Assembly: GCA_016874795.1 (NCBI GenBank)
Contig: VGTG01000013.1
Span: 1-59,699, forward strand
Origin: Deltaproteobacteria bacterium
GTDB lineage: Bacteria > Desulfobacterota > Binatia > UBA12015
Length of the DNA stretch: 59,699 nt
Reading direction: 5' to 3'
Shown here one piece after another: positions 1 to 59,699 of this stretch; position 1 is the stretch's first letter; each line of letters opens with the position of its first letter. Both the position numbers and the translations under genes were made by a program. A model generated the notes under the pieces. It had not been told where the DNA came from. It worked only from the letters and a program-made list of their open reading frames with translations, and made no database searches.

Positions 1-187
1 CGGGACGCTGACGGAGACGCGGCGCGCGCCGCACGAGGGACGCGAGGTCCGCGAGGAGCCGGCGGCGCTCCGGCGCGCTCTCGAGCTCGACGACGCAGCC
101 GACCACGAGCGGCTCGTGCGGGCGCTCGAAGTACAGGAAGGCCGCATCGAGGGCCGAGAGTCGCCCCGCCGTTCTCGTCCGATCCAT
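1..187 (-). CDS. Wax ester synthase/diacylglycerol acyltransferase (WS/DGAT), N-terminal fragment
   Basis: Partial gene running off the left edge; about 62 N-terminal residues are present. From the ATG at 187 (preceded by GGAAGAG) the product reads LSALDAAFLYFERPHEPLVV, the hallmark start of the WS/DGAT acyltransferase family (typically LSPLDAAFLYLE-P--PMHVG). These enzymes join an acyl-CoA to a fatty alcohol or diacylglycerol to make wax esters or triacylglycerol storage lipid at the membrane. The catalytic HHxxxDG motif would lie beyond the window, so activity cannot be judged. The lipid-metabolism genes at 18.7-27 kb fit a storage-lipid lifestyle. Identification rests only on the N-terminal motif. 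Confidence 0.75.
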   Translation of the reverse strand, partial: MDRTRTAGRLSALDAAFLYFERPHEPLVVGCVVELESAPERRRLLADLASLVRRAPRLRQRP

Positions 188-302
188 TCTCTTCCGGTCG
201 CGAAGGATGCCGCGGGGGAAGGCGTGGATGCCCGTGGCTTCGTCGCCGCCGCTGATTCAACGGAACGGGTCCGAAGTCAAATCGCGCGCGAATCCCGCGG
301 GG

Positions 303-396
303 CATGGCAGCGGCCGAAGCGCGAGCGAGCGGGGTGAGGAGGCGTAGCCTGGGCTTTGCCGCGTGGCGGAGAGGGGCGCGCCCCTGTCGGTGGATA
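303..396. repeat. Degenerate member of a GC-rich repeat family, within the 188-505 intergenic stretch
   Basis: The stretch between the WS/DGAT start (187) and the DUF5658-like stop (506) has no convincing gene. Positions about 303-396 resemble the 91-bp tandem unit at 42200-42394: both contain GGCCGA-GCGC(A)GCGAGCG, then a GAGGCG(T/C)AGC block, then GGCTTTGCCGCGTGG, and finish in a short GC hairpin (here AGGGGC-GC-GCCCCT). The match is clearly imperfect. The remaining bases of this intergenic region show no recognisable signal beyond the ribosome-binding site of the WS/DGAT gene. Confidence 0.55.
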
Positions 397-505
397 AACT
401 CGTGCCCGACCGGCGCGCGGGCCCCACGGGGTGGAGGGGGCGTGGTGTCGGCCCGCGCGCCGGCGGGAGGCCTTCGTCGTGCCGCTCCGGACAGGGAGGA
501 GAGGA

Positions 506-919
506 CTAGCCGGGGGGGGGCCCGGCCAGGAGGACGGTCCAGGGCAGCACGGCGAAGACGGTGTAGGTCACGGCGAGGGAGGCGAGCCCCGGCTCGACGA
601 ACGGATGCGTACCGCGGCAGTACAGCAAGTAGAGAAATCCGAGGGCGATCAGCTTCGTCGCGAAGATGCCTTCGGCCGGGCCGACGGAGCTCATCGCCGC
701 CGACACGAGGGGGTTTCCTTCCCCGAAGCCGCGGCTCGTCCCCACCAGGGTCACCCAGCCGTCCAGGAGCTGGAGGGCGACGTTGGCCAGGAGGAGGGCG
801 CGCAGCCGTCCGATCGCCGTCGCGAGGCTCGCCACGGCGGTCGACCGGAGCAACCGTCGGACCAAAAAAGGGCGCGTCGCCACCGCGCTTCGCCGCTCGG
901 TGATCTCGCGGCGCTGCAC
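506..919 (-). CDS. Small membrane protein, DUF5658-like
   Basis: The C-terminal ~100 residues look like a genuine membrane protein: a helix LLLANVALQLLDGWVTLVG, then GEGNPLVSAAM, then two further hydrophobic segments (FATKLIALGFLYLLY and LAVTYTVFAVLPWTVLLAG). The LLD...G-gNPL pattern is that of DUF5658 proteins, which have no known function. The open frame continues to 1144, but upstream of about 920 the translation is Arg-rich low-complexity sequence overlapping the divergent glycosyltransferase, so a start near GTG 919 (or GTG 883) is preferred; neither has a strong ribosome-binding site. It is transcribed away from the polysaccharide operon at 1039, so a shared intergenic promoter region is possible. 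Confidence 0.6.
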   Translation of the reverse strand: MQRREITERRSAVATRPFLVRRLLRSTAVASLATAIGRLRALLLANVALQLLDGWVTLVGTSRGFGEGNPLVSAAMSSVGPAEGIFATKLIALGFLYLLYCRGTHPFVEPGLASLAVTYTVFAVLPWTVLLAGPPPG

Positions 920-1038
920 GATCGGCGTCCAAGCTCGCGCCGTCGCCGCGACGCCATGGCCCTCGCGCTGCCCGCGTTCCGCTTGCCGCGCGCCCGTCCC
1001 AACCCGATGATTGGGCGCGGGGCGGGGGAGCACGGCGA

Positions 1039-2355
1039 ATGGCAGACGGTCTACGCATCGGGATCTTCGGGACGCGCGGCATTCCGGCCGCGTACGGCGG
1101 GTTCGAGACGTTCGCGGAGCAGCTCGGCGTCCGCCTCGCGGCACGCGGTCACGAGGTCACCGTCTTCGGGCGCTCGACCAGCGTCGATCCGAGCAGGCAC
1201 GGCCAGAAGCACCGCGGCGTCCGCCTCGTCGTCCTCCCGGCGCCGCGCTCGAAGCACCTCGAAACGGTTCTCCATACCGTGCGCACGGCGTGGTGGGCGC
1301 GCGCGGAGCGGTTCGACGTCGCGCTCGTCTGCAACAGCGCGAACTTTCCCGCGCTGCCTCTCCTGCGGCGCGGCGGCGCGCGGACGCTTCTCGCGATCGA
1401 CGGGATCGAGAGCGCGCGCCGGAAGTGGGGCTTCGCGGGACGCACCTTCTACCTGCTTGCCGCGTGGCTCGGGCCGCGTCTCGCGGACGTCGTCGTCGCG
1501 GACTGCCGCGTGATCGAGGCGCACTACCGCGAGCGTGGCGCAAAGTCGGTCGAGATGATCGCGTACGGCGCGGAGCCGCCGAAGGAGCGCGGCGCGGAGA
1601 TGCTCGAGCGCCTCGGCGTCGCACCCGGCAAGTACGTGCTCTACGTGAGCCGGCTCGAGCCCGAGAACAACGCCGACGTCGTGATCGAGGCGTTCCGCTC
1701 CGCCGGCGTCCCGGGAAACCTCGTCGTCGTCGGCGACGCACCGTACGCGGACGAGTACAAGACGCGGCTCAGCGCGCTCGCGGGCGGCGACGGCCGCGTG
1801 CGCTTCGCGGGCTTCGTCTTCGGCCGGGGCTACGACGAGCTCCGGGCGCACGCCGCCTGCTACGTGCAGGCGACCGAGGTCGGCGGCACGCATCCGGCTC
1901 TCCTCGAGGCGATGGCGGCCGGGCTCCCCGTGATCGCCAACGACATCCCCGAGCATCGCGAGGTGCTCGGCGACGCCGGTTGGTACTACCGGAAGAACTC
2001 GAGCGTCGAGCTCGCGGCGCGCTTGCGCGACGTGCTCCTCGGGGACGACGACGTCCGACGTGCGCGCGGCCTCGCCGCGCTCGGACGCGTTCGGCGCCTG
2101 TACGACTGGGACCGGGTGACGACCGCGTACGAGTCGCTCGCGTATCGTGTCGTCGGGAAGAGCCGTCCGACCGCCGCGCTCGCGGAGGATCCGGACGAGT
2201 CCGGCGACGCCGACGAGGACGACCGCGACGACGACACGCCGAACGGTCTCGCCGCGGAAGCGACGAGCGGCAGCGCTCTCCTTCGGAATTGCGCCCCTGA
2301 CGGGGGTGCGGTAACGCCTCTCGTGGGCGATGGCCGTGGTTGCCGGAAGGCCTGA
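1039..2355 (+). CDS. Glycosyltransferase, GT4 family with DUF1972-type N-terminus
   Basis: A 438-residue cytosolic or membrane-associated glycosyltransferase, likely adding a sugar to a lipid-linked polysaccharide precursor. The N-terminus GIFGTRGIPAAYGGFETFAE (residues 8-27) is the signature of the DUF1972/rhamnosyltransferase-like N-domain. The second Rossmann domain carries YVSRLEPENN and EVGGTHPALLEAMAAGLPVI, the GT4 nucleotide-sugar binding E-x7-E region. After about residue 370 comes an acidic, low-complexity tail (DPDESGDADEDDRDDD) not expected in the family. The 3' end overlaps the next gene by 26 bases, indicating translational coupling in an exopolysaccharide operon. The sugar donor and acceptor cannot be told from sequence alone. 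Confidence 0.85.
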   Translation: MADGLRIGIFGTRGIPAAYGGFETFAEQLGVRLAARGHEVTVFGRSTSVDPSRHGQKHRGVRLVVLPAPRSKHLETVLHTVRTAWWARAERFDVALVCNSANFPALPLLRRGGARTLLAIDGIESARRKWGFAGRTFYLLAAWLGPRLADVVVADCRVIEAHYRERGAKSVEMIAYGAEPPKERGAEMLERLGVAPGKYVLYVSRLEPENNADVVIEAFRSAGVPGNLVVVGDAPYADEYKTRLSALAGGDGRVRFAGFVFGRGYDELRAHAACYVQATEVGGTHPALLEAMAAGLPVIANDIPEHREVLGDAGWYYRKNSSVELAARLRDVLLGDDDVRRARGLAALGRVRRLYDWDRVTTAYESLAYRVVGKSRPTAALAEDPDESGDADEDDRDDDTPNGLAAEATSGSALLRNCAPDGGAVTPLVGDGRGCRKA

Positions 2356-3859
2356 GGGCGCGCGTTCGCGAGCGGTCGCTCCCGCCGAGCATCGTCTCGG
2401 CATCGCCCGTCGCCCATCGCCGCGCGCCGTCGCACGCGGCGGTCCGGCAGCGCACTTCCGGCATCTCGCCCTTCTCGCGGACGGCTTGATGCTGATGGCG
2501 GCGTTCCCGCTCGCCTACCTCGTCAAGACGGAGCTCCTGCCCGCCGACTTGACGTCTCTCTACGCGCCGGAGGTCTACGTCGCGCCCGCAGCTCTCGTTG
2601 CGATCCCGACCCTCTTCCTCCTGCAGCGGCGCGCCGCGCATCGGCTGAACGACCTGCGCTCGTTCGACGCGCTCGCGGGCTGGGTGCTGCTCTCGGTCGG
2701 GATGGCGCTCGGATTCGCGACGAGCGTGCTCTTCGTCTTCAAGCTCGCGTACGTGAGCCGTCTCTTCGTCGCGCTCTACGGCGCGACGAGCGTCGTCCTC
2801 CTCGTTCTCGTGCGGATCGGCTTCCGGCCGCTCCTCGCGTATGCGCGCGCTTCGGCGGACGGAGCGACGCGCGTGCTCCTCGTCGGGACGGAAGAGGAGG
2901 CGGCCGATCTCGCGCGCGCGCTCGACGAGGAGGCGGCGTTCGGCATCAAGGTCGTCGGTCGGCTGTCCGTCGAGGAGCTGCATCGCGCCGCCGAGGGCGT
3001 CTCGGAGGAGGCGAGCCCGAGCGATCCGACGCTACCCGCGCTCGACGCGCTCCTCGCGCACGAGGCGATCGACGAGGTCGCGGTCGCGACGACGAAGCTG
3101 CAGCCCGCGGATCTCGCTCGACTCGTCGCGGCGTGCAACCGCGAGGGCGTGACGCTGCACGTCTCGATGGCGGCGCTCGGCGCGGGGCTCGAGCGCGCGA
3201 CGCTCGAGCGCGTCGCGGGCGAGACGCTCCTTTCCGTCAACCCGCAGGTGCACTCCGCCTGGGCCCGCGCGGTGAAGCGGGCGCTCGACTATCTCTTCGC
3301 GCCGATCCTCCTCGTCCTCCTCGCGCCGATCGGCCTCCTGATCGCGATCGCGATCAAGCTCGACTCGACCGGACCCGTGCTCTTCCGCCAGGAGCGCGTC
3401 GGCCTCAGCAAGCGGCGCTTCTGGATGCTCAAGTTCCGCACGATGCACGAGGGTGCGGACGCGCTCCGGCCTCTGATGAGCGACCTGAACGAGGCGGACG
3501 GTCCGATCTTCAAGCTGCGACAAGATCCGCGCGTGACGCGCGTCGGCCGCTTCCTGCGGCGGTTCGACTTCGACGAGCTGCCGCAGATCGTGAACGTCCT
3601 CCTCGGCCACATGACCCTGATCGGGCCGCGGCCGATGCTGCCGAGCGAGATCGTCGACTTCGCGTCGTGGCAGCGGAAGCGCTTCTCGATGCTTCCGGGA
3701 ATGACCGGCCTCTGGCAGGTGAGCGCGCGGCTCGGCGACCCCTACCTCGCGGGCCTGCAGGCGGACCTCGACTACATCGACCGCTGGTCGCTGCGCCTCG
3801 ATCTCGAGATCCTTCTCCGCACGATCCCGGCGATGCTGCGCGATCGGGGCGCGCGATGA
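2330..3859 (+). CDS. Polyprenyl-phosphate sugar-1-phosphate transferase (WcaJ/exopolysaccharide initiating type)
   Basis: A 509-residue membrane enzyme that would start repeat-unit synthesis by transferring a hexose-1-phosphate to undecaprenyl phosphate. The N-terminal half has about four membrane helices (residues 50-185) and a CoA-binding-like Rossmann segment (VLLVGTEEEA). The C-terminal catalytic domain begins with a membrane anchor (YLFAPILLVLLAPIGLLIAI) followed by the family motifs TGPVLFRQERVG, FWMLKFRTM, LRRFDFDELPQIVNVL, LIGPRP and PGMTGLWQVSAR. Length and architecture match WcaJ/CpsE/PglC-superfamily large enzymes. It overlaps its neighbours on both sides (26 bases upstream, ATGA downstream), so the three genes form one tightly coupled operon. 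Confidence 0.9.
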   Translation: MAVVAGRPEGARSRAVAPAEHRLGIARRPSPRAVARGGPAAHFRHLALLADGLMLMAAFPLAYLVKTELLPADLTSLYAPEVYVAPAALVAIPTLFLLQRRAAHRLNDLRSFDALAGWVLLSVGMALGFATSVLFVFKLAYVSRLFVALYGATSVVLLVLVRIGFRPLLAYARASADGATRVLLVGTEEEAADLARALDEEAAFGIKVVGRLSVEELHRAAEGVSEEASPSDPTLPALDALLAHEAIDEVAVATTKLQPADLARLVAACNREGVTLHVSMAALGAGLERATLERVAGETLLSVNPQVHSAWARAVKRALDYLFAPILLVLLAPIGLLIAIAIKLDSTGPVLFRQERVGLSKRRFWMLKFRTMHEGADALRPLMSDLNEADGPIFKLRQDPRVTRVGRFLRRFDFDELPQIVNVLLGHMTLIGPRPMLPSEIVDFASWQRKRFSMLPGMTGLWQVSARLGDPYLAGLQADLDYIDRWSLRLDLEILLRTIPAMLRDRGAR

Positions 3860-4989
3860 GGGAGGCGGGCGGCTCGGCCCGCGTGCCGTTCCTCGATCTC
3901 TCCCGCGAGTACGATTCGCTCGCCAGCGAGCTCGAGCCGGCGGTGCTCGAGATCCTGCGGAGCCAGCAGTACATCCTCGGCCCGGCCGCGGAGCGGTTCG
4001 AGACGGAGGTCGCGCGCTACCTCGACGTGCCGCACGCGATCGGCGTGTCCTCGGGAACGGACGCGCTCTGGCTCGCCCTCGCGGTGCTCGACGTCGGTCC
4101 GGGCGACGAGGTCGTGACGACGCCGTTCACGTTCTTCGCGACCGCCTCGTCGATCGTCCGGACCGGCGCCGTGCCGGTCTTCGCGGACGTCCGACCGGAC
4201 GATCTCCTGATCGATCCCGACGCCGTCGCTCGCGTCGTCGGACCGCGAACGCGCGCCCTCCTGCCGGTCGACCTCTACGGACAATGCGCCGACGGGGAAG
4301 CGCTCGACACGATCGCCCGGCGGAGCCGGATCGGCATCGTCGAGGACGCCGCGCAAGCGATCGGAGCGAGGCGTGGCGCGTGGCGTGCTGGAAGCTTCGG
4401 CGATCTCGCCTGCTTCAGCTTCTATCCGACGAAGAACCTCGCCGCGTGCGGAGAGGCCGGCCTCGTGACGACGGCGGACGACCGTCTCGCGGCACGCGTC
4501 CGGCGGCTTCGCGATCACGGCTCGGAGCGGCGCTACGAGCATCTCGAGATTGGGTTCAACGCGCGGCTCGACGCGATCCAGGCGGCAGTCCTCTCGGTGA
4601 AGCTCCGCCATCTCGATGAGTGGAACGAGGCGCGAAGAGCACGTGCTGCGACGTATGCCCAGCTCCTCGGCGAGGCGGGGCTCGACGGCGACGTCCGACC
4701 ACTCACAATTGCGCCCGATTCCGTGCACGTCTTCCACCAGTACGTCGTCCGCGTGCGGAAGCGCGACGCGCTCCGCAGCCATCTCGAGGAGCGCGGCATC
4801 GGCACGGCGATCCATTATCCACTGCCTCTGCACCTCCAGCCGTGCTTCGCGGGGCTGGGCTACCGGAAGGGAGACCTGCCGGAAGCCGAGCGGGCGGCAG
4901 AGGACGTTCTCGCGCTGCCGATCTTCCCGGAGCTCCGACGGGAGGAGCAGGAGCGGGTCGTCCGCGGAATCGCCGAGTTCTATCGCTAG
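3856..4989 (+). CDS. DegT/DnrJ/EryC1/StrS family sugar aminotransferase
   Basis: A 377-residue PLP enzyme that transaminates a nucleotide-linked keto-sugar, supplying an amino sugar for the polysaccharide. It starts at an ATG overlapping the stop codon of the preceding transferase (ATGA). The PLP lysine is K193 in FYPTKNLAACGEAG; other family motifs are GVSSGTDALWLAL (residues 63-75), VVTTPFTFFATASS, EDAAQAIGA and the NARLDAIQAA segment. It is the last gene of the recognisable operon: the next 600 bases are non-coding and contain two repeat structures, so downstream polysaccharide genes may have been lost or moved. Sequence does not say which amino sugar is made; WecE, FdtB and PerA-like relatives share these motifs. 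Confidence 0.9.
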   Translation: MREAGGSARVPFLDLSREYDSLASELEPAVLEILRSQQYILGPAAERFETEVARYLDVPHAIGVSSGTDALWLALAVLDVGPGDEVVTTPFTFFATASSIVRTGAVPVFADVRPDDLLIDPDAVARVVGPRTRALLPVDLYGQCADGEALDTIARRSRIGIVEDAAQAIGARRGAWRAGSFGDLACFSFYPTKNLAACGEAGLVTTADDRLAARVRRLRDHGSERRYEHLEIGFNARLDAIQAAVLSVKLRHLDEWNEARRARAATYAQLLGEAGLDGDVRPLTIAPDSVHVFHQYVVRVRKRDALRSHLEERGIGTAIHYPLPLHLQPCFAGLGYRKGDLPEAERAAEDVLALPIFPELRREEQERVVRGIAEFYR

Positions 4990-5075
4990 ACGGCGCCGAA
5001 GCGGCGCTGGCGACGCTCGGGCGCCGCGGTGTGGCTCGCTTCGCGGCGCGTGGTGCTCCTGCGCGGCAGAAGCGG

Positions 5076-5186
5076 GACCGGGGGATCGAAGTTCAGGGTC
5101 TCAGGGTACGGATACGTTCTGGGCGGAGGATGTCGGCTTGCTCGGGTGCGTGAGCCTGGTTTTGGGTTCCGGTAGATCCCCCGGTC
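5076..5186. repeat. Inverted-repeat-bounded 111-bp segment in the 4990-5589 gene-free stretch
   Basis: GACCGGGGGATC at 5076-5087 is exactly complementary to GATCCCCCGGTC at 5175-5186, so the segment can close as a long-range stem. The stretch 4990-5382 carries no credible gene: translations are short and biased. Just downstream lies a second small dyad, CCAGG-AAAAA-CCCTGG, near 5211-5226. It may be the remains of a mobile element or a structured RNA. It sits immediately upstream of the 186-bp element at 5383. Confidence 0.4.
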
Positions 5187-5382
5187 GAGGCGTGGAGACA
5201 GCAACGGTGGTGCCAGGAAAAACCCTGGAAAAATGGGGGGTCTCATCTCGCAAATCTGCAAGGGAGCCCGCGACCGCGCGAAACTACGCGGAACTTGGCC
5301 TACCCGTATTGCTTCGATGCGATGTCCTCAGTGGTTTCGCCGCCACGCGCTCGGGGTCGCTCGACTCTCGGCGGGAACCGAT

Positions 5383-5568
5383 CTAGCCTGCATTTCTCAC
5401 CAGATCCCTACTGCGGCGGCCGATAGCACCGAATCTTCGCGAGCTTCTCCCTCCGGGCTCCTCGACGTACTGTTCAAGTACGCCTGCGTCGCCCTCCGGT
5501 CCGAGGCTCGCGAATCTTCGGCACTCTCGACCGCCTCGCGACGTGATCTGGTGAGAAATGCAGGCTAG
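5383..5568. mobile_element. 186-bp terminal-inverted-repeat element (MITE-like), copy 1
   Basis: Begins and ends with a perfect 24-bp inverted repeat (left 5383-5406, starting CTAGCCTGCATTTCTCACC; right 5545-5568). An apparently identical copy is at 58719-58904. The interior is also largely self-complementary (CCGAATCTTCGCGAG against CTCGCGAATCTTCGG) around a central GTACT-GTTCA-AGTAC hairpin, so the whole element could fold as one long stem. Both copies are bounded by CTAG, which may be the target duplication or part of the terminus. No transposase is encoded, as expected of a non-autonomous element. It lies 21 bases before the pgpA start. Confidence 0.85.
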
Positions 5569-5589
5569 AGGTGCCCGATCGCGAACCGA

Positions 5590-6030
5590 TTGGCCTTCTT
5601 CGTTGCGACCGGCTTTGGAGTCGGCCTCGTCCCATTCGCGCCGGGAACGTTCGGATCGCTCCTCGGGATTCCGCTATATGCTCTCGCCGTCTTCCCTCTC
5701 GCCGAGTCGATCCCCGCGACCCTGACGATCGTCGCCGGGCTGGTCGCGGCGTCGTGCTGGGTCGCGGGCATTGCAGATCGGTCGTTCCCCGAGCACGACA
5801 ACGGGAAGATCGTCATCGACGAGGTCGCCGGGATGCTCCTCGCGCTCGTCTGGCATCCGCCGACCCTCCTGAACGTCGCGACGCTCTTCCTTCTCTTCCG
5901 CTTCTTCGACGTGGTGAAGGTCTGGCCCGCGAACCGGATCGATCGCCGTCTCGGCGGCGGCGCGGGCGTGGTACTGGACGATCTCGTGAGCGGGATCTAC
6001 GCGAATCTCGCCGGACGCCTGCTCCTCTGA
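5590..6030 (+). CDS. pgpA: Phosphatidylglycerophosphatase A
   Basis: A 146-residue inner-membrane phosphatase that converts phosphatidylglycerophosphate to phosphatidylglycerol. Family motifs are all present: ATGFGVGLVPFAPGTFGSLL at residues 6-25, the metal-site KIVIDEVAGML, FRFFDVVKVWPANRID and the C-terminal GVVLDDLVSGIYANL. The reading frame opens at a TTG directly inside the conserved sequence (LAFFVATGFG), with no ATG or GTG upstream before a TAG supplied by the end of the 186-bp element at 5566-5568. Relatives usually have a few more residues before this motif, so the insertion may have removed the original start. cinA follows after 11 bases, suggesting co-transcription. Confidence 0.88.
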   Translation: MAFFVATGFGVGLVPFAPGTFGSLLGIPLYALAVFPLAESIPATLTIVAGLVAASCWVAGIADRSFPEHDNGKIVIDEVAGMLLALVWHPPTLLNVATLFLLFRFFDVVKVWPANRIDRRLGGGAGVVLDDLVSGIYANLAGRLLL

Positions 6031-6041
6031 AAGAAGGAACC

Positions 6042-7328
6042 ATGATCGAACGAGTCGTCCTCCTCTCCACCGGTGATGAGCTCACCACCGGGAAGATCGC
6101 CGACACGAACGCGCAGTGGCTCGCGGATCGGTGCTTCACGCTCGGGCTCGACGTGACCGCGGTCCTGGTCGTCGGCGACGACCGCGAGCGCATCACCTGG
6201 GCCTGGCAGAGCGCCTTCGAGCGCGGCGACGTCGTCCTCGCGACCGGCGGACTCGGTCCGACGAGCGACGACCTGACCACCGAGACGCTCGCGGCGTTCC
6301 TCGGTGAGGATCTCCGCCTCGACCAGCCGTCGGTCGACAAGATGCGCGCCCTCTTCGAGCGGATGAACCGGCCGATGCCGGAGAACAACCTCCGCCAAGC
6401 GATGTTCCCGGCGAGCGCCACGATCCTCGAGAACCCGCTCGGCACGGCGCCGGGCTACCGCGTCTCGTGCGACCGCGTGATCGGCGGGAAGACGGTGAAG
6501 CGCCATCTCGCCGTGATGCCGGGCGTGCCGCGCGAGATGAAGTCGATGTTCGACAACACCGTCGCACCGTGGCTCGCGGAGCTCGGCGGCGGAGCGCCGC
6601 CCGCGGTGCGCGTCTTCCAGACGTTCGGCATGAGCGAGTCCGCGCTCGGCGAGAAGGTGACCGCGCTCGTCGGCGACGAGGCGCGCGTCGGCTACCGCGC
6701 GAGCTTCCCCAAGATCTCCGTCAAGATCATGCTTCCGGGGACCGTGCCCGACGCGGAGACGCGGCTCGACGCGCTCGCGGCGCGCGTGCGCGACGCTCTC
6801 GGCGGCGTCGTCTACGCGGAGGGCGAGGCGACGATGGAGGAGGAGCTCGGGCGCATCCTCCGCGAGAAGGGCGCGACGCTCGCGATCGCGGAGTCCTGCT
6901 CCGGCGGCCTGATCGGGCACCGCGTGACCGAGGTCCCGGGCTGCTCCGCCTACTTCATCGCCGACTACGTGAGCTATTCGAACGGCGCGAAGAAGGACGT
7001 CCTCGGCGTCGGAGCGGAGACGCTGAAGCAGTATGGCGCCGTCAGCGAGGAGACCGCGCGCGAGATGGCCGAGGGCGCGCGACGCCGCTCGGGGGCGGAT
7101 GTCGCGGTCGCGACGACCGGGATCGCCGGCCCGGACGGGGGCACGAAGGAGCGTCCGGTCGGGACCGTCTGCTTCGCGCTCGCGACGGCCGAGGGCACGA
7201 TCTCGCGTCGCTACCAGCTCTGGGGGACCCGCGACTGGGTGAAGCTCCTCACCTCGCAGATCGCCCTCGATTGGGTGCGACGCTGGGCAAGAGGCCTTCC
7301 GGTGCTGGAATCCGGCTTTCGCTCGTGA
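6042..7328 (+). CDS. cinA: CinA family protein: nicotinamide-nucleotide amidohydrolase with MoCF-like domain
   Basis: A 428-residue two-domain protein. The N-terminal half is the molybdopterin-binding-like (MoCF) domain with STGDELTTGKIADTNAQWLA and GGLGPTSDDLTTE. The C-terminal half is the PncC deamidase domain (AESCSGGLIGHRVTEVPG, GAVSEETAREMAEG, ATTGIAGPDGGTKERPVGT), which hydrolyses NMN to NaMN in the pyridine-nucleotide salvage cycle. The start ATG at 6042 follows a good AAGAAGGA site. In many bacteria cinA lies directly upstream of recA, as here. Both domains look complete, so no degeneration is apparent. Whether it also affects competence cannot be judged. Confidence 0.93.
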   Translation: MIERVVLLSTGDELTTGKIADTNAQWLADRCFTLGLDVTAVLVVGDDRERITWAWQSAFERGDVVLATGGLGPTSDDLTTETLAAFLGEDLRLDQPSVDKMRALFERMNRPMPENNLRQAMFPASATILENPLGTAPGYRVSCDRVIGGKTVKRHLAVMPGVPREMKSMFDNTVAPWLAELGGGAPPAVRVFQTFGMSESALGEKVTALVGDEARVGYRASFPKISVKIMLPGTVPDAETRLDALAARVRDALGGVVYAEGEATMEEELGRILREKGATLAIAESCSGGLIGHRVTEVPGCSAYFIADYVSYSNGAKKDVLGVGAETLKQYGAVSEETAREMAEGARRRSGADVAVATTGIAGPDGGTKERPVGTVCFALATAEGTISRRYQLWGTRDWVKLLTSQIALDWVRRWARGLPVLESGFRS

Positions 7329-7510
7329 TACGAAGAAAAGGCGAAGATGGCTGCCGGCGCTCGATTTGTAGCCCCCGACGATGAAATCCGCTCGGGAAGG
7401 CGCCATAGAGTCGACGGCGAGCCCGGGGAACCGAGAGGCGGACAACCGTTGACCAGCTCGTCTGGCAGGATGACGTCAGAAGTCGACGTGAAGAAAGGGA
7501 GGGGATGCTG

Positions 7511-8668
7511 ATGGATGCGAATCGCGAGCGGGCAATGGAGCTGGCCATGAGCCAGATCGAGAAGCAGTTCGGCAAGGGCGCGATCATGAAGCTCGGCGCC
7601 GATGCCGTCGCGGAGGACGTGGCCGCGGTCTCGACGGGCTCGCTCGCCCTCGACATCGCGCTCGGCGTGGGCGGGGTGCCGCGCGGCCGGGTGATCGAGA
7701 TCTACGGACCGGAGTCCTCCGGCAAGACGACGCTGGCGCTGCAGATCATCGCCGAGGCGCAGAAGGAGAGCGGCGTCAGCGCGTTCATCGACGCGGAGCA
7801 CGCGCTCGACACCGGCTACGCGCGGAAGCTCGGCGTGAAGCTCGAAGACCTCCTGATCTCGCAGCCGGACAACGGCGAGCAGGCGCTCGAGATCGCCGAG
7901 ACGCTCGTGCGCTCCGGCGCGATCGACGTCCTCGTGATCGACTCCGTCGCGGCTCTCGTGCCGCGCGCCGAGCTCGAGGGCGACATGGGCGATCCGCAGA
8001 TGGGTCTCCAGGCGCGGCTCATGTCGCAGGCGCTCCGCAAGCTCACCGCGACGATCGCGCGCTCGCGTACGATCGTGATCTTCATCAACCAGATCCGCAT
8101 GAAGATCGGCGTGATGTTCGGGAACCCCGAGACCACGACGGGCGGCAACGCGCTCAAGTTCTACGCTTCGGTGCGCATGGACATCCGCCGCATCGGCGCG
8201 ATCAAGCAGGGCGACGAGGTCATCGGCAGCCGCACGAAGGTGAAGATCGTCAAGAACAAGGTGTCGCCGCCGTTCCGCGAGGCCGAGTTCGACATCCTCT
8301 ACGGGAAGGGCATCTCGCGGCTCGGCGAGATCATCGACCTCGGCTCCGACGACGGCATCCTCGAGAAGTCCGGGTCCTGGTACTCGTTCGAGGGCGAGCG
8401 GATCGGGCAGGGACGCGAGAACGCGAAGGACTTCCTGCGCGACCACCCCGATTCCGCGGCGCGGATCGAGGCGGCGATCCGCCAGAAGCGGGGCGTGCCG
8501 GCTTCGAGCGCCACCCGGAAGCTCGAGGCCGTCGCCTCCTCCTCGACGGCCGAGGTCCGCGACATCTCGTCCGCCTCGTCTGCTTCGGAGGGCTCGGCAG
8601 ACGCTTCCGACGACGGCGACGGCGCACCTGCCGTGCGCGCCGCCGTGGCGGGTGGCCGGAAAAAGTAG
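7511..8668 (+). CDS. recA: Recombinase RecA
   Basis: A 385-residue RecA, the ATP-dependent strand-exchange protein of homologous recombination and the co-protease for LexA-type repressors. Seen directly: Walker A GPESSGKT (about residues 66-73), Walker [10 protein letters not shown], loop 1 [20 protein letters not shown], and loop 2 [20 protein letters not shown]. The ATG at 7511 is preferred over 7505 because GGAGG at 7498-7502 is 8 bases before it but only 2 before the other. The C-terminal tail is Ser/Ala/Asp-rich and acidic as usual. The 182-base gap after cinA should hold its own promoter; no confident SOS box was recognised in it. Confidence 0.97.
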
Positions 8669-8684
8669 CTGTGAGCAAGCCGCG

Positions 8685-8707
8685 CGGGCCCATGTCTCAT
8701 GGGCCCG
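8685..8707. terminator. Strong hairpin between recA and the pilT-like gene
   Basis: CGGGCCCATG at 8685-8694 pairs perfectly with CATGGGCCCG at 8698-8707 around a TCT loop. There is no U-run on either strand, so it is either a non-canonical terminator or attenuator of recA transcription, or an RNA structure that would mask an alternative ATG at 8699 of the next gene. Confidence 0.5.
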
Positions 8708-8731
8708 TCGCGGCCATCCGATGGTCACGGC

Positions 8732-9937
8732 ATGGTCGTGATCGACGAGATCCTTCGTCACGCGCTCGAGCGCGACGCTTCGGACATCCATCTCAAGGTC
8801 GGCGCTCCGCCGTTCCTGCGCTGCTATGGCAAGCTCGGCCCGGAGGAGCACCTCGGCACGCTGAGTGAGCTCGACCTGCGCGACATCCTCGAGCAGATCA
8901 CCGACGAGCGGCAGCGCACACGACTCGAAGAGGACCGCCAGGTCGACCTCGGCTACGGTACGGACGAGCTCGGCCGGTTCCGCGTCAACGTCTACCACCA
9001 GCGCGGCGAGCTCCGCATCGCGATGCGCGCGATTCCGCGCCGCGTCCGGAACCTCGACGAGCTCCGTCTTCCGGAGATCGTCGGCAAGCTCGCGGGCGAG
9101 GGACGCGGCCTGATCCTCGTCACCGGCACGACCGGCTCCGGCAAGTCGACGACCCTCGCTTCGATGATCGACCTCCTGAACGAGAGGGAGGCGCTCCACA
9201 TGGTGACGATCGAGGATCCGATCGAGTACGCACACACCGACCGGCTCTCGGTCATCAGCCAGCGCGAGGTCGGCGTCGACGTGAAGGACTTCGCGTCGGG
9301 CTTGAAGGGCGCTCTCCGCCAGGACCCGGACGTGATCCTGGTCGGCGAGATGCGCGACCTGGAGACGATCGAGACGGCGATCATGTCCGCCGAGACGGGT
9401 CACCTCGTCATGAGCACGCTGCACACGCTCGACGCGCCCGAGACCGTCACCCGCGTGATCCAGGCGTTCCCGGACCACCAGCGCGAGCAGATCCGCGTCG
9501 TCCTCTCGTCGGTCTTGAAGGGCATCATCAGCCAGCGGCTCGTGCCGCGCGCGGACGGAAAGGGCCTCGTCCCGGCGGTCGAGATCATGGTGAACACCGC
9601 GCTCGTGCGCGACATCATCAAGGACCCGGAGCGCAGCCCCCGCGAGCTCACCGACGCGATCGCGAAGGGCAACATCTCCTACGGAACGCAGACCTTCGAC
9701 CAGTCGCTGATGAGCCTCTACCGGCAGAAGCTGATCACGTACGAGGAGGCACTCGCGCAGGCGACGAACCCGGACGACTTCGCGCTGCAGGTGCGCGGAA
9801 TCACGTCGACGTCGGACGCGCGCTGGGACAACTTCGACTCCGGCGACGCCGGCGGAACGGCGGCGAGCGGCGGCGGAGCGGGGGCGCGGGTGCGCTCGCC
9901 CGCGCAGCCGGCTCCGCGGCTCGTGCAGCGGTTTTGA
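8732..9937 (+). CDS. PilT/PilU-type retraction ATPase
   Basis: A 401-residue hexameric secretion-superfamily ATPase of the PilT class, which powers type IV pilus retraction at the inner membrane. Family signatures are [20 protein letters not shown] (N-terminal PAS-like domain), Walker [10 protein letters not shown] (about residues 132-140), the Asp box IEDPIEYAH, Walker [15 protein letters not shown] and the His box [13 protein letters not shown]. An alternative upstream ATG (8699) lies inside a hairpin, so 8732 is chosen. The C-terminal 30 residues are Gly/Ala-rich and unlike PilT. It sits between recA and recX; no other pilus gene is in the window, so assignment as PilT, PilU or a paralogue is open. 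Confidence 0.88.
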
Positions 9938-9963
9938 GGCCGGCGCAGGGCTAAGCTCGCTTC

Positions 9964-10491
9964 GTGGCGCGTCGGCGGGAGGAGAGCGAGGACTCGACCG
10001 ACGACGCGAAGCGCGGGCTCCAGCTCGCGATGCGCGCGCTCGCACGACGTCCGCGTACGACGACGGAGATCGAGGCTCTGCTCCGTGAGCGGGCTCTCCC
10101 AGGCGAGGTCGTCGCTGCAACCCTCGAGCGGCTCCGCGAGCGCGCCTACCTCGACGACGGCGCGGTCGTCGAAGCGGTCGTGCGCGACGGCGAGCGGCGC
10201 CACATCGGCAGCGTCCGCATCGCGCAGGTGCTCGCCCGGCGAGGCCTTTCGGACGCGCTCGTCGAGCGAGCCCGAGCCGAGAGCGCCGAGGGTGATCTCG
10301 AGCGGGCGCGCCGCCTCGTCGCGCGCCGGTTCCGTCTCGGCTTCGGCGAGGACTCGCGAAGGCTCGCACGCGCCGCCCGCCTCCTGCGGAGCCGCGGCTA
10401 TCCCGGCGCAGTCGTGCGTGCGATCCTCGGGGATGAAGCGGCCGGGGAGGGCGACGCCGATCCCGATGCGGGCGTCGTGCTCAACGACTGA
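9964..10491 (+). CDS. recX: Regulatory protein RecX
   Basis: A 175-residue RecX, which binds the RecA filament and limits its extension. It shows the tandem three-helix pattern of the family: LQLAMRALARRPRTTTEIEA, VVAATLERLRERAYLDDGAV and HIGSVRIAQVLARRGLSDAL, then RRFRLGFGEDSRRLARAARL and LRSRGYPGAVVRAIL. The start is a GTG 26 bases after the pilT-like stop. Separation from recA by the pilT-like gene is a departure from the common recA-recX order, although co-transcription is still possible. It ends in a hairpin-rich intergenic region. Confidence 0.88.
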   Translation: MARRREESEDSTDDAKRGLQLAMRALARRPRTTTEIEALLRERALPGEVVAATLERLRERAYLDDGAVVEAVVRDGERRHIGSVRIAQVLARRGLSDALVERARAESAEGDLERARRLVARRFRLGFGEDSRRLARAARLLRSRGYPGAVVRAILGDEAAGEGDADPDAGVVLND

Positions 10492-10539
10492 CCACGCGCT
10501 GCCTCGGGATTGAGCAGCGAAGGCCCCCAAACGACCGAC

Positions 10540-10721
10540 CGCTCGACGCGAAAACGGGCACGTCGAGCGATTTCCCGGGGCAGTCCTCGGGAAGGTCGGC
10601 CCACTCGTCGAGGGTCATCCGCCGGGGGAGGGTCGGGACGCATGCGGAGCCGCCCGCATGCCTTGGTGCGTACCACCACGGACTCAGCGAGGCGATTGCC
10701 TGTGAAGCGTGACGACGCTTC
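10540..10721. terminator. Cluster of four hairpins between convergent recX and hydrolase genes
   Basis: Four separate dyads lie in this convergent junction: CGCTCGACG/CGTCGAGCG (10540-10569, 9-bp stem), TTCCCG/CGGGAA (10572-10593), GCATGCGG/CCGCATGC (10640-10661) and GAAGCGT-GACG-ACGCTTC (10704-10721). None has a clear U-tract. They are placed where bidirectional termination is needed; a small structured RNA is the alternative. Confidence 0.45.
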
Positions 10722-10732
10722 GTCGCGCGAGG

Positions 10733-12955
10733 TCAGCCGCCGTTGCCTGCGGGGACGTACGTCCGGCACGGTTGCCCGCGGAGGCCGGGGCAGGGCGGCA
10801 GCGTCGGCGGCGGCTCCACGTTGCGGATCACCGGCAGCATCAGGCGCGACGGCTTGTCGCGGGTGCGGGAGATCTCGTCGAGGACCGCGCCGCCCGTCGC
10901 GGGAGTGTCGAAGGCCCAGCGGGTCTTGTCGCCACCGGGGGCCTCGATCGTCACGCGGATGCGCGAGCCGGCCCGGAAGACGTGCGCCGCCGCGGCGATG
11001 CCGATGCGCGCGCGGACGAACTCGCCGGCGGGCATCTCCTGCGCGTGCTCCTCGAGGTGCGTCGGCCAGGGCTCGATGCGCGTGCGCCGGCGGCCGTCCT
11101 CGCGCCGGTGGCTCGCGCGGAGCCAGCCGCTCTGCACGTAGGCCTCCTTGCCGTCGGGGCGGATCTCGCTGAGAGTCGCCTGCAGATCGGTGTCGAGCGC
11201 CGACGAGCGCAGCCACAGATCGACGCTCGACGGGCCGACGATCGTCACGTCGTCTTCGAGAGGCGGCGTCGCATAGCCGACCGCGGTTTCGCCGAGCGGC
11301 GGGCGCCAGTTGTACGGCGGCATCACGCGCCACGAGTCGGACTGGCCGGTTCCCGGCAGCGTCTTCTGCGGACGCGCGGCGGGATCGGGACGGAACGAGT
11401 CGATCCCGGATAGATCGGACTTCGGACGCCGCTCGAGGAGCGTGCCTTCCGGCCCGAAGTACCACGCGGTGTGCTTCTTCTCGCGCGGCGGCCACGTCTC
11501 GAACCCGAGCTCGAACGTCGACGCCGGAAGACCCGCCGTCGGCGAGCCGGCGCCGTTCTCCATCAAGACGCGGAACCGCGGCGAGGACTCGAACACCTTC
11601 AACGCGCCCTCCACACCGAGGACGCCGTCGTAGCGATCGACCGGCACCGGTGGCGCCGGTGAGCCGGCGCCGAGGATCTCCGTCGCGATGACGGGCACGA
11701 ACGGCCTGGCGCGGCTCGGATTCGGCAGCACGCCCGCGACGTAGAGATCGAGGAACGCGATCCACTCCCAGAGGACCTCGGGCTCGAGCGCGCTCGAGTG
11801 CACGCCGTTCAGGAGAGTCGCCTTCACGTCGCGTCCGCGCGGCAGATCCTCGAGCATCGACACGAAGCCCGCGCCCGTCTGCTCGTCCTGGAAGGCGCCC
11901 GCGAGGAACGTCGGCACCTCGACCTTCGAGATCCACTGCGAGGGCGAGCGCGGATCCATCAGCTCCGGAATGTAGTACGGACGCGTCGCGGTGAACTCGA
12001 TCGGATCGAGCGTCTGCAGACGAAGCTTTTGGTTGTCGCGGCAGACCTCGTCGCCTGCGTTCACGCGCGCGATCGCCCATCCCTGTCCACCTTCGGGGGC
12101 GGGACGGGCATTGTCCTTGCGCTCCTGGAGCCAGCTCTGCGCGAAGCCGGAGTTCCGGATGCCGCCCGGGAATCCGGGCGCGCGGTAGATGTCTCCGATC
12201 ACCGACAGCGGCGTGATCGCGGCGAGGTGCGGCGGCTGCGCGCCGCCGACGAACACCTGGCTGATGCCGGAGAACGAGATCCCGACCAGGCCGACCTTCC
12301 CGCCGTCCACCCACGGCTGCGCCGCGACGGCCTCGACGATGTCGTAGCCGTCCGCGGTCGTCGGCAGGTCGAAGAGATCGAGCACGCCGCCGGAGCAGCC
12401 CGAGCCGCGCATGTTCACGCCGACGGTCGCGTATCCGAGCGCGCTCGCGAGGAGAGTGACGGGCTCGAAGCCGCCGGGATTCGCGGGGCTGTAGCCGGAG
12501 TACTCGATGACGGTCGGGAACGGCCCCTGCGACAGGTTGCGACCGAGAGGAGGGCGGACCATCGCGGCGAGCCGCGTCCCGTCGCGCATCTCGATGTACT
12601 GATAGCCCGCGACGAGGGTCTGGGCTTCGTAGAAGGACCGGTCCGGGTGATCCTCGAAGACGCGGACGGTGGCGAGCGTCGGCGGCTCCGACGATCCGAC
12701 CTCGCGGAGGGCGTAGGTGCGACCCTGCTCGAGCTCGCGGAAGATCAGGCTGCCGAAGCGGTCGGCGAAGCCGCGCTCGATCTCGCCGCCCGACGGCTCC
12801 TCGAGGACGACCTCCGTAGCTTCGGCGAGGCCGCGCAGCGCGAGGAATCCGATCCCGCGCTGGACCTCGAAGGCCGCGGCGGGCGTCGCCAGGAGAAGGG
12901 ACGCCGCGAGCAGCGTCGGGACGAGCATCCGGGTTCGGAGAATTCCTCGGGTCAT
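10733..12955 (-). CDS. Exported CocE/NonD family (S15-like) hydrolase
   Basis: A 740-residue alpha/beta hydrolase of the CocE/X-prolyl dipeptidyl-peptidase superfamily, acting on acyl esters or amides in the periplasm. It starts with a signal peptide (MLVPTLLAASLLLATPAAAF). The family core follows: YIEMRDGTRLAAMVRPP, VIEYSGYSP, ATVGVNMRGSGCSGG, and the nucleophile Ser227 in GLVGISFSGIS (family consensus GxSYxG). The C-terminal third is the jelly-roll domain (DLWLRSSALDTDLQATLSEI and GSRIRVTIEAPGG). About 75 residues precede the catalytic domain, more than usual, and may be a beta-rich N-domain. Substrate unknown. The open frame extends far upstream through thiC, but the ATG at 12955 with its signal peptide is clearly the start. 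Confidence 0.85.
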   Translation of the reverse strand: MTRGILRTRMLVPTLLAASLLLATPAAAFEVQRGIGFLALRGLAEATEVVLEEPSGGEIERGFADRFGSLIFRELEQGRTYALREVGSSEPPTLATVRVFEDHPDRSFYEAQTLVAGYQYIEMRDGTRLAAMVRPPLGRNLSQGPFPTVIEYSGYSPANPGGFEPVTLLASALGYATVGVNMRGSGCSGGVLDLFDLPTTADGYDIVEAVAAQPWVDGGKVGLVGISFSGISQVFVGGAQPPHLAAITPLSVIGDIYRAPGFPGGIRNSGFAQSWLQERKDNARPAPEGGQGWAIARVNAGDEVCRDNQKLRLQTLDPIEFTATRPYYIPELMDPRSPSQWISKVEVPTFLAGAFQDEQTGAGFVSMLEDLPRGRDVKATLLNGVHSSALEPEVLWEWIAFLDLYVAGVLPNPSRARPFVPVIATEILGAGSPAPPVPVDRYDGVLGVEGALKVFESSPRFRVLMENGAGSPTAGLPASTFELGFETWPPREKKHTAWYFGPEGTLLERRPKSDLSGIDSFRPDPAARPQKTLPGTGQSDSWRVMPPYNWRPPLGETAVGYATPPLEDDVTIVGPSSVDLWLRSSALDTDLQATLSEIRPDGKEAYVQSGWLRASHRREDGRRRTRIEPWPTHLEEHAQEMPAGEFVRARIGIAAAAHVFRAGSRIRVTIEAPGGDKTRWAFDTPATGGAVLDEISRTRDKPSRLMLPVIRNVEPPPTLPPCPGLRGQPCRTYVPAGNGG

Positions 12956-13023
12956 GGGTCGCGAGACTAGCGGCCCCGCGGGCCTCCGGTCCACCCCGAG
13001 AATGCGGGAGAATCCCTCTCCTC

Positions 13024-14658
13024 TCACCGCGCGGGAGCGGCGTCGTGCTGCACGGATTCCGCGGCGGGGCGATCGGGCGCGAGCTCGCTGTGGCAGGCGT
13101 GCTTGTCGCCGACCGTCGGCAGGACGCGGGCGCGCCGCTCGAGCGTCTCCTTCGCGTCCGTGTTCATGCCGGGGCTCGGCTTCGCTCGGCGCGCCGGCTG
13201 GAACTCGGGCTCCTTGCCGCTCGCGAAGGCGACGATCTCCTTCGAGATCCGCATGCTGCACCAGTCGTGGCCGCACATCGCGCAGAAGTTGGTGTCGACC
13301 TCGAGGTCCTCGTCGTGCAGGGCGCGCGCGGTGTCGCCGTCGAAGGCGAGCTCGAACTGCTTCGGCCAGTTGAGCGCCGCGCGGGCCTTCGAGAGGTCGT
13401 CGTCCCACTGCCGTGCCGCGCCGATGCCGCGCGCGATGTCGCCCGCGTGCGCGGCGATCTTGTAGGCGATGCAGCCGTCCTTCACGTCCTGCGCGCGCGG
13501 CAGGCCGACGTGCTCCTTCGGCGTCACGTAACAGAGCATCGCGGCGCCGTGGCGCGCGGCCTCGGCCGCGCCGATCGCGCTCGTGATGTGGTCGTAGCCG
13601 GGGAAAGCGTCCGTCACGAGCGGGCCGAGCACGTAGAACGGCGCGTCGTCGCAGACCTCCTGCTCGAGCTGCATGTTGAACGCGATCTGATCGAGCGGCA
13701 CGTGGCCGGGCCCCTCGACCATCGCCTGCACGCCCGCCTCGCGCGCGCGCTGCACGAGCTCGCCGAGCGTGCGGAGCTCCGCGAGCTGCGCCGGATCCGA
13801 AGCGTCCGCGAGGCAGCCGGGACGGAGACCATCGCCGAGCGAGTACGTCACGTCGTATTCCCGCATGATCGCGCTGATCTCGTCGAACAGCTCGTACATC
13901 GGGTTCTGGCGGCCGTGGTGGATCATCCACTTCGCGAGAAGCGAGCCGCCGCGCGAGACGATGCCCGTGATCCGCGGTCCGACGAGCGGCAGGTGCTCGC
14001 GCAGCACGCCCGCGTGGATCGTGAAGTAGTCGACGCCCTGCTGCGCCTGGCGCTCGATCTCCTTCAGGATCGTGTCGTGGCTCAGGTCCTCGATGCTGCG
14101 ACCGACGATCATGCTGTAGATCGGGACCGTCCCGATCGGGATCGTCGCGTGATCGAGGATCGCCTGGCGGCACGCGGCGAGGTCGCCGCCGGTCGAGAGG
14201 TCCATCAGCGTGTCCGCGCCGAAGCGCTGCGCCCAGCGAAGCTTCTCGACCTCCTCGTCGGTCGTGCTCGACACCGGCGAAGCGCCGATGTTGGCGTTGA
14301 TCTTCGTCGTCACCATGCGCCCGATGCCGATCGGATCGAGCCGGCGCGGTGCGCGCTCGCCGCGCGTCGCGTGCTCGTCCTCGAGCGACTCGCGGCGCTG
14401 CCGTGACGTCTGATTCACCCAGAGGCGAGCGCCTTCCGCGGCGCCGGGATGACCGACGGCGGGCTCGTCGTGGTCTACTCTCGTCGCGCGGGGCGGCTGT
14501 CCGCCGCTGCCGGCGAGATGTCGCACGTTCGCCGGGATCACCATCCGTCCGCGCGCGACCTCGTCGCGAACGAAATCCGGCGTCACGCACTCGCGGACGG
14601 CCACGCGACGCATCTCCGCGGTGACGACGCCCTTTCGTGCACTCTCGAGCTGGGTCAT
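13024..14658 (-). CDS. thiC: Phosphomethylpyrimidine synthase ThiC
   Basis: A 544-residue radical-SAM enzyme that rearranges AIR to the HMP-phosphate moiety of thiamine. Core motifs: [98 protein letters not shown] and [12 protein letters not shown]. The cluster motif CxxCxxxxC is C459-C462-C467 (CAMCGHDWC). It is the short form lacking the E. coli-type N-domain, but about 58 extra residues (48-106), low in complexity, interrupt the usual IPAN-x-H ... IGIG stretch. It begins 9 bases after the stop of the MMPL gene, leaving no room for its own TPP riboswitch. Confidence 0.93.
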
Positions 14659-14667
14659 GCTCGACTT

Positions 14668-17016
14668 CTACGCCCGCTCTCCGGGGGGTTCAAGGACGTC
14701 TCCCAGCACGGCTTCGCGCCCGCGTCCGCGGACGAGAAGACAGACGAGGGCGGGCAGGATCGTCAGCGAAGCGACCGCCGCAGCGAGCATCGCGATCGCG
14801 ACGAGAGCGCCGAGCCGCACGTGCACGGAGAAGCCGGAGAGACAGAGCGTCGCGTATCCGGCGATGATGGCGCTCGCGACGAACACGATCGACTTGCCGG
14901 AGGTCTCGTACGTCTCGGCGAGCGCCGCGGGGAAGTCGGCGTTGCGGCTGTACTCCTCGCGAAGCCGGAACAGGAAGTAGACGGCGTAGTCGGCTCCCAT
15001 GCCGACCGCGAGCGCCGCGACCGGCGCAGTCACGACGTCGAGCGGAATCGTGAAGGCGCCCATCACGCCGAAGTCGACGGCGACCGCGAGCGCGAGCGGC
15101 ACGACGACGAGGACGCCCGCGAGGAGGCTCCGTAGAAGGACCGCGCCGACGACGAGCGTGACGGCGATGAACTGCGCGATGTTGCCGAGCTTGCCGCGCA
15201 CCATCACCTCGGTCAGCGCTTCGTTCGAGGCGAGCGTTCCCGCGATCCGCGCGACGTACCCCGGCGGCAGCTCCTCCGCGAGGATCCGCTTCGCGTCCGC
15301 GATCCGCGCGGCGCCGTAGCGCGTGCTGTCGTCGCGCAGGAGGACGACGACCTTCGCGATGCGCTCGTCCGGCGTGATCTCCGTCGCGAGGGCGGCGCCG
15401 CCGGAGAGCTCGTACGAGAAGAGGACCTGCTTCGCGAGAGCGGCCCGGTCGGGGAGCGCCGCTTCCGGATCGCCGACGAGGGCGCGGTGCAGGAAGCGGA
15501 GGCGGTCGACCACCGAGAGCGCCTTGCCGACACCGGGGAGCTCCTCCATGCGCCGCTCGAAGCGGTCGATCGCGCGAAGTGCTCCGGGCTCGAGGATCGC
15601 GCTCTCGCGCGGTCCCTCGATCAGGAAGACGAGCGTGCTCGTCCCGGCGAAGTGGCGGTTCAGGCGCTCTTCCTGGTCGAAGACCTCGGTGCCCGGCGCG
15701 AAGTGGCGCTTGAAGCTCGTGTCGACCTGGACGCGAAGCGCGAAGATCCCGCAGACGACGAGGACCGCGACTGCGATTGCGAGGATCGGGGCGGCCGCGC
15801 GCTTCGGCAGGTCGCGCGCGAGGCGCTGCAGGACGGCGTCGATCCACGGGTGTCCCGTGCGCTCGCGATGCGACTCCTGCTCGCCGGGTGTCGGCAGTGC
15901 CGCGCGCACGGCGGGGATCAGCGTCAGCTCGATCAGGAGCGTCGAGGCGATGCCCAGAGCCGCGAAGAGCCCGAACGTCCGCAGCGTCGCGAGACCGAAC
16001 GTCGTCAAGGAGAGGAAAGCGAGGATCGCGATCGTGCCCGCCGCGACCATCACCGGTCCCACCCGGGCGATCGACTCGACCACCGCGTCCTCGTTCCCGC
16101 GCTGCGTCAGCTCCTCGTAGTAGCGCTTCAGGATCTGCACGGCGTGGCCCGCGGCGACCGCGAGGATCAGGACGGGCGTCGTCGTCGTGAACGGGTCGAG
16201 CGGCACGCCGGCGAGGCCCATCGCGCCGAGCGACCAGAACACCGCGAGCACCGCGGTCAGGACCGGCAGGAGGATCGCCTGGAGCGTGCGGAAGGCGTGG
16301 TAGTGGATCAAGCCGATCAGGACGAACGCCAGCGGAAGCGAGTGAACGACGCGCGCCGACTCGATGCCGAGCGCGCCCGCGAGCACGACGGGTCCGGAGA
16401 GCGCCCAGGTGAACGTGCCGTCCTCCGCTTCGACGAGCCGCTCGCGGACGGCGGAGTAGATCCGCTCGTAGCCGGGGAGCTCTTCGCTGAGCTCGAACGT
16501 CGCGTAGATCGCGACCGCGTCCGCGGAAGGCGAGACGAGCGTCCCGACGTAGGCGGGATTGCGCAGCACGCGCTCTCGCACGGCACGCGCCTCGTCGGCC
16601 GAAGCGGGCGGCGTCTCGAGGAGCGGCCCGACCTCGATGCCCTCGTCCGACCCACGAACGTCCTGCATCTCCGGCGACGCGAGGCTCTGGAAGAGCGCTT
16701 CGTTGTGGCCGGGAAGCGAAGCGATGCCGCGGCTCACCTCCGCGACCTTGCGGAGGAACGCCTGCCCGAACGCGTCACCGTCGTTCGGAAAGAGCCCGAT
16801 CACGACGAGGTTCTTGTCGCCGAAGCGGCCGTGCAGCTCGTCGAGCGCCTGGATCGCCGGATGAGCCGGCGGCAGGTTCCGGTCCGGGTCGACCTCGAGG
16901 CGCAGATCGCGGAGACCGACGGCGAGCACGCCGGTCACGATCGCGAGCGCAGCGATCACGGCCCTGCGGCGCTCGACGACGAAGCGTGCCCAACGTCGGA
17001 GAGTGGCGTCGCCCAT
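14668..17016 (-). CDS. MMPL/RND superfamily exporter
   Basis: A 782-residue inner-membrane transporter with the duplicated RND layout: one helix near residues 15-32, a large periplasmic loop with PDRNLPPAHPAIQALDELHGR, five or six helices at about 225-375, then a second helix (ILAIAVAVLVVCGIFALRV), a second loop and a final helix bundle (GAVLLRSLLAGVLVVVPLAL, VGMGADYAVYFLFRLREEY). The GMGADYAVY segment in TM10 is the conserved proton-relay region of MMPL/HpnN-type proteins, which move lipids or other hydrophobic molecules. No adaptor or outer-membrane gene is adjacent. thiC follows directly on the same strand, an odd operon partner. Confidence 0.85.
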   Translation of the reverse strand: MGDATLRRWARFVVERRRAVIAALAIVTGVLAVGLRDLRLEVDPDRNLPPAHPAIQALDELHGRFGDKNLVVIGLFPNDGDAFGQAFLRKVAEVSRGIASLPGHNEALFQSLASPEMQDVRGSDEGIEVGPLLETPPASADEARAVRERVLRNPAYVGTLVSPSADAVAIYATFELSEELPGYERIYSAVRERLVEAEDGTFTWALSGPVVLAGALGIESARVVHSLPLAFVLIGLIHYHAFRTLQAILLPVLTAVLAVFWSLGAMGLAGVPLDPFTTTTPVLILAVAAGHAVQILKRYYEELTQRGNEDAVVESIARVGPVMVAAGTIAILAFLSLTTFGLATLRTFGLFAALGIASTLLIELTLIPAVRAALPTPGEQESHRERTGHPWIDAVLQRLARDLPKRAAAPILAIAVAVLVVCGIFALRVQVDTSFKRHFAPGTEVFDQEERLNRHFAGTSTLVFLIEGPRESAILEPGALRAIDRFERRMEELPGVGKALSVVDRLRFLHRALVGDPEAALPDRAALAKQVLFSYELSGGAALATEITPDERIAKVVVLLRDDSTRYGAARIADAKRILAEELPPGYVARIAGTLASNEALTEVMVRGKLGNIAQFIAVTLVVGAVLLRSLLAGVLVVVPLALAVAVDFGVMGAFTIPLDVVTAPVAALAVGMGADYAVYFLFRLREEYSRNADFPAALAETYETSGKSIVFVASAIIAGYATLCLSGFSVHVRLGALVAIAMLAAAVASLTILPALVCLLVRGRGREAVLGDVLEPPGERA

Positions 17017-17131
17017 CTCGTCTCGTGCCCCCTACACCGGCGGGGCGTGTGACCGCGAGCGCATTGGGCCTGAAATGATGAGGGCGGCCCGGCTTGTGCC
17101 GACCCGCGCGACGGGGCTAGTGTCGGCCCCG

Positions 17132-17614
17132 ATGCGGAGAGCGCTCTCCTCGATCGTCCTCGTGGTCGCGATCCTCTCGTCGACGCCTCTTGCCGCGCGT
17201 GCCGATCTCCCCGAGGCGACGAAGAAGGCGCTGACCGAGTCCGACCTGATCTACACCGCGACCGAGCGGCAGGACGGCTCGCGCAGCAGCGCCGCGCCGA
17301 TCTGGTTCTGGTTCGACGGGACCGACGTCTACACGACGACCTCGCCGGAGAGCTACAAGGCGAAGCGCCTCGCGCGCGGCAGCCCGCTCTACATCTGGGT
17401 CGGAGAGGAAGACGGCCCCTTCCTGATCGGCGAGGCGGAGCGGATCGACGATCCCGCCATCGTCGCGAAGATGGGCCAGGCCTACTCCGACAAGTACTGG
17501 ATCGCGTGGGTCGGCTTCTTCCGCCCGCGTCCCGATCGCGTCCGTGAGGGCGAGACGATCGCCTACCGTGTGCGCGTGAAGGAAGGTACGCCGCATGTCC
17601 CCGTCTCAAGGTGA
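17132..17614 (+). CDS. Exported pyridoxamine 5'-phosphate oxidase-like (split-barrel flavin) protein
   Basis: A 160-residue protein with a signal peptide (MRRALSSIVLVVAILSS, cleavage probably after ARA-D). The mature part resembles PNPOx-like FMN- or F420-binding split barrels: ESDLIYTATERQDGSRSSAA, PIWFWFDGTDVYTTTSPESY, KAKRLARGSPLYIWVGEEDG and GEAERIDDPAIVAKMGQAYS. Such proteins in the cytoplasm bind flavin or F420; an exported one is less usual, and its activity cannot be inferred. The ATG at 17132 is chosen because it starts the signal sequence, although the frame is open further upstream. The 3' end overlaps the next small ORF by 20 bases. Confidence 0.72.
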   Translation: MRRALSSIVLVVAILSSTPLAARADLPEATKKALTESDLIYTATERQDGSRSSAAPIWFWFDGTDVYTTTSPESYKAKRLARGSPLYIWVGEEDGPFLIGEAERIDDPAIVAKMGQAYSDKYWIAWVGFFRPRPDRVREGETIAYRVRVKEGTPHVPVSR

Positions 17615-17825
17615 TCTCTTCCCATCGAAACGCCCTGCGATCGCCGACGCCGCGAGCCTGCTGCTCGTCGCTCGTCCCGACCGGCCCTTGACCCCGGCGC
17701 AACGCAGCTTCAACCGCTTGGTCGCCCGGGTCGAGAAGCTTCGCGACAAGCTCCAGCGTGAGACGCGGCGGCTCGATTCCGCATTCCGGGCCTTCCGCGA
17801 GTCGGCCCAGGACATCCCGTTCTGA
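17595..17825 (+). CDS. Small uncharacterised protein (possible truncated remnant)
   Basis: A 76-residue ORF overlapping the previous gene by 20 bases and followed 30 bases later by a methyltransferase gene. The central LTPAQRSFNRLVARVEKLRD is a confident amphipathic helix of the type L(T/S)P-Q-FN-L---IE-LR seen at the N-terminus of longer bacterial hypothetical proteins of about 300-400 residues. Here the frame stops soon after, so it may be a truncated remnant or a stand-alone short form. Codon use is like its neighbours. No function can be proposed. Confidence 0.5.
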   Translation: MSPSQGDLFPSKRPAIADAASLLLVARPDRPLTPAQRSFNRLVARVEKLRDKLQRETRRLDSAFRAFRESAQDIPF

Positions 17826-17855
17826 AGCCGGCCGCGCAGGATCATCCGGCGTGAG

Positions 17856-18662
17856 ATGGCGTCCGACGGGCCCCTGATATCGGCGGTGAACGAGCCCGTC
17901 CGGGCCCCGCATCCGATCCTGCCGGCGTACTACGGAAGCGACGAGGCCAAGCGCGACTTCGTCGTGAACCTGTTCGATGCGAGCGCGACGGATTACGATC
18001 GCGTCGATCGCTTTCTCAGCTTTGGCTACGGCTCGTGGTACCGGCAGCAGGCGCTGCTCCGCGCCGGCTTGGAGCCCGGGATGCGCCTGCTCGACGTCGC
18101 GGTCGGCACGGGTCTGCTCGCACGGGAGGCACGCTTGATCCTGGGCGAGGCCGGCGATGTCGTCGGCGTCGATCCGAGCGCGCGAATGCTGGGCGCTGCG
18201 AAGGCCGACGGGCTCGCGCTCGTTCGTGCGCGCGGCGAAGAGCTGCCGTTCGCCGGCGCGGCATTCGACTTCCTGTCGGTCGGTTATGCGCTGCGCCACT
18301 TGAGTGATCTCGGCGCAGCATTCCGCGAGTTTCGCCGCCTGCTGCGGCCGGGCGGACGGCTGCTCCTACTCGAGATGACGCCGCCCTCGGGCTGGCTCGG
18401 GCACGCCGCGTTCAAGGCTTACATGGGCGGCGTCGTGCCGTGGCTCACGCGATTCGTCGCGAGGCGTCCGGAAACGACGACGTTGTACCGGTATTATTGG
18501 CACACGATCGAGGCGTGTGAGGCACCTTCCCGAATCGTGGAGACTCTCGAAGCGGCAGGCTTCACCCACGCCGAGCGGAGCGTCGAATACGGCATCTTCT
18601 CGGAGTATCGGGGAACTCGCTCCCGCGGCAGAGCTGGGGAAATCCGGATAAACCGCAGCTGA
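17856..18662 (+). CDS. Class I SAM-dependent methyltransferase, UbiE/COQ5-like
   Basis: A 268-residue methyltransferase. SAM-binding motif I is LLDVAVGTGLLAREA, followed by GVDPSARMLGAAK (acidic residue binding ribose), LPFAGAAFDFLSVGYALRH (motif II) and LRPGGRLLLLEMTPPS (motif III); this order and the ALRHLSDL segment resemble UbiE, which C-methylates menaquinone or ubiquinone precursors. The C-terminal FKAYMGGVVPWLTRFVARR and YRYYWHTIEA also recall UbiE-like proteins acting on hydrophobic substrates. No other quinone genes are nearby, so a different lipid or quinone substrate is possible. It appears to end a small plus-strand group that starts at 17132. Confidence 0.78.
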   Translation: MASDGPLISAVNEPVRAPHPILPAYYGSDEAKRDFVVNLFDASATDYDRVDRFLSFGYGSWYRQQALLRAGLEPGMRLLDVAVGTGLLAREARLILGEAGDVVGVDPSARMLGAAKADGLALVRARGEELPFAGAAFDFLSVGYALRHLSDLGAAFREFRRLLRPGGRLLLLEMTPPSGWLGHAAFKAYMGGVVPWLTRFVARRPETTTLYRYYWHTIEACEAPSRIVETLEAAGFTHAERSVEYGIFSEYRGTRSRGRAGEIRINRS

Positions 18663-18702
18663 GCTGCGAGTCGTGAAGTGCGAGCCCGTTCGACCGCCGC
18701 CG

Positions 18703-19131
18703 TCAGGAGGACGGTTCCGGAAAACGCAGCGTCGCGGTCCCGATCACGAGGCGGTCGCCCGCTTCGTTCTCCATCCAGAAGTCGCACTCGATCCGGCGAG
18801 CGGCGTCGGACTTCTCCGTCACCATCGCCTGGATGCGCGCCGGAACGCCGGCGAGGGCGAGACCGCGGAACGTCGTGCCGATCCGCTCGAGCCGCGCCTG
18901 TGGGAGCCAGCCGAGGAGCGCGCGCGCGAGGAGACCGAGCGACATGTTGCCCGGCGTGATCTGACCGGGGAGGCCCTCGGCCTTCGCCTCGGCGTCGCTC
19001 GTGAAGCGGCCCGCGTTCATGTTCATCGCGACCGCGTGGTCGCGGACGAACGCGCCGCCGAGGTCGATCGTCAGCGGACCGAGCTCGTCGCCGGGCTCGA
19101 GGCCGTCGAAGGTCGGCGCGGAGCCCCTCAC
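18703..19131 (-). CDS. MaoC-like hotdog-fold dehydratase (C-terminal domain type)
   Basis: A 142-residue hotdog protein probably forming one half of a (R)-specific hydroxyacyl-CoA or -ACP dehydratase. The segment MNMNAGRFTSDAEAKAEGLP followed by GQITPGNMSLGLLARALLGW corresponds to the MaoC hydratase-2 region. The canonical D-x4-H dyad is not obvious here, so it may be the non-catalytic or substrate-binding partner. It begins with a GTG that overlaps the upstream gene's TGA (GTGA), which implies a co-translated heterodimer as in mycobacterial HadA/HadB. The FxMENEAGDRLVIGTATLRF end is typical of the fold's last strands. Confidence 0.72.
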   Translation of the reverse strand: MRGSAPTFDGLEPGDELGPLTIDLGGAFVRDHAVAMNMNAGRFTSDAEAKAEGLPGQITPGNMSLGLLARALLGWLPQARLERIGTTFRGLALAGVPARIQAMVTEKSDAARRIECDFWMENEAGDRLVIGTATLRFPEPSS

Positions 19132-19604
19132 GACGCTTCCTTTCCCGGAGCGCGCGAGCGCTGCATCAGCCGCGAGTCGACGTTCGCGACGAGCTCGCCG
19201 CGGTCGTTCCGGATCTCGTGCCGGAAGACCACGAACCACATGCTGCCGCTCCGCCCGGTCTTCTCGTAGATCTCGGTGATCCGCGAGGTCGCCGTCAGGA
19301 CGTCGCCCGGCCGGATCGGCGCGCCGAACTCGATGTCCTTCCCGGCGTCGAAGCCGTCGCGGGTCATGTGCTTCATCACCGCGGGCGGAAGCCACGTTCC
19401 GCCGCGGAGCTTCACGACGAAGGTCGGGAAGGCGACGAGCCCCCCGTACGGTCCGCTCTTCGCCGCTTGCTCGTCTCGGTAGAGGGGATCGTCGATGCCG
19501 AGCGAGCGCGCGTACTCGATCAGCTCGCTCGCCAGTGCGGGCGCGTAGGTGAAGCGGTCGTACTCTTCGCCGATGACGGAGCGGTCGATGTCTTCGAACG
19601 GCAT
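19128..19604 (-). CDS. MaoC N-terminal-like (FAS1 dehydratase-type) hotdog protein
   Basis: A 158-residue protein of the MaoC dehydratase N-terminal family. The pattern YDRFTYAPALASELIEYARS, then GGLVAFPTFVVKL, DIEFGAPIRPGDVLTATSRI and SGSMWFVVFRHEIRNDRGEL is that of HadA/HadC-like subunits and fungal FAS1-type dehydratase domains. Together with the overlapping downstream gene it would form a heteromeric dehydratase/hydratase acting on 3-hydroxyacyl or enoyl thioesters. The preceding acyl-CoA ligase (22 bases upstream on the same strand) suggests CoA-linked substrates. Confidence 0.75.
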   Translation of the reverse strand: MPFEDIDRSVIGEEYDRFTYAPALASELIEYARSLGIDDPLYRDEQAAKSGPYGGLVAFPTFVVKLRGGTWLPPAVMKHMTRDGFDAGKDIEFGAPIRPGDVLTATSRITEIYEKTGRSGSMWFVVFRHEIRNDRGELVANVDSRLMQRSRAPGKEAS

Positions 19605-19625
19605 GGCTTCGAACCGGGAGGGAGA

Positions 19626-21296
19626 CTAGCGGCCAGGGCGGCCTTCCGCGAGGTGCCGCTCGACCTCTTCGCGGAGCAGCTTCTTGTGCACCTTCCCGCT
19701 CGGCGCGCGCGGCAGGTCGTCGCGGACGACGAGCCGCTCGGGGAGCTTCTGCGGCGTCAGGTCGCGCTCGCGGAGAAAATCGACCAGCGACTCGAGGCTC
19801 GGCGCCTCCGCGCCCGGCGCGAGGCGGATGCAGGCGCAGGCCCGCTCGCCGGTCTCGGCGTCCCCGACCGGGACGACCGCGACCTCGGCGACCGCCGGGT
19901 GCGTCGCGATCAGGTCCTCGACCTCGCGCGCGCTGATCTTCTCGCCCTTCCGCACGATGATGTCCTTCGCGCGGCCGGTGACCGTCAGGTAGCCGTCCTC
20001 GTCGAGCACGCCGAGGTCGCCGGTGCGGAGGAAGCCTTCCGCGTCGAACGTTTCGGCGTCGAGTCTCGCGTCGACGTAGCCGAGAAAGCAGTCGGGGCCG
20101 CGCGCGCGGATCTCGCCTTCCTGGCGCGGCGGAAGCCTGCGGCCGTCCTCGTCGCAGATCCGGATCTCGACTCCGGGGAGTGCGCGGCCCTCGGTGTCGA
20201 GCCCGCGCGTCACCGCGTCGTGCGCGTCGGTCGTCGAGATCGTCGGGAACTCCGACGATCCGTACACGCGCTTCGTGACGAGGCCGGGAAGGCGTGCGCG
20301 CGCGACGCGCATCAGCTCCGCGGGGACGCTCGCTCCGCCGCAGGAGAAGAGTCGCAGGCTCGAGAGATCGTGCCGCTCGAGATCCGGCTGCGCGAGCATC
20401 TCCTGCAGGAAGGTCGGCGCGCCGATCATGTAGGTGACGCGGTGGCGCTCGATCAGCTCGAGGGCGCGCGCCGGCTGCCACTGGTCCATCAGGACCGCGC
20501 TCGTGCCGAGGAGCGCCGGCGCGAGGATGGCGTGCACGACGCCGGAGATGTGCGTGACCGGCGACGGCATCAGGACGCGGTCCGCGTCGCCGAGGGGATG
20601 CACGGCGCCGAGGCTCCGGAGCTCCGCGCCGAGGGTCTCGTGGCTGTGCATCGCTCCCTTCGGCGCGGCGGTCGAGCCCGAGGTGTAGATGACGACGGCG
20701 ACGTCGCCGGGATCGACCTCGGCACCGGCGATCGGCACGGGCGCGGCCGCGCCGCTCTCGAGGAGCGCCTCGAAGGTCGTCCCTCCCTTCGGCTCTTTTT
20801 CCGCGCGCGCAACGACGAGGAGCGGTGCGGCCTCGGTGCCGAGCCCGCTCTCTTCGTACGCCGCCTGGAAAAGGGGGACGTAGTCCGCCCTGCGGTGACG
20901 GCCCGGTACGACGACCACGCGCGGGCGCGTCTCGGCGAGGATCATGCCGACCTCGCGTGCGCGGAGGATCGGCACGATCGGGATCGAGCGCGCCCCGAGC
21001 GACACCGTCGCGAGGAGCGTCACCGTCGCCTCCCACCAGTTGGGAAGCTGATACGCGACCGCGTCGCCGGGACCGATTCCCGCTGCGCCGAGCCCCGCAG
21101 CGAGAGCCCGGACCCGATCGTGCAGCGCCGCGAAGGAGAGCACGCGGTCGCCCTCGAGCAGAGCCGCAGCTTCGCCGCGTCGTACGCACGTGTCGGCGAG
21201 CTCCGCGCCGAGCGAGCGACCGCGCCAGAACCCCGCTTGACGGTAGTGTCGCGCTGCGTCGTGAGCGCGCTTCCCGACGCGCGTAGGTACTTTCAT
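19626..21296 (-). CDS. AMP-dependent acyl-CoA synthetase/ligase
   Basis: A ~556-residue adenylate-forming ligase that activates a carboxylic acid to its CoA thioester. Core motifs: P-loop VIYTSGSTAAPKGAMHSHE (A3), KRVYGSSEFPTIS (A5), FLRTGDLGVLDEDGYLTVTG (A7-A8), RAKDIIVRKGEKISAREVED and the catalytic Lys region LPRAPSGKVHKKLL (A10). Substrate could be a fatty, aromatic or steroid-derived acid; resemblance to cyclohexanecarboxylate- or long-chain-type ligases is only general. Start set at ATG 21296; ATG 21311 is an alternative. It heads a minus-strand operon with two hotdog proteins and is divergent from the YCF48/MMPL/ACAD/ECH operon, whose promoter lies next to its start. Confidence 0.88.
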   Translation of the reverse strand: MKVPTRVGKRAHDAARHYRQAGFWRGRSLGAELADTCVRRGEAAALLEGDRVLSFAALHDRVRALAAGLGAAGIGPGDAVAYQLPNWWEATVTLLATVSLGARSIPIVPILRAREVGMILAETRPRVVVVPGRHRRADYVPLFQAAYEESGLGTEAAPLLVVARAEKEPKGGTTFEALLESGAAAPVPIAGAEVDPGDVAVVIYTSGSTAAPKGAMHSHETLGAELRSLGAVHPLGDADRVLMPSPVTHISGVVHAILAPALLGTSAVLMDQWQPARALELIERHRVTYMIGAPTFLQEMLAQPDLERHDLSSLRLFSCGGASVPAELMRVARARLPGLVTKRVYGSSEFPTISTTDAHDAVTRGLDTEGRALPGVEIRICDEDGRRLPPRQEGEIRARGPDCFLGYVDARLDAETFDAEGFLRTGDLGVLDEDGYLTVTGRAKDIIVRKGEKISAREVEDLIATHPAVAEVAVVPVGDAETGERACACIRLAPGAEAPSLESLVDFLRERDLTPQKLPERLVVRDDLPRAPSGKVHKKLLREEVERHLAEGRPGR

Positions 21297-21301
21297 CAGG
21301 G

Positions 21302-21330
21302 TTGACACCATTCCGCTAGCGAAATTATAA
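21302..21330 (+). promoter_or_regulatory. Sigma70-type promoter for the YCF48-MMPL-ACAD-ECH operon
   Basis: TTGACA at 21302-21307, a 17-base spacer, and TTATAA at 21325-21330. The -35 is a perfect consensus and the -10 is five of six when read as TATAAT-like, in an unusually AT-rich patch for this genome. A transcript would start near 21337, leaving a leader of about 60 bases before the ATG at 21399. On the opposite strand the same patch reads TATAAT but lacks a good -35. Confidence 0.72.
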
Positions 21331-21398
21331 GCTCGGGAAATTCCTCGCGTTGCCCCGCTTCCGGCGACGCCGGCAACTCCGAGAAGAGAGCCAGCTCG

Positions 21399-22388
21399 AT
21401 GCATGTATTGCGCGTGATGTCCGCGGTCGCCGCGGCGGTCGTTGTGCTCATGTCTGCAGTCTCAAGCCGCGCAGAGCGGGTCGTCGAGCATCTTTTCGAC
21501 GCCGAGCTCTTCGACGGAAACAACGGTTGGGTCGTCGGTGCGTTCGGTGTGATCTACCGCACGTCGGACGGCGGTGCGACCTGGAAGTCGCAGGAGACCT
21601 CGACGGAGAACGATCTGTTCTCGATCGACTTCACCTCCGCGACGCACGGCGTCGCGGTCGGCAAGTCCGGCACGATCCTCGCGACGGAGGACGGCGGCGA
21701 GACCTGGGTGAAGCGCGAGTCCGGCACCGACCGGAATCTCTTCGCCGTCACCTACGCCTCGCCGGACCACGTCTGGGCGGTCGGCGACTGGGGCGCCGTC
21801 TTCGAATCGAAGGACGGCGGCAAGACCTGGACGGACCGCACGCTCTCCGAGGACGTCGTGCTCACCGGCATCGCGTTCTCGGACGAGCAGCACGGCGCCC
21901 TCGTCGGCGAGTTCGGCACCGTGCAGATGACGAACGACGGCGGCGCCACCTGGACGCCGAGCGACCTCGGCACCGACAAGACAATTTTCGGGGTGGCGTT
22001 CACGAGCCCGCAGGAGGGTTGGGTCGTCGGCATGGATGGCCTGATCCTCCGCACCACGAACGGCGGCCAGAGCTGGGACCTGCAGAGAGGGCAGAAGGTC
22101 TCGCAGACGCTCAACGAGCTCGGCGCGCTCGAGGCGATCCGGAACCCCGGCCTCTACGACATCGCGATCTCCAAGGACTACGGCTACGTGGTCGGGGACA
22201 TCGGCATGATGCTCGTGAGCGAGGATCGCGGCGCGACGTGGAAGGAGCACAAGCTCCCGGAGGACATGGCCCTGTTCTGGCTCCGCGGCGTCTCCGCCAC
22301 GCCCAGCGATCAGGCCGTGGTCGCCGGCGCGAATGGGCTGACGGTCCGCTTCGACGGCGACAAGGTCCAGCTCCACCGCGGAGGATAG
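21399..22388 (+). CDS. Exported YCF48-like beta-propeller protein
   Basis: A 329-residue secreted protein with signal peptide (MHVLRVMSAVAAAVVVLMSA...SRA-E). It is built of about six BNR/Asp-box blades: SDGGATWKSQ, EDGGETWVKR, KDGGKTWTDR, NDGGATWTPS, TNGGQSWDLQ and EDRGATWKEH, each preceded by a GxVGxxGTI-type strand. YCF48/Hcf136 proteins of plants and cyanobacteria assist photosystem II assembly; bacterial versions next to RND/MMPL exporters are of unknown role, perhaps a periplasmic partner. The MMPL gene follows after 47 bases and a consensus promoter precedes it, so they are almost certainly co-expressed. Confidence 0.85.
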   Translation: MHVLRVMSAVAAAVVVLMSAVSSRAERVVEHLFDAELFDGNNGWVVGAFGVIYRTSDGGATWKSQETSTENDLFSIDFTSATHGVAVGKSGTILATEDGGETWVKRESGTDRNLFAVTYASPDHVWAVGDWGAVFESKDGGKTWTDRTLSEDVVLTGIAFSDEQHGALVGEFGTVQMTNDGGATWTPSDLGTDKTIFGVAFTSPQEGWVVGMDGLILRTTNGGQSWDLQRGQKVSQTLNELGALEAIRNPGLYDIAISKDYGYVVGDIGMMLVSEDRGATWKEHKLPEDMALFWLRGVSATPSDQAVVAGANGLTVRFDGDKVQLHRGG

Positions 22389-22435
22389 CCGAGGCGCCCG
22401 CCCGGCCAGTCACGACGAAACGAAGGAACACCGAG

Positions 22436-24859
22436 ATGCTGCCAAGGCGCTACATCGAGGGCTATCTGTTCTTCCTCCTCCGCCACAAGGGGAAGATCAC
22501 CCTCCTGATCACCGGAGTGACGCTCTTCTTCCTCTACTTCATGTGGGCGCACATGGCGGTGGCGACGAACTTCTTCGACCTCTACCCGCCGGGTCATCCG
22601 TACATCCAGCTGTACACCAAGTACCGCTCGATGTTCGGCACGGCGAACCAGCTCGTGATCGTCGTCGAGACACCGAACGGCACGATCTTCGACGACCCCG
22701 AGACCTTCAAGAAGATCGACCGGATCACGATCGACCTCTTGCAGAGCGTGCCCGGTGTGAACGGCGAGCAGGTCGTCTCCGTCACGCATCCGAAGACGAA
22801 GACGACGCTGACGTCGGCGACCGGCATCAAGGTCGTGCCGCTGACGTATCCGAGGTTGCCCGAGGACAAGGCGGACCTCGAGTTCATGCGGACCAAGGTC
22901 TACACGACCGACGGCATCCGCGGCTTCCTCGTCTCGATGGACGACAAGGCGACGCTGATCGCCGCCGGTTTCTGGGAGGAGTACTTCGACCTGCCCGGAA
23001 TGCTCGCGCAGATCGAGAAGATCATCGAGCGCGAGACGGACGGCAACCACAAGATCTACGTCACGGGTCCGCCCGTTCTCTACGCCTACTTCATGACGAT
23101 GGTCGGTCCGATGATGTGGGTGCTGTTCGCCAGCATCGCGACGATGATCATCATCCTCTGGTTCGAGTTCAAGAGCTGGCAGGGCGTCGTGATCCCGATC
23201 CTGTCCGGCGGCTTGAGCGCGATCTGGGGCCTCGGCTTCGGCGGCCTCTTCGGGCTCTCGCTCGATCCGCTCGTGCTCGTGATCCCGCTCTTGATCTCGG
23301 CACGAGCACACTCGCACTCCGTCCAGTCGATGGAGCGCTACCACGAAGAGTACGAGAAGCTGAAGGACAAGGACGCCGCGATCGTCAAGTCGTACACGGA
23401 GATCTATGCGCCGGCGATGGTGTCGATCGTCGCCGACGGTCTCGCGATCCTGACGCTCCTCGTCGCGCGCATTCCGATCGTCCAGAAGCTCGCGATCCTG
23501 TGCAGCTTCTGGATCATCAGCATCTTCGTCAGCGTCGTGACGCTGCACCCGATCATCCTCGCGTACGTGAAGCCGCCGAAGCACCTCGCGACGCACCACG
23601 AGAAGGGCATCTTCGCCCGCGCGTACGACCGGTTCGAGGCGTTCCTGATCTGGTGCTCGACGGGCAACCGACGCCACGGCATGGCCGTCGTCCTCGTCCT
23701 GCTCCTCTTCTTTGGCTTCTATTTCGCGCAGAAGGTGAAGCCGGGCGACGCCTCTCCGGGCAAGGCGCTCCTCTACGACGATCACCCGCACAACATCGCG
23801 TACGACAAGGTGAACGACGCGTTCGTCGGCGCGAGCCAGCTCGTCGTGATCGCGGAAGGCAAGAAGCCCGAGGCTCTGAAGGACGCGCGCTCCCTCACGT
23901 CGCTCGACCTCTTCTCCCGCTGGATGAAGCAGAGCGACGAGACCGGCGCCGTCGGTGGCACCGTCTCGGCGACGATGATGCTGAAGCGCATCTTCCGGAC
24001 CTTCCACGAGGGCGATCCGAAATGGGAGATCTTGCCCACGACGGCCGACCACGTCGGCCAGCTCTTCTTCCTGCTCACGTCGAACTCGTCGCGCGGTGAG
24101 TACGACCGCTTCTTCGACATGACCATGACCAACGCGACGGTCACGATCTTCTACAAGGACTACAACCACGAGATCATCAAGAACTCGATCGCGAAGGCGA
24201 AGGAGTTCATCCAGTCGGAGGTGAAGGAGGACGACAGCGTCCGCTACCTCCTCGCCGGCGGCTTGCTCGGGATCCTCGCGGCGACGAACGAGGAAGTCGA
24301 GTGGTCCTACCGCGTCAACCTCGCGTTGATCCTGCTCGTGGTGTTCGTCTTGAGCTACCTGACGTACATGTCGGCGATCGGCGCGTTCATCGTGATGTTG
24401 CCGTCGCTGATCTCGCAGCCTCTCAGCGAGGCTTGCATGTACTTCCTCGGGATCGACTTCAACATCAACTCGCTGCCCGTGGCCGCAGTCGGCATCGGGA
24501 TCGGCATCGACTACGGCTATTACGTCCTCTCGCGCATCGTCGAGGAGTATCCGAAGGACCGCGACTTCGACAAGGCGATCATTCGTGCGTACAACACGAC
24601 CGGCAAGACCGTCCTCTTCACGGGCTTGTCGCTGACGGCGAGCATCATCTACTGGTGCTTCTTCCCGATGAAGTTCCAGGCGCAGATGGCGCTCTTGCTC
24701 GTCATCCTGCTCGCGTTCCACCTGATCGGCGCGCTTCTCTTCATCCCGCCGATGGTGTCTCTCCTGAAGCCGAAATTCGCGATCCGCTACGCCGACGACA
24801 ACGACCGCCGCATCCTCGAGGAGGGGATTCGCGACGAGGAGGCCGTCGCTCGCGCGTGA
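22436..24859 (+). CDS. MMPL/RND superfamily exporter (YCF48-associated)
   Basis: An 807-residue RND-type transporter, distinct from the one at 14668. It has TM1 at about residues 20-45 (KITLLITGVTLFFLYFMW), a periplasmic loop with DLYPPGHPYIQLYTKYRSMF, a helix bundle at about 215-385, TM7 (AVVLVLLLFFGFYFAQKV), a second loop and a bundle at about 620-790. AVGIGIGIDYGYYVLSR in the C-terminal half carries the proton-relay Asp. The loop pattern resembles hydrophobe exporters found in steroid- and hydrocarbon-using proteobacteria. The ATG at 22436 follows GAAGGA. It lies between the YCF48 propeller and two beta-oxidation-like genes, so the cargo may be a lipid or a hydrophobic substrate of those enzymes. 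Confidence 0.87.
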   Translation: MLPRRYIEGYLFFLLRHKGKITLLITGVTLFFLYFMWAHMAVATNFFDLYPPGHPYIQLYTKYRSMFGTANQLVIVVETPNGTIFDDPETFKKIDRITIDLLQSVPGVNGEQVVSVTHPKTKTTLTSATGIKVVPLTYPRLPEDKADLEFMRTKVYTTDGIRGFLVSMDDKATLIAAGFWEEYFDLPGMLAQIEKIIERETDGNHKIYVTGPPVLYAYFMTMVGPMMWVLFASIATMIIILWFEFKSWQGVVIPILSGGLSAIWGLGFGGLFGLSLDPLVLVIPLLISARAHSHSVQSMERYHEEYEKLKDKDAAIVKSYTEIYAPAMVSIVADGLAILTLLVARIPIVQKLAILCSFWIISIFVSVVTLHPIILAYVKPPKHLATHHEKGIFARAYDRFEAFLIWCSTGNRRHGMAVVLVLLLFFGFYFAQKVKPGDASPGKALLYDDHPHNIAYDKVNDAFVGASQLVVIAEGKKPEALKDARSLTSLDLFSRWMKQSDETGAVGGTVSATMMLKRIFRTFHEGDPKWEILPTTADHVGQLFFLLTSNSSRGEYDRFFDMTMTNATVTIFYKDYNHEIIKNSIAKAKEFIQSEVKEDDSVRYLLAGGLLGILAATNEEVEWSYRVNLALILLVVFVLSYLTYMSAIGAFIVMLPSLISQPLSEACMYFLGIDFNINSLPVAAVGIGIGIDYGYYVLSRIVEEYPKDRDFDKAIIRAYNTTGKTVLFTGLSLTASIIYWCFFPMKFQAQMALLLVILLAFHLIGALLFIPPMVSLLKPKFAIRYADDNDRRILEEGIRDEEAVARA

Positions 24860-24900
24860 GCGGCGGCTCGCTCGCGGCGGGACAGGCGGAAGCGCGGGCG

Positions 24901-26088
24901 ATGGACTTCTCGACGACACCCGAAGAGCGGGCCTTCCGCGAGTCCCTCCGCTCCTGGCTGCGTGACAACCTGCCGCTCGGATGGGGCACGCCGCGCTTCC
25001 CGATGCCGCAGGAGGCCGGCGAGAAGGTCGCCTTCGCGCGCCAGTGGGCGAAGAAGCTGCACGCGGGCGGCTGGGCCGGCCTCGGGTGGCCGCGCGCGCA
25101 CGGCGGCCGCGAGCTCTCTCCGCTCGAGCACCTGATGTTCCAGGAGGAGTACACGGCGGCCGGCGCGCCGAGCATGATGGACTTCGGCGTCGGCCCGGCG
25201 CTCGTCGGTCCGACGCTGATCGCGCACGGAACCGATTGGCAGAAGGAGCGCTTCCTCGAGAAGATCCTGAACGGCGACGAGGTGTGGTGCCAAGGCTTCT
25301 CCGAGCCGGGCGCGGGCTCCGACCTCGCTTCTCTCTCGACGCGCGGCGAGCTCGACGGCGACGATCTCGTCGTCAACGGCCAGAAGGTGTGGACGAGCTA
25401 CGCGCGCTACGCCGACTGGTGCATCCTGATCGTCCGCACCGACCCGACCGCGCCGAAGCACAAGGGCCTGACCTTCGCGCTCGTCGACATGAAGACGCCG
25501 GGGATCACGATCCGGCCGCTCGTCGAGATGACGGGCGTTGCCTGGTTCAACGAGGTTTTCTTCGAGAACGTGCGCATCCCGCGGCGGAACATCGTCGGCG
25601 AGATCGACCGCGGCTGGGACATCACGATCACCACGCTCAGCCACGAGCGCGGCACCGCGACGCCGTACGCGCGTCTGCGGAGCGAGATCGACGGAGCGGT
25701 CGCTCTCGCGCGCCGGCTCGCCGACGATTCGCCGCGGCTGGCCGATCCGCGCGTGCGGCAGGCGCTCGCACAGCTCCGGATCGAGATCGACATCCTGAAG
25801 CTGAACGTCTACCGCAACGTGAGCCGTCTCATGCGGACGGGCATCCCGGGCCCCGAGGGCTCGATGATCAAGGTCTACTGGAGCGAGCTCGAGCAGCGCC
25901 TGATGCAGGTGGTCTCGGAGCTCTCCGGCGCGTACGCCCTCCTCGACGAGCACGCACCGCAGGCGTTCGACGACGGCCGCTGGCAGTACGCCTATCTCTG
26001 GTCGCGCGCGGCGACGATCTACGCGGGCACCTCCGAGGTGCAGCGGAACATCATCTCGCAGCGCGTCCTCGGTCTCCCGCGGAGCTGA
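24901..26088 (+). CDS. Acyl-CoA dehydrogenase
   Basis: A 395-residue FAD-dependent dehydrogenase introducing a double bond into an acyl-CoA. The N-domain starts MDFSTTPEERAFRESLRSWL; FAD and substrate motifs are WCQGFSEPGAGSDLASLST, VNGQKVWTSYARYADWC and EVFFENVRIPRRNIVGEIDRGW; the C-terminus ends with IYAGTSEVQRNIISQRVLGLPR. The shape (EYTAAGAPSMMDFGVGPALVGPTL) resembles the FadE-like dehydrogenases common in steroid and hydrophobic-acid degraders, which are often alpha2beta2; only one is present here. It lies 41 bases after the MMPL gene and 81 bases before the enoyl-CoA hydratase. Confidence 0.92.
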   Translation: MDFSTTPEERAFRESLRSWLRDNLPLGWGTPRFPMPQEAGEKVAFARQWAKKLHAGGWAGLGWPRAHGGRELSPLEHLMFQEEYTAAGAPSMMDFGVGPALVGPTLIAHGTDWQKERFLEKILNGDEVWCQGFSEPGAGSDLASLSTRGELDGDDLVVNGQKVWTSYARYADWCILIVRTDPTAPKHKGLTFALVDMKTPGITIRPLVEMTGVAWFNEVFFENVRIPRRNIVGEIDRGWDITITTLSHERGTATPYARLRSEIDGAVALARRLADDSPRLADPRVRQALAQLRIEIDILKLNVYRNVSRLMRTGIPGPEGSMIKVYWSELEQRLMQVVSELSGAYALLDEHAPQAFDDGRWQYAYLWSRAATIYAGTSEVQRNIISQRVLGLPRS

Positions 26089-26169
26089 CGGAGCGGGCGA
26101 GAGTATCTTCATGACAACGCGATCCGCGCTTTCAAGCTCGACGTCTGATCGAGCGAAGGAGTCCTTCTG

Positions 26170-26964
26170 ATGGCCGACCTCGAAGTCGTACGCGATGCAG
26201 GCATTCTGTGGCTGACGCTGAACCGCCCCGAGCAGATGGGGGCGCTGACCGTCGACATGCGCAACCAGATGATCGACGAGCTCTGGCGCGCGCGCGGCGA
26301 CGTCGAGGTGCGAGGGATCGTCATCGGCGGGAAAGGGAAGGGCTTCTGCACGGGGGCGGATCTCTCCCAGCCGAGAGGGACGGCGATGCCCGCGACGCCC
26401 TGGGCGGGTCTCGTCCGCGAAACGATGCGAACCGGCTCGCAGCGTCTCCTGCGTGCGATCTGGGAGATCGAGAAGCCCGTCATCGCCTCGGTGAACGGCA
26501 CCGCCGCGGGTCTCGGTGCGCACCTCGCTCTCGTCAGCGATCTGATCCTCTGCGCCGAGGGCGTCCGCTTCATCGAGGTCTTCGTCCGCCGCGGCATCGC
26601 GATCGACGCGATGGGCGGGTACCTGCTGCCGCGGGTCATGCCGCTCTGCAAGGCGAAGGAGCTCGCGTTCTTCGGCGACGCGTTCACCGCCGAGGACGCG
26701 CTCGCGCTCGGCGTCGTCAATCGCGTCGTTCCCGCGGATCAGCTCGAGACGTTGACGCGCGAGTGGGCGCAGCGACTCGTGCAGGCGCCGACCTTCGCGT
26801 GCGGCGTCTCGAAGCGTCTCCTGAACCGTGGCACCGAGGTCGACCTGGACACGAGCCTCGACGACGAAGCACTGGTCCAATCGATGGTGATGGGCTCCGA
26901 GGATGCGCAGGAGGGGATGAACGCCTTCCGCGAGCGGCGCCCGCCCGCCTTCAAGGGGCGCTGA
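26170..26964 (+). CDS. Enoyl-CoA hydratase/isomerase (crotonase) family protein
   Basis: A 264-residue crotonase. It shows LWLTLNRPEQMGALTVDMRN, the first oxyanion segment VIGGKGKGFCTGADLSQP, the second KPVIASVNGTAAGLGAHLAL, and EVFVRRGIAIDAMGGYLLPR. The position of the first catalytic Glu of classical hydratases (E144-like) is occupied in the GLGAHLALVSDLILCAEG stretch by non-acidic residues, and the second region carries D rather than E, so an isomerase or hydrolase activity is possible. A good GAAGGAG site precedes the ATG. It closes the YCF48-MMPL-ACAD-ECH operon; the next gene starts 8 bases later and may also be co-transcribed. Confidence 0.87.
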   Translation: MADLEVVRDAGILWLTLNRPEQMGALTVDMRNQMIDELWRARGDVEVRGIVIGGKGKGFCTGADLSQPRGTAMPATPWAGLVRETMRTGSQRLLRAIWEIEKPVIASVNGTAAGLGAHLALVSDLILCAEGVRFIEVFVRRGIAIDAMGGYLLPRVMPLCKAKELAFFGDAFTAEDALALGVVNRVVPADQLETLTREWAQRLVQAPTFACGVSKRLLNRGTEVDLDTSLDDEALVQSMVMGSEDAQEGMNAFRERRPPAFKGR

Positions 26965-26971
26965 GCGCGAG

Positions 26972-28927
26972 GTGCCGGCGCGCCCGGCGGGGCTGCGCCT
27001 CCTCGCCCTCGGGCTGGCGATCGTCGCGCTCTCCTTCGCCGCCTGGGGGCTCTGGCGCCTCAATACGTGGTATCTCGCGAGCGATCAGTTCGCGTTCTTG
27101 ACGTTCGCGCGCGATCTCCGCGCGGGGACGATCTTCCATCCGGACGAGACGCTCGAGCTGATCTCGCCGGAGGGGCGCCGCGGCGCGCTGGCGCGCGACG
27201 CGCTCGCGCAGACCTACTTCTGGCGCGACGGGCGGCTCTACTCGCGGTATCCGCCGGGATTCCCGGCGCTGCTCGCGGTCGCCGGCATCGTCGGGGGAGA
27301 GGTCGGCGAGCACGCGCTGAACCCGGTCCTCTATCTCCTGACCCTCGTCGTGCTCGCGGGTCTCACGTGGACGCTCGTGCGAGCCCGCGTCCCGACGCAG
27401 GACTCCGCCGTCGATCCGGCGGCCGAGGGGGCTTCGAGGCTCGACGAGCCGGATCTCGCCGCAGGCGCCGCAGTCGCCGCGATGTGGATTCTTCTCCTTC
27501 TGCCGACGCAGGTGCACCTCTGGGGCATCACGGTCGTGCGCGACCTTCCGGCGCACCTTCTCGCGCTTCTCGCGCTCTTGGCGGCGGTGCGGGGACGGAT
27601 GCTCTGGTGTGGCGCGGCGCTCGGCGCCGCGTGCACGGTCCGGCCCGATGCGATTCTCTACGCGACGTCCCTCGCCGCGGTGGTCGCGGTCCTTCGCCCG
27701 TCGCGGCGCTCGCTCCTCGGTGCGGTGCTCGCGCTCGTCGCCGCCTCGAGCCCTCTCTGGCTGTACAACCTCGCGACCGAAGGGAGCATCCTCCGGTTCA
27801 CTCAGGGCGGGGAGTTCCGGGATCTCCTCGGATCGCTTCCTCCCGAGGAGGGCATCGTGCTCGCGAGCGATTCGCTGCTCCACTCGGGAGGCGCCTTCCG
27901 GCTCGCGAACCTCCCGATGACGCTGCCGCGGAACGTCCTCTACCTCGCCGGCGCTTTCGGCTGGTTCACGCTCCTGATCGCCGTCGCCGTCACGTGGGCG
28001 TGGCGGCGGCGGCCGCTGCTCGTCGCCGCGCTCGTTCCGTACCCGGTCGTCGCACTGCTCTTCTACTCGTGCTGGTCGCATCCCGACACGCGCTACCTCG
28101 CGGGCGCGGCGGCGTGCCTCGTGCCGCTCGCCGCGACCGGCGCGTGCGTCACGGCGCGCACGATCGTCGCGGCGGGCGGGGTCGCGCGCTCTCTCGTGCT
28201 GGCCCTGGCGGCGTTGCTGATCCTGCGCGAGCTCGGCTGGCTCGGTGCGCTCGGAGGTTTCGTTCCGGCAGCCGGGCGAGCCGCGACGGCCGTCGCGGTC
28301 GGATTCGCGCTGCTCGCAAGCGTCCGCTTCTTCCGTGCGCGCACCGCGGCTCTCGCCGTCTGCGCGACGCTCGTGCCCGCGTTCGCGCTCGCGGTGGTCG
28401 GAGGAACCCTCGTCGCGCGAAGCGCGGCGCTTCGCGACTCGTTCCAGGCGAAGCGCGTCGAGGCGTCGCGTCGCGCGGTCGCCGAGATCGTCCCTCGAGG
28501 CTCTCTCGTCATCACCAGCACGAGTCTCGGTCGTCCCGTCGAGAACCTGCGGCACTACTCCGGCGTCGAGGCCTTCTACGCGGAGGAGCTTCCCTTGCTG
28601 GGGATCAATGCGGAGAAGGCGACGCTCCGCTTCGTCCTCGCGGGAAGACGCGTCTTCTTTCTGCTCGACGCGCGCGACCGATCGAGCCTCGCGCGGCTCG
28701 CGCAGGCGGGTGAGGTCCGCGAGCGCGGGCGCCGGGGCCCGGCGCGCGTCCTCGACTGGTACGTCGATCCGCGGAAGGCGCCGCGTGGCGCCGTCCTCTA
28801 CGAGGTCGAGATCCCGGAGGAGCGCCAGCGCCAGTACCTCGAGTACCTCCGCGGCGCCGAGCGTGGACGGCGCCGGGAGCGCGGCCTCGCGCCCGAGCCG
28901 GACGTCGGCCTGCCGGAGGAGTCGTGA
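26972..28927 (+). CDS. Polytopic membrane glycosyltransferase-like protein (GT39/ArnT-like fold)
   Basis: A 651-residue membrane protein with about 11-12 hydrophobic helices up to residue 490, followed by a soluble C-terminal domain. The first periplasmic loop has ...YLASDQFAFLTFARDL and YFWRDGRLYSRYPPGFPALL, the pattern of GT-C enzymes (Asp in loop 1, PPGFP motif) that use polyprenyl-phosphate sugars. The Arg/Glu-rich tail (residues 600-651) is basic. It starts with GTG 8 bases after the hydratase stop. Donor and acceptor are not predictable. A second protein of similar layout is at 37731-39485. A non-enzymatic role cannot be excluded. Confidence 0.7.
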   Translation: MPARPAGLRLLALGLAIVALSFAAWGLWRLNTWYLASDQFAFLTFARDLRAGTIFHPDETLELISPEGRRGALARDALAQTYFWRDGRLYSRYPPGFPALLAVAGIVGGEVGEHALNPVLYLLTLVVLAGLTWTLVRARVPTQDSAVDPAAEGASRLDEPDLAAGAAVAAMWILLLLPTQVHLWGITVVRDLPAHLLALLALLAAVRGRMLWCGAALGAACTVRPDAILYATSLAAVVAVLRPSRRSLLGAVLALVAASSPLWLYNLATEGSILRFTQGGEFRDLLGSLPPEEGIVLASDSLLHSGGAFRLANLPMTLPRNVLYLAGAFGWFTLLIAVAVTWAWRRRPLLVAALVPYPVVALLFYSCWSHPDTRYLAGAAACLVPLAATGACVTARTIVAAGGVARSLVLALAALLILRELGWLGALGGFVPAAGRAATAVAVGFALLASVRFFRARTAALAVCATLVPAFALAVVGGTLVARSAALRDSFQAKRVEASRRAVAEIVPRGSLVITSTSLGRPVENLRHYSGVEAFYAEELPLLGINAEKATLRFVLAGRRVFFLLDARDRSSLARLAQAGEVRERGRRGPARVLDWYVDPRKAPRGAVLYEVEIPEERQRQYLEYLRGAERGRRRERGLAPEPDVGLPEES

Positions 28928-28948
28928 CCGCTCGCGCGAGCGCGTCCG

Positions 28949-29236
28949 TCAGCGCGGCGCGCCGCGCGGCCGCGTCACGGGGATCTCGAGGATCGGGTCC
29001 TGAACGATGTAGTACTGATCCGGGTTCAAGTACGCGCCGGGACGCGAGCAACGCTCGCCGTCGAGGTTCTGCCAGTCGCCGTTGATGCAGAGGAGCACGA
29101 GGTCGTTCGAGCAGACGCGAGCGCCTTCGCGATACTCGCGTCCCTCGCGACGGCAGATCTGCCGGTCGTCCCACTGCGCGAGCGACGGGGACGCGACGCC
29201 GGCGAGGATCACGAAAGCCGCGACGACGCGACGCAC
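28949..29236 (-). CDS. Small secreted cysteine-containing protein (DUF1496-like)
   Basis: A 95-residue product with a signal peptide (VRRVVAAFVILAGVASPSLA, cleavage before QWDD). The mature 75 residues hold four cysteines: CRREGREYREGARVC, LLCINGDW and GERCSRPG. The spacing C-x-GxxYxxGAxVC--D---LC--GxW recalls the DUF1496 pattern of small periplasmic proteins, suggesting two disulfides. The frame is open further upstream, but the GTG at 29236 directly precedes the signal sequence. It ends 21 bases from the convergent glycosyltransferase stop. The preceding gene on its strand starts at 30519 and ends 68 bases upstream. Function unknown. Confidence 0.68.
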   Translation of the reverse strand: MRRVVAAFVILAGVASPSLAQWDDRQICRREGREYREGARVCSNDLVLLCINGDWQNLDGERCSRPGAYLNPDQYYIVQDPILEIPVTRPRGAPR

Positions 29237-29304
29237 CCGTCGAGCATGCGCCGCGGGCCGAGCTCGTTCCAGCCGCGCCGAGCGCGGTCCCGCGAAGAGC
29301 CGGA

Positions 29305-30519
29305 TCAGCGACCACGCCGTGCGCGCTGCCGCTGCTGCTCCGCGAGCGCTTGCTGCGGCGTCATCACCAGGCTCGACTTCGCCGCTTCCGCCTGGCGCTC
29401 GGCGCGCGCCTCGAACGCGAGCGCGAGGCTCCGCCGCGTGACGTCGGCGAGGATCGGGATCTCGGTGATCGGGCGTCCGGCGCGCGCGGCGAGCGCCGCT
29501 GCGAGCGTGCCGCGCGCGGCCGCTTCGGCGCCGCGACGCGCGAGAAGGTAGGCCGTCTCCTCGAGCCGGTCCGCGAAGCGCTCGCGCCGGTCCGGGGCAT
29601 CGAGGATCGTCGCCACGGCGCCCTCGAACGACTCGCGCAAGCGCTCCTCCTTCAGCGCGGGGCTGACGACGACGAGCGAGCTGTCCGCCTCGGAGAACGA
29701 ATCGAGCGCCTTCTCGAGCCAGCCGAGCGGCAAGAGCCAGCCGCCCGTCTCGGGCTCGGCGAGGGCCTGCGTGGAGCCGGCGAGAGCGCTCTCGTCCTCC
29801 GCGACCGCGGCGCGATCGAGAAGCGCGTCGATCGGGTGCCGCACGTGCTCCGAGTCCGCCGACGCGTGCGGAGCGAGCGCCTTCAGCACCGAAGGTGTCT
29901 CGGGAAAGCGGCCGCGCTCCGTTCTCGCGAAGGCGCGCCGCAGCACCTCGTGCGCCCACTCCCAGGGCACCTCGACGAGACCGATGCCCGTCTCGCGTGT
30001 GATCTCGCGCTGCGCTTCGCGGAGCGACTTGCGCGTCGTCTCACCGGAGCGGAATTCGCGGATGCCCGCGTCCTCGTCGATCAGCGCCGAGAGCGAGGCG
30101 ACGCCCGAGCCGTGGCGCCGCGCCATCCACACGAGCCGTCCGCCGAGCGGGTCGATGCGGCTCATCCACGCCTCGGTCGCGTCGTCCGCCGGCCCGAGGA
30201 GGTCGCGCGCGCGCGGCGGCGCCGGTGCCTCGGGCGGCTTCCAGCGGCCGCGCTGCTCGAGGCGGTAGAGCGCGCGCTTGATCTCGCGACGCACCGCCTT
30301 GCTCGACGTGCGCTCGGCGAGCGCGGCGAGCTTCGCGCCGGCGGAGTCGTCGTCGAAGCCGCCGACGAGCTCGATGACGTACGCCTCGAGCTCCGGATCG
30401 GTGCCCCACGTCGAGGCGAGGCCGTCGAGTGCCGCGAGCGGCGCGCTCGCGTCGAGGCCGCGCGCCTCGAGACGCTCGACGATCGGTCCGGCCGGAGCGG
30501 ATCGGTGCTTCTTGCTCAT
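29305..30519 (-). CDS. Hypothetical protein, Arg/Glu/Ala-rich
   Basis: A 404-residue predominantly helical protein without signal peptide or membrane segment. It starts MSKKHRSAPAG at the ATG 4 bases after the stop of the M23 peptidase gene and continues with HEAT-like helical pairs (AYVIELVGGFDDDSAGAKLA, VRREIKRALYRLEQRGRW). The second half contains WLLPLGWLEKALDSFSEADS and a long charged helix near the C-terminus (ARAERQAEAAKSSLVMTPQQ). No family was recognised. The operon context (DciA, M23 endopeptidase, this protein) does not fix a role. Codon bias and steady third-position GC make it a genuine gene. Confidence 0.65.
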   Translation of the reverse strand: MSKKHRSAPAGPIVERLEARGLDASAPLAALDGLASTWGTDPELEAYVIELVGGFDDDSAGAKLAALAERTSSKAVRREIKRALYRLEQRGRWKPPEAPAPPRARDLLGPADDATEAWMSRIDPLGGRLVWMARRHGSGVASLSALIDEDAGIREFRSGETTRKSLREAQREITRETGIGLVEVPWEWAHEVLRRAFARTERGRFPETPSVLKALAPHASADSEHVRHPIDALLDRAAVAEDESALAGSTQALAEPETGGWLLPLGWLEKALDSFSEADSSLVVVSPALKEERLRESFEGAVATILDAPDRRERFADRLEETAYLLARRGAEAAARGTLAAALAARAGRPITEIPILADVTRRSLALAFEARAERQAEAAKSSLVMTPQQALAEQQRQRARRGR

Positions 30520-30523
30520 CGGT

Positions 30524-31999
30524 TCACGGCGCCGCGGCAGGCGCGCTCGTCGCGGCTGGAGGAGCTGCGGCTGCCGGATCCGCAGCCGGTGCCGTCGCCG
30601 CGCTTGCATCGGCCGGTACGCCGCGCGCTTCCGCAAGAGGCTCGAGCACGTGCAGGCTCACCCACTTCGGATCCCACCACTCGATCGGATCGACGTGATG
30701 CCCACCGACGAGGATGCTGAAGTGCAGGTGATCACCGGCGGCGAGCCCGGTCTCGCCGCTCTTTCCGATCTCGTCGCCCGCCGCGACCGTCGCGCCCGGC
30801 TCGACCGAGGTGCTGCTCAGATGCGCGTACAGCGAGGCGAGCCCGAGGCCGTGATCGAGCACCACGACGTTTCCGTAGATCCCGAGGTCGAGGACGCCGC
30901 GCACCGTTCCGGCCTCCGCCGCGAGCACGGGCGCTTGCTTGACGGAGGCGAGGTCGTAGCCGAGGTGCGTCTGCTCGTCGACCACGCGGTCGTTGTATCG
31001 ATAGGTCCTGTGCTCGGCAAAACGCGAGCCGACCTGCGTGCCGGGCTGCTGCCGGAACGCGGTCGTGATGCGGAGATCGGGGTCGGAGGTCGCGTTCAGC
31101 TCCTGCAGCTGCTCCTCGCTGGAGCGGCGCATCTCGCGATTCACGCGCAGGAACGCATCGACCGGATCCTCGGGCACCGCGATCTCGTGCGACTCGAGGA
31201 TCGGCTGGATCTTCGTCCGCACGAACGAATCGCTGACGAGGATCTCCTCCGCCGGATAGGCGCGGCGTCGCACCTCGACGGGAAAGTTGACGAAACGGCG
31301 GTTGCCGGCGGCATCGACCGCCGTCACGCGCGGTGCGGCCTCGAGATCGGCGTCGTGCGGAAGGGCGTAGAGGACGACGCGGACGGAGGGCGGCGCGCCG
31401 CGCGGGTGCACGCCGGGGAACTCGCGCGAGCCGACCGCGATGCCGGAGCCGACGGCGTCCTCGCTCACCTCGTAGACCACGAGGTCGCTCCCGCCTTGGT
31501 AGACGTAGTGCTGCCCGCCCTGCACCTCGATGCGCGGCGGCGTGAGGTCGACCGCGACCGGGATTTCGAGACGCGGTGCGCGGCTTCGAAGCCAGCCGAG
31601 CGGGGCGTAGTCGTCCGCATACACGACGAGCGTGCTCGTGCCTTCGGGGAGGCCGAGCGTCTTCGCGTCGAGCGTCGTCTGCGCGCTGCGCCGGCTCACG
31701 CCGCTGCCGAGGAACGTCGAGCGAGGGAAGCGCTCTTCCGCGACGAGCGTCTCGCTGCCGTCGGGCTTCCGGGCGAAGATCTCCCAGGAGCGAAGCCCGG
31801 CACGTCCGGCTTCGAGCTCGACCGCGAGCGGCGTCGAGCGGCCGACGAGCTCGATCGGCTGCGCGAGCCGCGCCGTCGGAGCACTCGTGCCGGAGAGCAG
31901 CACGAAGCCCAACCCCACGACGACGAGGATCAGGAGCGTGATCAGCACGAGCCGTCGTCCCACGCGATGCTCTCGCCGTCCGAAGCCGGTGTCACGCAC
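30524..31999 (-). CDS. Membrane-anchored M23 (LytM) family peptidase
   Basis: A 491-residue murein endopeptidase or divisome/envelope regulator. One N-terminal helix (LVLITLLILVVVGLGFVLL) anchors it in the inner membrane. Residues about 45-300 are beta-rich, with PPRIEVQGGQHYVYQGGSDL typical of the Ig-like region in this family. The LytM domain follows: THLGYDLAS (first His and Asp ligands), VVVLDHGLGLASLYAHLSS and GLAAGDHLHFSILVGGHHVD (HxH), so the zinc site is complete. The end is an Ala/Pro-rich tail. It overlaps dciA by 8 bases. It probably cleaves peptide crosslinks in the periplasm. Confidence 0.88.
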   Translation of the reverse strand: MRDTGFGRREHRVGRRLVLITLLILVVVGLGFVLLSGTSAPTARLAQPIELVGRSTPLAVELEAGRAGLRSWEIFARKPDGSETLVAEERFPRSTFLGSGVSRRSAQTTLDAKTLGLPEGTSTLVVYADDYAPLGWLRSRAPRLEIPVAVDLTPPRIEVQGGQHYVYQGGSDLVVYEVSEDAVGSGIAVGSREFPGVHPRGAPPSVRVVLYALPHDADLEAAPRVTAVDAAGNRRFVNFPVEVRRRAYPAEEILVSDSFVRTKIQPILESHEIAVPEDPVDAFLRVNREMRRSSEEQLQELNATSDPDLRITTAFRQQPGTQVGSRFAEHRTYRYNDRVVDEQTHLGYDLASVKQAPVLAAEAGTVRGVLDLGIYGNVVVLDHGLGLASLYAHLSSTSVEPGATVAAGDEIGKSGETGLAAGDHLHFSILVGGHHVDPIEWWDPKWVSLHVLEPLAEARGVPADASAATAPAADPAAAAPPAATSAPAAAP

Positions 32000-32513
32000 G
32001 CGAACGGCCCCGTCGGCGTTTCGCCAGGCTCCGATCGCTCTCCAGGCGCTCGGCGCGCGTGCGGGCGAGCGAGGCGAACGCGTCCGCGACGTCGGGGCGG
32101 AGCGCGGGGGCCTCGGGCGGCGTCGCCGGAGCGGCTGCCGGCGGCGTCTCGACCACCTCCGACGGTCGCGCCGTCTCCTCGGGGCGGAGCACGCGCCGGT
32201 GCAGGCCCGGCTCGAGCGCGGCGAGCGCTTCGCCGTTCACGAGGCGCACACGCTCGACGAGGTTGCGTCCGATCTTCTGATTGATGCGCGTTGCGATCTC
32301 CGGTCCGAGCAGCGTCAGCTCCTGGCGCCACACCGCTTCCGGCGCCGCGATCAGCAGCTCGCCGCGCCGCAAGCGCACCGGCGCGGCCCGTGCGGCGATC
32401 CGGTCGCCGACCGCCTCGCGCCAGATCTCGCCGATGCGCCAGATGTCGGAGGTCGCTTCGAGGCCGGCGCCGCGCAGCGCGCTCTCGAGGAGCTCGCCGA
32501 GGCTGGGAATCAT
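31992..32513 (-). CDS. dciA: DciA family (DUF721) replicative-helicase loader protein
   Basis: A 173-residue protein. The N-terminal 100 residues match the DUF721/DciA fold: SLGELLESALRGAGLEATSD, IWREAVGDRIAARAAPVRLR, GELLIAAPEAVWRQELTLLG and IATRINQKIGRNLVERVRLV. DciA is the widespread ancestral partner of DnaB that helps load the helicase at the origin, replaced by DnaC in E. coli. The C-terminal 70 residues are Pro/Ala-rich and basic (KRRRGRSRA), as in other DciA proteins with a disordered tail. It is divergent from nrdJ, a neat pairing of replication and dNTP supply genes over one 240-base regulatory region. Confidence 0.85.
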   Translation of the reverse strand: MIPSLGELLESALRGAGLEATSDIWRIGEIWREAVGDRIAARAAPVRLRRGELLIAAPEAVWRQELTLLGPEIATRINQKIGRNLVERVRLVNGEALAALEPGLHRRVLRPEETARPSEVVETPPAAAPATPPEAPALRPDVADAFASLARTRAERLESDRSLAKRRRGRSRA

Positions 32514-32585
32514 GGATGGACGCCGTCGCGAGTCGCACGAGCGACGCGCTCGGGAAGCGCTCCGGAGCTTTTTCGCCTCCGTCCC

Positions 32586-32632
32586 TTGACAGCACTACAT
32601 CTTGTGTGGAACATGCGCCCCGCATACAAGAT
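32586..32632 (+). promoter_or_regulatory. nrdJ promoter region with candidate NrdR box
   Basis: TTGACA at 32586-32591 is a perfect -35. CACTACATCTTGTGT at 32593-32607 matches the NrdR-box consensus (CACTATATATAGTGT-like) at about 12 of 15 positions and overlaps the core promoter, the usual repressing position. A second dyad, ATCTTGT at 32599-32605 with ACAAGAT at 32626-32632 and inner ATGC/GCAT, is centred downstream. The -10 is uncertain (GAACAT at 32609 or TACAAG at 32625). Confidence 0.55.
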
Positions 32633-32657
32633 CAGGTGAGGGGGCGGCGCGGCACCT

Positions 32658-32743
32658 CCGGCACCACGCGGTGCCGGGGGGGCCTGTTCGAGGAGCGAAG
32701 GGAAGGCCGAGCGCGTCGGTACGGGGACCATCGCCCGGCTCGG
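32658..32743 (+). promoter_or_regulatory. Hairpin-rich leader upstream of nrdJ
   Basis: CCGGCACC-ACGC-GGTGCCGG (32658-32677) is a perfect 8-bp stem with a 4-base loop. CCGAGC (32707-32712) pairs with GCTCGG (32738-32743) around an inner GGT/ACC. The signatures of a cobalamin riboswitch are not visible, so this is only a candidate structured leader; the purine-rich AGGAGCGAAGGGAAGG lies between the two hairpins. Confidence 0.35.
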
Positions 32744-32825
32744 GACAGCCACGGCGGTGAAGGAATCGCGAGATCTGCGGGATCCGATGGTGGCATCGTC
32801 GCCGCGGTCGAGGGGGGGACGTTTC

Positions 32826-35705
32826 GTGGAGACATCGACGCTGAAAGACCGAGTCGAGCCGGGCGCTTCCGAGCCGGCGAGCGAATCGCAGGACGCGACC
32901 CGCCGGCCGTACGGCGACGCGAGCGACTCGCGCGCTTCCGAGGGCGTCCGTCTCGAGCGCCGCTTCACCGCGCTCGTCGATCGCTCGGGCCGTCCCGACA
33001 GGACCCGTCCGGCGCAGAGAGTCGATCCGATCGACGACGAGACCTGGGAGCGCCGCACCGCCGTGATCTCCGGCGAAGGCGGCGACGTCGTCTTCGAGCA
33101 GAAGGACGTCGAGGTGCCGCGCGCCTGGTCGCAGCTCGCGACGAACGTCGTCGCTTCGAAGTACTTCCGCGGCCAGCTCGGCACGCCGCAGCGCGAGACG
33201 AGCGTGAAGCAGCTCGTCGGACGCGTCGTCGGCTCGATCCGGACGTGGGGCCTCGAGCAGGGATACTTCAAGACGACCGAGCAGGCGGACGTGTTCGCCG
33301 ACGAGCTGAGCCACCTGCTCGTGAAGCAGAAGGCGTCGTTCAACTCGCCGGTTTGGTTCAACGTCGGCGTCGAGCCCATTCCACAATGCTCCGCATGCTT
33401 CATCCTCTCGGTCAACGATACCATGGACTCGATCCTCGACTGGTATCGTCGCGAGGGAGTGATCTTCAAGGGGGGCTCGGGCTCGGGAGTGAACCTCTCG
33501 CGCATCCGCTCCTCGCGCGAGCGTCTCGGCGGCGGCGGCACGGCTTCGGGACCGGTCTCGTTCATGCGCGCCGCGGATGCGTCCGCCGGCGTGATCAAGT
33601 CCGGCGGAAAGACGAGACGCGCCGCGAAGATGGTCGTCCTGAACGCGGATCATCCCGACGTGATGGAGTTCGTCGGCTGCAAGGCGGACGAGGAGCGGAA
33701 AGCCTGGGCGCTGATCGACGCGGGCTACGATGGCTCGCTCGACGGACCGGCGTACAGCTCGATCTTCTTCCAGAACGCCAACAACTCCGTCCGCGCGACC
33801 GACGAGTTCATGCAGGCCGTCGAGGCCGACGCCGAATGGCAGACCCGCTACGTCACGAGCGGCGAGGTGTCGGAGACCATCCGGGCGCGCGACCTGATGC
33901 GCCGGATCGCCGACGCGGCGCACTTCTGCGGCGATCCGGGCATGCAGTTCGACACGACGATCAACGACTGGCACACCTGCCCGAACAGCGGCCGGATCAA
34001 CGCGTCGAACCCGTGCAGCGAGTACATGCACCTCGACGACTCGGCCTGCAATCTCGCCTCGATCAACCTGATGAAGTTCCTGACCGAGGCCGGCGACCTC
34101 GACACGGTGTCGCTACGCCACGCGGTCGACGTCCTGATCACGGCGATGGACATCGTCGTCGACGCGTCCAGCTACCCGACGCCGGAGATCGCGAAGAACG
34201 CGCATCGCTTCCGCGAGCTCGGCCTCGGCTACGCGAACCTCGGTGCGCTCCTGATGGAGCTCGGCCTTCCCTACGACTCCGAGGGCGGCCGGCAGTACGC
34301 CGCGGCGGTGACCGCGCTCGTCTGCGGCGAGGCATACCTGCAGTCCTCCCGCCTCGCGGCGGTGCGCGGGCCCTTCGAGGGCTACGAGGCGAACCGCGAG
34401 CCGATGCTCGGCGTGATGGAGAAGCACCGCGCGCACGCGATGAAGCTCTCGTCGACGCACGTCCCGCTCGAGCTCTTGCGCGCGGCGCGCACCTCGTGGG
34501 ACCAGGCGCTCGCCGCCGGCCGCGAGGACGGCTTCCGCAACTCGCAGGCGACGGTGCTCGCGCCGACCGGCACGATCGCCTTCATGATGGACTGCGACAC
34601 GACCGGCATCGAGCCCGACATCGCGCTCGTGAAGTACAAGAAGCTCGTCGGCGGCGGCATGCTCAAGATGGTGAACAACACCGTCCCGCGGGCCCTCCGC
34701 CGGCTCGGGTACGACTCGAAGGACGTCCAGGCGATCGTCGAGTACCTCGAGGCCGAGGACACGATCGAGGGCGCTCCGGGCCTGCGCGACGAGCACCTGC
34801 CGATCTTCGACTGCGCGTTCAAGGCGGCACGCGGCTCGCGGGCGATCGCCCCCGAGGGCCATCTCCGCATGATGGGCGCGGTGCAGCCGTTCCTGTCGGG
34901 CGCGATCTCGAAGACGATCAACATGCCCGCCGATACGACGCCGGACGAGGTCGAGGGAGCGTTCCGGCTCGCCTGGAAGCTCGGCTTGAAGGCGGTCGCG
35001 ATCTACCGCGACGGCTGCAAGCGGACGCAGCCGCTCAACACCTCGCGCGACTCCGCGGCGCGTGCGGACGCGACGCCGTCGGAGGCGACCGCGCCGGAGA
35101 CGTCGCCGGCGGAGCTCGCCTCGAGCGATCCGCAGCCGGTGCGCCGGCGCCTGCCGGCCGACTGCCGGTCCGTCCGCCACAAGTTCGACGTCGCCGGGCA
35201 CGAGGGATACATCCACGTCGGCTTCTACGACGACGGGACACCCGGCGAGATCTTCATCAAGATGGCCAAGGAGGGCAGCACGATCTCCGGCCTGATGGAC
35301 ACGATCGCCACGCTGACGTCGATGTCGCTGCAGTACGGCGTCCCGCTCGACGCGCTCGTGAGCAAGTTCTCGCACGTCCGCTTCGAGCCGTCGGGGTTCA
35401 CCAGGAATCCGGAGATCCCGTACGCGAAGTCGATCACGGACTACATCTTCCGGTTCCTCGGCGTGCGGTTCCTCGCCGCCGACAAGCGGAGCCAGGTCGG
35501 TCTCGTCGAGGAGGGGGCCGTCGGGGTCACGGCGTCCGAGCCGGCAGGGGCGCCGCTGCGTGGCGTCGCGGACTCCGCTCCTGCGGGGATCGCGTTCCAG
35601 CCGCAGTCGGACGCGCCGAGCTGCCCGGACTGCGGATCGATCATGATCCGCAACGGCTCCTGCTACCGCTGCTCGAACTGCGGCGCGACGAGCGGGTGCT
35701 CCTGA
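32826..35705 (+). CDS. nrdJ: Class II (adenosylcobalamin-dependent) ribonucleoside-diphosphate reductase
   Basis: A ~959-residue reductase making all deoxyribonucleotides in one oxygen-independent step with coenzyme B12. Catalytic features: SFNSPVWFNVG, CSACFILSVNDTMD (first redox Cys), GGSGSGVNLSRIRSS, the finger-loop radical Cys in NPCSEYMHLDDSACNLASIN, LAPTGTIAFMMDCDTTGIEP and PADTTPDEVEGAFRLAWKLG. The last ~30 residues are a four-Cys zinc-ribbon-like tail (CPDCGS...CYRCSNCG) as in long NrdJ proteins. GTG 32826 is preferred because of the G-rich site 7 bases upstream; GTG 32757 is an in-frame alternative. No NrdAB is nearby. B12 dependence fits an organism living at variable oxygen. Confidence 0.94.
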   Translation: METSTLKDRVEPGASEPASESQDATRRPYGDASDSRASEGVRLERRFTALVDRSGRPDRTRPAQRVDPIDDETWERRTAVISGEGGDVVFEQKDVEVPRAWSQLATNVVASKYFRGQLGTPQRETSVKQLVGRVVGSIRTWGLEQGYFKTTEQADVFADELSHLLVKQKASFNSPVWFNVGVEPIPQCSACFILSVNDTMDSILDWYRREGVIFKGGSGSGVNLSRIRSSRERLGGGGTASGPVSFMRAADASAGVIKSGGKTRRAAKMVVLNADHPDVMEFVGCKADEERKAWALIDAGYDGSLDGPAYSSIFFQNANNSVRATDEFMQAVEADAEWQTRYVTSGEVSETIRARDLMRRIADAAHFCGDPGMQFDTTINDWHTCPNSGRINASNPCSEYMHLDDSACNLASINLMKFLTEAGDLDTVSLRHAVDVLITAMDIVVDASSYPTPEIAKNAHRFRELGLGYANLGALLMELGLPYDSEGGRQYAAAVTALVCGEAYLQSSRLAAVRGPFEGYEANREPMLGVMEKHRAHAMKLSSTHVPLELLRAARTSWDQALAAGREDGFRNSQATVLAPTGTIAFMMDCDTTGIEPDIALVKYKKLVGGGMLKMVNNTVPRALRRLGYDSKDVQAIVEYLEAEDTIEGAPGLRDEHLPIFDCAFKAARGSRAIAPEGHLRMMGAVQPFLSGAISKTINMPADTTPDEVEGAFRLAWKLGLKAVAIYRDGCKRTQPLNTSRDSAARADATPSEATAPETSPAELASSDPQPVRRRLPADCRSVRHKFDVAGHEGYIHVGFYDDGTPGEIFIKMAKEGSTISGLMDTIATLTSMSLQYGVPLDALVSKFSHVRFEPSGFTRNPEIPYAKSITDYIFRFLGVRFLAADKRSQVGLVEEGAVGVTASEPAGAPLRGVADSAPAGIAFQPQSDAPSCPDCGSIMIRNGSCYRCSNCGATSGCS

Positions 35706-35727
35706 AGCCTGAAGAGTGATTTCGAAG

Positions 35728-35750
35728 CCCCCCGCCGGTGAGGCGGGGGG
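35728..35750. terminator. Terminator-like hairpin downstream of nrdJ
   Basis: CCCCCCGCC at 35728-35736 pairs exactly with GGCGGGGGG at 35742-35750 around GGTGA. It begins 22 bases after the nrdJ stop. The stem is very stable but no T-run follows. Confidence 0.6.
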
Positions 35751-35871
35751 GAAGATCGTAGTGGCCGCGGTTGCCTGGACGCGGTCGCAGGTCGGGGCGT
35801 GCAACGGTGGGTCGTGGGGGCGGGCGGGCACGCTCCGAGGTGGTGAGGACGAGGGGCCAGGCAACGAGCGG

Positions 35872-35899
35872 GGCGGGGCGCCTCACGAGGCGCCCCGCC
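35872..35899. terminator. Second hairpin in the nrdJ/FtsB-like convergent junction
   Basis: A perfect 13-bp stem (35872-35884 with 35887-35899; core GGGGCGCCTC/GAGGCGCCCC) around AC. It lies between the 3' ends of nrdJ and the convergent FtsB-like gene, so it could stop transcription from either side. Apart from these two hairpins the 292-base junction 35706-35997 shows nothing recognisable. Confidence 0.55.
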
Positions 35900-35997
35900 A
35901 CCGTACCGCGCCGGCTCGACGCAGGCGCGGCACTTGCCTCGATACCTGCAAGATCGGCTCGATCCGTCAAGCCGACCGAAGGGCCGCCGGAGGCGGC

Positions 35998-36333
35998 TCA
36001 GCCGGGGTTCGTTGCCGCGTGAGAACGACGGCCGGCGGGGCGGGGCAGGATGTAGATCGTCTCGTCCGGGCGGACCAGGAGGGCCTGCCGGCGCGCGATC
36101 TGCTCGAGGCGTTCGTCGTCCTTCCGGATCGCGTCGATTTCTTCCTTGATGCGCGCGATCTTCTGGACAAGTCTAAAATTTGCTTGCTTCGCCTCGGAGA
36201 GCTCGTCCCGCAGCGACAGGATGCCGGCAAGGCCGTGATCGCCCGTCAATACGGTGATCCCGAGGAAAGCGGCGACGATCAGCAGGACCAGCGCCGGGGC
36301 GCGGTCGCGTGCCTCTTCGAGAACCTGGCGCAT
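35998..36333 (-). CDS. FtsB/DivIC-like septum formation initiator protein
   Basis: A 111-residue bitopic membrane protein: short cytosolic N-terminus, one helix (LVLLIVAAFLGITVLTG, residues 14-30), then a coiled coil (LRDELSEAKQANFRLVQKIA, RIKEEIDAIRKDDERLEQIA) and a C-terminal RPDETIYILPRP. The coiled coil ending in E-x-I-x-R...E--AR-------ETIY(I/V)-P is the FtsB/DivIC pattern; these proteins join FtsL and FtsQ in the divisome. ATG 36333 is favoured, though an in-frame ATG at 36426 would add 31 residues. Unlike many species it is not next to enolase here. Confidence 0.82.
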   Translation of the reverse strand: MRQVLEEARDRAPALVLLIVAAFLGITVLTGDHGLAGILSLRDELSEAKQANFRLVQKIARIKEEIDAIRKDDERLEQIARRQALLVRPDETIYILPRPAGRRSHAATNPG

Positions 36334-36485
36334 CAGCGGGTCTAATCCGTTTTCGGTGCTCGACGCAAGGCTCGAGGCCCTCCAAAACGCCATTCTCTCC
36401 CGGCGCGGAAGCGTTGTGAACGCCATTTTGCCGGGCGCTGCTCAGAGGCCCCCGCGCCAGCACGGTTTAAAATGTCATTCTCCTG

Positions 36486-36515
36486 TTGACAGCCGATGGC
36501 ATCATGAAGTAAAAT
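36486..36515 (+). promoter_or_regulatory. Sigma70-type promoter of the histone-like gene
   Basis: TTGACA at 36486-36491, 18-base spacer, TAAAAT at 36510-36515: near-consensus in a local AT-rich island. Transcription would start near 36522, giving a leader of about 80 bases that ends in a perfect AGGAGG before the ATG at 36601. Confidence 0.68.
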
Positions 36516-36600
36516 GCCGTTTATCGGTGGATGTGGTGGTGGAGTGGTGGTGTTCTCGCCTGAGGGGGAATGAGGTCCCTCGTGGACCAAAGGAGGATGC

Positions 36601-36768
36601 ATGGCGGTGAAGAAGAGAGCGGCCAAGAAGGCTGGTGGCCGCAAGAAGAAGGCTGGTGGACGTAAGAAGAAGTCGTCTTCGATGGCCAAGAAGAAGGCTG
36701 GTGGCCGCAAGAAGAAGACGCCTGCGCGTAAGAAGAAGGCTGGCGCGCGCCGGAAGGCGAAGCGCTAG
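36601..36768 (+). CDS. Lys/Ala/Gly-rich histone H1-like DNA-binding protein, 55 aa
   Basis: A short gene encoding 55 residues, nearly half Lys or Arg, built from repeats of KKAGGRKKK (MAVKKRAAKKAGGRKKK at the start, ARRKAKR at the end). This composition is that of bacterial histone H1-like proteins (chlamydial Hc1/Hc2, AlgP tails and similar small polypeptides), which compact or bind nucleic acid through charge. Expression signals are unusually strong for this window: near-consensus promoter at 36486, a perfect AGGAGG site (AAAGGAGGATGC-ATG) and a terminator-like hairpin at 36779. Codons repeat almost exactly between units, implying internal duplication. A role as an RNA-binding ribosome-associated peptide is the alternative. 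Confidence 0.82.
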   Translation: MAVKKRAAKKAGGRKKKAGGRKKKSSSMAKKKAGGRKKKTPARKKKAGARRKAKR

Positions 36769-36778
36769 AACGCGCAAA

Positions 36779-36796
36779 CTCAGCGGAAACGCTGAG
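36779..36796 (+). terminator. GNRA-loop hairpin after the histone-like gene
   Basis: CTCAGCG-GAAA-CGCTGAG (36779-36796) is a perfect 7-bp stem with a GAAA tetraloop followed by GGTTTC, 10 bases after the stop codon. A further imperfect stem (CGAGGGACT/AGTCTCTCG) follows at about 36804-36823. Confidence 0.6.
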
Positions 36797-36881
36797 GGTT
36801 TCACGAGGGACTCGAGTCTCTCGAAGATTTCAAAGAAGATGATGAGCTTCAGAGCTTAAAAGATTTCTGATCTCAGGCGAG

Positions 36882-36941
36882 ACGGGCAAATGCCCGTGAA
36901 CACGGAGAGAGCCCTCGAGTCGATGTCGACCGAGGGCTCTC
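36882..36941. terminator. Two strong hairpins before the alpha/beta hydrolase gene
   Basis: ACGGGCA-AA-TGCCCGT (36882-36897) and then a 16-bp stem with one bulged A: GAGAGCCCTCG (36907-36917) with CGAGGGCTCTC (36931-36941), closed inside by GTCGA-TG-TCGAC. The AT-rich stretch 36824-36881 between this and the earlier hairpins has no ORF. The group could be a terminator array or a structured small RNA trailing the histone-like transcript. Confidence 0.55.
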
Positions 36942-36974
36942 GCCGTTTGGGGCGGTGCCTGGCACAACCCGAGC

Positions 36975-37721
36975 ATGGCGCCGCTGGTCCGCATCGAAGC
37001 CGAAAACGAGCGCTACGCAGCACCGCTCGTCTTCCTCCACGGTCTCTGGGTCGGACCGGAGATCTGGCGCAGGGCGGCGCTCGGCTTCGCGCATCGCGGC
37101 TGGAGCTGCCGTTTGCTGGATGAGCGGAGCGGTGGCGCGGACGGAACGCCTGCGGCCCGCTTCGAGGCCGGCTTCGAGGCCCACGTCGAGCGTGTCGCGC
37201 ACGAGCTGGCTCTGCTCGAGGCACCCGCCGTCGTCATCGGACACGACTCCGGAGCGCTCGTCGCACTCGCTCTCGCGGAGCGCGCGGCGGTTCGTGCCTC
37301 GGTCGCGGTGGCGCCGCTCCTCGAAGGCGCCTCCTCGCTTCTCGATCGGCTCACGCGGCTTCGCGTGCTTCTCGGTGTGGGCGACGTCGCGCCGCCACCG
37401 CCGGCGCGGTTTCTCGGCGCTCTTCTCGCTCCCGAGCCCGCTTCACGCATCAAGGCGCTTCGCGGCCGCGCCCTCGCGCCGGGTGAGCCGCGGGTCCCGT
37501 GCGCGCTCGTCGCGCAGGAGCAGGACGCCGTCGTTCCGCGCTCGCTCGTCGAGATCACGGCGAACGGCCTCGGAGCGGATCTCCTCCGGATGGAGGGCGG
37601 CCACTGGGGGATGCTGGAGGGCGAGGTCGACGCGTGGATCTCGCCGGTCCATCGCTGGCTGATCCAGCGCCTCGGCCCGTCGCTCCTTCTCCTGCGCGGC
37701 GACGAGGACCTCGAGAGCTGA
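36975..37721 (+). CDS. Alpha/beta hydrolase with an Asp at the nucleophile position
   Basis: A 248-residue cytosolic alpha/beta hydrolase. The oxyanion segment is VFLHGLWVGPEIW (residues 19-31); the nucleophile elbow reads VIGHDSGALVAL, placing Asp91 where most esterases have Ser (GxSxG). Asp184 (QEQDAVVP) and His210 (EGGHWGML) complete the likely triad. An Asp nucleophile is the hallmark of haloalkane dehalogenases and epoxide hydrolases, though the cap residues of those enzymes (two Trp, or two Tyr) are not evident. The C-terminal ~20 residues are a leucine-rich extension. The gene is convergent with the membrane glycosyltransferase at 37731. Natural substrate unknown. Confidence 0.78.
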   Translation: MAPLVRIEAENERYAAPLVFLHGLWVGPEIWRRAALGFAHRGWSCRLLDERSGGADGTPAARFEAGFEAHVERVAHELALLEAPAVVIGHDSGALVALALAERAAVRASVAVAPLLEGASSLLDRLTRLRVLLGVGDVAPPPPARFLGALLAPEPASRIKALRGRALAPGEPRVPCALVAQEQDAVVPRSLVEITANGLGADLLRMEGGHWGMLEGEVDAWISPVHRWLIQRLGPSLLLLRGDEDLES

Positions 37722-37730
37722 CGATCGCGG

Positions 37731-39485
37731 TCAGCGCCCGAGAGCGACGCGGCAGTCGGGCTCGCGCCCCGCGCAGAGGAGGGGAGGTGGCGCACTCCAC
37801 GACGGAGCCTTCGCGCGAGAGTCGGTCACCTCGTAGAGCGACACGTCGCCGTTCCGCGCGACGAGCCGAAACCCGGCGCGATGGACCCAGCGTGCCGATC
37901 GACCGAGATCGGCGAGGATGAAGCGCGGCGCCTCCGTCTCGAGAAAGCGTGCACGCGTCGCGGGAGCGCCCTTCAGACCGAGGGGCAGAAGGATGGCCGG
38001 GTTGCCGCACGCGAAGTGGACGCTCCACGGATCGCCGGACGCAACGACGGCGTCCGGTGGCAAGGACGCGCAGAAGTCGACGACGGCGGGATCCACCGTC
38101 CCCTCGTCTCGCTTTCTGATCGATTGCTTTCGCGCTTGGGCGGAAACGATTTCGGCGCCCTTGGCGAGTCGCGCCGACGCGACGTCGAGAGCTCGCGGGA
38201 GAAGGGCCGCGAGCGCGATCCCCGCGGCGGCAAACGCGGCGAGCTGGCGCGACCGCGCCGGAACGCGCTGCAGGAGGGACGCGACGAGATCGTCGAGGAG
38301 CGCCGCTCCGCAGAGGGCTCCGCACAGAACGATCGGCAGCGGGTAGCGGAGACGGTCGAAGGTCCCCCAGGTCACGACGACGATGAGCGTGAAGCCGATC
38401 GCCGCGAGCGCCGAAAGGCGACGCTCGAAGCGTCCGCGGCCGTCGCGCGCCACGCAGTAGAAGATTCCGGGAAGCGCGATCCAGCCGACGCGAAGGAAGG
38501 TCGGCTGCAGGAAGAGGACCTCGAAGAGGCCGACGAGGTTGTTGCGCATCTGGGCGAGGACCGTATGCGCGTTGCCGGCGAGAAACGTCGCCATCCCGAC
38601 ATACTCGTGGGAGTAGCTCGCAGCTTCCATTGCGAGGCGCGTCTCGTACATGAAGCCGTACCCGGCGTATGGGGCATGCCCGGTCGCGCTTCGCACGAGG
38701 AAGTGAATCGCCGCGAGACCACCGAAGAGCGCCCCGACGTACGTCCGAAGCGGCGTGCTTCCGAGCGTGCGCCGTGGTCCCAGCTCCGCAATGGCGACGA
38801 CGACGACGGCGAGGCCGACCGCGCCGAGGTTCGGCCGCGTCGCCCAGCCGGCGATCGTCGCGATCGCGCAGAGCCCCGCGGCGCTCTTCGAAGCAACGAC
38901 GCCGCGTGCGCTGCCGAGGACGAGCAGCAGCACGAGCAGCGCCGGGATGTCCGCGAGGGGAACGCGGGAGAGGCTCAGCGCCGCCGGCGAGAGCGTCAGC
39001 ACGAGCGCACAGAGGACGCTCGCAGTGAGGCTCATCATGCGGCGTGCGAGGAGGACGACGCCGGCCGCGAAGACGCCGAGCAGCGCCGCATGAGCGCCGC
39101 TGATGGTCGCGACGTCGCCGCCGAGGAGGAGCGGAATCGCCGCGAGGACGGACGGAAGCGGCGGGCGCACCACGAACGCCGGCAACGGGACCGGCGTCTC
39201 GACGTAATAGTTCCACTTGACGGGGTCGACGAATCCCGCGCCGTTCACCCAAGCGTTCGCGATGCCGAGGTAGTGGACCGTGTCGGGCCAGACGACCTCG
39301 TACCGCCAAGCCTGCGGGACGACGAGGGCCGCGACGAAGAGACCCGCGCCGAGGGCGACGATGATCGGAAGCGTGCGCGGACGTCCTACTCGGTGTTCTT
39401 CGGCGGCGTCGCCGGAGCGGCCGGCTCGGCGGAGGTGTCCGCCGCTTCTTCGTCCGCCGGTGCCAGGAACGTGTGCAGACCGCAC
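37731..39485 (-). CDS. Polytopic membrane glycosyltransferase-like protein (GT-C/GT39-like)
   Basis: A ~580-residue membrane protein with some 10-12 hydrophobic helices beginning LPIIVALGAGLFVAALVV and a soluble C-terminus. Loop 1 holds RYEVVWPDTVHYLGIANAWV and later FVVRPPLPSVLAAIPLLL, an Asp plus RPPLP pattern like GT-C dolichyl/polyprenyl-phosphate mannosyl- or arabinosyltransferases; the layout parallels the protein at 26972-28927. No ATG, GTG or TTG lies near the first helix. The nearest in-frame GTG is 39485, about 100 bases inside cysH, so the true start is uncertain and a non-standard initiator near 39389 is possible. It overlaps the 3' end of cysH on the same strand. Confidence 0.68.
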   Translation of the reverse strand: MRSAHVPGTGGRRSGGHLRRAGRSGDAAEEHRVGRPRTLPIIVALGAGLFVAALVVPQAWRYEVVWPDTVHYLGIANAWVNGAGFVDPVKWNYYVETPVPLPAFVVRPPLPSVLAAIPLLLGGDVATISGAHAALLGVFAAGVVLLARRMMSLTASVLCALVLTLSPAALSLSRVPLADIPALLVLLLVLGSARGVVASKSAAGLCAIATIAGWATRPNLGAVGLAVVVVAIAELGPRRTLGSTPLRTYVGALFGGLAAIHFLVRSATGHAPYAGYGFMYETRLAMEAASYSHEYVGMATFLAGNAHTVLAQMRNNLVGLFEVLFLQPTFLRVGWIALPGIFYCVARDGRGRFERRLSALAAIGFTLIVVVTWGTFDRLRYPLPIVLCGALCGAALLDDLVASLLQRVPARSRQLAAFAAAGIALAALLPRALDVASARLAKGAEIVSAQARKQSIRKRDEGTVDPAVVDFCASLPPDAVVASGDPWSVHFACGNPAILLPLGLKGAPATRARFLETEAPRFILADLGRSARWVHRAGFRLVARNGDVSLYEVTDSRAKAPSWSAPPPLLCAGREPDCRVALGR

Positions 39486-40168
39486 TCGGTCTTGCCGCGG
39501 CCGGCCCAGCGGCCGGCGCGCTCGTCCTCGCCGGCGAGGATCGGTCGCGTGCAGGGCCAGCAGCCGATGCTCGTGTAGCCCTGCTCGAACAGCGGGTGTG
39601 TCGGGATGTCGTGCCGCGTCAAGTACGCGTACGTGTCCTTCGACGTCCAGTTCGCGAGCGGGTTGACCTTGACCATCCCGCCCTTCAGGGCCTCGACGAT
39701 CCGCATGGCCGTGCGCGTCGACGCCTGGTCGCGCCGCCGGCCGTTGATCCACGCGCGCACGCCGCGAAGCGCGAGCTGCAGCGGCTCGACCTTGTTGATC
39801 TTGCAGCAGAGGTCGGGGTCACGCTGGTGCAGGTCGTCCCCGTACTTTGCGATGAACTCGGGTCGCGGCATCGTCGACGTCAGGTTCTGGATGGGAAGCC
39901 CGAACCGAGAGACGAGTTCTTCGCGATACGCGAGCGTCTCGGGGAAGTGGTAGCCGGTGTCGATGAAGAAGACCGGCGTGGCGGGTGCGATGTCACGCAG
40001 CATGTGGGCGATCACGACGCCCTCGTGCTGGAACGACATCGTCAGGACCGCGTCGGGAGCGAACGTGTCGGTCACCCAGCGAAGGATCTCCTCCGCAGGG
40101 GCATCCTCGAACTGCTCGTTGCGGCTTTGTAGGTCGAGAGCCGCTTCGGGACTGGACGAATCGGCCAT
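39386..40168 (-). CDS. cysH: Phosphoadenylyl/adenylyl-sulfate reductase (CysH)
   Basis: A 260-residue assimilatory reductase producing sulfite from APS or PAPS with thioredoxin. Seen: nucleotide loop VLTMSFQHEGVVIAHML and VFFIDTGYHFPET, the paired cysteines C121-C122 in LCCKINKVEPL, the CxxC pair C203/C206 in GCWPCTRP, and the catalytic Cys229 in TECGLH. The CC...CxxC set binds a [4Fe-4S] cluster, so APS rather than PAPS is the likely substrate. About 25 Ala/Pro-rich residues follow the conserved ECGLH. No ATP sulfurylase or sulfite reductase gene is adjacent; it is divergent from the sulfatase-fold gene across 170 bases containing only a small GCCCC-GTGC-GGGGC hairpin. Confidence 0.92.
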   Translation of the reverse strand: MADSSSPEAALDLQSRNEQFEDAPAEEILRWVTDTFAPDAVLTMSFQHEGVVIAHMLRDIAPATPVFFIDTGYHFPETLAYREELVSRFGLPIQNLTSTMPRPEFIAKYGDDLHQRDPDLCCKINKVEPLQLALRGVRAWINGRRRDQASTRTAMRIVEALKGGMVKVNPLANWTSKDTYAYLTRHDIPTHPLFEQGYTSIGCWPCTRPILAGEDERAGRWAGRGKTECGLHTFLAPADEEAADTSAEPAAPATPPKNTE

Positions 40169-40339
40169 CTTCTCGCGCTACCACAGGCACCAAACTGCGG
40201 CAATTCAGGGTGTGCTGGAGGGAATTCGTGGCCCGCTTCGCGCGAGAGCCGTTGGCGGCCCCGTGAGGGAGTCGGTAGGGTAGAGCCCGGCACGCCCCGT
40301 GCGGGGCAGGCGCCTCCCGGCGCTCTGGCCGCCGTTCCC

Positions 40340-42178
40340 GTGAGATCGAACCGCTCTCTCGCCGTGCTGGCCGCGCTGCTGCTCGCGGGCATCGGAGCAG
40401 AAGCCGCCGTCGACACGACCGTGGAGAAGCCCGTCGTCGTCGAGCTGACGGCAGGGGCACCGTGCGCGTATCCCGGCGGAGCTACCGCGGGCCCGGGTCC
40501 CGACGCGACGGCGGAGAAGGAGAAGCGGATCGAGATCGCTCCGGGCGCGACCGTGGAGCGCTTTGCGCGACCCCCGCGCGATGCCTGGCTCCGGTTCGCC
40601 GTCGCCCCCGACGCGCGCGAGCGGCTCCGCGTCACGGTCGCCTCCGACGCGACCGCGGAGAACGAGGTCGCGGTCGAGTCCGACTCCTCGGCGGAAGCGG
40701 GCGCCGCGTGGCAGGGAAAGGTACCGTACGTCGACGGCGAGCCGATCCGCCTGCGCTTCGAGAACCGGGGCAGCGAGCCGATCGCGCTCGCCGGTGCGCG
40801 GCTCGAAGGTACGGGAGCGGAGGCGTCGGCACCGATCGCCGCGTTCGATTCCTCCGAGACGCCGAACGTCGTGGTCTATCTGATCGACGCTCTTCGTCCC
40901 GATCGTCTGTCCGTCTACGGATACGAGCGCGAGACGTCGCCGAACATCGACGCCGTCGCGCGTCGCGGCGTGCTCTTCGCGAACGCGTACGCGCCGGGGC
41001 CGTCGACGCTGCACTCTCTCCCGGCGCTTCTCTCCTCGCGTCACGCTTCCGACCTGTGGGCTCTCCGCGAGCACGGCGGGGCGGACTGGACTCTCGCGGA
41101 GCGCCTCCGGGCCGCCGGCTTCCAGACGGCCGCGTTCCAGGCGAACCCGTGGGTGCGCCCCGGCCTCGGCTTCGCGCGCGGCTTCGACGTCTACGAGATG
41201 GTGCACGAGAAGAACGGCGCGCGAGCCCCGGCGACGAAGGTGAACGAGCGCGCTCTCGCGTGGCTCCGCGAGCGCGACCGCGAGCGCCCCTTCTTCCTCT
41301 TCTTGCAGACCCTCGACGTGCACACGCCCTACGAGCCGCCCGAGGACCTGCGCGAGAAGTTCGCGGGACCGGAGCGCCCGAAGGAGCCGCGCGTCCGGCG
41401 GCCGCTCAGCGAGATCGGGCGCGGCGTGCAGGCGGCGATGGTCGAGATCGTCGGCGGCGATCCCGAGCACCGCGACTACCTCGATCCGGCGCGCTACGAC
41501 GCGGCCGTCGCCTACGCGGATCGCGAGCTCGGGCGGTTTCTCGAAGTGGTCGCTGGCGAAGCGAGCCGTCCGACGATCCTCGTGATCACCGCGGATCACG
41601 GCGAGTCCCTCGGCAACCTCGACGACGGGACGTACGTGCACGGGCACTCGCTCTACGAGGAGCAGGTGCGCGTTCCGTTGATCGTCTGGATCCCGGGGAA
41701 GTTCGCCGCCGGCGTGAAGGCGTCGGATCCGGTGAGCCTCCTCGATCTCGCGCCGACGATCCTCGACGCGGCTCGCGCACCGATCCCACCGGACGCACGC
41801 GGCCGAAGCCTGCTCCGCGCCGCGCCCGGCGACTGTCCGCCGGCGGCCGTCGGCGTTCTTCTCGAGGAGGCGCTCGACGTCCAGCCCACGGCGCAGATGG
41901 AGCGGCCGCGGCCGATCGCGGAGTGGTTCGTGCGCGAAGGCCCGTGGAAGCTCCTCGGAGGGAAGGAGAACCGGCTCTTCCACCTGCCGACCGATCCTCT
42001 CGAGCAGAACGACCGGAGCGCGGAGCGGCCCATCCTGACCGCGTATCTCGACGCGCGCGCCGCGACGGTCCGCGAGAAGCCCGCAACCGCCGCCGCGGCG
42101 ACGACGCCGGCGAAGCTCCCCGAATCGGAGCGTCGCGAGGTCGAGCGCGCGCTCCGCTCGCTCGGCTACGTCGAGTAG
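40340..42178 (+). CDS. Exported alkaline-phosphatase/sulfatase superfamily hydrolase with Thr nucleophile site
   Basis: A 612-residue protein with signal peptide (VRSNRSLAVLAALLLAGIGA) and a beta-rich N-domain (residues 30-170) preceding the sulfatase fold. Metal ligands: VVVYLIDALRPDRLSVYG (Asp183) and ILVITADHGES. At the formylglycine position of true sulfatases (CxPxR) it has PSTLHSLPALLSS, with Thr223 aligned to the nucleophile and no Arg; this is closer to Thr-dependent phosphoethanolamine or phosphoglycerol transferases and unassigned sulfatase-like proteins. It ends ALRSLGYVE, typical of a large group of deltaproteobacterial sulfatase-like proteins. Start GTG at 40340. Substrate unknown; sulfatase activity is unlikely without Cys/Ser. 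Confidence 0.8.
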   Translation: MRSNRSLAVLAALLLAGIGAEAAVDTTVEKPVVVELTAGAPCAYPGGATAGPGPDATAEKEKRIEIAPGATVERFARPPRDAWLRFAVAPDARERLRVTVASDATAENEVAVESDSSAEAGAAWQGKVPYVDGEPIRLRFENRGSEPIALAGARLEGTGAEASAPIAAFDSSETPNVVVYLIDALRPDRLSVYGYERETSPNIDAVARRGVLFANAYAPGPSTLHSLPALLSSRHASDLWALREHGGADWTLAERLRAAGFQTAAFQANPWVRPGLGFARGFDVYEMVHEKNGARAPATKVNERALAWLRERDRERPFFLFLQTLDVHTPYEPPEDLREKFAGPERPKEPRVRRPLSEIGRGVQAAMVEIVGGDPEHRDYLDPARYDAAVAYADRELGRFLEVVAGEASRPTILVITADHGESLGNLDDGTYVHGHSLYEEQVRVPLIVWIPGKFAAGVKASDPVSLLDLAPTILDAARAPIPPDARGRSLLRAAPGDCPPAAVGVLLEEALDVQPTAQMERPRPIAEWFVREGPWKLLGGKENRLFHLPTDPLEQNDRSAERPILTAYLDARAATVREKPATAAAATTPAKLPESERREVERALRSLGYVE

Positions 42179-42199
42179 CCCTCGAGCGCCGCCTCGGAG

Positions 42200-42394
42200 C
42201 GTGCCCCTCCGCGCGCAAAGCGCGCGGCCGAGCGCAGCGAGCGCGGGGAGTGAGGCGCAGCTTAGGTTTGCCGCGTGGAGCGAGGGGGCGCGTGCCCCCC
42301 CGCGCGCAAAGCGCGCGGCCGAGCGCAGCGAGCGCGGGGAGTGAGGCGCAGCTTAGGCTTTGCCGCGTGGAGCGAGGGGGCGCGTGCCCCCTCG
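42200..42394. repeat. Two tandem 91-bp GC-rich repeat units plus a partial third
   Basis: Unit 1 (about 42200-42290) and unit 2 (42291-42381) are nearly identical; a partial third start runs to 42394. Each contains GCGCGC-AAA-GCGCGC (hairpin), GGCCGAGCGCAGCGAGCGCG, a GAGGCGCAGCTTAGG block, TTTGCCGCGTGGAGCG and GGGGGC-GCGT-GCCCCC (hairpin). The array fills the junction between the convergent sulfatase-like (ends 42178) and patatin (stop at 42395) genes and abuts the latter's stop codon. A degenerate relative lies at 303-396. Likely a dispersed REP-like family acting as terminator or decoy. Confidence 0.8.
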
Positions 42395-43699
42395 TCAAAC
42401 GACTCGGCGCTGCGGGTCCTCGACTTGCTGCGTCTCACGTATTCGCTCGGCGCCTTCCTGCACGGGCCGTGCGCTCACGCCGAGCCCGTAGCGCTCGAAG
42501 ATCCGCGACAGCGTGTCGAAGTGGCCGTCGATCGACTGGCTCACCGAGAGGTAGCCGTGCTCGGCCGCGCGCTTCCGCTCGAGGAAGTTCAGCGGGAACA
42601 TGTTGAAAAACGTGTCGTCGGTGTCGGTCGGCTCGATCAGCACGATGTCGCCGCGGAAGTTCGGATCCTCCCGGTACTGGTGCAGCCCGAGATGGAGGCG
42701 CGAGTGCAGCAGCGAGCGGAACACCTGGTTCACAACCGCGAGGAGCCCGTGCTCGGCGAGCGGCGTCCCGGGCTCGCGTCGCCGGTGCGGGCCCGGCTTC
42801 ACCTCGTTGTTGAACGGGCGGAACGGGTTGTAGCAGACGACGAGGTCGGCTCCGTGCTCGATCGCGACGTCGAGGTTCGCCGTGCGCCGGACGCCGCCGT
42901 CGATGTAGTCGACGCCCTTGATGCGCGCCGGCTTGTAGAAGCCCGGAAGCGCCGTCGTCGCCTGCACCGCTTCGGAGATCGTGAGCGCCGAATCTTCGTC
43001 GTGACCGAAGACGACGCGCTCGGCGGTGTCGAGGTTCACCGCGACGATGTAGAGCTCCTTGCCGCGCCGCCGGAACAGCGTGCGGAAGTTGTTCGTGATT
43101 CCGCGCTCCTCGAGGTTGCGGCGGAGGAAGTGCTCGAGACGGCGATTGTCGAAGAGCCCGCTCGGCAGGTAGTCGAGGAAGAACGGGAACGGCCGCTCGC
43201 TCGCGAGGCCGCTCAGGAGCTCGCGTGCCGCCGCGACGGCGTGCTCGAGCGACGGGCGATCGACGAACGCGGCGAGCGGCTCGCGGATCCGGCGCGTCGT
43301 CTCCGGGCTTCGCGCGAGAACCTCCCCGAGGACCTGCGGGAACCACGTCGCGACGTCGGCCAGGAACTCGAGCGGACGGCCGAAGATCTCGTCGAGATTC
43401 GGGAAGTACACGTCGGACAGGGCAAGCTCGCCGACGTCGCCGATACCTTCGAGGCTTCCGAGCAGCTCCGCCGGAGAGATGCCCGAGGCGAGCGGCGCCG
43501 CGAGGAACGCGCCCGCGGACAGCCCGACGTAGACGTCGAAGTCGACGATCTTCCGTCCGGTGAAGCAGTCGTCGAGCGCCGCGAGCCCGCCGAGCTTGAA
43601 GGCGCCGCCGGTGACCGCGCCCCCGGAGAGGACGAGCGCGATCTTCGGGTTCAGCTTCCGCGTGCGCGGAGTGCTCTTCTCGATGACGGTGATGCCCAT
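42395..43699 (-). CDS. Patatin-like phospholipase
   Basis: A 434-residue lipid acyl hydrolase with the Ser-Asp dyad. Glycine-rich oxyanion loop LVLSGGAVTGGAFKLGGL (residues 23-40), nucleophile Ser61 in VYVGLSAGAFLAA, and Asp267 in VDYIDGGVRRTANLD. It is longer than minimal bacterial patatins because of a ~100-residue helical insert after the nucleophile and a C-terminal extension (LIEPTDTDDTFFNMFPLNFL onward) common to a deltaproteobacterial/mycobacterial-type subgroup. No signal peptide, so probably cytosolic or membrane-associated. It would release fatty acids from phospholipid or storage lipid, in keeping with the acyl-CoA genes elsewhere in the window. It sits 75 bases downstream of the MurU-like gene and may share its transcript. 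Confidence 0.87.
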   Translation of the reverse strand: MGITVIEKSTPRTRKLNPKIALVLSGGAVTGGAFKLGGLAALDDCFTGRKIVDFDVYVGLSAGAFLAAPLASGISPAELLGSLEGIGDVGELALSDVYFPNLDEIFGRPLEFLADVATWFPQVLGEVLARSPETTRRIREPLAAFVDRPSLEHAVAAARELLSGLASERPFPFFLDYLPSGLFDNRRLEHFLRRNLEERGITNNFRTLFRRRGKELYIVAVNLDTAERVVFGHDEDSALTISEAVQATTALPGFYKPARIKGVDYIDGGVRRTANLDVAIEHGADLVVCYNPFRPFNNEVKPGPHRRREPGTPLAEHGLLAVVNQVFRSLLHSRLHLGLHQYREDPNFRGDIVLIEPTDTDDTFFNMFPLNFLERKRAAEHGYLSVSQSIDGHFDTLSRIFERYGLGVSARPVQEGAERIRETQQVEDPQRRVV

Positions 43700-43774
43700 C
43701 GCGAACGCCCGTCGCCCCGACGCTCGACACTTTCGGAATCCGAAAGCGACTTCAATAGGGTCTCGGACATTCCC

Positions 43775-44560
43775 TCAGCGCATGTAGCGGGGAAGCCCGT
43801 CGCGGCGGAGGGCGGCGTCGGTCGCGGCGAGGTCGGCCGCGTTGTCCGCCGTGTGCCATCGCCCGGCGTAGACGTAGCCGAAGAAGGGCAGGCCTTCCGC
43901 GAAGAGCGGCGGGTAGAAATCGTGCATCGAGCTGAAGGGTCGATCGTCCGGCATGCGCGCGATCACCTCGGGCGAGAGGACCTGCACCGATGCGAACATG
44001 TACTCGGAGAGCCCCTCGCGCGGAGCGCCGCGGCCGAGGAAGCGGCGCACGCGGCCGCTCGTGTCGATGCCGAAGACGCCGTAGCTCTCCTTCCGCGGAT
44101 CGTCGCGCAGCACGAACGTCACTGCGGCGCGGCGCGACGCGTGGAAGTCGAGCACCTCGCCGAGAGGAACGTCCGTCACCACGTCCGCGTTCAGGACGAC
44201 GACCGGCGCGTCGAGCGACCCCTCGAAGAGGCGAGTGGCTTGACGGATCCCGCCGCCGGTGTCGAGGAGCGTCGTCTCGACCGAGTAGCGGACCGCGACG
44301 CCGTGGCGCGAGCCGTCGCCGAGCGCCTCGCGTAGTCGGTCGCCGAGGTGGTGCACGTTGACGACGACCTCCTCGATGCCGTTCGCGCGGAGGAGACCGA
44401 GCCCGTACGCGATCAGCGGCCGGTCCGCGACCAGGGCGAGCGGCTTCGGCGTGTGATCCGTGAGCGGCCGGAGACGCGATCCGCGACCCGCGGCGAGGAT
44501 GATCCCGCGCGCTCGCGGCGGCGTCGCCGAAGCCGCCTGCTTCGTTGGAGCGTCGCTCAC
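43775..44560 (-). CDS. murU: Nucleotidyltransferase, MurU-like (N-acetylmuramate-1-phosphate uridylyltransferase)
   Basis: A 261-residue nucleotidyltransferase. The GT-A signature GIILAAGRGSRLRPLTDHTP (residues 19-38) ends in TPKPL; VVNVHHLGD, SVETTLLDTGGGIRQA, VVLNADVVTD and FTYVFxxLxxPE-like FASVQVLSPEVI complete the fold. In Pseudomonas, MurU converts MurNAc-1-P to UDP-MurNAc in a fosfomycin-indifferent peptidoglycan recycling path; its partner AmgK is encoded immediately upstream here with a GTGA overlap, which strongly supports this assignment over glucose-1-phosphate thymidylyltransferase. Start is the GTG at 44560. NagZ, AmpD and MupP homologues are not in the window. Confidence 0.82.
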   Translation of the reverse strand: MSDAPTKQAASATPPRARGIILAAGRGSRLRPLTDHTPKPLALVADRPLIAYGLGLLRANGIEEVVVNVHHLGDRLREALGDGSRHGVAVRYSVETTLLDTGGGIRQATRLFEGSLDAPVVVLNADVVTDVPLGEVLDFHASRRAAVTFVLRDDPRKESYGVFGIDTSGRVRRFLGRGAPREGLSEYMFASVQVLSPEVIARMPDDRPFSSMHDFYPPLFAEGLPFFGYVYAGRWHTADNAADLAATDAALRRDGLPRYMR

Positions 44561-45567
44561 GCGAAGAGCTCGCTCCGCGTCGCGAGGAGCCGCCGCGGCG
44601 CCGGATCGTCGATCGCTTCGAGAGCGCGGCGCGCCTGCGCCGCGACGTCCGGCACGAAGCGGAGGTGCGCGGTCCGTCCCGCCTCGAGAGCGAGCTGGCG
44701 GAATCGGCCGAGCACGCGTAGCGCGCGGAACGCGACCGCGACGAAGTAGTCGCGCCGGAGCGAGGCGCGATCGAGGTCGATCCCCCGGCCGCGGAGCTCG
44801 CTCGCGAAGCGGTCGACGAGGCGCGCTTCGCTCTCCGCATCGACGAACCGCGCGCTCGCGCGATCCGTGCAGAGCGAAGCGACGTCGTACAGTGCGGGTC
44901 CGATCATCGCGTCCTGGAAGTCGATCGTCCGCACGCGCCCGTCCGCGTCCACGTAGAGGTTCCAGGCGTGGTAGTCGCGGTGGATCAGGACGTCGGGCTG
45001 CGCCTCGAGCGCTTCGCCGAGGCGGGAGAGGGCGCTCGTCAGCTCCGGGTCGCTCTCCGGCTTCGCCGGACGATCCCCGTCGGCGATCGCGAAGGCGCCG
45101 ATCAGGTGGATCTCGCGCTCGATCAGCGCGCGGTCGTGCCGGCGCCCGAAGGCCACACAGCGGCCGCGCTCGGGATCGAGGATCGAAGCGGCGATCCGAG
45201 CGGCGATCGCGGCCGCCTCCTCCAGGAGCGCCGCGCCCGCCGCTCGCTGCGCAGCCGCGTCGGCGAGCGCTTCGTCGCCGAGGTCCTCGAGCAGGAGGAT
45301 GCCGTCCTCCGCGGCCGCGTCGAGGTGCAGCGCCGGAACCGCGACGCCGCGTCCTTCGAGGTAGCGCTGCACGTCGACGAAGTCGGACGCGCTCTTCTTC
45401 GCGTCGCTTTCCGGCAGGAGCATCGCGACGATCGAGCGTGGTACGCTCTCTCCCGCGAGGCGGAGGCGCACGTAGCGTCGCGTCGAGGCGTCGCCGGCGA
45501 GCGGCTCCTCCTCCGTCACGCGGGCTCCCCTCCAGCACCGCTCCACGATCCGCTGCCAGTTTGACAT
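44557..45567 (-). CDS. amgK: Anomeric MurNAc/GlcNAc kinase AmgK-like (aminoglycoside phosphotransferase family)
   Basis: A 336-residue APH-fold kinase phosphorylating the anomeric hydroxyl of N-acetylmuramate. Motifs: PLAGDASTRRYVRLRL (nucleotide loop in this family), AMLLPESDAKKSASDFVDVQ, ILLLEDLGDEAL (hinge), catalytic loop VLIHRDYHAWNLYVD with Asp198, and TIDFQDAMIGPALYDVASL (metal-binding DFQ). AmgK proteins share exactly these D-S--R-Y and HRDYHxxN(L) elements and are typically paired with MurU, as here. It is divergent from the nuo operon across 75 bases containing an inverted repeat. Function beyond recycling, for example sugar-1-phosphate supply for glycans, cannot be excluded. Confidence 0.85.
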   Translation of the reverse strand: MSNWQRIVERCWRGARVTEEEPLAGDASTRRYVRLRLAGESVPRSIVAMLLPESDAKKSASDFVDVQRYLEGRGVAVPALHLDAAAEDGILLLEDLGDEALADAAAQRAAGAALLEEAAAIAARIAASILDPERGRCVAFGRRHDRALIEREIHLIGAFAIADGDRPAKPESDPELTSALSRLGEALEAQPDVLIHRDYHAWNLYVDADGRVRTIDFQDAMIGPALYDVASLCTDRASARFVDAESEARLVDRFASELRGRGIDLDRASLRRDYFVAVAFRALRVLGRFRQLALEAGRTAHLRFVPDVAAQARRALEAIDDPAPRRLLATRSELFA

Positions 45568-45569
45568 GC

Positions 45570-45597
45570 CCCGCGTGTTTCCTTAGCTAAACGCGGG
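45570..45597. promoter_or_regulatory. Inverted repeat in the amgK-nuoA divergent intergenic region
   Basis: CCCGCGT (45570-45576) and ACGCGGG (45591-45597) are exact complements 14 bases apart, with a nearby palindrome TTAGCTAA (45583-45590) in the only AT-rich patch of this 75-base gap. It could be an operator for amgK or nuoA, or part of the amgK leader, since it begins 3 bases before that ATG. Confidence 0.4.
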
Positions 45598-45642
45598 CTC
45601 GCGGGGGAGCGTGTCCGCTTTCTTGGCCGTCGGGACGGTCCT

Positions 45643-46002
45643 GTGCTGAATCCGTACGTTGCACTCTTGATGAGCTTCGCGCTCTGCGCGCTCGTCGCGA
45701 CGATCATGGTGTGCGCGAGCTGGATCCTCGGCCCGAAGCACCCGACGAAGACGAAGCTCGAGATCTTCGAGACGGGAAATCCGCCGCTCGGATCGCTCCG
45801 CGGCATGCGCTTCCCGGTGAAGTTCTATCTGACCGCCATCCTCTTCATCGTCTTCGACATCGAGGTGGTGTTCATGTACCCGTGGGCCGTGATCTTCCGG
45901 CAGCTCGGCTGGGCGGGACTGGCCGAGATGGCCGTCTTCGTTGCGGTGCTCACGGTGGGGCTGGCGTACGTGTGGCGGGTCGGCGCTCTCGAGTGGGAAT
46001 GA
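45643..46002 (+). CDS. nuoA: NADH-quinone oxidoreductase subunit A
   Basis: A 119-residue three-helix membrane subunit of respiratory complex I. ND3-type motifs are intact: the loop ILGPKHPTKTKLEIFETGNP (usually ESGxxP; here ETGNPP), RFPVKFYLTAILFIVFDIEV and FMYPWAVIFRQLG. It starts with GTG 45643 and opens the operon. In most bacteria nuoB, C and D follow; here nuoH comes next with a 22-base gap, so the peripheral-arm genes are not part of this cluster. The protein contacts NuoH and NuoB/D at the quinone site. Confidence 0.93.
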   Translation: MLNPYVALLMSFALCALVATIMVCASWILGPKHPTKTKLEIFETGNPPLGSLRGMRFPVKFYLTAILFIVFDIEVVFMYPWAVIFRQLGWAGLAEMAVFVAVLTVGLAYVWRVGALEWE

Positions 46003-46024
46003 GCGCCGGGGGACGGGGTCGAAC

Positions 46025-47131
46025 GTGGAGGTGCTGATCTCGCTCGCGAAGGTGATCTTCGCCTTCGTCATCGTTCTCCAGCTCACGCTCGTCCTTCTCT
46101 GGGTCGAGCGGAAGGGCTCGGCGCTGATCCAGGACCGCGTCGGCGCGAACCGCGCGAACCTCTTCGGCGGGCTCCTGCCCTTCAACCTCGGGATCGTGAA
46201 CACGTGGATGGCCGATCCCCTGAAGCTCTTCCACAAGGAGGACATCGTCCCGGCGGACGCCGATCGCTTCCTCCACTGGTTGGCGCCCTGGATCGCGATC
46301 TTCCCGCTCTTCGTGACCTTCACGGTGATCCCGTTCGGCGACGTCCTGATCGCGGGCGGCTACACCATCAACCTGCAGGGCGCGGACCTGAACCTCGGCA
46401 TCCTCTACGTCCTCGCGATGCTGTCGATGGCCGTCTACGGCGTGATCGTCGGCGGCTGGGCCTCGAACTCGCGGTATGCGTTCCTCGGCGGCGTCCGCGG
46501 CTCGGCGCAGATGGTGTCGTACGAGATCGCGATGGGGCTCTCGCTCGTCAGCGTCGTGCTCACCTTCGGGACGCTCGACTTCCAGGAGATCGCGCGCGCG
46601 CAGGGCGATCTCCTCTTCGGGGTCTTCCCGGCGTGGGGCTTCTTCTACCAGCCGCTGGCGCTCCTGATCTTCTTCATCGCCGGGATGGCGGAGTCGAAGC
46701 GCGCTCCCTTCGACCTCCCCGAGGCCGAGTCGGAGCTCGTCGCGGGCTTCTACACGGAATACTCGGGCTCGAAGCAGTCGGTCTTCATGATGGCCGACTT
46801 CGTCGAGGTCGCGATCGTCGCGGGTCTCGTGACGACGCTCTTCTTCGGCGGCTGGCAGGTGCCGTGGCTCTACCGGGACGGCTTCCATTTCCCGGGCGGG
46901 TTCCACGTCTTCGTGCCGTCGCTCCTCGTGACGGTGCTCCAGGTCCTCTCGTTCCTCGTGAAGCTCTTCCTCTTCTGCTGGCTGCAGATCTTGATCCGCT
47001 GGTCGCTGCCGCGCCTTCGTTACGACCAGCTGATGGACCTCGGCTGGAAGCGGCTCCTCCCGCTCTCGCTCGCGAACGTCGCGATCACCGCGGTGTTCGT
47101 GCTGCTCTTCGATGGAAAGACGGTCTGGTGA
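46025..47131 (+). CDS. nuoH: NADH-quinone oxidoreductase subunit H
   Basis: A 368-residue eight-helix subunit (ND1 homologue) forming the quinone channel at the junction of the two arms. Motifs: [100 protein letters not shown] and [20 protein letters not shown]. Start assigned to GTG 46025 (GTG 46031 equally possible). Overlaps nuoJ by four bases. Standard complex I rather than the formate- or methanogen-type version is indicated by the ERKGS and EAESELVAG loops. Confidence 0.94.
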
Positions 47132-47625
47132 CGCTCTTCTGGATCCTCGCCTGCGTGACGATTCCCGCGGCGCTGACCGTCATCCTGCACCGGAACCCGG
47201 TGTACTCGGCGCTGGCACTCGTCTTCACGCTGTTCCAGGTCGCGATCATGTTCGTCGCGCTCGACGCGCATCTGATCGCGTTCCTGCAGATCATCATCTA
47301 CGCGGGCGCGATCGTGGTCTTGATCCTGTTCGCGATCATGCTCTTGAGCCTCGAGCCCGAGGAGCCGGGCGACGGACGAAGCTCGCTCCGCGCCGCCGGC
47401 TGGGGCGCCGCGGCGCTGCTCGGCCTCGAGCTCGTGGCGATCGCCGCGGTCTTCCCGGACACGCCTGCGGCCGAGAAGCCGCTCCCCGAGGGCTACGGCT
47501 CGGTCGCGAAGATCGCCGAGCGGCTCTTCACGACCCATCTTCTGCCCTTCGAGCTGACCAGCGTGCTGCTGCTCGTCGCGGTGGTCGGAGCCGTGGTCAT
47601 GGCGCGGCGACGGACCGGTCCATGA
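47128..47625 (+). CDS. nuoJ: NADH-quinone oxidoreductase subunit J
   Basis: A 165-residue ND6 homologue with five helices. It shows [40 protein letters not shown] and [11 protein letters not shown], the YAGA region being the conserved pi-bulge helix TM3. A soluble loop (residues 75-85, [11 protein letters not shown]) and an extended linker precede the last helix. Start GTG overlaps the nuoH stop (GTGA) and the stop overlaps nuoK (ATGA). nuoI, which normally lies between H and J, is missing from this position. Confidence 0.92.
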
Positions 47626-47918
47626 CCGAGCACTATCTCGTCCTCGCCGCGATCCTCTTCGCGATCGGCGGCCTCGGCGTCCTCATCCGCCGGAACGTCA
47701 TCGTCATTCTGATGTCGGTGGAGCTGATGCTCAACGCGGTCAACGTGACCTTCGTCGCGCTAGCTAGGCAGCACGGTTCGATGGACGGTCAGGTGATCGT
47801 CTTCTTCGTGTTGACCGTCGCCGCCGCCGAGGTCGCGGTCGGGCTCGCGATCATCCTGATGAACTTCGCCCAGCGGAAGACGATCAACGCGGACGAGATC
47901 CGCCTGCTGCGCGGATAG
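47622..47918 (+). CDS. nuoK: NADH-quinone oxidoreductase subunit K
   Basis: A 98-residue ND4L homologue with three helices: [40 protein letters not shown] and [19 protein letters not shown]. The two conserved membrane glutamates, in [11 protein letters not shown] and in [11 protein letters not shown], are present and belong to the proton path of the membrane arm. Start ATG overlaps the nuoJ stop. A 34-base spacer with an AAGAGG site precedes nuoL. Confidence 0.94.
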
Positions 47919-47952
47919 GCGCAGCCGACCCCAGCGAATCGAAGAGGCCGAG

Positions 47953-49887
<1,935 letters not shown>

Positions 49888-49888
49888 G

Positions 49889-51436
49889 ATGGAACTTCCG
49901 ATCCTGAGCTTGATCCTCTTCTCGCCCCTCGTGCTGGGGCTGATCCTGCTCTTCGTCCCGTCGGAGCCGGTCCAGATCCCGCAGCGGACGGCGTTCGTCT
50001 TCTCGCTCGTTCCCTTCTTCTTCTCCCTCTGGATGCTGGCGCGCTTCGATCCCTCGATCGGCGAGCTGCAGCTCACGGAGACGGTCTCGTGGATGCCGAC
50101 CCTCGGCATCACCTACTCGCTCGGCGTCGACGGCTTCTCGATCTGGCTCATCCTCCTGACGACGCTCTTGACGCCCGTCGTGATCCTCGGCTCGTGGACG
50201 GACATCCGGAAGCGCGTGAAGGAGTTCCTCTTCTTCATGCTCGTCCTGGAGTGGGGAATGCTCGGCGCCCTCGTCGCCGTCGACCTCTTCCTCTTCTTCA
50301 TGTTCTGGGAGCTGATGCTCTTCCCGATGGCGTTCGTCCTCGGGATCTGGGGCGGGCCGCGGCGCTACTACGCGACGATCAAGTTCGTGCTCTACACGAT
50401 GGCCGGCAGCGCGCTGATGCTCGTCGCGATGCTGTATCTCGTCCTCGCACACGCGAAGACGGGCACGCTGACGTTCGACATCGTCACGCTCTACGACACG
50501 CCGCTCTCGCGCCTCGAGGAGACGCTCCTCTTCTGGGCCTTCGCGATCGCGTTCTTCATCAAGGTGCCGATGGTGCCGCTGCACACGTGGCTGCCCGACG
50601 CGCACACCGAGGCGCCGACGGGCGGCTCCGTCGACCTCGCGGGCGTCCTCCTGAAGATGGGGACGTACGCGTTCCTCCGCTTCGCGATCCCGCTCTTCCC
50701 GCACGCGGCGGAAGACGCCTTCCCGATCGTCATCGCGATCTCCGTCGTGGGGATCGTCTACGGCGCGATGGTCGCGTACCCGCAGCCGGACATGAAGCGG
50801 CTCGTCGCGTACTCGTCCGTGAGCCACATGGGCTTCGTGATGCTCGGGCTCTACGCCTTCGACGTCACGGGGATCACCGGCAGCGTGCTGCAGATGATCA
50901 ACCACGGGCTGACGACCGGCGGGCTCTTCATCCTGATCGGCTTCATCTACGACCGGACGCACACGCGGCAGATCGCGGACTACGGCGGCGTCTGGACCGT
51001 CGTGCCGATCTTCTCGGTGCTCTTCCTGATCGTGACGCTCGGCTCGATCGGCCTTCCGGGAACGAACGGCTTCGTCGGCGAGTTCATGATCCTCCTCGGA
51101 GCGTTCCGGAACCATCCGTGGGCGGTCGCCGTCGCGACGACGGGCGTCGTGCTCGGCGCGGCCTACATGCTGACGATGTACAAGCACGTCGTCTTCGGCC
51201 CGCTGAAGAACGCCGCGAACGAGACGCTCGCCGACCTGAACCTACGCGAGGTGATCGCGGTCGCCCCGATCGTGCTGCTGATCTTCTGGATCGGCGTGTA
51301 TCCGAAGCCCTTCCTCGCGCGCATCGAGCCGACGGTCGAGGTGCTGCTGTCGCGCCTCGAGCGGGCCGGTGCGACGCTCTACCTCGCGGACCGCTCTCCC
51401 GCGGCGGACGAGCCCGAACGGGTGGCTGCGCGATGA
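49889..51436 (+). CDS. nuoM: NADH-quinone oxidoreductase subunit M
   Basis: A 515-residue ND4 homologue. It has MLGALVAVDLFLFFMFWELM (catalytic Glu in FWELMLFPM), KVPMVPLHTWLPDAHTEAPT, SVDLAGVLLKMGTYAFLRFA, MKRLVAYSSVSHMGFVMLGL and GLPGTNGFVGEFMILLGAFR. The VSWMPTLGITYSLGVDGFSI segment is the usual first loop. ATG starts one base after the nuoL stop, and the end overlaps nuoN by four bases, so the whole A-N set is a single compact transcription unit. Confidence 0.95.
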   Translation: MELPILSLILFSPLVLGLILLFVPSEPVQIPQRTAFVFSLVPFFFSLWMLARFDPSIGELQLTETVSWMPTLGITYSLGVDGFSIWLILLTTLLTPVVILGSWTDIRKRVKEFLFFMLVLEWGMLGALVAVDLFLFFMFWELMLFPMAFVLGIWGGPRRYYATIKFVLYTMAGSALMLVAMLYLVLAHAKTGTLTFDIVTLYDTPLSRLEETLLFWAFAIAFFIKVPMVPLHTWLPDAHTEAPTGGSVDLAGVLLKMGTYAFLRFAIPLFPHAAEDAFPIVIAISVVGIVYGAMVAYPQPDMKRLVAYSSVSHMGFVMLGLYAFDVTGITGSVLQMINHGLTTGGLFILIGFIYDRTHTRQIADYGGVWTVVPIFSVLFLIVTLGSIGLPGTNGFVGEFMILLGAFRNHPWAVAVATTGVVLGAAYMLTMYKHVVFGPLKNAANETLADLNLREVIAVAPIVLLIFWIGVYPKPFLARIEPTVEVLLSRLERAGATLYLADRSPAADEPERVAAR

Positions 51437-52884
51437 TCGAGATCCCCTTCGGCGCCGCGGAGGCGTGGGCGATCGCGCCGTTCACGGTCATCGCGCTCTT
51501 CGCGATGGGCATCCTGCTCTACGAGACGTTCCGCACGGACGACCACGGCCCCGAGCTGACGTTTTGGTTCTCGATCCTCGGCCTTGCCGGCGCCGCGATC
51601 GCCTCGCTCCTCGCGTGGGACAACGGTTCCGTCGCCTTCGGCGGCACCTTCGCGACCGACGGCGTCGCCGTGTTCACGAACCTCATCTGCATCCTCGCCG
51701 CCGGTCTCTCGCTGATGATGGGCGTGCACTACATGGAGCTGATCCGCGTGCGTGCGCGCGAGTTCCAGCCGCTCGTGCTGTTCGCGGTCTCCGGCATGTT
51801 CATCATGGGCGGAGCGCGCGATCTGATCGTCCTCTTTCTCGGGATCGAGGTGATGTCGATCCCCGCCTACGTGCTCGCCGGCATCCACCGGCAGGATCAC
51901 GCCTCGGGCGAGGCGGCGCTCAAGTACTTCCTCCTCGGCGCGTTCGCGACGAGCTTCCTCCTCTACGGCATCGCGCTCGTCTACGGCGCGACGGGAACGA
52001 CGACGTACGCCGGCATCTCGATGGCGCTCTCGACCGCGCCGCACCTGGCGCTCCTCGGCGGCATCGCGCTCTTGATCGTCGCGCTCGGCTTCAAGGTCGG
52101 CGTCGTGCCGTTCCACTTCTGGGCACCGGACGTGTACCAGGGCGCGCCGACCGCGGTGACCGCGCTGATGGCGGTCGGCATCAAGGCGGCGGCGGTCGTC
52201 GGCACGGCTCGTCTCTTCCTCTCCGGCTTCGCCGGGATGCACGTCGAGTGGAGCATCGTCCTCTGGTGGATCTCCGTCGCGACGATGACGCTCGGCAACG
52301 TCGTCGCGATCGTGCAGAGCAACGTGAAGCGGATGCTCGCGTACTCGAGCGTCGCGCACGCTGGCTACCTCATCGCGGCGATCGCTTCGGGCACGCCGCG
52401 CGGCGGCGGCGCGATCCTCTTCTATCTCCTCGCGTACGCGTTCATGAACCTCGGCGCGTTCGCGGTCGTGATCGCGGTCGGTGCGAAGGACGAGCCGAAC
52501 GAGAAGATGTCCGACTTCGCGGGGCTCGCGACGCGTCGGCCGCTCCTCTCGGGAGCGATGGCGCTCTTCCTTCTCTCGCTGATGGGAATCCCGCCGCTCG
52601 TCGGCTTCGTCGGGAAGCTCTACATCATCGAGGCGCTGATCGCGGCCGGGCAGGTCGGTCTCGGCGTCATCGTGATCCTGAACAGCGTCGTGTCCGGGTA
52701 CTATTACCTACGGGTGATCATCGAGATGTTCATGAAGGATGCGACGCGCGAGATCCCCGCTCTCGACCCGCGTCCGTACCTCATGGTCTGCGTCGCGATC
52801 GCGCTCGCCGGGACGATCTTCTTCGGCATCTTCCCGGACCTCGCCCTGGAGGCCGCCCGGGACTCGTTCGCCGCTCTGCGTTAG
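51433..52884 (+). CDS. nuoN: NADH-quinone oxidoreductase subunit N
   Basis: A 483-residue ND2 homologue and the last gene of the operon. It has LIVLFLGIEVMSIPAYVLAG (conserved Glu in IEVMS), GEAALKYFLLGAFATSFLLY, VGVVPFHFWAPDVYQGAPTA, VKRMLAYSSVAHAGYLIAAI, FAGLATRRPLLSGAMALFLL and SLMGIPPLVGFVGKLYIIEA. Start ATG overlaps the nuoM stop. After its stop there are 184 bases without a gene before the secreted protein pair; a TTGACG (52947) is present there but a convincing matching -10 is not. Confidence 0.95.
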   Translation: MIEIPFGAAEAWAIAPFTVIALFAMGILLYETFRTDDHGPELTFWFSILGLAGAAIASLLAWDNGSVAFGGTFATDGVAVFTNLICILAAGLSLMMGVHYMELIRVRAREFQPLVLFAVSGMFIMGGARDLIVLFLGIEVMSIPAYVLAGIHRQDHASGEAALKYFLLGAFATSFLLYGIALVYGATGTTTYAGISMALSTAPHLALLGGIALLIVALGFKVGVVPFHFWAPDVYQGAPTAVTALMAVGIKAAAVVGTARLFLSGFAGMHVEWSIVLWWISVATMTLGNVVAIVQSNVKRMLAYSSVAHAGYLIAAIASGTPRGGGAILFYLLAYAFMNLGAFAVVIAVGAKDEPNEKMSDFAGLATRRPLLSGAMALFLLSLMGIPPLVGFVGKLYIIEALIAAGQVGLGVIVILNSVVSGYYYLRVIIEMFMKDATREIPALDPRPYLMVCVAIALAGTIFFGIFPDLALEAARDSFAALR

Positions 52885-53068
52885 CCACCTCGCAGGTCGC
52901 TCAGGACTTGCAAGGCTGCAATCGGTCCCGGCGAAGAAGCCCCCTATTGACGGCGACTCCGTGGCCTGGGGATTGCTGCAGGGTCGACTGCTGCGGCTCG
53001 CCTCCTCTGCAAACCCTGCCTATCCCAACTCGGCCGTACGGGGCTACATTACACGTAGGAGAAACTGG

Positions 53069-55102
53069 GTGGGAAAGCAGTCGATCGCAGCCGTCGCCGG
53101 AATCGCCTTTTGGGCGGCGACCCTGGCGGCTCCTCGAGTCGCCTCGGCAGCACAGCCGCCGTCGGTCGTGAGCTGCGCCAAGCGGGTCACCAATGGCGCC
53201 AAGGGGTTCGTCACCAAGTACTTCGAGTGGATCACGGACTGCGAGATCGACAACCTCGGGAGTGACGCCGGCGAGAAGCTCGACTGTCGTGCCGAGGCCG
53301 CCGGATCGAACACAATCGAGGGGCTCCTCGACAAGTTCTTCCGCGAGGTCGACGAATGCGCGAGCGACGCCTTCCGGGCGATCTGCCCGTTCGAGGCGAA
53401 GAATGCGGAGGAGCTGAAGGGTAAGCTCGGGGCGCCCGGCGGGATCGTCGACCAGCTCCTCGCCCTGAGCGACGACATCTACGTCACCGATTACGGGGCG
53501 GGATGCGAGCGACCGCCCGGCGAGGCCACGCGCGACGCCGAGGAGTGCGGTAAGCAGATCGCGCGGGTCGGTGCGGACTATACCGAGGAGCTCGTCAAAT
53601 GCGTATTCAAGTGCGAGCTCGGTAGGCTCCGGGAGAGCAGCGAATCGGTGGCCTGCCTCGACCCGTCGAGCGGTGCACCTGTTCGCGAGAAGGTCGTCGA
53701 GTGCTTCGAGGGCGAATCGGGGGACTTCCACGACGACACCGACAACAAGTGCAAGCTGAATGCGCACGTGCTCGGGCTCGGTTGCCCGATGGGCTTCGAG
53801 ACGGTCCCGGATGTCCTCGACGCGATCGACGAGCGCATCGTGGCGATCGTCGCCGAGGTGGACGAGTCGATCTTCCGCTCGCCGTGCAAGTCGAGCCTGG
53901 AAGACGCCGGAGAGGACGTCGCAATTCCGGCCAACGTGACGCTCGAGCCGAGCTTCACCACGAAGCAGGTTGCCTGCGGCCAGATACTGAACGCGAGCTT
54001 CTTCGGCAGCGACACGACCGTCCGCTTCGACTCGAACCTCGACTGCACGCCGATCGGCACCGCCACGGACGGCGTCGTGATCTCGAAGTCCGGCGTGACC
54101 GTCAGCGGCCGTGGCGAGTATCGCATCACCGGTCCGCAATCGAAGAAGAACCGAACCGGCGCCGGGATTCGGCTCGCGTCGGGCGTGACCGGCGTGCGGA
54201 TCCAGGGTTTCTCCGCGATCGAACGCTTCGCGGACGGAATCGGGGACGCCGGGAACAACACGGGCCTGGTCATCGACAACGTCACCGTCCGCCGGAACGA
54301 GGCGGCGGGAATCCGGTTGACGTCGCCGGGTGCGGCGATCGAGGAGGTCAAAGCGGATCGCAACACCATCGGCTTCGACCTCTCGGGCGACAACACCACG
54401 CTCACCGAATCCCGAGCGCTCCGCTCCACTGCCGGCGTCGGCATCGGCGTGCGGCTCGACGGCGTCGACACCGACGGTAACGGCCGTATCGTCTGGGTGA
54501 GAGAAAGCGCGTCCGAGGAGAACTTGATCGGGCTGCAGCTCAACGGCGGCCCGCACCGGATCGAGCACAACTCGGTGCGTGAGAATCTCGGAACCGGCAT
54601 CCACGTCGCGTCGATTGGCTCCAAGGTCGACTCCAACTCGATCAAGCTGAACCTGACCGATGGGGTCTGGGTAACCGGCTCGAACAACGACGTCTCGGCA
54701 AACAGCTCGGACGAGAACGTCGAGGACGGCTACGTGGTCGAGGGCTCGAACAATCTCCTCGACACCAATCGGTCTGGCACGTTGACGGACAACGGCAACG
54801 GCGGCGTCGGCTATCGGATCGGTGGAATGGGGAACCGCTTCCGCTCGAACAAAGCAGAGGCGAACCTCGGGGCCGGATTCCTGGTCGGGGCTCCGACGGC
54901 GGTGTTCACATCGAACAATTCGAACCGAAATCACGCCCAGGGTTATCTGTTCACGTCCGGGGGCAGCACGCTCGATACGAACAAAGCGGAGTTCAACACC
55001 GGGTTCGAGTTCGTCATCGCTCCGGGGAATACCGACGCACAAAGCAACACTGCGAACGGCGCCGCATTCAGCTTTGGCGCTGGCGGCGGCAGCTTCGAGT
55101 GA
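53069..55102 (+). CDS. Secreted Cys-rich protein with C-terminal right-handed parallel beta-helix
   Basis: A 677-residue exported protein (signal VGKQSIAAVAGIAFWAATLA, cleavage near ASA-AQ). Residues about 30-330 are helical and carry some 16 cysteines (VVSCAKRV, DECASDAFRAICPF, VKCVFKCELG, LGCPMGFE, SPCKSS), probably disulfide-linked, while the remaining half has none. The C-terminal half consists of about 22-24-residue beta-helix turns of the GI-L---N-V--N-A-NN-xGI type (TGLVIDNVTVRRNEAAGIRL, PHRIEHNSVRENLGTGIHVA), like NosD/pectate-lyase-type repeats. GTG 53069 is chosen for its AGGAGA site 7 bases upstream. The next gene overlaps by four bases. Possible glycan-binding or surface role; no catalytic site recognised. 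Confidence 0.75.
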   Translation: MGKQSIAAVAGIAFWAATLAAPRVASAAQPPSVVSCAKRVTNGAKGFVTKYFEWITDCEIDNLGSDAGEKLDCRAEAAGSNTIEGLLDKFFREVDECASDAFRAICPFEAKNAEELKGKLGAPGGIVDQLLALSDDIYVTDYGAGCERPPGEATRDAEECGKQIARVGADYTEELVKCVFKCELGRLRESSESVACLDPSSGAPVREKVVECFEGESGDFHDDTDNKCKLNAHVLGLGCPMGFETVPDVLDAIDERIVAIVAEVDESIFRSPCKSSLEDAGEDVAIPANVTLEPSFTTKQVACGQILNASFFGSDTTVRFDSNLDCTPIGTATDGVVISKSGVTVSGRGEYRITGPQSKKNRTGAGIRLASGVTGVRIQGFSAIERFADGIGDAGNNTGLVIDNVTVRRNEAAGIRLTSPGAAIEEVKADRNTIGFDLSGDNTTLTESRALRSTAGVGIGVRLDGVDTDGNGRIVWVRESASEENLIGLQLNGGPHRIEHNSVRENLGTGIHVASIGSKVDSNSIKLNLTDGVWVTGSNNDVSANSSDENVEDGYVVEGSNNLLDTNRSGTLTDNGNGGVGYRIGGMGNRFRSNKAEANLGAGFLVGAPTAVFTSNNSNRNHAQGYLFTSGGSTLDTNKAEFNTGFEFVIAPGNTDAQSNTANGAAFSFGAGGGSFE

Positions 55103-58100
55103 GGGCGCTGCCCCCCCCTCGACCAGCGACGGAGGCTACCAACCGCTTGAAGCCGGCGACCCACACGATCCGGAATCGAATCGCCTCGCTGGCGGCGCTC
55201 CTCCTCGCCGCGTCGGCAGTTCTTCCCGCGGCTGCGCGAGCCGCGGACGGCCCCGGTCTCGAGGAGATCGTCATCTCGCCGGCCACGCTCACGCTCGCTC
55301 CGGGCGAGAGCGGTCAGCTCACGGCGGTCGGACACTACGAGGACGACACGACGCGGCCCCTGACGAACGTCGTCTGGCAGAGCCGGAACGAGGACGTCGC
55401 GACCGTCGATCCGCAGACGGGTCGTGTGACCGCGCACGCGAGCGGCGAGGCGGAGATCAAGGCCGAGGACGAGGACAGCGGGAAGGAGGCGAGAGTCCGC
55501 GGGAAAATCGTCGTCGCGGAGATACAAGACCTCTCCGTCGTGCCCTCGCAGGCGACGATCGAGACGGGCAAGACGCTCCAGCTGAGGGCGCTCGCCACCT
55601 TGTCCGACGGCCGGACCGGCTTCGACGTGACGAAGTTCGTCACCTGGACCTCGAAGAAGAAGTCCGTCGCGACGGTCAGCGACGCCGCTCCGACGCAGGG
55701 CCTCGTGACAGCGGTCGCAGTCGGGCAGGGCAACATCCGCGCGAAGGACCCGGAGTCCGGCGAAGAGGCGGAGGGCACGATGACCGTCGTCCCCGCGCCG
55801 GGCGGGGGAGGCGGAGAGGACGACGACGAGGGCGATCCGGACGAGGTCGAGGAGATCGAGCTCCGCCCGCACGACGTCAAGCTCCGTCCCGGCGGCAGCG
55901 CCGCGCTCCGTGCGTTCGCCATCATGGCGGACGGCACCGAGCGCGACGTGACCTCCGAGGTCGACTTCTCTTCGAGCGACGCGCAGGTCGCGACGGTCGC
56001 CGCCGGCGGGCTCGTGACCGCGGGCGAGGCAGGCCGCGCGAAGATCGAAGCGAGCCACGAGGCGGGCGGCGAGAGCAGCGACTCGCGTGCTCAGATCTGG
56101 GTCGGCGAGGTCGAGAGCATCGATCTCTCGCCGGCGAACCCGACGCTCGACATCGGCGAGATCGTCGAGATGAGCGCGCTCGCGACGTACGACAACGGGC
56201 TCAGCGCCGACATCACGCAGCAAGCGGAATGGTCTTCCGAGAAGACCCGCGTCGCGACGGTCAGCGACACCGCCGGCTCGAAGGGCTTCGTCACGGGCGT
56301 GACGCGTGGCGACGCGACGATCGTCGCGCGCGACCCCGCTTCCGGCCAGGCGTCGAAGGGCTCGTCCGGCCGCGTCGTCGTGCTCGATCCGACCGATCCC
56401 GATCCGGACGAAGGCGAGGGCGACCTCGCCGGGCTGCGCGACATCGTGCTCGACCCGGCCGCGGTCAGTCTCCTGCCGGGTGAAACGGCCGTCGTGCACG
56501 CGACCGGCCTCTTCGCCGACGGCTCGACGCGCGACCTGACCGACCTCGTCGACTTCCGCTCGCGGCGCTCTCGCACGGCGGACGTCGACGAAACCGGCGT
56601 CGTCACCGGCAAGCGCGAGGGCGATTCGGAGATCGAGGCGAAGGAGCCGTCGACGGGCGTCCGTTCGCGCGTGCCCGCGCGCGTCCACGTCGCGCGGATG
56701 CTGAGCCTCGCGATCCTCCCGGCGGAGCGGATTCTCGCGCCGGGCGGCAGCATGCAGCTCCAGGCGCGCGCGAACTACGACAACGGCGTGACGGGTCGCG
56801 ACGTGACGAACGAGGTGCGCTGGGAGTCGTTCCGCACCTCCGTCGCCACGGTGGGCAACACGGATCTCGACCGGGGCCGCCTCGTCGCGGTCGGGAACGG
56901 CGAGACCGAGGTCGCCGCCTATCACAAGGATTCACGCGTCCGCTCGCATCGCGAAGAGGGCAAGGTGATCGTCCGGAGCGCCGGCCCGACGCCCACTCCG
57001 GGCGTCGCGGTTCCGGTCGGCCTCGTGGTCACGCCGGCGATGCTGAGCCTCCAGGACGGCGAGACGCAGCAGCTCCAGGTCGAGCTCCAGTACTCGGACG
57101 GCTCGAAGGATCCGCTCCTGGAGAGCCTCGAGTTCCGCTCGAGCAACCGACGCGTCGCGCGCGTCACGACCTCGGGCCTCGTGGTGGCCGAGGGCGGCGG
57201 CGCGGCGAGCATCGAGGTCGAGTACGATCCGCTCGGCTTCTCGAAGCACGTGTCCGTCGTCGTGCGGAACATCACGAGCCTCAAGATCGATCCCGCGACG
57301 ACGACGCTTCGCATCGGGCGCACGGCTCGGTTGAAGGCGCTCGCGTCCTTCAGCGACGGGACGACGAACGTCGACGTGACGAACGACGTCTCGTGGCGCT
57401 CCGACAATCCGCTCGTGGCGACCCTTCCCGACAGCGGGACGGTGCAGGGCGCGGCGCTCGGCACGGCGCGGATCGAGGTGCTCGATCCGATCACTCGCGT
57501 GCGCTCGGACGCTTCGACCGGCAACGTGTCGGTCGTCGCCGGGATCGAGCGTGTATTCTTGACGCCGAGCCGGCTCGCGCTGCCCGTCGGCGGCGAGAAG
57601 CAGTACAAGGCGTTCGGCGCCTTCCCCGGCGGCGCCACCGCGGACATCACGGACAGCGTCGACTGGTTCATCTCGGCCGGAAATCCGCCGGTCGCGTCGA
57701 TCAGCCCGACGGGGCGCGTGAAGGGTCTCCGTCTCGGCGACGCGACGATCTCGGCGCGCGATCGCGAGAGCGGGATCACCTCGACGGCGAGCGGCGACGA
57801 CCGTGTCGCTTCGATCGTCGGAGCGCTCCTCGCGCTCAAGGTCTCGACGACCGATGACATCGACGCGACACCGTCCGCCGTGGTCCTGAGCGCGGGCGAG
57901 ACGAAGAGCCTGAAGGGTCTGGCTCTCTTCGAGCAGCGGACGGACGGCTTCAACCTCGGCAGCGCGCTCGATTGGCACTCGAGCAACGCGGTGGCGGTCT
58001 CCGTCAACGCGTCCGGGCTCGTGACCTGCAACGGCGTCGGCGTGTCGACGATCTCGGTCACCGACCCGACGACGGGCATCACGTCGACGAACACGCTGGG

Positions 58101-58722
58101 CAACCTCTCCGTGACGTGCTCGGGACGCGTGGTCGGCCTACGCACGCAGCCGACGTTCGCGGACCTCAACTACCTGGCGACGCGGCAGGTGCGCGCGTTC
58201 CGCCGGCTCGAGGACGGCAGCGAGATCGAGGTGACGCGGAAGGTCCAGTGGACCTCGAGCAGCCCGAGCATCGTCAGCATCGTCGAGACGGGCGACCAGG
58301 GTGGCCTCGCGACCGCGCTCGGCGACGGGCAGGCGACTCTGGTCGCGTACGACGCCGCGTTCGACGTCAGCTCCGAGGACTCCGGCGGGACGCTCGCGGT
58401 CCTGCGCACGCGCAAGACAAGGACGAAGCTCGAGCTCTTCCCGCAGAGCGACGCCGTCGGCTTCAAGGGCAAGGTCGGCGAGCTCTACGGCTTCCAGGCG
58501 CGCGCGACCTACGCGAGCGGCGCGACGCAGGGCGTGAACCTGCTGCTCAACTGGAGCTCGTCGAACGCGACGATCGTCCAGATGGGAGACGGCTCGGCCG
58601 AGTTCAAGGTGAACCAGGGTCGCCTGCTGAAGGCGGGCACCGTCACGATCACCGGACGGTACCCGGCCGACGCAGGCTCCCCCGAGGTCAGCGCCTCGAC
58701 GTCGTTCGAGGTCACGCCCTAG
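55099..58722 (+). CDS. Large secreted protein with 12 tandem Ig-like (Big_2-type) domains
   Basis: A 1207-residue protein: a signal segment near residues 25-50 (RIASLAALLLAASAVLPAAA), then twelve domains of about 85-100 residues. Each follows the Big_2 pattern: L-I-L-P--L-PGE-LT-A---DGT--DVT--V-W-S----VATV---GLVTG--GGATI-A-D. A shorter and a longer version roughly alternate, suggesting growth by duplication of a pair. Linkers are acidic (GGGEDDDEGDPDEVEE after domain 2). No anchor or catalytic domain is visible. GTG 55099 overlaps the upstream stop (GTGA). Its own stop codon TAG is the junction of the 186-bp element, so the C-terminus could once have been longer. Adhesin or surface-stalk function is inference. 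Confidence 0.82.
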   Translation: MRALPPPRPATEATNRLKPATHTIRNRIASLAALLLAASAVLPAAARAADGPGLEEIVISPATLTLAPGESGQLTAVGHYEDDTTRPLTNVVWQSRNEDVATVDPQTGRVTAHASGEAEIKAEDEDSGKEARVRGKIVVAEIQDLSVVPSQATIETGKTLQLRALATLSDGRTGFDVTKFVTWTSKKKSVATVSDAAPTQGLVTAVAVGQGNIRAKDPESGEEAEGTMTVVPAPGGGGGEDDDEGDPDEVEEIELRPHDVKLRPGGSAALRAFAIMADGTERDVTSEVDFSSSDAQVATVAAGGLVTAGEAGRAKIEASHEAGGESSDSRAQIWVGEVESIDLSPANPTLDIGEIVEMSALATYDNGLSADITQQAEWSSEKTRVATVSDTAGSKGFVTGVTRGDATIVARDPASGQASKGSSGRVVVLDPTDPDPDEGEGDLAGLRDIVLDPAAVSLLPGETAVVHATGLFADGSTRDLTDLVDFRSRRSRTADVDETGVVTGKREGDSEIEAKEPSTGVRSRVPARVHVARMLSLAILPAERILAPGGSMQLQARANYDNGVTGRDVTNEVRWESFRTSVATVGNTDLDRGRLVAVGNGETEVAAYHKDSRVRSHREEGKVIVRSAGPTPTPGVAVPVGLVVTPAMLSLQDGETQQLQVELQYSDGSKDPLLESLEFRSSNRRVARVTTSGLVVAEGGGAASIEVEYDPLGFSKHVSVVVRNITSLKIDPATTTLRIGRTARLKALASFSDGTTNVDVTNDVSWRSDNPLVATLPDSGTVQGAALGTARIEVLDPITRVRSDASTGNVSVVAGIERVFLTPSRLALPVGGEKQYKAFGAFPGGATADITDSVDWFISAGNPPVASISPTGRVKGLRLGDATISARDRESGITSTASGDDRVASIVGALLALKVSTTDDIDATPSAVVLSAGETKSLKGLALFEQRTDGFNLGSALDWHSSNAVAVSVNASGLVTCNGVGVSTISVTDPTTGITSTNTLGNLSVTCSGRVVGLRTQPTFADLNYLATRQVRAFRRLEDGSEIEVTRKVQWTSSSPSIVSIVETGDQGGLATALGDGQATLVAYDAAFDVSSEDSGGTLAVLRTRKTRTKLELFPQSDAVGFKGKVGELYGFQARATYASGATQGVNLLLNWSSSNATIVQMGDGSAEFKVNQGRLLKAGTVTITGRYPADAGSPEVSASTSFEVTP

Positions 58723-58904
58723 CCTGCATTTCTCACCAGATCCCTACTGCGGCGGCCGATAGCACCGAATCTTCGCGAGCTTCTCCCTCCGGGCTCCTCG
58801 ACGTACTGTTCAAGTACGCCTGCGTCGCCCTCCGGTCCGAGGCTCGCGAATCTTCGGCACTCTCGACCGCCTCGCGACGTGATCTGGTGAGAAATGCAGG
58901 CTAG
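58719..58904. mobile_element. 186-bp terminal-inverted-repeat element (MITE-like), copy 2
   Basis: Apparently identical in sequence to the element at 5383-5568, with the same orientation, CTAG boundaries and 24-bp termini (58719-58742 and 58881-58904). It fills the junction between the Ig-like protein (TAG stop at 58720-58722 lies in the boundary CTAG) and the convergent small ORF whose stop begins at 58905. It carries no ORF of its own. Perfect identity across 53 kb implies recent movement or gene conversion. Confidence 0.85.
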
Positions 58905-59147
58905 CTACTGGTTCTGCTTTCGCTGGAGGGTCGTCTTCGTGCTCGAGACGCCCTCCGGCGAAAACAGATCGCCCTTGCTGCACTCGGCCCGAAGCACGTA
59001 CTGCCGGTCGGAGGCCACGCCGCTGTAGCGGCTGAAGACGGAGACCTGCGCCCGCATGCCCCCGTCACCGCCGGGGCGGACGAAGCAGCCGGTCTGCTCG
59101 TAGCCGACGGACTTGCTCGCGATCTCGACGAGCCCGTCCCCGAGCAT
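58905..59147 (-). CDS. Small uncharacterised protein, 80 aa
   Basis: An 80-residue ORF starting with ATG 19 bases downstream of the SnoaL-like stop on the same strand and ending exactly at the border of the 186-bp element. The sequence alternates beta-like strands (QTGCFVRPGGDGGMRAQVSV, YSGVASDRQYVLRAECSKGD) and has two cysteines; no signal peptide or membrane helix. The open frame ends in a Lys/Gln-rich tail. It might be a real small protein of the TetR-SnoaL unit or a C-terminal fragment of something larger. No family recognised. Confidence 0.45.
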   Translation of the reverse strand: MLGDGLVEIASKSVGYEQTGCFVRPGGDGGMRAQVSVFSRYSGVASDRQYVLRAECSKGDLFSPEGVSSTKTTLQRKQNQ

Positions 59148-59166
59148 CGAGCTCGGAACCGTCGCT

Positions 59167-59550
59167 CTACTTCAGATCGCCGGGGTTCCAGTACTCGCGC
59201 CAGTACTGGATCTCGCCGTTCTCGATACGGCAGATGCTCATGCCGTCCCAGGCGATCCGCCGGCCGCCGTCGCGGAGCTCGGTCTCGATCCGCCACTCGG
59301 CGAGCACCGCGTCGCCCTGGACCGCGATCTCGCGGAAGTCGAACGAGAGCGGCTGCATCCGCGCGAAGGAGCCGCGCACGAGCTCCGCGAAGGCTGCGCG
59401 TCCGCGGAGCGGCTCCGCGTGTACCGGCGAGAGGAAGACCAGGTTCTCCGCGAAGAGGGCGAGGTAGGCGTCGAGGTCGCCGTCGAGCCAGGCTCGCCGG
59501 CGGCGGTCGAAGAGGAGGACGGCCTCGTCCCGGGTGAGCATCTCAGGCAT
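59167..59550 (-). CDS. SnoaL/NTF2-like nuclear transport factor 2-fold protein
   Basis: A 127-residue cone-shaped alpha+beta barrel protein. The helical start LTRDEAVLLFDRRRRAWLDG is followed by DLDAYLALFAENLVFLSPVH, GRAAFAELVRGSFARMQPLS and the strands VLAEWRIETELRDGGRRIAW, GMSICRIENGEIQYWREYWN, which is the SnoaL-like polyketide cyclase/ketosteroid isomerase-like pattern. Such proteins bind or isomerise small hydrophobic molecules; no catalytic residues can be named safely. Its ATG overlaps the TetR stop by 8 bases, so the regulator probably controls it. Confidence 0.78.
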   Translation of the reverse strand: MPEMLTRDEAVLLFDRRRRAWLDGDLDAYLALFAENLVFLSPVHAEPLRGRAAFAELVRGSFARMQPLSFDFREIAVQGDAVLAEWRIETELRDGGRRIAWDGMSICRIENGEIQYWREYWNPGDLK

Positions 59551-59699
59551 CGCGGTCGTCGCGATCGTCGCGATCGTCGCGATCGTCGCGGCCGTTGCGG
59601 CCGTTGCGGCGCAGAAAGGTCCGCCGCACGACGCGCTGGAACCCCGCGATGAGATCCTCGCGCGAGGCCTTCATCCCCGTCTCGACCCAGTGCGCGAGG
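59543..59699 (-). CDS. TetR family regulator, C-terminal fragment
   Basis: Partial gene entering from the right edge; only about 51 C-terminal residues are present (LAHWVETGMKASREDLIAGF, QRVVRRTFLRRNGRNG, then RDD repeats). The LxxWLExG...SREELI...(L/V)xRxF shape is the usual end of a TetR-type ligand-binding domain, but the DNA-binding part is off the window, so the call is tentative. The last residues are encoded by a 9-bp tandem repeat (GCGATCGTC on the plus strand, about 59555-59600) giving an RDD/RDDR tail. It overlaps the SnoaL-like start by 8 bases. Confidence 0.5.
   Translation of the reverse strand, partial: LAHWVETGMKASREDLIAGFQRVVRRTFLRRNGRNGRDDRDDRDDRDDRDA

What the first reader, a model, noticed from the sequence alone, without database searches (positions are those of the whole stretch)
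45643..52884. Complex I operon with all seven membrane subunits and no peripheral-arm genes
The order is nuoA-H-J-K-L-M-N with overlaps or short gaps; B, C, D, E, F, G and I are absent, including from their usual places between A-H and H-J. Either the peripheral arm is encoded elsewhere (a clean split by module), or this membrane arm works with a different electron-input module.
Basis: partly seen in the sequence, partly recalled or inferred. Interest (0 to 1): 0.6.

Follow-up and report, generated by a model that had tools for sequence, protein, structure and literature searches.

The report
Complex I arms in separate operons
This bacterium encodes the two halves of its respiratory complex I in two separate operons, and in its relatives the electron-input half comes in two old versions that stand in for each other, or occur together, beside one and the same proton-pumping half.

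Summary
In detail: window 45643-52884 holds nuoA-H-J-K-L-M-N and no peripheral-arm gene. The missing arm is elsewhere in the same genome as one operon, nuoB-G-I-C-D-E-F, on contigs C146 and C148, which overlap inside nuoI. Together they give all 14 subunits of an NADH:quinone oxidoreductase, split cleanly by module. No second 14-gene operon was found; an 11-gene nuoABCDHIJKLMN set on C28 lacks E, F, G. In the family, 12 of 14 genomes have the complete membrane operon and 13 of 14 the peripheral one.

Trees of peripheral and membrane genes conflict arm by arm. Relatives (probably class Binatia) carry two anciently diverged peripheral arms: a dispersed "old" arm (C, D and usually E beside A and H; B-F-G and I elsewhere) and the nuoBGICDEF arm. 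The membrane arm is a single lineage. By nuoD, most genomes have one arm; in family f9 some have only old, some only BGICDEF, and six have both, with one nuoH of this type each (a fragment in one). The window's A-H junction is where C-D-E stand in old-arm relatives. Ancient paralogy versus early transfer is unresolved; no function was tested.

The parts
45643..46002 (+). nuoA (membrane arm, chain 3), GTG start
   Evidence: PF00507 5.5e-36
46025..47131 (+). nuoH (membrane arm, docks the peripheral arm), GTG start
   Evidence: PF00146 1.5e-103; 22 bp after nuoA, where C-D-E stand in old-arm relatives
47128..47625 (+). nuoJ, overlaps nuoH by 4 bp
   Evidence: PF00499 4.4e-38; no nuoI between H and J
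47622..47918 (+). nuoK, overlaps nuoJ by 4 bp
   Evidence: PF00420 1.8e-28
47953..49887 (+). nuoL (antiporter-like pump subunit, 644 aa)
   Evidence: PF00361 9.9e-79, PF00662 1.2e-21; matches solved NuoL chains along most of its length
49889..51436 (+). nuoM (antiporter-like pump subunit)
   Evidence: PF00361 2.8e-76
51433..52884 (+). nuoN (antiporter-like pump subunit), overlaps nuoM by 4 bp
   Evidence: PF00361 1.5e-73

Best explanation
The window operon encodes the complete membrane (proton-pumping) arm of a 14-subunit NADH:quinone oxidoreductase whose complete peripheral (NADH-oxidising, quinone-reducing) arm is encoded by the operon nuoB-G-I-C-D-E-F on other contigs. Shown by sequence: both operons, all 14 subunits, their families, and their recurrence in relatives. 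Inferred: that the products assemble into one enzyme passing electrons NADH - FMN (F) - Fe/S chain (E, F, G, I) - N2 (B) - quinone (B/D/H) and pumping through the membrane subunits (scheme recalled from known complex I). The layout is best explained by arm replacement. The class has one membrane-arm lineage but two anciently diverged peripheral arms. In most families sampled the old arm is used, with C, D and usually E inside the A...H operon. In the window's lineage the BGICDEF arm is used and the old genes are gone, leaving A directly before H. Whether the two arms arose by duplication in a class ancestor or by an early import is not resolved; distance scaling fits long vertical descent.
For: Own genome: nuoB and nuoG on C146, I-C-D-E-F on C148, contig ends overlapping 157 bp with 1 mismatch inside nuoI; Pfam for all seven. 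Pairing: in f2 (G014, G027) and in L078 orthologues of both arms (A, C-G, H, J onward; not B and I) lie in one cluster and match this set better than the C28 set, bar nuoL of L078; G007 (f1) and G103 (f14) returned only one each of A, H, B, D, F. Recurrence: BGICDEF order in 24 of 24 genomes read because their B, D, F hits suggested it (f1 13, f6 3, f14 4, f9 4), two with an insert of about 1.8 kb between G and I. Two arms: 7 of 7 peripheral gene trees join the BGICDEF carriers, 0 of 7 membrane gene trees do; likelihood tests reject each arm's history for the other by 655-670 lnL. NuoD scores split in two groups over the class: 42 of 148 genomes hold the BGICDEF type, 6 of these also the old type, while 119 of 120 genomes with this nuoH type show one copy. 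Three double genomes were read: two peripheral arms, one membrane arm; all 11 matches of G061 are listed and contain a single nuoH.
Against: Most relatives are draft, unnamed assemblies; G000 itself needs two contigs for the peripheral operon. No expression or biochemical data. The old nuoE sits in the membrane operon, so the two histories divide by gene function, not strictly by locus. In G031 and G108 nuoL and nuoM were not found after nuoK in the stretch fetched. The first membrane tree did not join f1 and f6, the later one and RpoB do. G094 has a second, f1-like A-H-J without a matching nuoD. Inside the BGICDEF clade vertical descent could be neither shown nor rejected (f1+f6 monophyly p-AU 0.22), and a nuoE-nuoF fusion shared by f14 and f9 could point to transfer between these two.
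Confidence: 0.87

Rival explanations
1. The peripheral arm spread recently by horizontal transfer as a seven-gene cassette and displaced the resident arm in several families (arm swap by transfer).
For: Carriers are scattered over families that RpoB and membrane trees separate (f14 beside f13; part of f9); the cassette is one operon; within f9 some genera have only the old nuoD, some only the new, some both; the nuoE-nuoF fusion joins the f14 and f9 cassettes (4 of 4 and 4 of 4, absent in 6 f1 and 3 f6).
Against: Peripheral/membrane distance ratios between families are alike for the cassette (median 0.72, 89 pairs) and the old arm (0.77, 83 pairs), and within families (0.79 and 0.67); against RpoB they are 1.78 (18 pairs) and 1.69 (44 pairs), so the cassette looks as old as the families. 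f1+f6 monophyly inside the cassette clade is not rejected.
Confidence: 0.3
2. The membrane set is an accessory paralogue and the main complex I is the 11-gene operon on C28.
For: A second nuo operon ABCDHIJKLMN exists.
Against: The C28 set has no E, F, G, hence no NADH entry module of its own; nuoG was found once in the genome, in the BGICDEF operon (E and F were not counted genome-wide). Relatives G007 and G103 returned no second H or D, yet have this set.
Confidence: 0.04
3. The membrane arm works with another electron-input module (hydrogenase, F420 or ferredoxin module) or as a stand-alone antiporter.
For: No peripheral gene in the window; the genome has a NiFe hydrogenase on C158 and further PF00361 proteins on C82 that look like an Mrp-type antiporter.
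Against: A matching, membrane-less BGICDEF operon accompanies it in 13 of 14 family members; in the 63% complete G012 no nuoD reached 1e-100. The C158 cluster has its own small and large hydrogenase subunits.
Confidence: 0.02
4. The six double-arm genomes are binning mixtures of two strains or species.
For: They are unnamed assemblies of 20-260 contigs.
Against: Listed contamination 1-5%; in G086 all four loci lie on contigs of 118-1074 kb; six genomes in three genera agree; in the three read, each arm groups with f9 relatives.
Confidence: 0.08

Closest known systems
Canonical 14-subunit bacterial complex I (NDH-1; E. coli, Thermus, Paracoccus)
   Same: All 14 subunits present with usual families; D, F, L match solved complex I chains; cofactor ligands kept.
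   Different: Genes in two module-pure operons, peripheral order B-G-I-C-D-E-F, instead of one A-N cluster.
Split nuo clusters in other bacteria, e.g. Oligoflexales (L114) and Bdellovibrio sp. ZAP7 (L134)
   Same: Membrane operon A-H-J-K-L-M-N without peripheral genes (also L107, L152, L095). Split clusters in general are reported (PMC12361115, passages).
   Different: In L114 and L134 the peripheral genes are C-D-E-F-G-I with B alone, and these records lie outside the Binatia clade in both arm trees, so the split is probably independent.
Two complex I isozymes in Rhodobacter sphaeroides (PMC4859585, passages)
   Same: One genome with two diverged complex I gene sets.
   Different: Each isozyme there has its own operon; in the f9 genomes here two peripheral arms stand against one membrane arm of the matching type.
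Cyanobacterial NDH-1 variants (recalled)
   Same: Alternative modules on a shared remainder.
   Different: There distal membrane subunits vary on a shared core (recalled); here the whole peripheral arm varies on a shared membrane arm.
11-subunit complex I-like enzyme without the NADH module (PMC11238625, start of abstract in listings)
   Same: Gene content of the C28 operon of this genome.
   Different: Not the window set, whose partner operon has E, F, G.

Membership tests
Respiratory complex I (14-subunit NDH-1) | Seven membrane subunits A, H, J, K, L, M, N | tested here: met
Respiratory complex I (14-subunit NDH-1) | Seven peripheral subunits B, C, D, E, F, G, I in the same genome, including the NADH module | tested here: met
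   nuoI is cut by both contig ends, read in two overlapping parts
Respiratory complex I (14-subunit NDH-1) | Fe/S ligands: 4 Cys in B, 4 in E, 4 of the N3 motif in F, the Cys sets of G | tested here: met
   invariant in the 6 BGICDEF and the old sets aligned; cluster names recalled
Respiratory complex I (14-subunit NDH-1) | Quinone-site His/Tyr motifs of NuoD | tested here: met
   HPATHG and YTDRLNY present, aligned to a solved 49-kDa chain; role of the residues recalled
Respiratory complex I (14-subunit NDH-1) | Assembly of the two arms into one enzyme with NADH:quinone activity and proton pumping | not testable with these tools
   no protein data; inferred from conservation and from relatives with both arms in one cluster
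Respiratory complex I (14-subunit NDH-1) | Single nuo gene cluster (common, not required) | tested here: not met
   two operons on different contigs
11-subunit complex I-like enzyme | B, C, D, I with the membrane genes and no E, F, G | tested here: not met
   window set lacks B, C, D, I and its partner operon has E, F, G; the C28 operon meets it
Mrp-type antiporter | Mrp gene set rather than nuoA and nuoH with the antiporter-like subunits | tested here: not met
   nuoA and nuoH present

The most novel reading that the evidence does not exclude
In some members of this class one membrane arm of complex I is shared by two complete, anciently diverged peripheral arms, so that the cell can assemble two forms of the enzyme with different electron-input arms on the same proton pump; the window's lineage descends from such a two-arm state and has kept only one.
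Probability: 0.4. Interest if true: 0.78.

Novelty: new variant of a known kind. Interest (0 to 1): 0.58.

Why it matters
Complex I is usually treated as a unit whose arms evolve together. Here the seven genes of one arm follow one history and the seven genes of the other arm another, and the two alternative arms share only about 33-66% identity per subunit in the pairs compared. That makes whole-arm exchange a natural experiment on which contacts between the arms are needed for coupling, and on assembly models in which the arms form separately. Genomes with both peripheral arms offer a testable case of two input modules on one pump.

Tried and rejected
Different input module: rejected, because the BGICDEF operon exists and co-occurs. 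Accessory paralogue: rejected, because the other set lacks E, F, G. First RpoB tree: discarded, because wrong reading frames were taken for seven genomes on one long branch; redone. First IQ-TREE attempt failed on a thread setting; some searches were stopped by my 270 s limit, so those trees are the best found by then and carry no bootstrap values; the distances come from them. Topology tests used fast searches and 2000 replicates, which IQ-TREE itself calls too few for AU; the likelihood gaps are large but the p-values rough. Transfer versus ancient paralogy: favours old age but does not exclude early transfer. In one search the NuoC length of G079old (8 aa) is an extraction fault, and the long NuoE and NuoC values in f14 and f9 are fusions. 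Dropped before counts: L/M of G031, L/M/N of L085, M/N of G009 and N of G034 (cross-hits or cut contigs); low-scoring L/M/N hits by a score limit; G034 and the C28-type copies; the double genomes and three (membrane) or four (peripheral) further taxa. Row lists were cut by the tool, so absences are stated only for genomes whose matches are all listed. Literature: no paper on arm replacement or on this layout was seen in the rows listed by eight answered searches of the open library; most subscription journals are missing there.
Full report
Observation. The window carries nuoA, H, J, K, L, M, N on the + strand from 45643 to 52884, tightly packed (22 bp, 4-bp overlap, 4-bp overlap, 34 bp, 1 bp, 4-bp overlap). 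Every gene has its Pfam family, and tblastn with the own subunits shows no B, C, D, E, F, G or I in the window. Upstream lie divergent genes for a phosphotransferase (PF01636) and a nucleotidyl transferase (PF00483); downstream an open frame without a Pfam match and a Big_2 protein.

Where the other half is. The same genome (G000, 6.27 Mb, 360 contigs, 96.7% complete) has two nuoD, two nuoH, three PF01058 proteins and one nuoG. One PF01058 hit, on C158, sits beside a NiFe hydrogenase large subunit. NuoB and nuoG lie on C146 and I-C-D-E-F on C148; the two contig ends overlap for 157 bases with one mismatch inside nuoI. The peripheral arm is therefore most likely one operon, nuoB-G-I-C-D-E-F, without membrane genes, as it is on single contigs in relatives; all seven proteins carry the expected domains. 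The remaining nuo genes form an 11-gene operon ABCDHIJKLMN on C28, a different complex without E, F, G.

Are the two operons one enzyme? Three lines say so. First, recurrence: of the 14 family members searched, 13 have the BGICDEF operon; in the 63% complete G012 no nuoD reached 1e-100. The membrane operon is complete in 12 and cut by a contig end in G009. Second, in family f2 (G014, G027) and in the named record L078, A, C, D, E, F, G, H, J and the following genes stand in one cluster, and these match the window and BGICDEF proteins better than the C28 proteins, with nuoL of L078 the exception at 518 against 536 bits; B and I are not in these clusters. Third, G007 and G103 returned only one A, H, B, D and F each, so nothing else was found for the two operons to pair with. 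Sequence comparison puts NuoD, NuoF and NuoL among solved complex I chains.

Which organism. The nearest named H matches include records called Candidatus Binatota (L075, L077) and Deltaproteobacteria MAGs. Contig G003:C367 has the length of JAUIFY010000015.1, and L076 (CTSoil_040) lies in G042, whose nuoD and nuoH places nearly equal those of G106 of family f14. Class Binatia of phylum Candidatus Binatota is therefore likely, but inferred. The 2021 Binatota paper reports all complex I subunits in all genomes; the passages I saw say nothing on gene order or duplicates (PMC8262859, passages).

Gene order in relatives. In the genomes read from families f4, f5, f7, f8, f10, f11 and f13 the main cluster reads A-C-D-E-H-J-K-L-M-N (L and M not found after K in G031 of f11), with B-F-G elsewhere where fetched (in G029 the F-G locus showed no B) and nuoI outside the main cluster. 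In f2 it reads A-C-D-E-F-G-H-J-K-L-M-N. In f9, G026 has A-C-D, E-H-J-K-L-M-N and B-F-G apart, while G021 has B-G, I-C-D-E-F and H-J-K-L-M-N. In f1, f6 and f14 it is A-H-J-K-L-M-N plus B-G-I-C-D-E-F (G108 without L and M after K). So the window's A-H junction is where C-D-E stand in the old layout. Oligoflexales and Bdellovibrio records show A-H-J-K-L-M-N too, with C-D-E-F-G-I together and B alone, and fall outside the Binatia clade in both arm trees.

Two peripheral arms, one membrane arm. Per-gene trees of 29 to 39 sequences give a consistent result: B, G, I, C, D, E and F each unite the BGICDEF carriers (local support 0.76 to 1.0), none of A, H, J, K, L, M, N does, and all six membrane genes that can be tested unite G021 with G026 of the same family f9. 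RpoB places f14 (one genome) with f13 (0.96), f1 with f6 (0.96) and the two f9 genomes together (1.0), as the later membrane tree does in outline; the first membrane tree, with fewer f9 and f14 genomes, placed f1 and f6 apart. Likelihood tests reject G021+G026 for the peripheral arm by 670 lnL and unity of the carriers for the membrane arm by 655 lnL. Pairwise identity shows the same: G021 and G026 share 61-81% in six membrane subunits but 34-66% in six peripheral ones; G021 and the BGICDEF copy of G086 share 66-81% in the peripheral ones.

Class survey. NuoD scores fall in two groups. The BGICDEF type (59-100% identity to the own NuoD, at least 539 bits) occurs in 42 of 148 genomes: f1 13 of 14, f6 4 of 6, f14 7 of 7, f9 18 of 41. 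The other 87 of the 129 genomes with a hit hold only the other type (51-58%, at most 515 bits; one f12 genome 45%), and 19 of 148 had no hit at 1e-100. Outside the loci read, the type is assigned by NuoD score alone. Six f9 genomes hold both: G061, G077, G079, G084, G085, G086. NuoH of the window type was found at 1e-90 in 120 of 148 genomes, once in 119 and twice in G094; of the six double genomes five have one copy and G084 a fragment. Within f9, G064 returned one H with BGICDEF-type D, B and F only, and among the listed rows of G083 there is one H with old-type D, B and F only, so this membrane arm is found with either arm alone.

Double genomes. For G086, G079 and G061 I read the loci: BGICDEF; A-C-D; E-H-J-K-L-M-N; B-F-G, and each also has a second nuoI resembling that of old-arm genomes (40-45%). 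Thus both peripheral arms look complete beside one membrane arm of this type. G086 and G079 also carry a C28-type set with its own H; G061 does not: all its 11 matches are listed and include a single nuoH. Fe/S ligands are kept in both arms, and NuoD quinone-site motifs too, apart from an HPxxHG motif that my pattern did not find in G026.

Origin. Distances between families in the BGICDEF arm scale with membrane-arm distances as those of the old arm do (medians 0.72 and 0.77), and likewise against RpoB (1.78 and 1.69), while the two arms are farther apart than the families (1.11). This favours an old coexistence followed by differential loss. Not explained by it as simply, f14 and f9 share a nuoE-nuoF fusion absent from the f1 and f6 genomes examined, and vertical order inside the BGICDEF clade could be neither rejected nor shown.

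Mechanism and limits. The likely enzyme is an ordinary NADH:quinone oxidoreductase; gene order need not matter, since a paper title cited in PMC12361115 says the order in the E. [quoted passage not shown] That the double genomes build two enzymes on one membrane arm is a hypothesis; one arm may be silent or used in another condition. Split nuo clusters are known (PMC12361115, passages). I saw no report of whole-arm replacement in the searches named in Tried and rejected.

Noticed in passing
L254 (G094:C73:26000-34040): An f8 genome with a full old-type cluster also carries an f1-like A-H-J (75, 76, 69% to the window) near the contig end, with no BGICDEF-type nuoD found at 1e-100; contamination or a second membrane arm.
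   Followed up: partly
L207, L257, L259, L261 (f14); L073, L242, L246, L250 (f9): nuoE and nuoF are fused in f14 and in the f9 BGICDEF arm; nuoC and nuoD are fused in f14 only.
   Followed up: partly
L160 (G031) and L260 (G108): After nuoK only nuoN is found; nuoL and nuoM are not in the fetched stretch.
   Followed up: no
L073 and L242: About 1.8 kb of unexplained sequence between nuoG and nuoI of the BGICDEF operon in two f9 genomes.
   Followed up: no
L072, L242, L246, L250 (nuoG): NuoG of the f6 and f9 BGICDEF arms aligned has two extra cysteines (own positions 168 and 203), absent from the window genome and the old arms; f14 G103 has the first only.
   Followed up: no
L005:15102 to L006:5566: Second nuo operon ABCDHIJKLMN of this genome; its NuoL (729 aa) is longer than the window's (644 aa).
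   Followed up: partly
L085: A MAG record with an extra L-M-N set directly upstream of a full nuoA-N cluster.
   Followed up: no
window 55099-58722: 1207-aa protein with eight Big_2 Ig-like stretches beside the nuo operon.
   Followed up: no
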